From NCBI GenBank assembly GCA_018674655.1, contig JABGZQ010000108.1, forward strand, positions 1 to 40,824: 40,824 nt of DNA, written 5' to 3'. Of the stretch, positions 1 through 40,824 are shown one piece after another. Source of the DNA: Fidelibacterota bacterium. GTDB taxonomy: Bacteria; Fidelibacterota; Marinisomatia; Marinisomatales; TCS55. The notes beneath the pieces are model-generated. The model saw nothing but the letters and a program-made list of their open reading frames with translations, did no database searches and was not told the DNA's origin. Position numbers and translations under genes: made by a program. Positions within the stretch are counted from its first letter, which is position 1. Every line of letters begins with the position of its first letter.

Positions 1-2
1 AA

Positions 3-263
3 CTTACCAGTCAGCTTGGCAAGGCCGGTATCACAATCAATGTATCTGACCCCGGAGAAGAATTGGAATCCTGCTTGAAAGATTTTACCTATACTCAGGA
101 TGATGGAAGACTCCATTTCACGACACAAGATCCGGAAGAAGTCCTTCCCGAAATCATTAATGCGCTCACCCAACAAGGGTGCCATGTTCAGCGGGTTGAA
201 ACAACCAAGTCTTCTCTGGAGGATGTTTTTTTAAGCCTCACAGGGAAAGGAATTAACGAATGA
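3..263 (+). CDS. ABC transporter ATP-binding protein, C-terminal fragment
   Basis: This is the last 86 codons of a gene that begins before the window. The frame is open from base 3. The fragment lacks the Walker and signature motifs. It looks like the C-terminal regulatory region of CcmA/YadG-type export ATPases, ending in SSLEDVFLSLTGKG, a typical tail of that family. The stop overlaps the permease start by four bases (ATGA), so the two are translationally coupled and surely form one exporter. The TTG at 63 is internal and not a true start. The substrate cannot be told from the sequence. Confidence 0.85.
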   Translation, partial: LTSQLGKAGITINVSDPGEELESCLKDFTYTQDDGRLHFTTQDPEEVLPEIINALTQQGCHVQRVETTKSSLEDVFLSLTGKGINE

Positions 264-1021
264 ATTGGGTTGGACTCTGGACACTCACATCGCGGGAAGT
301 GGGTCGTTTTTTTGCTGTTTACCGGCAAACAATTATTCCGGGATTCATTTCCTCCATTTTATATATATTGATATTCGGGTTTACCCTAGAAAGACGCATA
401 TCTACCATTGATGGCATTCCCTATACCATGTTTATTATACCAGGCCTAATTATGATGAATACCCTAACCAATGCGTCGTCTAATTCATCTTCATCCATGC
501 TCCAGATGAAATTATTAGGGCAATTGCCGGATCTCCTTCAAGCTCCATTGTCAAGTTTTGAAATTTCTATGGCATATATCATTGGTGGAACAATCAGGGG
601 AACGGTAAATGGTCTTTTAATTTTATTGGTGGGAATTACTTTGGGTGGTATTTCTGTGATACAGCCTTTCGCAACGGTGGGATTTATTATTCTGGTTTCT
701 GTGGCTTTTTCTAGTATTGGATTTTTATTAGGACAATTAGCAGATACGTGGGATCAACTGGCAACGCTACAAAACTTTTTTCTGACACCCCTGAGTTTTC
801 TTGGCGGAATATTTTACTCGATTAAAATGCTTCCGGACTGGGCACAAGCAGCCAGCCTCTACAACCCTATTTATTATATGATTAATGGACTTCGTTTCAC
901 CATTTTAGGTGTATCTGATTCTCCGCCAATGACAAGTTTTATTGTGGCCTTCCTAATGACAATCGGCTTTTTTACTTTGGCTGTTTTACTCATGGAAAGC
1001 GGTAAAAAAATAAAGCAATGA
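260..1021 (+). CDS. ABC-2 type transporter permease (YadH-like)
   Basis: This 253-residue integral membrane protein has about six hydrophobic segments. It has the ABC-2 layout: a cytoplasmic N-terminus, TM1 near residues 25-42, TM2 near 58-75, a central amphipathic stretch (QLPDLLQAPLSS) and the LTPLSFLGGIFYSI...LYNPIYYMINGLR region near 177-212. That last motif is typical of YadH/NodJ-type permeases that pair with YadG/CcmA-like ATPases. It should form the membrane channel of an efflux pump for a lipid, glycan or drug in the inner membrane. The start overlaps the ATPase stop and the stop overlaps the next start, both as ATGA. Confidence 0.93.
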   Translation: MNWVGLWTLTSREVGRFFAVYRQTIIPGFISSILYILIFGFTLERRISTIDGIPYTMFIIPGLIMMNTLTNASSNSSSSMLQMKLLGQLPDLLQAPLSSFEISMAYIIGGTIRGTVNGLLILLVGITLGGISVIQPFATVGFIILVSVAFSSIGFLLGQLADTWDQLATLQNFFLTPLSFLGGIFYSIKMLPDWAQAASLYNPIYYMINGLRFTILGVSDSPPMTSFIVAFLMTIGFFTLAVLLMESGKKIKQ

Positions 1022-1722
1022 AGCGAATCTTTGTCCTTTTTTTTATCGGGCTCGCAACTGTCAGTTCTCAAACGGATTCTCTTAATTGGAAACAGTACGG
1101 CCGCATAGGGGGTGCAAGTGCCGAAAAAATAAATGGTGGATTTGGATACTATCGGTTAAACCGGCAAACAGATAATACATTTCGAGACCTAAGACTGTTT
1201 GGTTATGGTTTGCAAAAAGAATCATTTATTTATATTCGGTATAAATCCAGCGATAAATATGTTTCTGCACCACGTTTTTACCGCTATACAGTCACTTCTT
1301 ATCGGAAAAATACACGGGCCGGCGTAAAACTCCAATACCACTTCAATCAGGGGTTTGGTCTATTTTTAAAAGAATATGAAAAGGGTCTTGTGAATATGGA
1401 AATCGGCCATGCATTTGATATGTCTGACTACCTCAATGAAGAAAGAAAAACATCTTACCTAAAGACCGGCATTTTTTGGGATCATAATGCTTCCAGGTTT
1501 TCAACCAAATTAGAAGTGGAACATTTTCAACAAATCAGTGAAATCCATGTGAGCAATCTCACACGTAACCAATATCTTTTTGAATTAATTTTTCCCATTA
1601 AAAATGGGATATCCATAAATATGAACTATGAATTGGAAGATTATCTGGGCCAGGACCAGACAAATATTTCATCTATATCGATTGCTATGGGTTGGCGTGG
1701 AAATTTGGAATGGACTTTTTAG
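1018..1722 (+). CDS. Putative outer-membrane beta-barrel protein
   Basis: The protein has 234 residues and no family I recognise. It opens with a signal peptide (MKRIFVLFFIGLATVSSQ, probable cleavage near residue 18). The rest is made of alternating aromatic and polar short strands with no long hydrophobic helix, and it ends GNLEWTF. A terminal Phe is the usual BAM recognition signature of outer-membrane barrels. Its start overlaps the permease stop and the CsgG-like gene begins one base after its stop, so it belongs to the exporter operon. It may be an outer-membrane partner of the ABC pump, which is inference from context only. Confidence 0.7.
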   Translation: MKRIFVLFFIGLATVSSQTDSLNWKQYGRIGGASAEKINGGFGYYRLNRQTDNTFRDLRLFGYGLQKESFIYIRYKSSDKYVSAPRFYRYTVTSYRKNTRAGVKLQYHFNQGFGLFLKEYEKGLVNMEIGHAFDMSDYLNEERKTSYLKTGIFWDHNASRFSTKLEVEHFQQISEIHVSNLTRNQYLFELIFPIKNGISINMNYELEDYLGQDQTNISSISIAMGWRGNLEWTF

Positions 1723-1723
1723 T

Positions 1724-3148
1724 ATGGTGAAATTGATAATTAAACACCTCATTTTTATATTAACATTCTTGGGGGTTTGTGAAGCCCAGAAAAATCAACC
1801 GGAAATCACGAGCCAAAAACGCCCACTAATTATTCTACCTGCAGAACAGGGGGATGATGCCACATCAATTCACTATCAACTTGTAGAAATTGTGGCAGCC
1901 GAAGCATCACAATTGGGACGATATAATGTATTTAACAGGCAAGATTTAAAGAAAATATTCGAAGAGCAGGCCTTATATATGGCTGGGATTATTAATGATT
2001 CGTCAATCATCGAATTTGGGGAAATCGCAGGTGCAAAAGAAGCCATGCTTATTAAGCTTATTCAATTTGATCAAAGGGGTATACCCAAAACTGATGAAAA
2101 AGAAGAAGAAACCAATTTTTTTGATGTAATTGTCGCCATTGTTGATGCGTCTGCTACGAAAGAAAAGGGGGAGCCCCACCCTGATAATATTCAAACCGTT
2201 TTGGCTTTTTCTATTAAAACAATTGATGTGGAAACAGGGCAAACACTGAATTCCCATTATATAAGCGCAGAACACACTGGGGGCGGTCGAGGAAAATCTT
2301 TGAAAACAACCTTACGACAGGCCCGTCGAAAACTATCTGTAAAGTTGCGACAAATGTATAAACTCACCAGCCAAGTTTTAGAATCCGATCGAAAAGAAAT
2401 CATGCTTGTTTTAGGTGAAGATATGGGTGTTAAAAAGGGAACTATTTTTGAAATTTCTTCGTTGGATGAAACAAAAATATTCGGTGATCGAAAAATAGTT
2501 GTCCCAGGTAAATCGGTAGCCCTTGTCCGTGTGTTGGAATTAAGTAAAGATGCTAATCGCAGTCAAATTGTCCGTCGATGGGGAAAAATTATCAACGGGT
2601 ATAAAGCAACGGAAAAAACCCATTTTATGCCGGCATATTATATTGCAGGATCTTTTGGAACAGATCAAAGTGACTTCAATATTGGTGGTGGTATAAACTT
2701 TAACCCCTTTAATAAAACCAATTTTAAAATTGGTTTTCAGTTCGGGTCTGCGCAGGATAGTCGAAATAATCACGATTTAATTATTGGTGTTCCCTTCGGT
2801 TTGACTGCCAATATTATTCATACACCCTCATTTTCTCTTGGTGGCACAATAAACCTCCATGCCAACGCAGTTTTTAGGCAAGATGATGATGGAAATTCTG
2901 TATCTGCATTTTATGGTATACCCAAAGTTGGTTTAGAAACAATATTCATGACATCCCCACATCGAGACTGGATTTTTGGTTTAGAATATTCGGTTGGTTC
3001 TATGACAGGTGGATGGGGTTATACCAAAGGTGAGGGAGAAGATGTTGAAACAGAGCCGGCAGTATGGAAATCCAAAATGGGACCTTCTCCTGCATTGAAC
3101 CCATCTGGGTTATTTTTCACAGTTGGAGTTCGGTTTTTGAATTTTTAG
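1724..3148 (+). CDS. CsgG-family N-terminal domain with barrel-like C-terminal half
   Basis: The 474-residue exported protein starts at ATG 1724, one base after the previous stop; a longer in-frame opening at 1628 would overlap that gene by 95 bases and bury the signal peptide. The signal peptide (MVKLIIKHLIFILTFLGVCEAQ) probably ends at CEA|Q. The Cys lacks a proper lipobox, so it is not an obvious lipoprotein. Residues about 35-220 resemble the CsgG/curli-assembly fold, including GRYNVFNRQDLKKIFEEQ and a following GAKEAMLIKLIQF strand. Residues about 300-474 look like beta-hairpins and end VGVRFLNF with a terminal Phe. Classic CsgG is shorter and a lipoprotein, so this fusion is unusual. 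It is likely to act at the outer membrane. Confidence 0.7.
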   Translation: MVKLIIKHLIFILTFLGVCEAQKNQPEITSQKRPLIILPAEQGDDATSIHYQLVEIVAAEASQLGRYNVFNRQDLKKIFEEQALYMAGIINDSSIIEFGEIAGAKEAMLIKLIQFDQRGIPKTDEKEEETNFFDVIVAIVDASATKEKGEPHPDNIQTVLAFSIKTIDVETGQTLNSHYISAEHTGGGRGKSLKTTLRQARRKLSVKLRQMYKLTSQVLESDRKEIMLVLGEDMGVKKGTIFEISSLDETKIFGDRKIVVPGKSVALVRVLELSKDANRSQIVRRWGKIINGYKATEKTHFMPAYYIAGSFGTDQSDFNIGGGINFNPFNKTNFKIGFQFGSAQDSRNNHDLIIGVPFGLTANIIHTPSFSLGGTINLHANAVFRQDDDGNSVSAFYGIPKVGLETIFMTSPHRDWIFGLEYSVGSMTGGWGYTKGEGEDVETEPAVWKSKMGPSPALNPSGLFFTVGVRFLNF

Positions 3149-3151
3149 GAT

Positions 3152-4123
3152 TTAATTATATATCAACGGCACAAAGGACAAAATTGTCCGGGGATGCTCA
3201 TCTGTAATCATCAAAAATCCCTTATTCCCAAGACGAACCAATCCCTCCCAATTTCGAGGTTTTTCTGACAAAACAAGCTGAACAGGCGGTGCATCAGTCC
3301 GGGTTATTGAATCACCGTCAATTTTTAATTCCACCAACCGTTCTACATGTTCATATTTCTGATGGGTTTCCCCTTCATTAAATCCGTCTAAAATAAAATC
3401 TTTCCCTGGAAGAAGTATTTTCCTCTCACCTGGCCAATAATGATTCAACGCCCAAAATCGCCCCTTACCATCAACAGCTGAAACATCGGTAATTCTATAT
3501 TCAATGTTTGGGATTGATAGGTTCGTTTTATATTTGAGCGCATTTGTATATAAATCTGCTTTAGGGTGTTTCATTACATTCATCCCATTGGCTTCAAAAA
3601 ACACCATTAAGCTGGCGTTGTATTTTAGAATACTTTCAAAACCCATATTTTTAAGATTTACTGGGACATTGAGCTGTTCAAGTTTTCCCGGGTTTATTGA
3701 CAGTTCTTTCTTTTTAAAATTCATTTCTCCCGTAATAAGAAAACTCTTCATAACACCATCATGTTTTGACTCAATGATCAAAAAGGCTTTTTGGCCCATA
3801 AAGCATATGGCTTCAAACCCTTCAAACCCGCCAATTTTATTTTCAAAACTGGGCATGGATATTCGGATTGGTTTTGGTTTTAATCCACTGGTTCTATCGC
3901 CATCAAGCCAATCATTAATTGATTCTTTTGATAAATAATAAAATCCCGGTGCTTCTTTATCAACATATTGGGGCATCAAAATTAAATTGTCCCCATACCA
4001 TGCCAAGCCAGACATTTCCAAGTTTCGTTCTGCCGCTTCGCCTTTTAAAGGTATTTCAATCGGCAGCACTTCACCCGCTAACATGAATTGAATTGAAAAT
4101 AGGATCGTAATGATTAATTTCAT
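3152..4123 (-). CDS. Secreted phytase/esterase-like beta-propeller protein
   Basis: The protein has 323 residues with signal peptide MKLIITILFSIQFMLAGEV. The body shows recurring blade-like motifs: MSGLAWYGDNLILMPQYVD, GFEGFEAICFMGQKAFLIIE, RITDVSAVDGKGRFWALNHY and NWEGLVRLGNKGFLMITDEH. This pattern of EG(F/L) and D-rich strands resembles the phytase-like esterase propeller family (often annotated 'esterase-like activity of phytase'). It is probably periplasmic or secreted. It is the last gene of the hydrolase cassette, starting 14 bases after the S9 peptidase stop, and its stop lies 3 bases from the convergent CsgG-like stop. The family call is tentative and the substrate unknown. Confidence 0.55.
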   Translation of the reverse strand: MKLIITILFSIQFMLAGEVLPIEIPLKGEAAERNLEMSGLAWYGDNLILMPQYVDKEAPGFYYLSKESINDWLDGDRTSGLKPKPIRISMPSFENKIGGFEGFEAICFMGQKAFLIIESKHDGVMKSFLITGEMNFKKKELSINPGKLEQLNVPVNLKNMGFESILKYNASLMVFFEANGMNVMKHPKADLYTNALKYKTNLSIPNIEYRITDVSAVDGKGRFWALNHYWPGERKILLPGKDFILDGFNEGETHQKYEHVERLVELKIDGDSITRTDAPPVQLVLSEKPRNWEGLVRLGNKGFLMITDEHPRTILSFVPLIYN

Positions 4124-4137
4124 TTTTTATCCTAAGC

Positions 4138-6114
4138 TTACTTCACGTATTTCTTATACCAGCCCACAAGACGATCCATATAATCCAGCTTATGAGCCCG
4201 TTCAATCAACCCATGGGGCTCACGGGGGTAGAGTACCAATTCTGTATCTACTCCTTTAATTCTTAATGCCTGCCACAATTCCATACTTTGCTCAGGATGT
4301 ACACGATCATCCTTCAGTCCGTGGATAATTAATGTCGGTGTATGGGCCATATTGATATGTGAAATGGGTGATCTTTCCCAGTGGAGTTCTGGGTTATCAA
4401 ACCACCACTGATTCCAATGAACATCGGACATTTCATAAGGGATATCTGTGGTGCCAGTAAAACTAATCATGTTTGTAAGTCCCGCAGCCACCATTGATGC
4501 TTTAAAGCGATCTGTATATTTGGTTGCTGCCCAGGCGGAGAAATACCCACCATAGGACCACCCACCAGTTCCTACTTTATCATTATCCACAATTCCTTCC
4601 GCAACAAGGTGATCAATTCCTGAGAGTACATCTTCAAACTCCATCCCGCCCAAATCGTCATGATCCGCTTTTGAAAAGGCAACCCCTTTACCTCCGCTGC
4701 CCCGATAATTTGGTTCTAGAACAACAAATCCTTCCGCTGCTAAAAGCTGAACTGGGTAAGTGGCCCGGGTATTCCACCCATCCAGACTGGTGCCTTCAGG
4801 ACCACCATGGATCTGTAAAACAAGAGGGTATCTCTTTCCTTTTCTGTATTTCAAGGGATAGGTAAGTACTCCTTCAATCTCGAGCCCATCTGGTCCGAGC
4901 CATGAAATGATTTCCTGTTTTGCCAAATCAATGTCATCAAACCCTTTGTTTGTGTGGGTAAGTCTTTTAATGACATTTGACCCTAAAGATCCTACATATA
5001 ATTCATTGGGGTGACCATGAGAACTGGCCGTAATAACCAGTTTTCCAGATGGCTTATGGTATGAAACAGAAGACAGAATTTCATCTGGCGCCAGTACATC
5101 GGTTTGGTTGGCCATCCCTTCTTGAGATTTTCCTTTTGTATTAATGGTGGAAAGAACCGTCTTTGTGCCTCTATAGGATTTCCCCAAAATCGTATTGTCG
5201 TCCACCCAATCCACCGCAACAAAGGATTCCTTAAAATCCGGGGTTAATAAATTGGCTTTACCCCCTTTTAGGGATACGGTATAAATACTTTGGGACAGGG
5301 GATCATTATAACTGGTGGCACCTAAAAAAGCCAGATTTTCACTGTTTGGTGAAATAGCCATATCACCCAGTTTTCCCGGTGTTTCCAAAATTTTCTTTGG
5401 GTTGCCGCTGGGTGCCCTCACGCGGTAAATAGAGCGGTCCAGTAAATCCCTGTCGGCCCCCGTTTTATCCGTCGCCTGGAATACAATCGTTTTGCTATCC
5501 GAAGACCACTTGAAACTGGCCACATTCAAATCTTGTTTAAACACTTTCTGGTAGGTAGCGGCTTTTACATTGTAAACCCACAAGCGAGTATAGATATGCT
5601 GCTGATCCATCACAATCATATCAAGCCCTTCTTTTTCCGCTTTTTTCTGATCGTCAGATTTTTGATCCCGAGAAGTAAAGGCAATCCATTTCCCATCAGG
5701 AGACCACTGGTAGGAACCCACTCCTGTTTTATGGTCCGTTAACAATTTTGCTTCTCCTCCCTTGAAGGGCAGAATATAAATTTGGGTTCCAGGGTTGTGA
5801 TCTTTTCTTCTGGATAAAAACGAAAGATGCCCATTAGGTGTCCATTGAGGAGACCAGCTATTCACCGGAGAAAAAGTATATTGTCGCTGATCAGATCCAT
5901 CCAATTTGGTAATCCAAATTTCGCGATAACTGCCGCCCCGTTTTTCATCTGCACCGCGAGGAATGATTTTCACATAAGCAACATGATTGCCACTGGGATC
6001 AATAACAGGTTGGGCGATATAGCGTATATTTACAATATCCTCCGCTGTAATGGGACGGTCCGCCCATACGGTAGACAATAAAAATATAAATAAAGTAAAT
6101 TGTCGTTTCATCAT
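4138..6114 (-). CDS. S9 family prolyl oligopeptidase / acylaminoacyl peptidase, secreted
   Basis: The protein has 658 residues with a signal peptide (ending near TVWA|D). Residues about 20-390 form a TolB/DPP-type propeller with repeated W(S/T)PDG-like blades. Residues about 410-658 are the alpha/beta-hydrolase. The triad is visible as Ser520 in GGWSYGGY, Asp602 in HGLKDDRV and His634 in EPHGL. The length matches secreted DPP/AAP-like S9C peptidases that trim oligopeptides in the periplasm. A strong AAGGAG site lies 3 bases before the first ATG and 6 before a second ATG at 6111, so the true start may be either. It lies between a penicillin-acylase homologue and a propeller esterase, consistent with peptide or amide scavenging. 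Confidence 0.94.
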   Translation of the reverse strand: MMKRQFTLFIFLLSTVWADRPITAEDIVNIRYIAQPVIDPSGNHVAYVKIIPRGADEKRGGSYREIWITKLDGSDQRQYTFSPVNSWSPQWTPNGHLSFLSRRKDHNPGTQIYILPFKGGEAKLLTDHKTGVGSYQWSPDGKWIAFTSRDQKSDDQKKAEKEGLDMIVMDQQHIYTRLWVYNVKAATYQKVFKQDLNVASFKWSSDSKTIVFQATDKTGADRDLLDRSIYRVRAPSGNPKKILETPGKLGDMAISPNSENLAFLGATSYNDPLSQSIYTVSLKGGKANLLTPDFKESFVAVDWVDDNTILGKSYRGTKTVLSTINTKGKSQEGMANQTDVLAPDEILSSVSYHKPSGKLVITASSHGHPNELYVGSLGSNVIKRLTHTNKGFDDIDLAKQEIISWLGPDGLEIEGVLTYPLKYRKGKRYPLVLQIHGGPEGTSLDGWNTRATYPVQLLAAEGFVVLEPNYRGSGGKGVAFSKADHDDLGGMEFEDVLSGIDHLVAEGIVDNDKVGTGGWSYGGYFSAWAATKYTDRFKASMVAAGLTNMISFTGTTDIPYEMSDVHWNQWWFDNPELHWERSPISHINMAHTPTLIIHGLKDDRVHPEQSMELWQALRIKGVDTELVLYPREPHGLIERAHKLDYMDRLVGWYKKYVK

Positions 6115-6121
6115 GTTCTCC

Positions 6122-8257
6122 TTAAAGGGGGTTTTCTTTTCCGGGGCGATAGGAACTTTCCAAGTTTAATTTAATATCTTCCAAATCCATCCACACAGGT
6201 TTCATTTGGTGCTTTGAAAATAATTTTGCCTGGTCATCATAATGAATAGAATTGGAATCTTGGGTAGCCGAACCAAACTGGTGAATACTTTGAGCAAATA
6301 CATTTCCATCTGGGTCCCATTCCACAATTTCGTAATAACAATCTCCAGCAGTCCCAACTCGGACCCCTTCTTTTTCCTTTGAATAAATAGCGCGTAAAAT
6401 GTCCGGGCCTCCGCTTAATGGCAAATCCGTATTCCCTCTTCGAAGCCGCATAATATCACCCCATTTTACATCAATGGTGCCAAATTTTTCATTTAACGAA
6501 TTCACTGTTTGTTTCAACCTTTTCATAATCCGATCATATTTGTATTTATACTTTTCGGGATTGTATTTTGGACGAATCGCACTAATGGCTAAATGGGTCG
6601 CCACACTTAGACTATCTGTATCTAAATTCCAATTTTGGAGTAAATCCAATGCCTTCATAATGTCGGGGTCTTCGCTGGATGCTTCTGATAAAAACTTCTT
6701 CAAATTAACAGCCATGACGGACTTTTTAGAATATTGGGTATCATATTTATATTGGTGAAATTCTTCTCGAGTGATGGATTTATCTTCGCCAAATGTTTCG
6801 TGAGCCCTCAACGCCCGATTGGTTTGGAACATCTCAATCCCCAAATTCTGGGGATAAAATGACCCATCCGGGTTGTCCCCATCTATGGAGACCAAAAATG
6901 GCGTACTGTTACAATTTTGAATAAATCCTGATTGTGGATTCACCACCTGAGGTAAATCATCGAATGCAAAGTATCCACGCCATAGTGAATAGGCTGTGTT
7001 TCCCGGTACAATATCATGCCAATCGTAGTTATCGTTTCCGCGAATAGGTAAAAGTGCATTATATACATAATACAAATTCCCATTTTTATCTGCATATGCT
7101 GTATTGAACATGGGAAGCGCCAACATACTCATGGCTTTCCCAAAATCTTCCAGGTTTCGTGATTTATTCATTCTGAACCATTGTTCAACATGTCGGACTT
7201 CTCCAAACCCTGAAAACCGAACCGCATACGTTCCATGAGGATTCCGAATGACTGGGCCATGAATGGACCAAAGTGTTTCTCGTTTGAATGTCCATTTAAA
7301 TGGGCCCCATAGTTTCACCGTGATTATTGCTTCCCGAACTTCCAATGCTTCCCATTTCCCATGAAGAAAATATTGATTTTCATCTTCAGGGTGGATTTCC
7401 AATTCATATACATCAATCAAGTCAGGATCATTCACCGTATGACTCCATCCGATATTTTCGTTATGGCCTACAAATACAACCGGAGACCCGGGGAATAGCC
7501 CCCCATTCATATTCCATCCTTCTTCACTATGGAGGTGAGCTTCATACCACGCCACTGGTCCGCTCCAGGGTTGGTGAGAGTTAATAGCAATTCGGGTATA
7601 TTTGTCAGCAGAACGGCTTGGAGCGACTGCAATAACATTCGATCCCAACAATGTTTGGTCAAATGGGCCCCATTCCATCTCCTCACGGTCAAATGCGAAT
7701 TTTGGCTTTTCCTCTGAAGCCAACTTCCCAAGAACGCGATCTAAACCAAACATGAGGGGGGTCCGGTGAACAAATCCCGCCACAATATCTTTTCCTGAAA
7801 CAGGAAATATCCCGGAAAGGACTTCCTCTGGGTGGCGTTTTGCATAATGATTGATACCATCAGCATATCCATCACAAATGGCACGAACATCTTCAGATAA
7901 TTGCATTTCGTAGCCACTTTCAACCACGTCCCATATTCGAAGCAACTGGACCATATAATCGTTGGCGGCACCATCTTTACCATATATTGTTGCCAGTTTT
8001 CCACGCGTGGCTAATAAAATATTTTGAATGGTTTTAAAATCATCCTCAGAGTGGGCATATGCCAACCCATAGGCTGTATCCTTATCCTTTTCTCCAAAAA
8101 TATGAGGCACACCCCATGTATCACGATAAATGGTTACATCATAATCTGAGAATGTATCCAATGCAATCGGTTCATTAAATAAGGGTATATAATTTTTTCT
8201 TCCGATGAATAATCCAATCAACAATAAACCCAGTAACCAATAATATTTTTTAGACAT
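6122..8257 (-). CDS. Penicillin acylase family (S45) Ntn hydrolase, membrane-anchored
   Basis: The protein has 711 residues. Residues about 5-19 form an N-terminal hydrophobic helix that is a signal or anchor. The alpha region begins with the hallmark VTIYRDTWGVPHIFGEKDKD (41-60) and AYGLAYAHSEDDF (62-74). The autocleavage site is LLGSNVIAV, with Ser206 as the predicted new N-terminal nucleophile of the beta chain. The beta chain holds NGGLFPGSPVVFVGHN and LPMFNTAYADKNGN, conserved in the family. Relatives cleave amide bonds of penicillins, N-acyl-homoserine lactones or N-acyl amino acids; which one cannot be told here. It is a periplasmic enzyme that self-processes. It overlaps the HAD stop by 8 bases and ends 7 bases before the S9 peptidase start. 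Confidence 0.93.
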   Translation of the reverse strand: MSKKYYWLLGLLLIGLFIGRKNYIPLFNEPIALDTFSDYDVTIYRDTWGVPHIFGEKDKDTAYGLAYAHSEDDFKTIQNILLATRGKLATIYGKDGAANDYMVQLLRIWDVVESGYEMQLSEDVRAICDGYADGINHYAKRHPEEVLSGIFPVSGKDIVAGFVHRTPLMFGLDRVLGKLASEEKPKFAFDREEMEWGPFDQTLLGSNVIAVAPSRSADKYTRIAINSHQPWSGPVAWYEAHLHSEEGWNMNGGLFPGSPVVFVGHNENIGWSHTVNDPDLIDVYELEIHPEDENQYFLHGKWEALEVREAIITVKLWGPFKWTFKRETLWSIHGPVIRNPHGTYAVRFSGFGEVRHVEQWFRMNKSRNLEDFGKAMSMLALPMFNTAYADKNGNLYYVYNALLPIRGNDNYDWHDIVPGNTAYSLWRGYFAFDDLPQVVNPQSGFIQNCNSTPFLVSIDGDNPDGSFYPQNLGIEMFQTNRALRAHETFGEDKSITREEFHQYKYDTQYSKKSVMAVNLKKFLSEASSEDPDIMKALDLLQNWNLDTDSLSVATHLAISAIRPKYNPEKYKYKYDRIMKRLKQTVNSLNEKFGTIDVKWGDIMRLRRGNTDLPLSGGPDILRAIYSKEKEGVRVGTAGDCYYEIVEWDPDGNVFAQSIHQFGSATQDSNSIHYDDQAKLFSKHQMKPVWMDLEDIKLNLESSYRPGKENPL

Positions 8258-8882
8258 GGTTTTGTGTCATTTCTTCAACTTGAATTCCAAACTTTTTCAA
8301 ATCATTTATTAGCTTTTCATCGTCCACATAATGGATTCCTTTGATTCCCAAATTTTCAGCTGCTATTATATTATCAAGGAGGTCATCAATAAAGACTGAC
8401 TCATTCGCTTTTGCTCCGGATTTTTCCAGGGCATATTCATAAATAGCACTATCCGGTTTTCTGGATCCTGCATCAAATGAATAAATTCCACCATCAATAT
8501 ATTCTAAAAATGAAACTTGAGATTCCAGCTCATCTTTGATATGTCGAGGGTTGGTGTTTGACAAGAGCCAAATAGTGTACTTTTCAGAAAGCGATTGGAG
8601 GAAAGACACAACTTCTGTTTCTTTCCCCAATAGTTTTTGCCACCCCCGCCAGAAATCCGATTCTTTTAAACAACATGGCTGGGGCAGTCCATCCCGAACA
8701 GATAAAAAGAACTCATGTCCGGAAATTTCTCCCCTTTCATAGGCATAATGCACTTCTAGGGGGAAGGCATCTTTGATGACGTCTACTGGTAAATCAGCAC
8801 TGTCTGCTAAGTATTGGATATACCGATCTGGATGAATATGGATCAACACATTGCCGATATCGAAGAAAATATTTTTAATCAT
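8250..8882 (-). CDS. HAD-superfamily hydrolase, YihX-like subgroup
   Basis: The protein has 210 residues with a complete HAD core. Motif I is NIFFDIGNVLI with nucleophile Asp8, and Gly replaces the second Asp as in the YihX/'DxGNV' subgroup. Motif II is WLLSNTNP, motif III is the Lys in SRKPDSAIYE, and motif IV is SVFIDDLLDN. A helical cap fills residues 15-80. It should be a cytoplasmic phosphatase on a small sugar phosphate or nucleotide-like substrate. It is the first gene of the leftward hydrolase cassette and is divergent from the lipoprotein pair, so its promoter lies between 8883 and about 8986. Confidence 0.92.
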   Translation of the reverse strand: MIKNIFFDIGNVLIHIHPDRYIQYLADSADLPVDVIKDAFPLEVHYAYERGEISGHEFFLSVRDGLPQPCCLKESDFWRGWQKLLGKETEVVSFLQSLSEKYTIWLLSNTNPRHIKDELESQVSFLEYIDGGIYSFDAGSRKPDSAIYEYALEKSGAKANESVFIDDLLDNIIAAENLGIKGIHYVDDEKLINDLKKFGIQVEEMTQNHV

Positions 8883-8986
8883 TAAAAGTGGTATTATTAT
8901 GTTAAGAGAGGGCAGGAAATTAAGAAATGGGCCTGACTATTCTGAGAGATTTGGTAAAGTGGAAAATGGTTTGTAAATTTATTAAA

Positions 8987-9490
8987 ATGATACAAAACTT
9001 CATAGCCATCCATAAAATAATTCTCTCCAATATCTTTGTCCTATGGACTGCCGGGTGCATATTGCAAAAATCGGTTATTCCCATAGATGTAAATATTCCT
9101 AAAAACCAGATGATCTACCGAGATCAAACGATGGACATTTGGGCCCATGATGGATTTGGAACATATCATCATTATACGCCTGAAGATTCCGCTCAATATT
9201 TCATAGTAGCAAATCATTTAAATTCTCACCTCGAAAGTACCTTTGCTGGATATTGTAATAAACACCGATCAATTGAAATTGTAACCGTTACACCAAAAAT
9301 TGTTTCTATTATGACAGACCCAAAGAATCTAAATAACAATTTTGAATCAACATTCAACGATATATATGGGGGGCGTGAAGTTGGATCAGATGGCAGTACT
9401 CCAAGTGGCATATCGGTAATAAGAGGAAACACGCAAGGCGAAACACATTCGACTATTCAATCAGAACAAAAAGTTGATACGAAAAATTGA
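8987..9490 (+). CDS. Lipoprotein of unknown function, paralogue 1
   Basis: I do not recognise the family. The protein has 167 residues from the ATG at 8987. That start gives a compact lipoprotein signal (basic n-region, IILSNIFVLW core, lipobox TAGC with Cys24). ATGs at 8966 and 8927 are also in frame, and none has a clear ribosome binding site. The core (about residues 48-112) contains DIWAHDGFGTYHHY, then AGYCNKHRSIEIVTVTPK and IVSIMTD. The same order of motifs occurs in the next gene, so the two are tandem paralogues. The tail (about 120-167) is low in hydrophobics and rich in Ser/Thr/Gly. It should be an outer- or inner-membrane anchored periplasmic protein. Confidence 0.65.
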   Translation: MIQNFIAIHKIILSNIFVLWTAGCILQKSVIPIDVNIPKNQMIYRDQTMDIWAHDGFGTYHHYTPEDSAQYFIVANHLNSHLESTFAGYCNKHRSIEIVTVTPKIVSIMTDPKNLNNNFESTFNDIYGGREVGSDGSTPSGISVIRGNTQGETHSTIQSEQKVDTKN

Positions 9491-9996
9491 ATTCTAGAAA
9501 TTTTCTATTTCTAATTATCTTTTCATTAATTGGTTGTTTCTCTGCGCCAACATTTATTCCTGAGCCAAATCCGGCAATGGCAAATAAAATTCAATTTAAT
9601 CCGGAATCAAAAGAAATTTGGGCCTTTGATTTGGAAGGTCAAGAACATTATTTCGTAAAACCATTAGATTATTACATTGATATACTCAATTCACCAAATG
9701 ACTCGCTAAATAGTTTTTCCATTACTTCTTATTGTAAGTACCATCGGTCCAGCGAAATTGTTGTTATTGATGAAAAACAGGTATCCGTTTTGCAAACATT
9801 CACTATTTCAAAATTAAGTGATAAAAAAAGAAACAATTACCGAGAATCGGGAACAGGTGATGAAACGATCATACCCGGAGCCAGACTAGAAGCAACCGAT
9901 AGAACTGGCAGTAGCAGTTATAGTGGAACGAGCAGTAGCGGAAATTCCGGCGGATCGGGAGGTGGTTCCAATATTACTATTGATAAGAAAAATTAG
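9487..9996 (+). CDS. Lipoprotein of unknown function, paralogue 2
   Basis: The protein has 169 residues, starting at a TTG that overlaps the previous stop (TTGA), so translation is probably coupled. The signal peptide MNSRNFLFLIIFSLIGC ends in a lipobox LIGC (Cys17). The core repeats the paralogue pattern: EIWAFDLEGQEHYFVKP, SYCKYHRSSEIVVIDEK and QVSVLQTFT. It ends with a Ser/Gly-rich low-complexity tail (about residues 139-164) that looks like a flexible linker. The shared Cys in the YC(N/K)xHRS motif is conserved in both copies and could be functional. No known domain is recognised. Its stop is 3 bases from the convergent glycosylase stop. Confidence 0.65.
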   Translation: MNSRNFLFLIIFSLIGCFSAPTFIPEPNPAMANKIQFNPESKEIWAFDLEGQEHYFVKPLDYYIDILNSPNDSLNSFSITSYCKYHRSSEIVVIDEKQVSVLQTFTISKLSDKKRNNYRESGTGDETIIPGARLEATDRTGSSSYSGTSSSGNSGGSGGGSNITIDKKN

Positions 9997-9999
9997 TTT

Positions 10000-10614
10000 T
10001 TACCATTTAAAAGGACCATCTACCAATTTCCATAAATACCAAGCAGCAACAGTACGGTAAGGGCGCCACATGTCAGCCTCCATCTCCATTTCTTTGGGTG
10101 TAGGCAAACGATCCATTTTATTGAGTCCCATAAATCCTTTTTGAATACCTAAGTCTCCAAAAGGAAATACATCGGGGCGGACGAGGGTAAACATTAGAAA
10201 CATATCGGCGGTCCATTGACCAATGCCTTTCACTTTGATCAATTCGGTGCTTATTTCTTCATCAGACAATTGATCAAGATTTGATAAATCAACTTCCCCT
10301 TTTTCCCATTTATCAGATAAGTCACGGATATAGTTGGCTTTTTGGTGAGAGAGTCCGACCGAACGCAGGGTTTTATGGGGAATGGTTAAGACATCTTTTG
10401 ATTTGGGAAATGACTTGGAATTAAACAGGTTTTTAAAACGTCCAAAAATAGTGGCTGCAGCCTTACCGCTCAATTGCTGATAAACAATTGAGCGCACTAA
10501 TGATTCGTAATAATTATTAATGGGGTTGAATTCCGGTGGACCATATTCATCGATCAAGCGCCCCATTCGGGAATCTGATTTTCTTAAATAGTTTAAAGCT
10601 TTTTGAATCTCCAT
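10000..10614 (-). CDS. DNA-3-methyladenine glycosylase, AlkA/HhH-GPD family
   Basis: The protein has 204 residues from the ATG at 10614, which shares a base with the upstream stop (TAATG); an ATG 18 bases further upstream is also open but would overlap that gene. The HhH motif is VKGIGQWTADMFLMFTL. The catalytic Asp lies in FPFGDLGIQKGF, and SIVYQQLSGKAAATIFGRF is the family's N-terminal helix signature. The length matches the short AlkA/MAG type without the N-terminal beta domain. It excises alkylated purines such as 3-methyladenine in base-excision repair. It is coupled to a methyltransferase of unknown substrate. Confidence 0.92.
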   Translation of the reverse strand: MEIQKALNYLRKSDSRMGRLIDEYGPPEFNPINNYYESLVRSIVYQQLSGKAAATIFGRFKNLFNSKSFPKSKDVLTIPHKTLRSVGLSHQKANYIRDLSDKWEKGEVDLSNLDQLSDEEISTELIKVKGIGQWTADMFLMFTLVRPDVFPFGDLGIQKGFMGLNKMDRLPTPKEMEMEADMWRPYRTVAAWYLWKLVDGPFKW

Positions 10615-11351
10615 TACGATCTCTTTGAACAAATATAAAGTTGAAGAAGACTGGTTTCGTTAAATGGTTTTCCATCATAATCACCCCATTTTTCCTCTAT
10701 AGTAAAATCCGAATCTGAAAGGACTCGATCCATGGTGTCTGGATAAATCATCCGCATATCAAAATCATATTCATCCATTGGTTTGCTGTTTCCTCGATTA
10801 AAAAACCAGTGAATATGGTTTATTTCTGTTTCTTCTTTATATTGGTTTTTTTGCCAAACTGTGCATTCGCCCCCATTGGGATGGATGATCGTCATTTCTT
10901 CATACTTTTTGTCAGGATCACGGTAAAGAAACTCAGGGTCCGGGACAAAAATATCTAATAAGAATTTTCCATTATCAGAAAGATGATTTTGGATTGATTT
11001 TAAACATTGAGTCATTTCTTCTTCCTTGTAAAGATGAAGAAACGAATTAAAGGGAATGAAAATTAAATCGAATTTTTGACCGAGATTAAAATCGCACATA
11101 TCGCCCACAATGAATTTCCCCTCTGGATATTTTATTTTACAGTGGTCTATAAAAACTGGACTTAAGTCCAGGCCAGTATAATCATACTTTTCATCTATAA
11201 GTGGCTTTGCCACTCGGCCTGTACCACAAGCCAACTCCAAAATTGCACCATTGGTTTCTTTTGCCCAATGATTATAAAAAGGAATATCGTCTATTTTATG
11301 GGCTGTACATGCATCATAAAAAGACGGGTTGTTATACATTTGAATTTTCAT
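10614..11351 (-). CDS. Class I SAM-dependent methyltransferase
   Basis: The protein has 245 residues. Motif I is GAILELACGTGRVAKPL and the acidic ribose-binding end of strand 2 is YTGLDLSP. Motif IV is LIFIPFNSFLHLYKEEEM, followed by a small-molecule-type C-terminal sheet. This is the Methyltransf_25-like class, usually acting on small molecules or unknown acceptors. No DNA-methyltransferase DPPY or NPPY motif is present. Its stop is fused to the start of the glycosylase gene, so the two are co-translated. Confidence 0.88.
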   Translation of the reverse strand: MKIQMYNNPSFYDACTAHKIDDIPFYNHWAKETNGAILELACGTGRVAKPLIDEKYDYTGLDLSPVFIDHCKIKYPEGKFIVGDMCDFNLGQKFDLIFIPFNSFLHLYKEEEMTQCLKSIQNHLSDNGKFLLDIFVPDPEFLYRDPDKKYEEMTIIHPNGGECTVWQKNQYKEETEINHIHWFFNRGNSKPMDEYDFDMRMIYPDTMDRVLSDSDFTIEEKWGDYDGKPFNETSLLQLYICSKRS

Positions 11352-11457
11352 GCTTTATTTGAACAAACATGATTGGTTAGAAAATTATAATTCTTTGACC
11401 CCTCTTTCAATTCTTCCCTATGACAGGGGGAATACCTCGGGGGTCTAAAAAGGAAAA
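11352..11457. other. Intergenic segment with a nested inverted repeat
   Basis: The outer arms are GACCCC at 11397-11402 and GGGGTC at 11440-11445. The inner arms are TTCCC near 11413 and GGGAA near 11428. The structure sits in the leader of the methyltransferase gene. No U-run follows it on the minus strand, so it is not a classic intrinsic terminator. It may be an RNA stabiliser or processing element, or may be chance. Confidence 0.4.
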
Positions 11458-12126
11458 TTACAACTCAGCCCGGATGGATTTTCGTTCTACGTCAATCCGT
11501 TTTTTATCTTCGCCCTTTTCTTCCAAAATATCTAAAACATCCAGAGCCTGGTGATACAACCCCTGTCCTTTAAGCACATTCACTAATGTCATCGTGGCCA
11601 ATCGCGGACTAATCGCAACCCCTTCTACACTTAAATCTTTGGGGAGTGGTTTTTTGGCCTTGTCCTTTTTTGGAATATCGGGAATTTTAGAACCAGAAAG
11701 CGTTTTAGCTTTTTTCTTTTTTGGTTTGGGTTTTTTAGCTGATAGAAAATCATTTGCAAACTGGTTATTTGGATCTACCTGCAATGTCCGCTTCCAACTC
11801 GCCTTTAATGTGGCTGGAGAACGATCTAATTGTTCTTGAATCATGGGAAGCGATGTTGCAGCCGCGGTGTGATCTGCAATTTGATTCAGTACTTTTTTCA
11901 TCCATTTCTCGGCGCCAGTCAAATTCCCCAACCCAAGTTCGGCCTGGGATAATATAAATTGGCCATCAATCGAATTGGGATGGTGCTCTAATCCAATTTC
12001 ACATACTCGCTTTGCTCGATCATATTCGTCTTTCTTTTGATACATTTCTGCTAAAACGGGGAATAATACAGTATCAAAATGATCGGCAAAATAAAGCTCT
12101 AATTCTGTCTGGTTTGTAAGATTCAT
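11458..12126 (-). CDS. Tetratricopeptide-repeat protein with lysine-rich linker
   Basis: The protein has 222 residues and no signal peptide. Residues about 14-120 contain TPR-like helix pairs, for example LAEMYQKKDEYDRAKRVCEI, IDGQFILSQAELGLGNLTGA and EKWMKKVL. Residues about 130-165 are a Lys/Pro-rich linker. A final helical pair contains TLVNVLKGQGLYHQALDVLD. TPRs mediate protein contacts. The gene starts directly after the B12-binding gene with no gap, so the protein might act with that subunit. No specific function is recognised. Confidence 0.75.
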   Translation of the reverse strand: MNLTNQTELELYFADHFDTVLFPVLAEMYQKKDEYDRAKRVCEIGLEHHPNSIDGQFILSQAELGLGNLTGAEKWMKKVLNQIADHTAAATSLPMIQEQLDRSPATLKASWKRTLQVDPNNQFANDFLSAKKPKPKKKKAKTLSGSKIPDIPKKDKAKKPLPKDLSVEGVAISPRLATMTLVNVLKGQGLYHQALDVLDILEEKGEDKKRIDVERKSIRAEL

Positions 12127-12531
12127 TTATCTGCGATTCTCCTGAACCCAATTGGAAATATAATCCACCGTATCCTGGACGGGTGTACCGGGGCCAAACA
12201 ATTTGCCCATTCCCATATCTTCTAGTGTGGCTACATCTTTTTTGGGAATGATTCCGCCACCGACTAAAAGGACATCATCTAATCCTTTATCTTTCATCAG
12301 TTTTAGCACATTTGGGAAAATAGTCATGTGGGCATTGTTCAAGCTAGATAGAGCAATCACATCAGCATCCTCCTGTAACGCAGCGGATACAATCATTTCT
12401 GGTGTTTGGCGCAAACCAAGATAGATGACTTCCATCCCCGCATCACGGTAGGCTGCAGCCAGGACTTTAATGCCACGATCGTGACCATCTAAGCCGGGCT
12501 TGGCCATGAGTATTCTTATTTTACGTTCCAT
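12127..12531 (-). CDS. Cobalamin-binding domain protein (methylmalonyl-CoA mutase C-terminal type)
   Basis: The protein has 134 residues made only of the B12-binding Rossmann domain. The lower axial ligand motif DxHxxG appears as [15 protein letters not shown] (His17 region). [12 protein letters not shown] and [13 protein letters not shown] follow, as in the mutase small domain. Full mutases have about 700 residues, with this domain at the C-terminus. Here it is free-standing, as in split methylmalonyl- or isobutyryl-CoA mutases, and its large subunit is not in the window. It should bind adenosylcobalamin for acyl-CoA carbon-skeleton rearrangement. Confidence 0.93.
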
Positions 12532-12593
12532 AATATCAGATTAATTGTGGGGAGAAATTACATTAAAAAAGAAATTGAGTCGAGGAATGAGAA

Positions 12594-13040
12594 TTATGGG
12601 TTTTTACTGTCTAAAACAAAGGTGACCGGCCCATTGTTCACCAAGGCCACATCCATCATGGCGCCAAATTTTCCCGACTCTACTGGGATGCCTTTTGCCT
12701 TTAACTGAGTCATAAAATATTCATAAAGGCTATTCCCCTTTTCCGGTGGTGCAGCGTGAACAAAACTGGGGCGGCGCCCTTTTCGTGTATCTCCACATAG
12801 TGTAAACTGACTAATAACCAATGCGGAACCATCCACATCTAAAATCGATAAATTCATTTTCCCATTTTCATCATCAAAAACACGAAGGTGTGCTATCTTT
12901 TCCGAAAGATAATCTCCATCTTCTTTTTCATCTGTATCCGCCACGCCAAGTAAAATCACAAATCCATGGTTAATTTGGCCAATTGTTTTTTCATCTACAG
13001 TAACGGATCCACTCTTAGTCCGTTGAATTACCCCAATCAA
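12594..13040 (-). CDS. dtd: D-aminoacyl-tRNA deacylase
   Basis: The protein has 148 residues, full length for DTD. The two signature motifs are [19 protein letters not shown] (Ser/Gln/Thr pocket) and [15 protein letters not shown] (cis Gly-Pro proofreading motif). It hydrolyses D-amino acids and glycine mischarged on tRNA, in the cytoplasm as a homodimer. The start overlaps the dnaE stop by four bases, so it is probably coupled to the polymerase gene, an unusual but compact pairing. Confidence 0.96.
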
Positions 13041-16000
13041 TCAGACACCCAAACGTTTTGCTTTCCGTAAGTATCACGCAGTTTTTTGAGGAAGGATGAA
13101 TGGGCAGACACTTTTACATTATGGGCATAAATTCTTTGTTGCTTCCCTCTCTCTGACGCCATATGAAACATGAGTCCACAGCCACCCACATGTTCTTTTG
13201 CCATATTTAATAGTGCATCCACATCTGTGGGGGACATTTGGTCCGGTTCAATGCGGATATTTACATTTTTAGAATAAATTTCTCTCGCTTTTTCTACATT
13301 CACTATATCGTCTGCAATCATTTTTAATTCTGAAAAATCCGTTTCATCCGTAGGTTTACCTGAAATGAAAACAACAGAATCATTTTTGATTAAATCTTTA
13401 TACTTTGCAAATGTATCACTAAATGCTAAAATTTCTGCCTGACCGCCAAGACAATCCAATTTAAAAAAAGCCATCTGATTATTCTTCCGATCAAAGTGCA
13501 TTTTTACGTCACAAATAGACCCGCCAATTCGCACTTTACTGCCATTGGGTTGTTCTACATTATCAGTAAAATCAAAATTGGAAAATTCTTCCAGATCTTC
13601 CGCATATTTTAGCAAGGGATGTCCCGAGAGATACATCCCCAATACTTCTTTTTCTTTTTCAAGCAATTGAGCTTCAGACCATTCCTCTGCTTGGGGTAAA
13701 GATGGCACCATAGACGTATCTTGCCCATTTGCACTGGAAGCGCCAAACAAATCCACTTGATTTCGGGCTTTATTTTCCTGTATCGTTTGACCATATTTCA
13801 ACGCCGTTTCAATAACAGCGTATTTCTGGGCACGATTTCCTTCCAGACCATCCAATGCACCAGCCATATTTAAGCTTTCTAACACTTTTCGATTCACAGA
13901 TTTCAAACTCACATTGGCTGTAAAATCAAATAATGAATCAAATTTTCCATGTTTGTCCCGAGATTCTACAATTTGGTCCAATGCCTTCGTACCCACGTTT
14001 TTAATGGCATTTAGCCCAAAAGATATGGTTTTATGATTGACGGGGCGAAAGTTCGTACTGGATATATTTACATCAGGAGGATCCACTTCAATTTTTAATT
14101 TTCGACATTCGTTAATTAAAATAACTACTCGATCAATATTGGACATTTCGCTGGTAAGGTTTGCGCTCATAAACTCTGCAGGATAATGGGTTTTAAGCCA
14201 AGCGGTCTGGTAGGCCACATAAGCATAGGCTGTTGAATGACTTTTGTTGAACCCATATTCAGCAAATTTTTCGATCAATTCATAGATTTCCTTCCCTCTC
14301 TTTTTGGGAATATTATGTTTTTCAAGTGCACCATCAATAAACTTAACCTTCAATTCATCCATTAGTTTTTTGATTTTTTTACCCACGGCCCGGCGCATAA
14401 TGTCCGCTTCTGCCAGTGTAAATCCAGCCACTTCATGCGCGATCTGCATCACCTGTTCTTGGTATACAATAATGCCGTATGTCTCTTCTAAAATCGCTTC
14501 CATGACCGGATGGGCATATTCTATTTTCTTTTTACCATGTTTTCGAGAGATAAAATCATCAATATTTTCCATGGGACCGGGACGGTATAAAGCATTCATG
14601 GCAATAAGATCTTCAATCACAGTGGGCTTCAGTTTTTTCAAAAATTCGCGCATACCTGAAGATTCAAATTGAAATACACCGATGGTTAGGCCTTTGGCGA
14701 ATATTTTATATACTTTGGCATCATCCATGGGAATTTTTTCTATATCAATATTTTCGCCCCTCTCTTTCAAAAGCTTCAGGGCATTGTCAATTACTGTCAA
14801 GTTTCGAAGGCCTAAAAAATCGAGTTTCAATAAACCCAATGTTTCCAATCCCTTCATATCATATTGGGACGTCACATCTCCTTGTGGTGAACGATAGAGC
14901 GGGACAAAATCGGTTAAGTCGCCCGGAGCAATTACCACGCCTGCTGCATGTGTCGAAGCATGGCGGTTCATACCTTCCAACACTTTTGAATATTCTATAA
15001 CATCCTTATACTGTCCTTCACCGGCTTCCCGTAAATCTGGACTTTGCTTTAGCGCGTCTTCTAATGTGATATTTAATGTGGTCGGAATCAATTTTGCAAG
15101 ACGGTCAATTTCTCCAAATGAATACCCCAACACTCGGCCCACATCACGAATCACTTGCCGGGCTTTCATTTTACCAAACGTGATAATCTGAGTAACAGAT
15201 TTTTCGCCATACTGATCTTTAATATAATCAATGACTTCACCCCGGCGTTCAATACAAAAATCAATATCAATATCCGGCATACTGATTCGGTCTGGATTCA
15301 AAAATCGTTCAAACAACAGGTTATGTCGCATGGGGTCAATCGTTGTAATTCCCAGAGAATATGAAACGAGGCTTCCTGCTGCAGAACCACGACCAGGTCC
15401 CACAGGAATGTCATTGTCTTTGGCATATTTTACAAAGTCTGCTGTAATTAAAAAGTAGCCTGCAAATCCCATTTTTTTAATGACTTTTAATTCATGGTCA
15501 AGGCGAGAACGTAATTCTGGTTTTATATCGCCATACTGGTTTTGAACACCTGTTTCACATAGCTTTTGAAGATATGTGTCTGGATCTTTATCCGACGCAT
15601 CTTCTGGTATGGGAAAGTTGGGTAAATGATAATCTCCCATAGGAAGTTCAATATCAATACTATCAGCTATTTTCCGTGTATTTTCGATGGCATTTGGCAC
15701 ATCTTTGAACATTTCATACATTTGATCTTGAGTCTTGAAATAAAACTCCGGTGTGGCGTAGCGTAGTCTGTTTGGATCATCCCGATCTTTTCCTGTGCCC
15801 AGACAAATATGAACATCGTGGGCTTCCCAATGTTCGTGTTTGGCATAATGGGCATCATTGGTACATACCAATGGCAGATTTAATTCACCTGCGAGTTTTT
15901 TCATATTTTGAATATTCTGTGCTTCATCGGGAATACCATGGTTTTGGACTTCCAGATAGAAGCGATTTTCAAATATTTCAGCAAACCTCAGTGCGGCTTC

Positions 16001-16477
16001 TTTCGCACCATCCCAATCGTCTTTCAGCATTTTTTCAGTCACTTCACCTTTAAGACATCCGGAAAGACAAATAATACCTTCGTTGTGCTCCTTCAATAAA
16101 TCAATATCCACTCTCGGGCGATAATAAAATCCATCTAAATACCCAAAGGTGACCAGTTTCATTAAATTTTGGTACCCTTTGTAGTTTTGAGCTAACAATA
16201 CAAGGTGATTGTTTCCCCAACCGCCATCAGCTCGTGGTTTCTTTTCAAACCGACTGCCCACAGCCACATAGGTTTCACAGCCGATGATGGGTTTAATACC
16301 GGCCTTCTTAGCTGCTTTATAATAGGGTATCACACTGAACATGTTTCCATGTTCAGTGAGAGCCACGGAATCCATACCCAAATCATCTATAGTGTTTACT
16401 AAAGTTTGTACGGTTTGAGCCCCGTCCAATAGGCTATAATCGGAATGATTATGTAAGTGTACGAATTCTGATGCCAT
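13037..16477 (-). CDS. dnaE: DNA polymerase III alpha subunit
   Basis: The protein has 1146 residues, typical of DnaE1. The N-terminal PHP domain has an apparently intact metal set ([31 protein letters not shown]), unlike the degenerate E. coli version. The polymerase core follows, with GPGRGSAAG near 365 and the catalytic aspartates in [13 protein letters not shown] near 400. Next come the finger region, the HhH region ([14 protein letters not shown]) and an OB fold near 980-1070 ([14 protein letters not shown]). No intein or PolC-type exonuclease is present. It is the replicative polymerase. The intact PHP suggests intrinsic 3'-5' proofreading (inference). Confidence 0.98.
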
Positions 16478-16562
16478 TTAAAATGAAATTGATTGATTGG
16501 ATTAAGGCATGAAAAATACAGTATGTGTTATAGAGACACAATGGATTGTGCCCATAAAATAA

Positions 16563-17438
16563 TTAAATTTGAATTTTTAACACACGTTCGTCGCTATTGT
16601 AGTCGGAGATTATTTCTAATTGGGTATAACCAGCTGTTTTAAAGATTCCCACTACTTTTGATGGATGTTCTCCTATTCCCACTTCTAATACCAACCAACC
16701 CCCAGGTTTTATAATTGATTTTCCAATTTCCGAAAATCGTCGATAAAAAGTGAGGCCATCTCGTTCATCTGTTAATGCAATTTTTGGTTCATACCGGTGA
16801 ACTTCTGGCATGGTTTCTCTCATTTCATTTTCGGGAATATAGGGCGGATTTGAAACCAATAAATCAAAAGGCCCCTCTGGTGTTTCCTTTAAAATATCCA
16901 TGACTTGAAAATCTATATTTTTCAATTCATTTAGATCGGCATTTTTCTTTGCCTGCTTTACAGCTCCTTCGGACACATCCACAGATAGAATAGATGCATC
17001 TTTTTTTTCTATTCCAATCGCGATAGCAATACAACCCGAACCGGCACCAACTTCCAACACTTTTGGGTTTTGTATATTTCCAATGGTATGGAGTGCCACA
17101 TCTACAACGCGTTCTGTTTCTGGGCGAGGAATTAGGACATCGGGATTTATCTCAAATTGATGTCCGTAAAATTCTGTTTTTCCTGTGATATACTGTAATG
17201 GTTCTCGATCGATTCTGCGCTTAATCCATTTTTTAAGCTGGATAAGTTCAGGTTTGTGAATCGGTTGTTCAAACTTAACATAGAGATCAATTCGTTTATA
17301 ATTCAATAAATCACAGAGAAGCCACTCAATTTCCTGCTTAGGGCTTTCAAATCCCTTTGTATTAAAATATCCTTCTCCCCATTTGAGGATATCAATCACC
17401 CGCCAAATTTGATTTCCTTTAACAGCGGGTTCACCCAT
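16563..17438 (-). CDS. prmC: Peptide chain release factor N5-glutamine methyltransferase
   Basis: The protein has 291 residues. An N-terminal helical domain recognises the release factor. The SAM site is VLEVGAGSGCIAIAIG (motif I) and the catalytic glutamine-binding motif is LLVSNPPYIPE. It methylates the Gln of the GGQ loop in RF1/RF2, raising termination efficiency. It starts directly after the prfA stop, the conserved prfA-prmC pairing, so enzyme and substrate are co-produced. Confidence 0.96.
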   Translation of the reverse strand: MGEPAVKGNQIWRVIDILKWGEGYFNTKGFESPKQEIEWLLCDLLNYKRIDLYVKFEQPIHKPELIQLKKWIKRRIDREPLQYITGKTEFYGHQFEINPDVLIPRPETERVVDVALHTIGNIQNPKVLEVGAGSGCIAIAIGIEKKDASILSVDVSEGAVKQAKKNADLNELKNIDFQVMDILKETPEGPFDLLVSNPPYIPENEMRETMPEVHRYEPKIALTDERDGLTFYRRFSEIGKSIIKPGGWLVLEVGIGEHPSKVVGIFKTAGYTQLEIISDYNSDERVLKIQI

Positions 17439-18506
17439 TCATTCTCCGATGGAAGCCAATTGAGCTTGTTGATCTGCTAATTTTAAATTTTGAATTATTT
17501 CACTTATATCACCATCCATCACGCCTTCTAAATTGTAAGCAGTAAAATTAATTCGATGGTCTGTGATTCTACCTTGAGGGAAGTTATAGGTTCGTATTTT
17601 GGCCGATCTGTCACCTGTAGATACCATATCCCTTCTGGCTTCAGCCCGTTCCTTTGATAGTTTTTCCTGTTCTGCAGCCAAGAGTCTTGATCGTAGGACT
17701 TTGAGCGCTGCGGCTTTATTTTTATGTTGAGATGATTCATCTTGGCAAGTGACTACCAATCCTGTGGGAATATGGGTAATTCGAATTGCCGATTCTGTCT
17801 TATTTACATGCTGGCCACCGGCACCACTTGCGCGGTAGGTATCAATTTTTAAGTCTGCATCAACGACTTCAACATCAGCCTCTTCTGCTTCTGGAAGAAC
17901 CGCCACTGTGGCCGCAGATGTATGGACGCGTCCACTCGTCTCAGTTTTGGGTACCCGCTGAACCCGATGAACACCACTTTCATATTTCATCATTCCAAAA
18001 ACACCTTCTCCTGAAATAGAAAAAATGATTTCTTTAAGTCCACCAATGCCGATGGCATTGGATTCCATCACTTCATATTTCCATCCGTTTCTTTCAGAGA
18101 AACGGCAATACATCCGATATAAATCAGCTGCAAAAAGGGCTGCTTCATCTCCACCGGTACCTGCACGAACTTCAACAATTGTATTCTTATCGTCTGTGGG
18201 ATCGTGAGGTAAAAGAAGCACTTTTATTTCTGCTTCCAATATATTCATCGACTTTTGCAAATCTTCTATTTCAGCTTTGGCAATTTCTTTTAACTCTTCA
18301 TCTTCTCCGTCTAAAATTTCGTTATCGTCAATCATTTGTTTGTGGATTAATACGTATTCTCTTGCTTTTTCCACAATGGGTGCCAAACGCCGATGCTCTT
18401 TTGCTACAGCGGTATAACTGGCTTGATCTGAAATAAGTACTCCATCAGCCATTTGGGCTTCCATCGATTCGTAATGGGCCGTGATTTCTTTGAGTTTATC
18501 AATCAT
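17439..18506 (-). CDS. prfA: Peptide chain release factor 1
   Basis: The protein has 355 residues, normal RF1 length. The stop-codon recognition loop is [15 protein letters not shown], a PxT (PKT) motif that marks RF1 rather than RF2's SPF. The hydrolysis motif is [14 protein letters not shown]. It terminates translation at UAA and UAG. It overlaps the DUF1385 gene by four bases and is followed directly by its methyltransferase gene. Confidence 0.97.
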
Positions 18507-19441
18507 CCGATAGCTTCTGCCACATACTCTTTGCCAACCATTTCTCCAAACTGATCACCAAAGGCTTCCTTTAATGCTGTAATTGCCACTTCAACCATTT
18601 CGTCTTCTGGCTGTCGAGTGGTTATATTTTGGAGCCATAATCCTGGCGCTCTCAATATTCGCGAAAAAAGATTGTCGCCTTTTCGTGCTGTAATTTTAAT
18701 GACTTCATAAGATATTCCGGCAACCAGTGGAATTAAGGGAAGATGGACCATTAGCCGAATAGGTAAGCTAATATGTCCGGTGATTCCCATTACAATTGAA
18801 TCAATGATAGAAAAAACAATAATTGCGGATAATAAAACAATAAACATAAAACTTGTGCCACAACGGGGATGTTGGGTGGGAAAGGATTGCGCGTTTTTAA
18901 TTTCAACGTCCATTCCGGATTCAAAATTATATACCACCCTGTGCTCAGCCCCATGGTATTGAAATAGACGTTTTACATCTTTCATCATTGAAATCAGAAA
19001 AAGGTAAATTACAAAAAAAGTAATCCGAAATATGCCAGATATCATATTGAAGGCCACGGCTTCTTTTTCAATATCTAACAACTTTGTAGTAATCCACATA
19101 GGCGCAATCATAAACAAGGTAACAGCTAATAGAACGGCAAAAGCGGAAGACAAAGTTTCATAAAATTTATTTTTGGGCTTTTCATTCTCTTCCGGCATAG
19201 CAATATCTGCAGACCATTGGAGCGTGGCCATTCCCATTTTCATCGCTTCAAATAAACCGGCCATTCCCCGAAATACAGGTTTTTTCCAGAGGGGAGATCT
19301 TTCGGTAATCGATTTAAATTCATGTCGATCTACATGCACTTTGCCTTCAGGGTCCCGAACAGCTGTAGCGTACGCACCGGGGACACGCATCATCACACCT
19401 TCAATAACGGCTTGGCCACCAACTAAAATTGTGGGTTTCAT
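18503..19441 (-). CDS. DUF1385 (YqhQ-like) membrane protein
   Basis: The protein has 312 residues from the ATG at 19441; an ATG at 19468 is also open but lies in the U-run of the rpmE terminator. It begins [19 protein letters not shown], the DUF1385 signature, with several membrane segments (about 95-115, 130-155, 190-215, 220-245). [13 protein letters not shown] and [14 protein letters not shown] are conserved in the family. Function is unknown in all bacteria. Known genomes often show it beside rpmE and prfA, as here, hinting at a link with translation. Confidence 0.9.
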
Positions 19442-19467
19442 TATGGAAAATAAAATCGGTTTTATCA

Positions 19468-19512
19468 TAAAAAAAATGGTTTCACATCGGGGAACCCTAT
19501 TGTGAAACCATT
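19468..19512 (-). terminator. Intrinsic terminator after rpmE
   Basis: A perfect 12-base inverted repeat (AATGGTTTCACA at 19475-19486 and its complement at 19501-19512) is followed on the minus strand by a run of eight U. It lies 17 bases after the rpmE stop. It should end or attenuate transcripts coming from rho, the Cas6-like gene, the aminotransferase and rpmE, leaving prfA-prmC-dnaE to readthrough or a downstream promoter. Confidence 0.85.
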
Positions 19513-19528
19513 CCTGTTTTAATTTGTA

Positions 19529-19735
19529 TTATTGGTTTGCTTTGTTGTATTTCTTTTTGAATTTTTCAATTCGACCAGCAGTATCTACCAACTTTTGTTT
19601 TCCTGTATAAAATGGATGGCATTCCGAACAGATTTCAATGTGTTGATCCCCCATGGTACTATACACTTGGAATGTATGACCGCAGGAACAAACGACATTG
19701 CCCATTTTATATTCAGGGTGTGTATTTGCTTTCAT
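19529..19735 (-). CDS. rpmE: 50S ribosomal protein L31, zinc-binding type
   Basis: The protein has 68 residues. The Zn ligands Cys16, Cys18, Cys36 and Cys39 ([19 protein letters not shown]) are all present, so this is the C+ form. It ends with the family's [20 protein letters not shown] tail. It forms the L31 intersubunit bridge of the ribosome. The gene lies 20 bases after the aminotransferase stop and is followed by a terminator. The common order rho-rpmE-prfA is kept, except for two inserted genes. Confidence 0.97.
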
Positions 19736-19755
19736 TTGTTATGTCCTATTTTTAA

Positions 19756-20955
19756 TCAATTTAGTTGTTCTAAAACTTTTTTCACACGAAGAATTCCTTC
19801 GCGAATAACATTTTTTGCCAAGGGATAAGAAAACCGAATATGTCCCGGTGCACCAAATCCATCACCAGGTACTGTTACTACTTTTGCCTCATTCAAGATT
19901 ACATCACTCAATACAAATGAATCATCGATTTTTTCCCCTCGAAATGATTTTCCGATATAGGCTGAAAAATCTGGGAATGCATAAAATGCGCCTCCGGGAG
20001 TATCACAGGTTATTCCCGGCAATTCATTTAGCAACGAAACCATTAAATCCCTTCTTTCTCGAAATTTTCCTATCATCATTTCAACCGTCGATTGATCTCC
20101 AATCAATGCTTCTACAGAAGCCGCTTGTCCAATAGCGTTTGCGCAGGAAGTGGCTTGCCCTTGAATTTTCCCCATGGCTTTTATAATAGATTTTTCTCCA
20201 AAAGCATATCCAATGCGCCAGCCGGTCATTGCATATGTTTTAGACATACTCATGCAGGTAATAATATTTGCCCCAATGTGATGGTCGTCGCTCAGCTTCT
20301 GAGCGCTCGTAAATTCGCCCTCAAAAACGAGCCTTTCGTAACATTCGTCCGAAATCACTGTCCAGCTATTCTCTTTTGCCAGCCCTAAAAGATTAATAAT
20401 TATCTCATCGCTCCAGACACTACCGGTGGGATTCGACGGTGAATTAATAATTATCCCTTTAACTTTATCTGTTATTTTAGATTTTAAATTTTCAAAGTCT
20501 GGTTCAAAATTATTCTTAGAATCCGTATCAATTAATATGGGTGTTGCATCGGAAAGGGTTACAAATTCCGGGAACGATACCCAATAAGGTTTAAAAATTA
20601 ATACTTCATCTCCGGATTGAAATAGGGTTTGGCATGCCAGGTATAAACTTTGTTTTTCGCCATTAGAAATGAGCACCCGTTCTGGAGAAACCTCTAATTG
20701 GTTTTCTCGTTTTAGTTTTGTACAAACTGCTTGACGTAGTTCAATCGTGCCGGAACCGGCGGTATATTTTGTTTCACCATTATCCATTGCTGTTTTAGCC
20801 GCTTCCCGTATGTTTTCCGGTGTATTGAAATCTGGCTGTCCCGCGCTGAAATTAATTACATCCACGCCTTGAGCCCGCAATTCAGCGGCTCTGGATGTCA
20901 TTTCAAGTGTAAAAGAGGGTTTGACGCGTTGAACGCGTTCTGCAAATTCAGTCAT
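19756..20955 (-). CDS. Class I/II aminotransferase (aspartate aminotransferase type I-gamma)
   Basis: The protein has 399 residues. PLP features are INSPSNPTGSVW, the Asp/Tyr stretch VISDECYERLVF and the Schiff-base Lys in SMSKTYAMTGWRIGY. GQPDFNTPENI near residue 39 is the substrate-entry signature of AspB-like Ib aminotransferases. It should transfer amino groups between aspartate (or similar) and 2-oxoglutarate. It starts 14 bases after the Cas6-like stop. The exact substrate is not resolved; some relatives use prephenate or aromatic substrates. Confidence 0.93.
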   Translation of the reverse strand: MTEFAERVQRVKPSFTLEMTSRAAELRAQGVDVINFSAGQPDFNTPENIREAAKTAMDNGETKYTAGSGTIELRQAVCTKLKRENQLEVSPERVLISNGEKQSLYLACQTLFQSGDEVLIFKPYWVSFPEFVTLSDATPILIDTDSKNNFEPDFENLKSKITDKVKGIIINSPSNPTGSVWSDEIIINLLGLAKENSWTVISDECYERLVFEGEFTSAQKLSDDHHIGANIITCMSMSKTYAMTGWRIGYAFGEKSIIKAMGKIQGQATSCANAIGQAASVEALIGDQSTVEMMIGKFRERRDLMVSLLNELPGITCDTPGGAFYAFPDFSAYIGKSFRGEKIDDSFVLSDVILNEAKVVTVPGDGFGAPGHIRFSYPLAKNVIREGILRVKKVLEQLN

Positions 20956-20969
20956 ACGATTTATCTTTA

Positions 20970-22007
20970 TTACAGGCTATGTTGTTTTTTATGATATTTT
21001 TCCGAATTGTAATTCACATCGGAAGAAGAATCTTTTTTGGGTTGTTTTTTGGGTGGAGCCGCTTTTCTCTTTGGTCTCTTTGGTTTTGCTGTCTTTTTTG
21101 ACTGTGTTTCGTTACCGGAATCCATTTCCTCAATGTGAAATTCTTCCGATAAAACTTTTTTACTTCTTTTGGACTTAGGGGAATCTTGACCTGGCACCTT
21201 TTTAGGGCGCGGAACATTTTCAACATTTATTTCTTGTAGGTCAGATTCGGCAACCTTGGAATCTTCGTCATCTTTTACGGCTTTTGACTCTAATTCCTGT
21301 AAATCTGCTTCATCAAATGAAAAGACTTCGGGATTAAATAAACCGAATAGTGTGCCATAGCCCCTGGTAATACCATTTCCAATTCCCAAATAATTTGGCA
21401 AAACAAAATTCGCTCGAAACTCTCCATCAAACGAACCCCAGTTGTTTTCATCTACCGGTTTTGGGAAAAGAGAAGAAAGCGTCACTTTCGTAAAAATGTT
21501 TTCTTCCAGTTCCATCCCCATTTCCCGAGCCATAAAAACAATGTTTTGTCCAAGAAGACGGTTTAAAAAATTCACACGATCAGTATTGTTCAACAAACGA
21601 TAGCGATTCCCGGTCGTTTGATTTAGGGCGACCCAAGGGGTCACAAACCGATATCTTATTAATTTTGAAACGGGTTGAAATCGATCACTATATTCTTCTA
21701 TTTCGCTATCTAAAACCTGAAAAGTAATATTCCCAAAATCTAAGAATTCCATTTTTTCAGCAACAGATTTAATTGGATCAACTCCTTCACCAATTCCAAC
21801 AATATAAATTTGCTCGTTCAAGATTTTTACCTGAACGCGTGGATATAGAAATTGTTGACGGTAAGATCCATCAAGCATTGGGACGATTTCTTCGTCGGAA
21901 AACTGATTCATCAGAACGCCTTTTACCTGATAGGGCGTTTTTCGAACTGGTTTATCCGTAAACACACGGACAGCAATCGTTTTTACATCTGGGTACTTAG
22001 AACTCAT
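20970..22007 (-). CDS. Orphan Cas6-family RNA-binding protein with charged C-terminal tail
   Basis: The protein has 345 residues. A Shine-Dalgarno GGAGG at 22014-22018 lies 6 bases before the ATG. Residues 1-225 match the Cas6 layout of Bacteroidetes-type enzymes: QFLYPRVQVKILNEQIYIVG (52-71), RYRFVTPWVALNQ (118-130), an LLGQNIVFMAREMG helix and GEFRANFVLPNYLGIGNG. The glycine-rich loop at 208-218 reads GIGNGITRGYG, an exact GhGxxxxxGhG RAMP signature with an Arg inside. No His exists before residue 291, so the usual catalytic His is absent. Residues 230-262 are acidic and 265-325 Lys/Arg/Pro-rich. No CRISPR array or cas gene is near. The gene lies between rho and aspartate aminotransferase. 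Probably a non-cleaving RNA binder. Confidence 0.65.
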   Translation of the reverse strand: MSSKYPDVKTIAVRVFTDKPVRKTPYQVKGVLMNQFSDEEIVPMLDGSYRQQFLYPRVQVKILNEQIYIVGIGEGVDPIKSVAEKMEFLDFGNITFQVLDSEIEEYSDRFQPVSKLIRYRFVTPWVALNQTTGNRYRLLNNTDRVNFLNRLLGQNIVFMAREMGMELEENIFTKVTLSSLFPKPVDENNWGSFDGEFRANFVLPNYLGIGNGITRGYGTLFGLFNPEVFSFDEADLQELESKAVKDDEDSKVAESDLQEINVENVPRPKKVPGQDSPKSKRSKKVLSEEFHIEEMDSGNETQSKKTAKPKRPKRKAAPPKKQPKKDSSSDVNYNSEKYHKKQHSL

Positions 22008-22061
22008 ATATATCCTCCATAGTTGCTACACATAGAGTAAATTTGGCGAAGGAATTTAATT

Positions 22062-23309
22062 TTACTGGCTCATTGTTTCCATAAATTCTTCGTTGGTTTT
22101 TGTTCGACGCATTCTGTCTTGAATGAATTCCATTGCTTCTATTACTTTCATTCCATTCAGCAGCTTTCTCAAAATCCACATTCGAGCGAGTACTTTTTTA
22201 TCCAGAAGAAGCTCTTCCTTTCTCGTTCCAGATCTTACCAAATCAAACGAGGGATAAATTCGTCGGTCACTGAGTTTTCGATCTAGGACTAACTCCATAT
22301 TGCCCGTTCCTTTGAATTCTTCGAATATGACTTCATCCATACGGCTACCCGTATCAATCAAGGCAGTGGCTATAATAGTTAAGCTTCCACTTTCTTCTGT
22401 ATTTCTCGCCGCACCAAAAAATTGTTTGGGTTTTTTTAGTGCATTTGCATCCACACCACCAGAAAGAATTTTACCACTATGAGGTATGACAGCATTGTGA
22501 GCTCTACCCAATCGAGTTATGCTGTCTAATAGAATGACAACATCTTCTCCAAACTCAACCATTCGGCGAGCTTTTTGAATCACCATTTCTGCTACAGCAA
22601 CATGCCGTTCTGGTGGCTCGTCAAATGTAGAACTGATTACTTCTGCATCTACATTTCGTTTCATATCGGTCACTTCTTCCGGACGTTCATCAATGAGCAA
22701 AATAATCATTTTAACATCTGAATGATTTTTAGTAATGGCATTCGCCACTTTCTGAAGTAATACTGTTTTCCCAGTTTTTGGTTGAGCCACAATAAGTCCG
22801 CGTTGTCCCTTGCCTACAGGAGAAATCATATCCATAATTCGAGTAGATAAATCTTTTGGGTTTACTTCTAGGTTGAATTTTTCTTCCGGGTAAAGTGGTG
22901 TAAGGTTGCTAAACAAAAATGCACGTTTCAATTTTTCAGGATCTTTTCCATTTATCTGTTCCACTTTTAAGAGTGCATAAAATCGCTCTTTTGATTTCGG
23001 TGGTCGGATTTGTCCTGCCACCTGATGGCCTGTCCTCAATCCAAATCGTTTTATTTGGGATGGGCTTACATAGATGTCATCTGGACCGGGGAGATAATTA
23101 AAATCAGGGCTCCGTAAAAACCCATATCCCTCTTTTAGCACCTCGAGAACGCCGTCAGCCATTACCCCGCCTTCTTTCTCGGTGTTGGCTTCAAGAATTT
23201 TGACGATGAGTTCTTGCTTGTTCATTCCTGAAAACCCATCAATATTCAATTGTGCGCCTAAGTCGGACAACTCATTGATTTTCAGTTTCTGTAATTCATT
23301 AACATTCAT
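22062..23309 (-). CDS. rho: Transcription termination factor Rho
   Basis: The protein has 415 residues, the compact form without long N-terminal insertions. Residues 1-45 are the Rho_N helical domain. Residues 50-120 are the cold-shock-like RNA-binding OB fold ([34 protein letters not shown]). The Walker A motif is AQPKTGKT (175-182), followed by the Walker [17 protein letters not shown] and the Q/R loops ([17 protein letters not shown]). It is a hexameric RNA helicase that ends untranslated transcripts. A 117-base leader precedes it; many bacteria autoregulate rho in its leader, but no clear structure is seen here. Confidence 0.98.
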
Positions 23310-23426
23310 ATAAAAGTTACCTTAAGTAAAATAGTGAGTAAAATTTTTGGTTTTGAGAATTATGGGGGATTGCCCTGTAAAGACTATATCAATAGCGCAA
23401 AGCAACTGCCCGGATATTACACTACT

Positions 23427-24695
23427 TTAGAATAAAAAACCAAATTTATTGAAAACAGCTTCTGCAACATAATGACTGCCAAAAATAAGGGTGGGAGGGC
23501 TGTCTTTTCCCATTATCCCCGCTATATGGTGCAATGCATCTTCAAAGCGATCGATACTTGTTGAATTGGCTAACCCTTTACTTGACAGTTTATCTGATAA
23601 ATCCACAGCGGACAAAAGACCCAAATCTGTATCGCCACTGATGATTAATTGAACGAATTTGTTTTTTAATGCCGCAGCCACCAAGTCAACCTCTTTGTCT
23701 CCTTTCATCACCATTAGCCCTATTGGTTTTTGTCCAAAAATATCATGAAGTGCTTGAAGGGTCATCTGTATCCCGTGGGCGTTATGCGACACATCATAAT
23801 AAATTGGTTTTTCTATGGACATCCGTTGAAGGCGACCTGGCCATTTAACTTTTTGAATTCCTATATCAATAACCTCTTTTTGTATTTCTGGCATAAATAT
23901 CTGCACCGCTTCGATTGCAACTGAATTGTTGATGGCCTGATGCCGTCCAATCATCGGTGTTTTGAATGATAAACCGTTTTTGATAAACGCTGTCCCCGAT
24001 TTCGACAAAGTAACTTTTGTTGGTGGGTCAACAATGGCTATATCCGAATCTAAATCCCCTGCAATTTTTAACAATTGAGAAGAAACGGCGTTGTCTTGAG
24101 GCGCTAAAACCAATGGAATATTGTTTTTAATGATACCGGCTTTTTCCTTTGAAATATCTAAAATGTTTTTTCCTAAAATATCTCTATGGTCCAATGATAT
24201 TGGTGTGATTACCGTTAAATCCGGTGTAAGAACATTTGTGGAATCAAGTCTCCCACCTAGTCCTGTTTCAACTACCGCTATATCAACGTTTTTATTGGCA
24301 AAATATCTGAATGCCATCGCTGTGGTTGTTTCAAAAAAAGTGGATTCAATATCATCAATATCCGAGCGGTGTTCGTCAACAAACTCAACAATTTTAGAAT
24401 CCGATATCGGTTTACCATTCACACGAATGCGTTCATTAAACCGAATTAAATGTGGCGATGTATATAACCCCACCTTTAAGCCTGCTTCCATCAAAATAGA
24501 AGAAATTATTGCGCTTGTCGATCCTTTCCCATTGGTTCCTGCAATATGTATAGATTGAAATTGGTTTTGGGGATTCCCACACCGTTGTAATAATTCAAAA
24601 GTATGATTGAGCCCGACCTTTATGCCCAAACGCTGAAGTTTATATAAATAATCTAAGAGTGAATTGAATTCAACTGAGGTGGACTGGGAATACAT
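23427..24695 (-). CDS. folC: Bifunctional folylpolyglutamate / dihydrofolate synthase
   Basis: The protein has 422 residues. The P-loop is HIAGTNGKGSTSAIIS. TSPHLIRFNERIRVNG and VVETGLGGRLDSTNVL are Mur-ligase/FolC signatures, and SLDHRDILG binds Mg/ATP. MIGRHQAINNSVAIEA starts the second half. It adds glutamate to folates using ATP. Its start overlaps the murI stop by 26 bases. Whether it has dihydrofolate synthase activity cannot be read from the sequence. Confidence 0.95.
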   Translation of the reverse strand: MYSQSTSVEFNSLLDYLYKLQRLGIKVGLNHTFELLQRCGNPQNQFQSIHIAGTNGKGSTSAIISSILMEAGLKVGLYTSPHLIRFNERIRVNGKPISDSKIVEFVDEHRSDIDDIESTFFETTTAMAFRYFANKNVDIAVVETGLGGRLDSTNVLTPDLTVITPISLDHRDILGKNILDISKEKAGIIKNNIPLVLAPQDNAVSSQLLKIAGDLDSDIAIVDPPTKVTLSKSGTAFIKNGLSFKTPMIGRHQAINNSVAIEAVQIFMPEIQKEVIDIGIQKVKWPGRLQRMSIEKPIYYDVSHNAHGIQMTLQALHDIFGQKPIGLMVMKGDKEVDLVAAALKNKFVQLIISGDTDLGLLSAVDLSDKLSSKGLANSTSIDRFEDALHHIAGIMGKDSPPTLIFGSHYVAEAVFNKFGFLF

Positions 24696-25473
24696 GGTCT
24701 ATTTCTCTCCCCAAAAATCTTCGGGCAACTCTTTTAAAACGTACGGGCAAATCCGTAACATAGTATTCAGATCCACCCTCGGTGGCGCTATCTGTGAGTA
24801 AGCGTAATTCTTTTAATAAATCGCTTGCGTATTTTGCAGTGGTTTCTGCTGAATCAACAATACATATTCTATCACCAATAACATTTTCTAAAACGGGGAT
24901 TAACAAGGGATAATGGGTACATCCTAAAATTAGGGTATCCATTTTATTTGTAATTAGTTCAGATAAATAGGTTTCGGCAATTTGAAAGGGGACATCACCT
25001 TCTAACCATCCCTCTTCTACTAAGGGCACAAAAAGAGGGCAGGCCATTCCTTTTGTATCAATAGAGTCGTCCAAAGTTAGTAGTTCTTTTTCATAGGCTT
25101 CTGACTGAATGGTCGCTAAGGTTCCAATAATGCCAATGGTTTTTGATTTGGTGACGGCATAGGCCTTTTCAGCTCCAGGTTCAATTACACCAATAATCGG
25201 AATATCATATGTTTTCTTAAGAAGAGGTAAAGCTAATGCGGATGCTGTATTACATGCCACGATAACAATTTTTGCACCTTTATTAATCAGGAATTCTGTG
25301 ATTTCTTTTCCGTATTCTTGAATTAGGTTTTGACTTTTATTCCCGTATGGTACTCGGGCTGTATCACCGAAATAAATAATAGATTCATTCGGTAGGATAT
25401 TCTGTAACGCCTTAACTACAGTGAGACCACCCAATCCAGAATCAAAGACAGCAATTGGCTGGGAAGAAGCTAT
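24670..25473 (-). CDS. murI: Glutamate racemase, apparently using a non-canonical start codon
   Basis: It converts L- to D-glutamate for peptidoglycan. The two catalytic cysteines sit in VACNTAS (Cys74) and LGCTHYP (Cys185). The essential N-terminal PIAVFDSGLGGLTV is encoded, but no ATG, GTG or TTG lies between the upstream in-frame TAG (inside the amidase gene) and the TTG at 25434, which encodes the Leu of GLGG and would delete the catalytic Asp. I place the start at ATA 25473, giving 267 residues, the normal family length. It lies two bases after the amidase stop with GGAAAG six bases upstream. ATT at 25455 is the alternative, and an assembly error is possible. Confidence 0.85.
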   Translation of the reverse strand: MASSQPIAVFDSGLGGLTVVKALQNILPNESIIYFGDTARVPYGNKSQNLIQEYGKEITEFLINKGAKIVIVACNTASALALPLLKKTYDIPIIGVIEPGAEKAYAVTKSKTIGIIGTLATIQSEAYEKELLTLDDSIDTKGMACPLFVPLVEEGWLEGDVPFQIAETYLSELITNKMDTLILGCTHYPLLIPVLENVIGDRICIVDSAETTAKYASDLLKELRLLTDSATEGGSEYYVTDLPVRFKRVARRFLGREIDHVFPVHLS

Positions 25474-25475
25474 CT

Positions 25476-26969
25476 TTAGCTTTCCGAGAGGTATTGTTCG
25501 CGGGAATAGCGAAATTTTACAATTGCTCTATATATTGAATTTGCAATGCTTTGGCGATATTTAGACTTTCGAAGATTTTTCTCTTCGTTGCCGTTAGTTA
25601 AAAACCCCGCTTCAATGAGAACATTAGGCATACTTGCCCCAATTAATACATGAAAACCAGCCTGTTTTACACCTCGGTTTTTGGATTTTATTTTTTTTCC
25701 CATTTCTTCTTGGACCATGGCGGCTAATTCTTCACTCTCTTTCATAAAAACGCTTTGGGCCATTGTTGCGACAATTAAACTTTCTCCAGATAAATCTTGG
25801 TATTTATTATTAGAACGATCTTCCATTTTAATCGCCTCATTCTCTCTTGATGCAACCTCAATGGCATCTTCCGTTTTCCCGGGTCTGAGCAAATACGTTT
25901 CAAAACCATAGGCTGTTCTGTTGGGATTGGAATTTAGATGAACGCTAACAAAAACTTTTCCGTTGGATTCATTTGCCATTTTTGTACGCTTCCAAAGTGG
26001 AATAAATACATCTTCGTCACGAGTGTAAATGACTTTTAATTTAGTATTCTTCTCTAAAAGCAACCCCACTCGTTTTACTATGTCCAATGCGATATCTTTT
26101 TCTTTTGTTCCTTTGCGACCAATGGTCCCTGGATCTTTTCCACCATGCCCTGCATCCAAAACAACTGTATCTAATTTCCACCGATCTTTTACTTTTTTAA
26201 TACGCGCCACACTATTGTCCATGGGTGTGCGTAGGGATATAACGATTTCTCCCGGGTCTGTACTTTGGTACACTTCATGGCTCTGAACTTTTGCTCGCAT
26301 TTGAAACGCCAATTGGGCTGTTTGCCCCAACTGATCTGCTGTGACACTTTTGACAACACCGCGTGTATCGCTACGACGAATTTCGGTTGTGTCCGCCAAC
26401 CCGCCAGCAATGGTAAGATAAAACCAACCGTTTTCATGAAAAAAGGAACTGATGTTTCCTTCAGGAAAGGTATGGCGGGTACGAACTCGTAAAATAGTTC
26501 CATTGGCTTTTTGAGAAATTTCAACACCCATAACCGTAAACTCTTTCACATCCAAATCTAACACCATTCTACGTGGGTCGTATTGAATACCCGGGAATGT
26601 GGTTCTTTTTACAATATCAAAAAAAGATTCTGCGGGGAGATAGATATCGCTTTCTGTCCAAATCGCATGCATGGGCATTTGATATACCTGCTCATCCACT
26701 AAAATATAACTGCTGTTTCCCGAGATTTTTATACGGTGATCTCCCAAGTACAAAACCATTTTCCCTCTTGCTTCATTAATGAATGGTTTTCTTTTTGCAA
26801 GAATACGGGATACATCTTTTGTAGAAACATACGTCCCATTTAATCGATCGAGGGTATTGATATCATCCATAGAATTATCTACGCGGTTCACCACACGAAT
26901 AGAGCCAGAGATGCCAAAAGAAAAAATAGCAGATAGGATTAAAAAAACAGTAATTGTATGGCGAATCAT
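25476..26969 (-). CDS. N-acetylmuramoyl-L-alanine amidase (AmiC-type, Amidase_3)
   Basis: The protein has 497 residues from the ATG at 26969, preceded by AAGGA and beginning a good signal peptide (MIRHTITVFLILSAIFSFGIS). The longer opening at 27041 would overlap the previous gene. Residues about 30-125 resemble a copper-amine-oxidase-N-like domain and about 130-245 an AMIN-like beta region. The Zn amidase domain spans about 267-490 with VVLDAGHGGKDPG, the Glu in EKDIALDI, VSVHLNSN and catalytic NVLIEAGFLTN. It cleaves peptide stems from glycan during cell separation in the periplasm. It is directly followed by murI, another murein gene. Confidence 0.94.
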   Translation of the reverse strand: MIRHTITVFLILSAIFSFGISGSIRVVNRVDNSMDDINTLDRLNGTYVSTKDVSRILAKRKPFINEARGKMVLYLGDHRIKISGNSSYILVDEQVYQMPMHAIWTESDIYLPAESFFDIVKRTTFPGIQYDPRRMVLDLDVKEFTVMGVEISQKANGTILRVRTRHTFPEGNISSFFHENGWFYLTIAGGLADTTEIRRSDTRGVVKSVTADQLGQTAQLAFQMRAKVQSHEVYQSTDPGEIVISLRTPMDNSVARIKKVKDRWKLDTVVLDAGHGGKDPGTIGRKGTKEKDIALDIVKRVGLLLEKNTKLKVIYTRDEDVFIPLWKRTKMANESNGKVFVSVHLNSNPNRTAYGFETYLLRPGKTEDAIEVASRENEAIKMEDRSNNKYQDLSGESLIVATMAQSVFMKESEELAAMVQEEMGKKIKSKNRGVKQAGFHVLIGASMPNVLIEAGFLTNGNEEKNLRKSKYRQSIANSIYRAIVKFRYSREQYLSES

Positions 26970-27012
26970 AGTCCGGAAATTATCCTTGATTAATGCAGGA
27001 ATCAATAAGCGA

Positions 27013-28701
27013 CTAAAGCGCGACTTTAATAAACAACCCACCCATAATATCTATTGGGGAACTAAATGAAAGAGCTGAATAATTAAAACGAAGTTTCACT
27101 CCCAGTTTGGATTCATTTGAAACATCAAACAATACTTTGATCCCTTGGCTGTGACTGGAGTGGGCCAACATCCGTGTCAGCATTTCTCCGGGGAGATTCA
27201 CATCCCAAAAATAAACTCTCGAATCAAAATGGTCAACTTCAGCTCCCATCCAGTCCAATTCTAATTGGTAATACTTCCCATATATTTGAAAGCGTAAATC
27301 TAACCCATGGCTATGATGGATCTCTATCTCTCCCGTCCGGATAAATTGATACTTCACTTGAGTCCGCCACGTTTTTTTTTCATATTGATGTTCTAATTTA
27401 ATACCGTCTTTTTTGCTCAATGTCGGCATCACCAATGGTGCATATATCACATCATTTGTTTCGTCTTTTTTTTCTGTTTTCACCTGGAAAACAATTTTAT
27501 GTTTTTGAATTTTTGTTTCTGTTCGGATGCCAAGCTCATAACCATTTATTTCTCGGGTATAATGCTGAAACATATCTGCATAAATCATAAGTCTCGTTTT
27601 CCCTGTGCGAATGTAGGCGCCCTGAAACAATCCTTTTTCTGACAAATCCGAACCACGCCATTCTACCATCGGGTTCCCCATTTTGCCGATGGACTTATCG
27701 TGAATATCTCTGTATTGAATAATATATTTGAACGGACGAATGCGAAAGTTTAAACCAAATATTATGGATGGAGAACCAACCCCAAATGATATTTCTCCCC
27801 CGGGCGAAATATTTCCATAATCAAAAGAACCATAAATAGATTGGGTTTTTGAAGCAATAACGGTCCCAATTAATGTGGATGCATTATTATATTGCCAAGC
27901 CCCTCTATAATAATTTCTTTTTTCATGTTTATTCTCTCCTGCCAGATCCTGGGAAAAAACAATGGTACCATAGTTTGTTTTCTGCTCAACCGCTATCCCC
28001 CTAGTGCGATTCATTCCTGTAGACGATCTATATCCTTTCAGTCCCTTTTGCACAGAAGTGCCCGTATTCACTGTACTCCACCCTTTTCTTTCGGGAAATG
28101 GTTTTCCCGATACGAGGCCAAATCCAAAGGCCATTTGATGGTCACCTACAATCCAGCGGCTATTACCAGTTTTATGTTGAATATATATACTATGATCACC
28201 TAAAATATCCAACCCATACCTATTACGAATTGATAAGACGCTTGCTTCTTGGGTGAGTGTTTTCATCTTCCCTTTCCAACGATAGCGCATACCATCTGTC
28301 ATTGATACGATTTGTTGAATACGGATTTTATGGGGAATCCCCTTATTCCGCTGTAGCGCCCTGAATATGACTTTTGCTACAGTTGAAACCTCGTTTGATC
28401 TTTTTAATAATAAAAACTCTCTCGTTTCTAATGATTTACGAATCAAATCATAATCTTCATCTTCAAGAAAAGTCAGTGTCAGTATATCTTCCAGAGATTG
28501 GTGTGTTAAACCTGTGGATCTGGATAAGATATCATCCAGAAGAATAATTTCATCTTCGTGGATCCCATCTTCTTCGTCCTGAGAGATCAACCTTAAGATA
28601 TCTTCAGAAGTTTGGGCTGAAAGAGGTGGGTTACTTACCCAAAGGAATAGTAAAGCCCATCCAATGAGACGGTCCCAAGTGTGGGTGGTTTGCCATTGCA
28701 T
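27013..28701 (-). CDS. Outer-membrane protein of the Bacteroidetes-type helix-hairpin-helix family
   Basis: The protein has 562 residues with a signal peptide (cleavage near PLSA|Q). Residues about 32-110 are helical and resemble the HhH-like tandem of FCB outer-membrane proteins (DDILSRSTGLTHQSLEDILT). The body matches their barrel signature: IQHKTGNSRWIVGDHQMAFG, then the GFGLVSGKPF turn and RGIAVEQKTNYG. Long alternating strands follow. Function is unknown across the family. The gene overlaps the PorV-like gene by 71 bases, so the signal peptide is encoded across that gene's 3' end. Confidence 0.65.
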   Translation of the reverse strand: MQWQTTHTWDRLIGWALLFLWVSNPPLSAQTSEDILRLISQDEEDGIHEDEIILLDDILSRSTGLTHQSLEDILTLTFLEDEDYDLIRKSLETREFLLLKRSNEVSTVAKVIFRALQRNKGIPHKIRIQQIVSMTDGMRYRWKGKMKTLTQEASVLSIRNRYGLDILGDHSIYIQHKTGNSRWIVGDHQMAFGFGLVSGKPFPERKGWSTVNTGTSVQKGLKGYRSSTGMNRTRGIAVEQKTNYGTIVFSQDLAGENKHEKRNYYRGAWQYNNASTLIGTVIASKTQSIYGSFDYGNISPGGEISFGVGSPSIIFGLNFRIRPFKYIIQYRDIHDKSIGKMGNPMVEWRGSDLSEKGLFQGAYIRTGKTRLMIYADMFQHYTREINGYELGIRTETKIQKHKIVFQVKTEKKDETNDVIYAPLVMPTLSKKDGIKLEHQYEKKTWRTQVKYQFIRTGEIEIHHSHGLDLRFQIYGKYYQLELDWMGAEVDHFDSRVYFWDVNLPGEMLTRMLAHSSHSQGIKVLFDVSNESKLGVKLRFNYSALSFSSPIDIMGGLFIKVAL

Positions 28702-29449
28702 AATTTATGTTCACCTTATAAAAATGGACCCCAATAGCCCCGGTCACCTGACCGGTTCCAGATACAAATCCTGAGTGAAGTGTTAACCAGGTTTTTGGTT
28801 GAAAACTAAATCCTGATTTGAGTTGCCCTTCAAAAACTGTATCCTGCTCCCATTCAATTTGAACAGATATTCTTTTTGTGGGATGAAATGATAATGCAGT
28901 CAAAATCAGTTGGGGTAGTGAGTCCTCCGATTTTCCGATCGTTGGTCCATTCATATTGTGCAATATGGTGCCCCATTGAATATTATCATTTAAATTGACT
29001 TGCCAGGCCAGGGAGATTCCAAAGGTAGATGCTGACCCATAGTTCGGGATCGAAAGTGAATAAGCATTGATGGCCACGCCACCATTGAATCCTTTTTTAA
29101 TCTGACGACCAAAGGCAATAGAGATAGTCGATTCTTTATATTGCTTGATACCAAAAGTTTGGATTCCCATCGCGAAGCTTCCCCAACGACTTGGGATTTC
29201 CCCCACAAAACTTTGATGTGATAATGGCTTTAAATTAAACCTTCGGCCTGTTTGCCCTGCAAATCGAATACGATTACCCATAGCTAATGATGCTGGATCC
29301 ATGATGGATCCTAATGTATTTCTGTTAAAATTAATATGGCTCATACCTAAGCCAGCATTCATGGGGGAAAGAAGCGGGTGTTCAAAAGCAGCCCATAGGT
29401 AAGCTGCTGACAATAAAAAAGTGCTTATATATCGTATTCTATATATCAA
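28631..29449 (-). CDS. PorV/PorQ-like outer-membrane barrel protein
   Basis: The protein has 272 residues. It starts at TTG 29449 with AAGG four bases upstream. The signal peptide (MIYRIRYISTFLLSAAYLWA) is followed by PLLSPMNAGLGMSHINF and IMDPASLAMG, as in PorV/UPF0164 proteins where Asn-Pro or Asp-Pro motifs recur. The rest is made of amphipathic strands such as GFNGGVAINAYSLSI and FGISLAWQVNLNDNI. In Bacteroidetes, PorV helps the type IX secretion system, but no other T9SS genes are visible here. The start lies 17 bases downstream of a strong hairpin, so expression depends on readthrough or an embedded promoter. Confidence 0.6.
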   Translation of the reverse strand: MIYRIRYISTFLLSAAYLWAAFEHPLLSPMNAGLGMSHINFNRNTLGSIMDPASLAMGNRIRFAGQTGRRFNLKPLSHQSFVGEIPSRWGSFAMGIQTFGIKQYKESTISIAFGRQIKKGFNGGVAINAYSLSIPNYGSASTFGISLAWQVNLNDNIQWGTILHNMNGPTIGKSEDSLPQLILTALSFHPTKRISVQIEWEQDTVFEGQLKSGFSFQPKTWLTLHSGFVSGTGQVTGAIGVHFYKVNINYAMANHPHLGPSHWMGFTIPLGK

Positions 29450-29460
29450 TCGTCCTTAAA

Positions 29461-29499
29461 ATAAAAGCGTCCCGATATTAATCGGGACGCTCTTTTTTT
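29461..29499. terminator. Bidirectional intrinsic terminator after the small membrane protein genes
   Basis: A GC-rich stem GCGTCCCGAT (29467-29476) with loop ATTA pairs with ATCGGGACGC (29481-29490). On the minus strand it is followed by TTTTATTTT and on the plus strand by seven T. It lies 25 bases after the stop of the 70-residue gene and immediately before the PorV-like start, so it can end the small-protein transcript or attenuate the barrel gene. Confidence 0.88.
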
Positions 29500-29515
29500 A
29501 TTTACTTCTTGACGC

Positions 29516-29728
29516 TTACTTCTTGTACCAAAATACAATGAGCATCAAGGCAAGCAAGCCAGCAAACCCGGCATCACCGAATTTACTCATTAAGTTGCCA
29601 ATGCCAGCAATGACGCCGAAGTAATCGTCATAGAGAATACCAACTACGATTCCGAGTACAACCAATCCTTTTAAAAGATCGGTAATATCCCCGATAAACG
29701 CAGTGATGGTTTCAAAGGCCTTATTCAT
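29516..29728 (-). CDS. Small two-helix membrane protein, paralogue A (70 residues)
   Basis: No known family is recognised. The N-terminal ~17 residues are amphipathic, followed by a hydrophobic segment (LLKGLVVLGIVVGILY, about 18-33), a glycine-rich polar turn (GVIAGIGNLMSKFGDAG) and a second segment (FAGLLALMLIVFWY) ending in KK. A ribosome site AGGAG lies 7 bases before the ATG. It aligns with the upstream 69-residue gene through LhKxLhV...LY...F..I.G...L...F.D.GF.GLLAL. A terminator follows. The pair could be abundant structural membrane microproteins, holin-like or pilin-like; all of these are speculative. Confidence 0.75.
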   Translation of the reverse strand: MNKAFETITAFIGDITDLLKGLVVLGIVVGILYDDYFGVIAGIGNLMSKFGDAGFAGLLALMLIVFWYKK

Positions 29729-29752
29729 TTGTTAACTCCTAGGATTATTATA

Positions 29753-29789
29753 GTAGATCGGTGTTCCGTAAAGAACGCCAACAATCTAC
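29753..29789 (-). promoter_or_regulatory. Intergenic hairpin between the two small membrane protein genes
   Basis: Outer arms GTAGAT (29753-29758) and ATCTAC (29784-29789) and inner arms GGTGTTC (29760-29766) and GAACGCC (29773-29779) form a bulged stem starting 3 bases after the upstream stop. No U-run follows on the minus strand. It is better explained as an RNA-stability or processing element setting the ratio of the two proteins than as a terminator. Confidence 0.6.
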
Positions 29790-29792
29790 CGA

Positions 29793-30002
29793 TTAACCTG
29801 CAAAAGAAACAAAGATTAACAAGGCTAACAGACCGGAGAATCCTCCATCTAGGAATGATTCTACCAAGTCTACTAAACCGCCGATGGGGTCAAACCCTGT
29901 TGAGTAAAGGACGTTTACGAATACAAACATCACAATTAGGGCTTTGATTAAGCCAACTACGGAATTAGCAATACCTTGTACGGTTGAAGTGAAATCAGCC
30001 AT
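29793..30002 (-). CDS. Small two-helix membrane protein, paralogue B (69 residues)
   Basis: No known family is recognised. An amphipathic N-terminus is followed by TM1 (VVGLIKALIVMFVFVNVLY, about 15-33), an acidic turn (GGLVDLVESFLDGG) and TM2 (FSGLLALLIFVSFAG) ending at the C-terminus. The ribosome site is near perfect: AAGGAGGA at 30008-30015, 5 bases before the ATG, suggesting very high translation. It shares about one third of residues with the downstream 70-residue protein. Both are too small for enzymes. The leader carries a long inverted repeat. Confidence 0.75.
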   Translation of the reverse strand: MADFTSTVQGIANSVVGLIKALIVMFVFVNVLYSTGFDPIGGLVDLVESFLDGGFSGLLALLIFVSFAG

Positions 30003-30025
30003 TAGGTTCCTCCTTGGTTATGTTA

Positions 30026-30075
30026 AATTGAATAAAAAAGGGGGCAGATATCCCCTGCCCCCTTATTATTCAATT
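30026..30075. repeat. Long inverted repeat in the leader of the small membrane protein genes
   Basis: The arms AATTGAATAAAAAAGGGGGC... (30026-30047) and ...GCCCCCTTATTATTCAATT (30055-30075) form a stem of about 20 bases with a seven-base loop. On the minus strand the G/C core is followed by six U, so it has terminator form, yet it lies upstream of the 69-residue gene, 10 bases from its ribosome site. It may be an attenuator, a 5' stabiliser or a protein-binding operator. Confidence 0.75.
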
Positions 30076-30260
30076 CTATCTCGTTTATGTATGTGGTTTT
30101 CTTCTCCACTGTCATTTCTTTCGTATGGAATTTAACAAGAAAATATAATTAATCAATAATTTTTGAATAAGAAACAATTATTCACCTTTTCTCTTCGAGA
30201 AGAGACTTATATATAGCTAAAATCCTACCCTGAGTTCAATATTTATTTATTAAGGATAAC
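30076..30260. promoter_or_regulatory. Divergent promoter region between small membrane genes and eno
   Basis: This AT-rich segment must hold promoters for both directions. Upstream of eno it has a short dyad TCTCTTCGAGAAGAGA (30190-30205; arms of six, loop CGAG) directly followed by a TATATA stretch (about 30208-30215) that could be a -10 element. A matching -35 is not convincing. An AAGGA site precedes the eno ATG. I see no coding potential or tRNA. Confidence 0.4.
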
Positions 30261-31547
30261 ATGAATAAAAGTGCAATTACACATATATTTGGCCGAGAAG
30301 TCTTCGACTCACGGGGAAATCCAACTGTTGAGGTTGATGTAAAATTACAAGATGGAACGGTGGGTCGTGCTTTGGTACCATCCGGTGCATCTACGGGTGA
30401 AAATGAAGCTGTTGAACTTCGAGATGGAGATCAGAGTCGATTTTTTGGAAGGGGTGTCCAAACGGCAGTAAATAATGTTAATACTGTTCTTGCTAATCAT
30501 CTGTTGGGTATGGATGCTCATAATCAACAGGACATTGATAAGGTTATGATTGATTTGGATGGGACCCCGAATAAATCTAACTTAGGGGCCAATGCTATTC
30601 TGGGCATTTCAATGGCAGTCGCCCGAGCCACCGCTTTATCAACCCAACAATCCCTTTATACTTATCTTGGTGGAAACCAGGCCAATATGCTTCCTATACC
30701 CATGATGAATATCTTAAATGGTGGAAGCCATGCAGATAACAATGTGGATATCCAAGAATTCATGGTGTTCCCAATTGGGGCTAAATCTTTTTCTTCAGCC
30801 CTCCAGATGGGTGTAGAAACATTCCATCACCTAAAATCAGTTTTGCAGAAAAAAGGACTCAATACTTCTGTTGGGGATGAGGGTGGTTTTGCTCCCAACC
30901 TTCGATCTAATGCGGAAGCGGTAGAGGTTATTCTAGAAGCTATTGAAAAAACGCCTTATGTATTAGGTAAAGACATGTTTTTGGCTTTGGATGTTGCTGC
31001 CAGCGAAATTTATGAAGATGGCCTTTACCATCTTTCTTCGGAAAACAAACAATATTCATCGGATAAAATGGTTTCGTACCTCACATCGCTCGTTGACCAA
31101 TATCCGATTATTTCTGTTGAAGATGGGCTGGATGAGAATGATTGGCAAGGATGGCAACAACTCAACCAAGCGATAGGAAACCGTGTTCAAATTGTAGGGG
31201 ATGACCTCACTGTTACAAATATAACTCACCTCAAACGCGCAATAGATGAAAACGCAATGAATGCAATTCTGATTAAACTTAATCAAATCGGAACGATTAC
31301 CGAAACCATACGAGCTATTGAATTGGCCAAGGCCAACAATTACGGCTCGGTCATTTCCCACCGTTCTGGTGAAACTGAAGATGTAATAATTGCTGATTTT
31401 GCAGTAGCTATGGGTGTCGGTCAAATTAAAACTGGTTCGGCTTCTAGAACTGATCGAATTGCAAAATACAATCAACTTCTCCGAATTGAGGAAGCGCTTG
31501 GATCTCAAGCCCAATATCCCGGAATGGAAGTGTTAGGCTGTTCGTGA
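30261..31547 (+). CDS. eno: Enolase
   Basis: The protein has 428 residues, full length. It catalyses 2-phosphoglycerate to phosphoenolpyruvate in glycolysis. Catalytic and metal residues are in place: His157 (GGSHADN), Glu207 ([10 protein letters not shown]), Mg ligands Asp244, Glu287 and Asp314, Lys339 ([14 protein letters not shown]) and SHRSGETED (366-374). It is also often part of RNA degradosomes and a surface protein in other bacteria. It is followed by ftsB with a GTGA overlap, a pairing common in bacteria. Confidence 0.98.
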
Positions 31548-31900
31548 GCCGCAAAGGAAAAAGTGAGCGTATAAAACGAAAACGCAATTCTGGCGCTTCT
31601 AGTGGTGAGGTTCAAAAGCGGGTTATTCGAGCTATCTTGGTTATGGGTGCCGTCGCCTTACTTATTATTTTCTTTTTTGGAGATCATGGCCTTTACCAAC
31701 TCTATACCTTAAAACAAGAAAGAGTTGGTATTCAAGAAAAAATCAACGAGTTAAGACAAGAAAAAATCAGCTTGGAGGGAGAAAAAACAAAGCTTCAAAC
31801 AGATTATAAGTATATTGAAGAATTGGCCAGAGAAAAATACCGTATGGCCAAAAAAGGAGAGAAAGTTTTTAAGGTGATTGAGGAGAAAAAGAAAGATTGA
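31544..31900 (+). CDS. Septum formation initiator protein (FtsB/DivIC family)
   Basis: The protein has 118 residues, starting at GTG 31544 overlapping the eno stop. It has a basic cytoplasmic N-terminus (about 1-25), a single TM ([20 protein letters not shown], about 28-47) and a periplasmic coiled coil (about 52-95) ending with the family motif [18 protein letters not shown]. FtsB/DivIC proteins bridge FtsL and FtsQ in the divisome. The eno-ftsB order is conserved in many phyla. Confidence 0.93.
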
Positions 31901-31914
31901 TATTAATCTTTTTC
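31887..31914. terminator. Bidirectional weak terminator formed by two convergent stop regions
   Basis: AAAGATT and AATCTTT flank a six-base loop that holds both stop codons of the convergent ftsB and rhomboid genes. A-rich and T-rich flanks supply U-runs on both strands. The arms lie inside the coding ends of both genes, so the terminator costs no intergenic space. Confidence 0.55.
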
Positions 31915-32730
31915 CTGATCTCGTCCCAAATGCCGACTGTGTGTATATAATTCATCTTTTTCGTCTTCAGTGAGACCATCATAACCAACCTTATTGATTT
32001 TATCCAACAGGCGATCCACGGTCTGCTGCATGTTCATTTTTCTAACTTTTTTCCGTTCCACTTTATTATGTCGTACCTCCGCAACTTTTGAATTAATCAA
32101 AAGCCGTATCCTCGGCCATGTCCATGGCGATTTTAGATAAATATACCCGATCACCATTCCAGAAAGATGTGTTAAGTGGCTAATGTTTGACCCAGATGAT
32201 CCTAAAGAAGAAACAAAAGCCATGGCGCCTAAAAATATAACAAAATATTTTACCTTAACCGGGAAAAGAAAATAAATTAAAATTTTTCGGTTAGGGAACA
32301 TGAGTCCATATGCTAAAAGCAATCCGTAGATCGCCCCGCTTGCCCCAATCAAAACTGTATATGGATTACCAATATTAAGCAAAAGCCATACCAATCCGGA
32401 TCCCACACCTGTTGTAAAGTAATATTTTATAAATCCCCTACGTCCCCAGATTGATTCCAATTCTGAACCAAACATCCATAAGACAAACATATTCATAAAA
32501 ATGTGAAAAAAATCGCCATGGATAAACATATAGGTTACCGGTTGCCAGATCATGGGCCAGATGGATTCGGATGATAACCCAAATATTTGAGCCAGGTCTA
32601 TTTGGTTTTTGGCAATAACTCGAAAAAGAAAAACGATTGCATTCACAGAAATCAACACTTTGATTGCTTCCGTGAATATTCGCGGCCGAAAAGGAATATT
32701 CCCCTGTTCTGATTGAAATTGGTATTGCAT
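31903..32730 (-). CDS. Rhomboid family intramembrane serine protease
   Basis: The protein has 275 residues with about six TM helices. Catalytic Ser131 lies in IGASGAIYGLLLAYG. The His partner is His188 in HLTHLSGMVIGYIYL. The oxyanion residues are His76 and Asn80 in HGDFFHIFMNMFVLW. The C-terminus (about 205-275) is a charged cytoplasmic tail with a predicted helix. It cleaves TM segments of unknown substrates. It converges on ftsB, with stops two bases apart. Confidence 0.95.
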   Translation of the reverse strand: MQYQFQSEQGNIPFRPRIFTEAIKVLISVNAIVFLFRVIAKNQIDLAQIFGLSSESIWPMIWQPVTYMFIHGDFFHIFMNMFVLWMFGSELESIWGRRGFIKYYFTTGVGSGLVWLLLNIGNPYTVLIGASGAIYGLLLAYGLMFPNRKILIYFLFPVKVKYFVIFLGAMAFVSSLGSSGSNISHLTHLSGMVIGYIYLKSPWTWPRIRLLINSKVAEVRHNKVERKKVRKMNMQQTVDRLLDKINKVGYDGLTEDEKDELYTHSRHLGRDQEKD

Positions 32731-32800
32731 ATCTATTGCGTTATTTTACGAATTTATACATATTTAGGGGTAATTCCGTTCCAATTTTATTGATTAAAAT

Positions 32801-33658
32801 TTATATCATCCCCTGCAGTTTTTTCAATCGAATCCAATTCATGGGATTCATGGGAAAGGAATTTTTACTATAAGGTGCTTCCGGCACTTTCAGCTGGGGT
32901 CGATAATACAAACGAACGATTAAATCCATTTTCGATTGGACGTTCATCAATGAATTGGCCGCGCTGATGAAAAAATCACGCGGAAGAAATCCCCTGATTT
33001 TTTGAAAACCATATTTTAAAAGCCCATCCCTGATCAGTGTGGTGCAGCTCCGCTTGAAAAAACTGAAATCCCGGTATTTCTCCGGTTGATCCGGGTTGGG
33101 CGGCGTGGCATGAATTGTATTGAGCTCATTATGGTAAATCCCCGATAGGCGGTCTACGTCTATTCCTTCTAGTCGGATCACATGGATACCGCGCATGAAA
33201 TTTCGCCCAAATTTATCATAATATGCCGTTCCATCTCCCAGAATTTCAAATTTCCCTGTGGTGGGCGATGGCGCAAATTCACCCAAAGCCGGCCTGTACA
33301 TATATTCCGCTTCATCCATGGATTCATTTTCATTAATCAAGTGAGAAAAATTAAAAAATTCACCATTCACATTGATGGCATTATGACCAAAGGTCGATGC
33401 AGGATATTTTATCAATCGCTCATTATAGTATATTTCAACATATGGATTTTCTGATGGCGGTAGATCCGGCCACATGATAATAATCGGCTCGCCAGTTTCA
33501 TAATCTTGCTGGGGCAGTTTGCGGGCACATACGTTTTGGTTGACCCAATGATTTAAATATCCATCCCAAATTCCATTTTCCTCCAACAATCGCTCTCCTT
33601 CTTCTGTTTCTATGAAGGACAATCCATTTTCCCAGCGTAATTTTCCTTTATATACCAT
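32801..33658 (-). CDS. Permuted NlpC/P60-like (DUF4105-like) protein with N-terminal extra domain
   Basis: The protein has 285 residues and no signal peptide. Residues about 1-70 form a small charged beta-rich domain (MVYKGKLRWENGLSFIETEE...). Residues about 85-230 have an early His in STFGHNAINVNGEFFNFSH and a late Cys in FKRSCTTLIRDGL. The His-before-Cys order is that of circularly permuted NlpC/P60 proteases and amidases (LRAT, YiiX, DUF4105 groups). It may cleave an amide, thioester or lipid ester bond; the substrate is unknown. Its start shares a base with the recO stop (TAATG), so the two are coupled. Confidence 0.55.
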   Translation of the reverse strand: MVYKGKLRWENGLSFIETEEGERLLEENGIWDGYLNHWVNQNVCARKLPQQDYETGEPIIIMWPDLPPSENPYVEIYYNERLIKYPASTFGHNAINVNGEFFNFSHLINENESMDEAEYMYRPALGEFAPSPTTGKFEILGDGTAYYDKFGRNFMRGIHVIRLEGIDVDRLSGIYHNELNTIHATPPNPDQPEKYRDFSFFKRSCTTLIRDGLLKYGFQKIRGFLPRDFFISAANSLMNVQSKMDLIVRLYYRPQLKVPEAPYSKNSFPMNPMNWIRLKKLQGMI

Positions 33659-34344
33659 TATGTAACCATTTCACGTAAGATTTGAAGTGACTTTAAATTA
33701 CGAATACCATCAAAGTGAATACCCAAACATGTGTTTAAATAATCACTAATAACTTTCCTATCTTCTGTCGTAACTGACAATCCCATATTCATTCCTGTTT
33801 TATTCTGCTCAAAATTCTCAAAAATAGTTTTTGAATTTGGCCCAGAAAATGGGTTTGGGAGTGGTACAAAATCCAGCTCTGCTTGTTCAAAATCTGGTTT
33901 AAACCCTAAGTGTTTTAAGAGCTGATATTGATAAAACCAGTATGCCAAGTTTAGTTGTTTATCTTCCGCTTCAATTCTTTTTAATGTGGCGACTAATTCA
34001 TCATATAGTTCTGGATGAGCATCATGATCGGTAAGGCATTTATCCGATAATTCAATGAGTGCCATTGCATAAGAGATTTTTTTTAAATCTGTTGGGATCA
34101 CAGACCAGTTATTGGAAAAAGACGCTTTTGAGATGGTTTGGAGATTTCGAGATTCTTTAAAATAATACACAAGGTTTAAACAATTAATCGGCTGAAAGTA
34201 TGCTGCCATGGGCGATTTTTTTCTATGGGCGCCATGAGCAATAAAACTGACTTTTCCCATTTCTCTAACAAAGCATCTTGCAATCGTGCTGGTTTCACTA
34301 TATGGAAACCGTTTGAGAACAATGGCATCGGAATGGGTGATCAT
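33658..34344 (-). CDS. recO: DNA repair protein RecO
   Basis: The protein has 228 residues. The N-terminal OB fold shows DAIVLKRFPYSETSTIARCF and GKVSFIAHGAHRKKS. A helical domain follows, with FYQYQLLKHLGFKPDF near 140-155. The zinc cysteines after LGFxP found in many RecO proteins are absent, as in some lineages. It loads RecA onto SSB-coated ssDNA with RecR. It is coupled to the downstream NlpC-like gene. Confidence 0.9.
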   Translation of the reverse strand: MITHSDAIVLKRFPYSETSTIARCFVREMGKVSFIAHGAHRKKSPMAAYFQPINCLNLVYYFKESRNLQTISKASFSNNWSVIPTDLKKISYAMALIELSDKCLTDHDAHPELYDELVATLKRIEAEDKQLNLAYWFYQYQLLKHLGFKPDFEQAELDFVPLPNPFSGPNSKTIFENFEQNKTGMNMGLSVTTEDRKVISDYLNTCLGIHFDGIRNLKSLQILREMVT

Positions 34345-34395
34345 GTCTTTATAAGAATACCGATCCTCGAATATAGAGTATTCTTTCTTAGAGCC

Positions 34396-35865
34396 TTAGT
34401 ATGCCTTGGCAAAAAGAACTTCGTGACGTGCCGGTTTGCCAGAATAAATACATTTTAACTTTTGGGGGTTTTCGTCAAACGGTATTACCCGGATAGTGGC
34501 TTTGGTTTCTTCTTTTATAGATCTTTCGCTTTCCCGGGTTCCATCCCACCCACACCGGACAAAACCGCCTTTGTTTGCGATTATTTTCTTAAATTCATCG
34601 TAGGACGAAACCTGGTGGGTATTTTCTTGTCGAAATGCCTTTGCTTCATTGAAAAGCGATTCTTGAATATCATCTAAAATTTTGGGTGCTTTTTCTGCAA
34701 CTTCATTCTTTTGAACAAATATTTTCTCACCGTTATCTCGGCGAACCAATACTGCTTTTTTATTTTCAACATCTTTTGGGCCGACCTCAAGGCGAAGTGG
34801 AACTCCCTTCATTTCCCACTCATTAAATTTGAATCCTGGGCTTTCTTTTCTCCAATCTTCGTGGACACGAATCCCCGCATCTTTAAGTTTAGATAAAATT
34901 AGCGATAGATAGTCTTTTACCAACGCCTTGCTTTCTTCATCACGAAATATGGGTACAACAACAATTTGATATGGTGCGATTTTTGGAGGCAGCCTAAGTC
35001 CTTTATCGTCACCGTGCGTCATAATTACAGCGCCAACAAGCCTCGTGCTAACACCCCAACTGGTGGCATAAACCAGTTCTTCTTTATTATCTTTTGTCTG
35101 GAATGTCACATCAAAAGCTTTAGCAAAATTTTGACCGAGGTTGTGTGATGTTCCAGCTTGAAGTGCCCGCTTATCCCCCATTAATGCTTCGATACAATAG
35201 GTCTGTTCTGCTCCAGCAAATTTTTCTGATTCAGATTTCAACCCAGTGTGAACGGGCATCGCCAGATAATCTTCAGCCAGTTTGCGATACAATCCCAAGA
35301 TGAGTAATGTTTCTTCTAACGCTTCTTGCGCTGTGGCGTGGGCTGTATGACCCTCCTGCCAGATGAATTCAGATGTTCGCAAGAATAGGCGCGTTCGCAT
35401 CTCCCAGCGAACAACATTGGCCCACTGGTTTATGAGCAAGGGCAAATCCCGATAGGATTGAATCCATTTTTTATACATGGCCCAAATCACCGTTTCTGAT
35501 GTAGGACGCACAATCACTTCTTCTTCCAGTTTTGAATCTGGATCAACAACAACACCATGCTCACCATCCGATTTGAGACGAGTATGGGTGACCACAGCAC
35601 ATTCTTTAGCAAAGCCCTCTATATGTTCTGCTTCCTTTGCCAGAAAGGATTTTGGAATAAATAAAGGGAAATAAGCATTCACATGGCCCGTTTCCTTAAT
35701 CATGCTATCAAAAACGTCTTTGATGTTCTCCCAAAGGGAAAATCCATAGGGCCTGATGACCATCGTTCCTTTGACTGGACCATAATCAGCTAATTCCGCT
35801 TTGGTAATGATATCTGTATACCAGACTGAATAATTTTTATTTTGTGGTGTAACGCCTTTTGACAT
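34396..35865 (-). CDS. proS: Prolyl-tRNA synthetase, archaeal/eukaryotic type
   Basis: The protein has 489 residues from ATG 35865; a TTG 12 bases upstream is also open. Class II motifs are present: RPTSETVIWAMYKKWI (motif 2 loop), WEMRTRLFLRTSEFIWQEGH and the HGDDKGLRLPPKIAPYQIVV motif 3/anticodon region. There is no bacterial INS editing insertion and it ends in the archaeal-type ARHEVLFAKAY tail. It charges tRNA-Pro. This type is seen in several bacterial phyla and was acquired laterally in ancient times. Confidence 0.97.
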   Translation of the reverse strand: MSKGVTPQNKNYSVWYTDIITKAELADYGPVKGTMVIRPYGFSLWENIKDVFDSMIKETGHVNAYFPLFIPKSFLAKEAEHIEGFAKECAVVTHTRLKSDGEHGVVVDPDSKLEEEVIVRPTSETVIWAMYKKWIQSYRDLPLLINQWANVVRWEMRTRLFLRTSEFIWQEGHTAHATAQEALEETLLILGLYRKLAEDYLAMPVHTGLKSESEKFAGAEQTYCIEALMGDKRALQAGTSHNLGQNFAKAFDVTFQTKDNKEELVYATSWGVSTRLVGAVIMTHGDDKGLRLPPKIAPYQIVVVPIFRDEESKALVKDYLSLILSKLKDAGIRVHEDWRKESPGFKFNEWEMKGVPLRLEVGPKDVENKKAVLVRRDNGEKIFVQKNEVAEKAPKILDDIQESLFNEAKAFRQENTHQVSSYDEFKKIIANKGGFVRCGWDGTRESERSIKEETKATIRVIPFDENPQKLKCIYSGKPARHEVLFAKAY

Positions 35866-35992
35866 GTTTTTTCTCAAAAATTAAAACGACAAATTAGCGG
35901 GTTCACCAAGCCCGTCCAACATATGATTTTGTTGAGGAAAATCCTTTATGGGCATTATCTTTGCCCTTATGAAATCATTATTGGAGGTCACC

Positions 35993-37681
35993 TTGCATAC
36001 CAAATTAATAACATTATTCCCGATCATTTTACTTTTATGGATTGGTTGTGAAAAAGATATAGCCGATATGGTCATTCAAAATGGAAAAATATATACGGTA
36101 GATGAATTTAATCCACTGGTCGAAGCTGTGGCGGTTAAGGATGGAAAAATTATTGCCGTGGGGTCTCAAAGAATAATTTCACAATGGATTGGAGCCCAAA
36201 CTCAGGTGGTCAATTTAAATAGGGGAACCATGATTCCAGGGCTTATCGAGGGCCATGGCCACTTTATGGGATTAGGATTTGCGAAAATGCGTCTGGATCT
36301 CACAACAATTTCTAATTATGATGATCTGGTGGATATGGTTGCTTCCGCGGTAGAAAAGAGTGAGCCGGGGAAATGGATTTTGGGCCGCGGGTGGCACCAG
36401 AGTAAATGGACATCTACGCCTAACACAATCGTGAAAGGATTTCAAACCCATGAGAAACTGAGTGCCGTTTCACCCAATAATCCTGTGTGGTTAACACACG
36501 CCAGCGGCCATGCAGGTTTCGCGAATGAAAAAGCCATGGAAATTTCCGGTATAAGTTCTGAATCCAATTTTGGGGATGGGGGAGAAATCATAAAAGATTT
36601 GAAGGGAACTCCAACCGGTATATTTAATGAACGCGCTCAGGGTTTAATCAGTCGCAATGTACCTATAGAGGGGAGTGGTAATGCTGAAATGGCATTCAAT
36701 CTTGCCGTTCAGGCCAGTTTAGAAAATGGTATTACCTCATTTCAAGATGCTGGTGTTGGCAAAAGCACAATCAAAGTATACAGAAATGGGCTGAAAAAGA
36801 ATAAATTAAAAGTTCGGCTTTATGTTATGCTAACTAGTCGGGATCCGGATTTACTTGAGGAGTGGTATGAAAAGGGACCTGAGATTGGAACGGGTGGTGA
36901 TTATTTAACGATTCGATCTATTAAGCTGAATGCAGATGGTGCCTTGGGTTCCAGAGGCGCATGGCTGCTGGATGATTATATAGATCGGCCGGGGCATGTG
37001 GGTATGGCCACTCAGTCCATGGAATATGTTTATGAAGTTTCCTCCGATGGGTTCGCCAAAGGATTCCAGGTAAATACGCATGCCATTGGAGACCGGGCCA
37101 ACCGAGAAGTTCTGGATCAATATGAAGACGTCTTTAATGAAAATCCTAATATCGACCATCGTTGGCGTATCGAACATGCCCAGCATATTGATCCTAAAGA
37201 TATTCCTAGATTTGCAGAAATGGGTGTCATTCCTTCTATGCAGGCCATCCATTTAAGCTCAGACCGGCCTTGGGCGATTAATCGCTTGGGACCAAAAAGA
37301 ATAAAAGATGGTGCCTATGTATGGCGAAAATTAATGGATTCTGGCGCCATTATAATAAATGGGACTGATGTGCCCGTTGAACCTGTGAATCCTATTGCAA
37401 GCTTTTATGCCAGTGTATCAAGAAAAACACTGGGTGGCGTTCCAGATGGCGGTTTTGAACCAGATCAGAAAATGACTCGATTTGAAGCATTAAAAAGCTA
37501 TACCATTAACGCTGCTTATGGCGCCTTTGAAGAAAATATTAAAGGCTCAATCCAAGTGGGAAAATATGCTGATTTTACCGTACTATCTCAAGATATCATG
37601 ACCATTCCTGAGAGAGATATTTTGGATACCAAAATAGTATACACCATCGTAAATGGAATAATTGAGTATCAAGCGAAGTGA
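35993..37681 (+). CDS. Amidohydrolase family lipoprotein (YtcJ-like)
   Basis: The protein has 562 residues from TTG 35993, chosen because GGAGG lies 5 bases upstream; ATGs at 35948 and 35969 extend it without a ribosome site. The signal peptide ends in lipobox LWIGC (Cys19), so the enzyme is tethered in the periplasm or envelope. Metal and substrate motifs are PGLIEGHGHFMG, NADGALGSRGAWL, QVNTHAIGDRANREV and IEHAQHI, with the catalytic Asp in NGTDVPVEPVNP. YtcJ-like enzymes hydrolyse N-acyl or cyclic amides; the substrate is unknown. Confidence 0.92.
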   Translation: MHTKLITLFPIILLLWIGCEKDIADMVIQNGKIYTVDEFNPLVEAVAVKDGKIIAVGSQRIISQWIGAQTQVVNLNRGTMIPGLIEGHGHFMGLGFAKMRLDLTTISNYDDLVDMVASAVEKSEPGKWILGRGWHQSKWTSTPNTIVKGFQTHEKLSAVSPNNPVWLTHASGHAGFANEKAMEISGISSESNFGDGGEIIKDLKGTPTGIFNERAQGLISRNVPIEGSGNAEMAFNLAVQASLENGITSFQDAGVGKSTIKVYRNGLKKNKLKVRLYVMLTSRDPDLLEEWYEKGPEIGTGGDYLTIRSIKLNADGALGSRGAWLLDDYIDRPGHVGMATQSMEYVYEVSSDGFAKGFQVNTHAIGDRANREVLDQYEDVFNENPNIDHRWRIEHAQHIDPKDIPRFAEMGVIPSMQAIHLSSDRPWAINRLGPKRIKDGAYVWRKLMDSGAIIINGTDVPVEPVNPIASFYASVSRKTLGGVPDGGFEPDQKMTRFEALKSYTINAAYGAFEENIKGSIQVGKYADFTVLSQDIMTIPERDILDTKIVYTIVNGIIEYQAK

Positions 37682-37734
37682 TTGGCAATGCAATACAATA
37701 TAACCATTAATAAACAGTCTACTTCGCCCACAAT

Positions 37735-38466
37735 ATGATCAGCCGAAATCAAGTTAAATTAATTCGATCGCTCCAACAAAAAAAGTTCAGGGAAGAACAT
37801 GGGCTTTTTATCGTGGAGGGGTTGCGATCTATCCAGGAGGCGCTTAGGGCAAACGCTTCTATTGAATCCATTTTTTGGACGGAGGCGTTTTCAGAAAAAA
37901 ATAGCAACCATATGAACACAATTAGCGCGGTTCAAAATGAGTCTATTCTTATGGCTGAAATGAAACAGCTGTCTCCTTCAACAACCCCACCTGGTGTCTT
38001 GGCCGTATGCAAAATACCAATATTCGATTCTCCAGATATGAATCGTAATTTTATATATTTAGATCATATTTCAGACCCGGGAAATATGGGCACCATACTC
38101 CGAACAGCCCTGTGGTTTGGAATACATAATATTGTGCTGTCCGAGGCCTGTATAGACCCATTTAATCCGAAAGTTGTACGTGGTGCCATGGGGGCTCATT
38201 TCCATATTTCATGGATTGGAACCATGCCATTGCCTGCATTTACTGATTACACGGTTTTAGGAGCAGATTATCGAGGAAACTCTATCTTGGCAGTCAAAAA
38301 AATACCCGATAAGTGGGTTCTCGTTATGGGAAGTGAGGCCCATGGGATTAGTTCGGATGTACACGATGAGTTAGATCAATTGATAGCTATACCAAAAGTA
38401 GGAACTGGGGAATCGCTCAATGTGGGTGTTTCCATGGGTATTTTACTCCATTGTTTAACGACTTAA
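37735..38466 (+). CDS. TrmH/SpoU-family RNA 2'-O-methyltransferase
   Basis: The protein has 243 residues. The N-terminal substrate-binding domain contains KKFREEHGLFIVEGLRSI. The SPOUT knot follows: YLDHISDPGNMGTILRTALW (motif 1), WVLVMGSEAHGIS (motif 2) and IPKVGTGESLNVGVSMGILL (motif 3, with the conserved Asn and Gly). It methylates ribose in rRNA or tRNA; which one cannot be told. It lies between an amidohydrolase and a CPBP protease, likely a loose rightward operon. Confidence 0.93.
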   Translation: MISRNQVKLIRSLQQKKFREEHGLFIVEGLRSIQEALRANASIESIFWTEAFSEKNSNHMNTISAVQNESILMAEMKQLSPSTTPPGVLAVCKIPIFDSPDMNRNFIYLDHISDPGNMGTILRTALWFGIHNIVLSEACIDPFNPKVVRGAMGAHFHISWIGTMPLPAFTDYTVLGADYRGNSILAVKKIPDKWVLVMGSEAHGISSDVHDELDQLIAIPKVGTGESLNVGVSMGILLHCLTT

Positions 38467-38536
38467 CCTCTTGTTTCTCCGTTTATAAAGAATACCGTAA
38501 CTTCCCGGATAATGAACAAGTTGGATTCAGACTCTT

Positions 38537-39340
38537 ATGACTCAGACCCACACAGTACGGTTTGCATTTGGGATCGTTTTTTTATCGGTCCTCTCAGCCC
38601 TGATTATCGGCTCCATATTCAGTGCCTTGGATCCGTCTATCCTTTCCGGCGATAAGCCGGGCCTTCTTACCTATATTGCCATGTTCATTGGCCAAAGTGT
38701 TTTGGTCGTCCCTGTCGTTCTTTTTTTAATACGAAAAAAATATCCCCTAAAAAAATCCTTAAGGTTAAACCCTGTATCAAAAAATATAATTAATTCGACC
38801 ATTTTATTATCACTGGGTGCTATGATTATTTCAGATGAAATTAATATTTTAGTCGACATGGTTATCCCCATGCCTGACTCCTTCCTTCAGATTGAAGCAA
38901 TGCTCACTCCCGACAACCCTCTGTCTATGGCTTTACTTTTGTTTACGATTGTCCTGTTAGCCCCAATTGGGGAAGAAGTTATATTCCGCGGATTTCTACA
39001 AAAATACCTTGAGGATGTATGGGGAGATGTTACCCGTGCCGTTTTATTCTCAAGTTTATTTTTTGCCGTCATCCATTTCAATCCTTATTGGATGATTCAA
39101 ATATATCTGTTGGGGGTAATTTTAGGATACCTTGCGTGGTATACAAATTCTATCATTCCCAGTATTATTTTTCATATAATTATAAATGCGACATCCTTAT
39201 TGTTTACATCTATGGGTGATTCTTTTGAATCCATTATTGTATGGCATGGGCATATAAATCCCATAATATTTTTATTAGCTATTGCTTCTTTTTGGGTAGG
39301 ATTTAAACAACTGAAAAACCCCGCGGGAGATAAAAAATGA
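38537..39340 (+). CDS. CPBP family intramembrane glutamic metalloprotease
   Basis: The protein has 267 residues with about eight hydrophobic segments. The family motifs are Glu146, Glu147 and Arg151 in IGEEVIFRGFLQ, His180 in FFAVIHF and His213 in SIIFHIIINA. Eukaryotic Rce1 relatives cleave prenylated proteins; bacterial ones often act in bacteriocin immunity or membrane-protein processing. Its stop overlaps mgtE by four bases. Confidence 0.94.
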   Translation: MTQTHTVRFAFGIVFLSVLSALIIGSIFSALDPSILSGDKPGLLTYIAMFIGQSVLVVPVVLFLIRKKYPLKKSLRLNPVSKNIINSTILLSLGAMIISDEINILVDMVIPMPDSFLQIEAMLTPDNPLSMALLLFTIVLLAPIGEEVIFRGFLQKYLEDVWGDVTRAVLFSSLFFAVIHFNPYWMIQIYLLGVILGYLAWYTNSIIPSIIFHIIINATSLLFTSMGDSFESIIVWHGHINPIIFLLAIASFWVGFKQLKNPAGDKK

Positions 39341-40710
39341 AAAAAGAAATGTTCGATACAGAAATTACCATTCTCCGGGACACATTTAGGCGATTGCTTC
39401 GGCGTCATGCTAAATCTAATATTATTAAGTTGATTGGCAAAACACACCCGGCAGACATGGCTCTCACTTTTCGGTATTTTATTGATGAAGAACAAGATAC
39501 AATTTTTTCTATGATGAAACCATCAGAAGAAACGGTAGAGTTTTTAAACGAACTAGATGAAGCCATTACCACTCGCCTTCTGCAGCAGGAAACGCCACAG
39601 CGCATTGCCGATATTTTAGAAGAGGCCAGCTCAAATGAAACGGCCCACCTTATGGGGTTGATGGATGAAGATTATGCTACCGCCGTCATTGACCTTCTCC
39701 AAGCTGAAGAACAAGAAAAGCTTGAAGAAATAATGGCCTATCCCGAAGACAGCGCGGGAATTCTTATGTATACAGATGTGTTTACACTCCACGAAGAGAC
39801 CAAAGCAATTGACGCGATTGCCGCACTTCAGGATCAAGAAGAAGCCGAGATGGTTTTTTATCTGTATGCCGTAGATAATGATGGTCGATTGACAGGGGTT
39901 GTGTCTTTACGGGATTTAGTTACAACATCAAGTGAAACTCTATTGGAAGATATTATGTCTCGTAAGGTACATGCTGTCAGACCTGAAACAGATCAAGAAG
40001 AAGTGGCGCGAATTGTATCTCAATATAATTTTCTTGCGGTACCTGTGGTTGACTCAGAAGATCAATTGTTGGGTATTGTCACAGTAGATGATGTTGTGGA
40101 TATTATTCGCGAGGAAGCCACTGAAGACTTTTTACAAATGGTGGGTGCAGGTAAAGACCGTGAGATTTTATTAAAATCTTCTTGGGATAATGCACGCATG
40201 CGGTTTCCTTGGCTTTTTGCCAGTTGGGCTGGGGGTATTCTGGCCGCATTCATTATTGGTATTTTTGATGATATTCTTCAGAGCACCATCGTCTTGGCTG
40301 CATTTATTCCAGTGATTATCGGTATGGGTGGTAATATAGGTACCCAGTCTTCCACCATCATTGTCCGTGGATTGGCCACGGGACGTGTTGGGTTAGAAAA
40401 TTCAGTAAAAATTTTATTAAAAGAAATCCGCGTCGGTCTTATTCTGGGCGTTTTATACGGAATCCTTTTAGGCATTTTTGCCATTTTTCAATTTTTGGAT
40501 GTATCCCCATTGTTGGGACTTGTTGTGGGCTTAAGCATTTGTGCGTCCATGATTATTGCAGCAACGATTGGGTCCCTGGTCCCCTTAATTCTCAACCGCT
40601 TTGATATTGATCCTGCTGTGGCAACAGGCCCTTTTGTGACAACTGCCATTGATATTCTGGGCGTTGCCCTTTATTTTTGGATTGCAGGATCTTTTCTTGG
40701 TATTACCTGA
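39337..40710 (+). CDS. mgtE: Magnesium transporter MgtE
   Basis: The protein has 457 residues. The cytosolic N domain is about 1-130, a CBS pair spans about 135-255 (DSAGILMYTDVFTL, DIMSRKVHAVRPE) and five TM helices follow from about 285. The pore signature is IGMGGNIGTQSSTIIVRGLATG. It is a Mg2+ channel-like importer gated by Mg2+ bound to the N and CBS domains. The start overlaps the CPBP stop. Confidence 0.97.
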   Translation: MKKEMFDTEITILRDTFRRLLRRHAKSNIIKLIGKTHPADMALTFRYFIDEEQDTIFSMMKPSEETVEFLNELDEAITTRLLQQETPQRIADILEEASSNETAHLMGLMDEDYATAVIDLLQAEEQEKLEEIMAYPEDSAGILMYTDVFTLHEETKAIDAIAALQDQEEAEMVFYLYAVDNDGRLTGVVSLRDLVTTSSETLLEDIMSRKVHAVRPETDQEEVARIVSQYNFLAVPVVDSEDQLLGIVTVDDVVDIIREEATEDFLQMVGAGKDREILLKSSWDNARMRFPWLFASWAGGILAAFIIGIFDDILQSTIVLAAFIPVIIGMGGNIGTQSSTIIVRGLATGRVGLENSVKILLKEIRVGLILGVLYGILLGIFAIFQFLDVSPLLGLVVGLSICASMIIAATIGSLVPLILNRFDIDPAVATGPFVTTAIDILGVALYFWIAGSFLGIT

Positions 40711-40722
40711 TTGTGACCTGTC

Positions 40723-40824
40723 ATGCGCAGGAAACTCTTTTTTTCTCTTTTTAGCACCATAATATTCAGTCAGGATTATTCTGCCAAAGTATATGGATTC
40801 TCCGTAGCAGATGCCCATTTGACA
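40723..40824 (+). CDS. Secreted protein, N-terminal fragment
   Basis: The frame is open from ATG 40723 to the window end (34 codons). It begins MRRKLFFSLFSTIIFSQDYS, a plausible signal peptide with cleavage near SQ|DY. The remaining residues (AKVYGFSVADAHLT) do not identify a family. It follows mgtE by 12 bases on the same strand, so it may be cotranscribed. The longer opening on the opposite strand here is a shadow. Confidence 0.5.
   Translation, partial: MRRKLFFSLFSTIIFSQDYSAKVYGFSVADAHLT

Follow-up and report, generated by a model that had tools for sequence, protein, structure and literature searches.

Cas6b, the CRISPR RNA endonuclease of type I-B systems, is the closest described relative of the protein analyzed here, and two histidine residues of the M. 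maripaludis enzyme have been implicated in catalysis (PMC3652601). The Cas6 of Sulfolobus cleaves without an active-site histidine by means of lysine and arginine residues (PMC3652601), and a missing histidine is therefore no proof of inactivity. The locus that we compare with these enzymes lies in a window of 40,824 nucleotides, which is the whole stretch of DNA that was analyzed. A first-pass annotation had pointed to a Cas6-like protein encoded between rho and an aspartate aminotransferase gene, and our coordinates agree with this placement: The open reading frame for a 345-aa product occupies positions 20970..22007, with rho (22062..23309) as its constant upstream partner at a distance of 54 bp and aspC (19756..20955), which encodes aspartate aminotransferase, as its commonest downstream neighbor 14 bp off, all three on the minus strand. 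The gene for bL31, rpmE, was likewise located in this cluster as had been proposed (at about 19529..19735, minus strand), and the translation-related neighbors of the Cas6b-like gene comprise bL31, RF1, and PrmC. One point in the comparison with Bacteroidetes-type Cas6 needs correcting: The organism is a Neomarinimicrobiota MAG (placed via its relatives) and not a member of Bacteroidetes.

By sequence and predicted fold, the 345-aa protein is a true relative of Cas6b. Pfam places the Cas6b N-terminal RAMP domain at residues 6–104 (PF17955; 21696..21992, minus strand; 2.5e-12, 47.3 bits against a cut-off of 25) and the Cas6b C-terminal RAMP domain at residues 113–219 (PF17262; 21351..21671, minus strand; 5.4e-25, 88.2 bits against a cut-off of 39.4), and since both domains lie well over these curated cut-offs, the match is far beyond chance. 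A phmmer comparison with the solved Cas6b 4z7k gave 3.3e-29. The Pfam scan revealed Cas6b domains only and none of the Rof, Psu, or NusG type, a search of NCBIfam produced no match, and the Pfam entry text for Cas6b_C merely calls it the Cas6b C-terminal domain. In the AlphaFold (AF2) model, the core, including the N-terminal domain, has pLDDT values mostly of 94–98, and the best Foldseek match of this core is again Cas6b 4z7k (E 5.7e-19, probability 1.00). The top five matches are all Cas6b proteins with TM scores of 0.79–0.86 by target length, followed by other Cas6 proteins. The suspected Cas6 relationship was thus recovered both by profile search and by predicted fold.

The Gly-rich loop on which that suspicion had rested is found where it had been read, as GIGNGITRGYG at residues 208–218 (21354..21386, minus strand), and G210, G216, and G218 of this putative RNA-binding loop are invariant among 41 representatives of the clade of rho-linked proteins. 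The kept fold and the Gly-rich loop argue for RNA binding, which we consider very likely for the rho-linked protein. Its catalytic site, by comparison with canonical Cas6b, has been emptied: Residues P43-M44-L45 (21873..21881, minus strand) align with H38-N39-H40 of Cas6b, and histidine occurs at the two histidine columns in 15/16 and 16/16 canonical Cas6b proteins but at either column in 0/75 aligned rho-linked members. We take these columns to be the catalytic pair of M. maripaludis Cas6b, as their invariance in the canonical set would suggest. Similarly, the residue that follows GxG is Lys in 13/16 canonical proteins versus Asn in 70/75 rho-linked ones (GxGK to GxGN; N211 in the window's protein). 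The only histidines of the window's protein are found at positions 291, 339, and 343, in agreement with the earlier statement that none precedes residue 291, and the loss of the catalytic histidines noticed there extends to the entire clade. Canonical Cas6b paralogs of Neomarinimicrobiota carry an HNH motif.

Emptied catalytic columns argue against cleavage of the Cas6 type, and the rho-linked protein probably does not cleave RNA. It might instead be a still-active RNase whose substrate is a cellular RNA and whose active site differs from the usual one, as in Sulfolobus Cas6, and the near-invariance of R50, Y55, and K61 in the rho-linked clade fits such an enzyme as does the Sulfolobus precedent itself. 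We nevertheless regard this as rather improbable because canonical Cas6b proteins of the same and other phyla keep the histidine columns that are uniformly emptied here, and because the loop lysine is lost as well and the alignment of 75 members contains no conserved histidine column anywhere in the core.

The window is devoid of CRISPR-type direct repeats, and neither Cas1 nor Cas7 (PF05107) nor type III RAMP genes were detected in the window's own genome, which bears out the description of the gene as an orphan. Relatives were surveyed as well: Among 61 of them, Cas1 was found in 3, Cas7 in 0, and type III RAMPs in 1, versus 54 with the Cas6b-like gene. Family name and fold could suggest a Cas6 that processes crRNA in trans from CRISPR arrays at other genomic sites. 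We deem such a role extremely unlikely, given that Cas1, Cas7, and type III RAMP genes went undetected in its own genome, that none of the 61 relatives has Cas7, that the catalytic histidines are gone, and that the gene tracks rho rather than cas genes. In three related genomes (G179, G066, and G067), the rho-linked paralog is accompanied by a second Cas6b that has the histidines and belongs to a type I-B operon, where it lies beside cas8b and cas7. The canonical Cas6b gene adjoins Cas8b (TM1802) in these three genomes as well as in G209 and G218, with Cas7 and Cas3 where scanned, and a gene for a Cas3-type helicase in G083. Both forms are also present in G013 and G051, with the His-bearing copy beside an ORF6N-domain gene and no cas genes among the neighbors scanned. 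In these two genomes, which belong to two families, the ORF6N gene directly follows the His-bearing Cas6b (G013:C18, L080:5744-6958; G051:C148, L078:358-1571), possibly as a solitary pair. As a separate observation, Cas1 and RAMP genes occur in a type III-like region of G048:C12 (L085), along with a Cas6-like protein that is diverged and has no HNH motif.

The seven relatives without the Cas6b-like gene comprise four assemblies that are <80% complete, one of 81%, and two genomes of family-level group f15 (~1 Mb or less). Across 245 Neomarinimicrobiota genomes, a Cas6b_C match was obtained in 130 and is of two kinds, rho-linked or canonical, the latter a smaller and mostly higher-scoring set. 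The rho-linked kind covers 21 family-level groups (f1-f14, f19, f20, f22, f23, f25, f30, and f31), scores about 67–99 bits over full-length matches, and measures about 290–390 aa in the window's order and about 220–257 aa elsewhere. In all rho-linked loci that were fetched with flanks, rho is located upstream on the same strand, so that the supposed synteny with rho is fixed at every locus inspected across these 21 groups. By a strict distance rule, the Cas6b-like gene directly follows rho in 58/59 loci (median aligned gap 57 bp), and the aligned rho gap of the 59th is slightly longer. The wider neighborhood of folC, murI, aspC, prfA, and prmC is broken in f4, f9, f13, f22, and f23 with the rho link kept, and because the gene keeps to rho where aspC, prfA, or prmC are displaced, the bL31/RF1/PrmC neighborhood fails to explain its site. 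One genome (G124; L088 and L089) has two complete, diverged rho/Cas6b-like/aspC/prfA clusters; with 5% contamination, it may be a mixed bin.

In f15 and f16, groups with streamlined, small genomes, the gene is absent and rho directly abuts aspC (L173-L174, L180-L182, L184-L186, and L188), and aspC is also the next neighbor after rho in f24 and in gene-less members of f30. Presence and absence therefore alternate at one site, and when the region behind rho was searched with both profiles in those genomes that had given no match, no diverged, overlooked copy turned up. As f15 and f16 keep rho without the Cas6b-like gene, Rho works without this gene, and its lack in streamlined lineages points to a modulator rather than a core part. 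The same lineages, together with the neighbors bL31, RF1, and PrmC, could also speak for a housekeeping RNA-binding protein with targets unrelated to Rho, such as in translation or RNA turnover, that merely benefits from steady co-expression at the rho site, and adjacency to rho could indeed amount to co-expression alone. We view this role as possible but unlikely, given that the gene stays at rho in the five groups in which aspC, prfA, or prmC have shifted elsewhere and that the reverse was never seen.

The Cas6b-like gene is vertically inherited and evolves under purifying selection. Identity values between pairs of these proteins are strongly correlated with those between the Rho proteins (Mantel r 0.88; 0/2000 permutations), which is the pattern expected of vertical co-inheritance. 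The pN/pS of the core is about 0.05–0.10 and below that of aspC; in comparisons with loci L031 and L033, it amounts to about 0.05–0.07, below that of aspC and above that of rho. With vertical inheritance alongside rho, purifying selection, and coexistence with a type I-B canonical Cas6b in three genomes, the status of a domesticated gene, as first proposed, is well supported. In a phylogenetic tree, the rho-linked proteins form a monophyletic clade on one side of a branch that separates them from canonical Cas6b (support 98/96; 100% of bootstraps); this tree is unrooted, and derivation from Cas6b therefore rests on distribution rather than on the tree. Outside the phylum, a survey of about 187 genomes yielded no rho-linked member, and Cas6b matches occurred in 8/147 sampled genomes and in 3/40 genomes of one phylum that is near by rho identity. 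These outside matches show the HxH motif in all cases except one truncated copy that is unreadable at this site, and none of their loci revealed a rho gene. The rho-linked clade thus very probably descends from Cas6b. The opposite direction, with an ancient RNA-binding RAMP protein of the phylum giving rise to canonical Cas6b, would be compatible with two groups on opposite sides of one unrooted branch, but it is very unlikely because HxH-bearing Cas6b spans archaea and several bacterial groups whereas the rho-linked clade is found in one phylum only. Phage origin was also considered and is unsupported, as a scan of viral contigs gave zero relatives.

Since it lies 54 bp downstream of rho on the same strand, the Cas6b-like gene is probably co-transcribed with it. 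At four loci (L110, L112, L125, and L127), a promoter-like stretch, TTTGACA...TGTAATTT, recurs about 100 bases before rho and suggests a rho-led operon. An Rfam scan of the window gave nothing, and by-eye reading of 21 loci brought up no shared structured RNA element in the rho leader or in the region between rho and the Cas6b-like gene, with conservation at the level of the genus.

The core is followed by a low-complexity tail (residues 226–345; 20973..21332, minus strand) with low pLDDT over most of its length, which turns from acidic to basic as had been described: The pI is 4.05 for residues 226–262 and 10.04 for residues 263–345. It ends in the conserved motif YNSEKYHKKQH (residues 333–343; 20979..21011, minus strand), versions of which (e.g., FNSEEYHKKQH) are present in 53/55 long members of the clade with near-matches in the remaining two. 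The last 14 codons show zero nonsynonymous changes relative to L031 and L033, and the basic tail with its end motif is found in members of the window's order. A genome-wide docking motif YHKKQH was considered and rejected, as the codon pattern is confined to the Cas6b-like gene across 61 genomes. Within this order, the basic tail with its conserved end probably adds a docking contact.

We tentatively favor the view that the protein derives from Cas6b, is co-transcribed with rho, and binds RNA, probably without cleaving it, so as to modulate either termination by Rho or the stability of transcripts. A Cas6b would have been recruited once into the rho-aspC site in an ancestor within Neomarinimicrobiota and passed on vertically as a host gene thereafter, keeping the double-RAMP fold and the Gly-rich loop but losing the histidine pair and the loop lysine of the cutting enzyme. 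Most likely, the protein would bind defined cellular RNA sites without cleaving them and might either shield these sites from Rho or deliver Rho to them, so that Rho-dependent termination or transcript stability would be tuned; in one order, the tail with its conserved C-terminal motif would probably serve as an extra contact. The close association with rho hints at an effect on Rho or on its RNA substrates, and action on Rho seems plausible to us, if far from assured. A more specific and doubtful version is that of a termination specificity factor derived from Cas6, i.e., a host cofactor or regulator of Rho that would recognize specific transcripts without cutting them and dock by its lineage-specific tail.

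Among the open-access papers searched, we found none that joins Cas6 with Rho-dependent termination or describes such a clade. The locus looks like an exaptation of a CRISPR component from immunity to housekeeping, and some related genomes still hold a paralog of the active type for comparison. If this is true, the RNA-binding platform of Cas6 can serve general RNA regulation. The protein would then be a concrete, testable candidate for a Rho factor confined to one lineage of ocean bacteria, about whose transcription hardly anything is known.

Rof/YaeO, Psu, and NusG are known regulators of Rho. To these proteins we propose a functional analogy only; the rho-linked protein has a RAMP fold, and none of their domains was detected in it by Pfam. 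With the non-catalytic Cas6 of Pyrococcus (PDB 3ufc; PfuCas6nc in PMC3652601) it shares a Cas6 fold that has been described as non-catalytic, but PfuCas6nc belongs to a different Cas6 subfamily and is matched by Foldseek with an E of 1.2e-6, a TM score of 0.48 by target, and 13% identity, versus 5.7e-19 for Cas6b. Sulfolobus Cas6 (PMC3652601) is similar in its absent active-site histidine, yet it actively processes crRNA, in an organism that has CRISPR, and is distant in sequence. With M. maripaludis Cas6b (4z7k/4z7l; PF17955 and PF17262), the protein has in common both domains and the double-RAMP fold as well as the GxGxxxxxGxG loop and a YPxxQxK strand, whereas it lacks the H38/H40 pair and the lysine of GxGK, is linked to rho and not to cas genes, is vertically inherited, and has gained a basic tail in one order. 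By sequence and fold, the rho-linked protein is thus part of the Cas6b superfamily, and by catalytic site and context it stands outside Cas6b.
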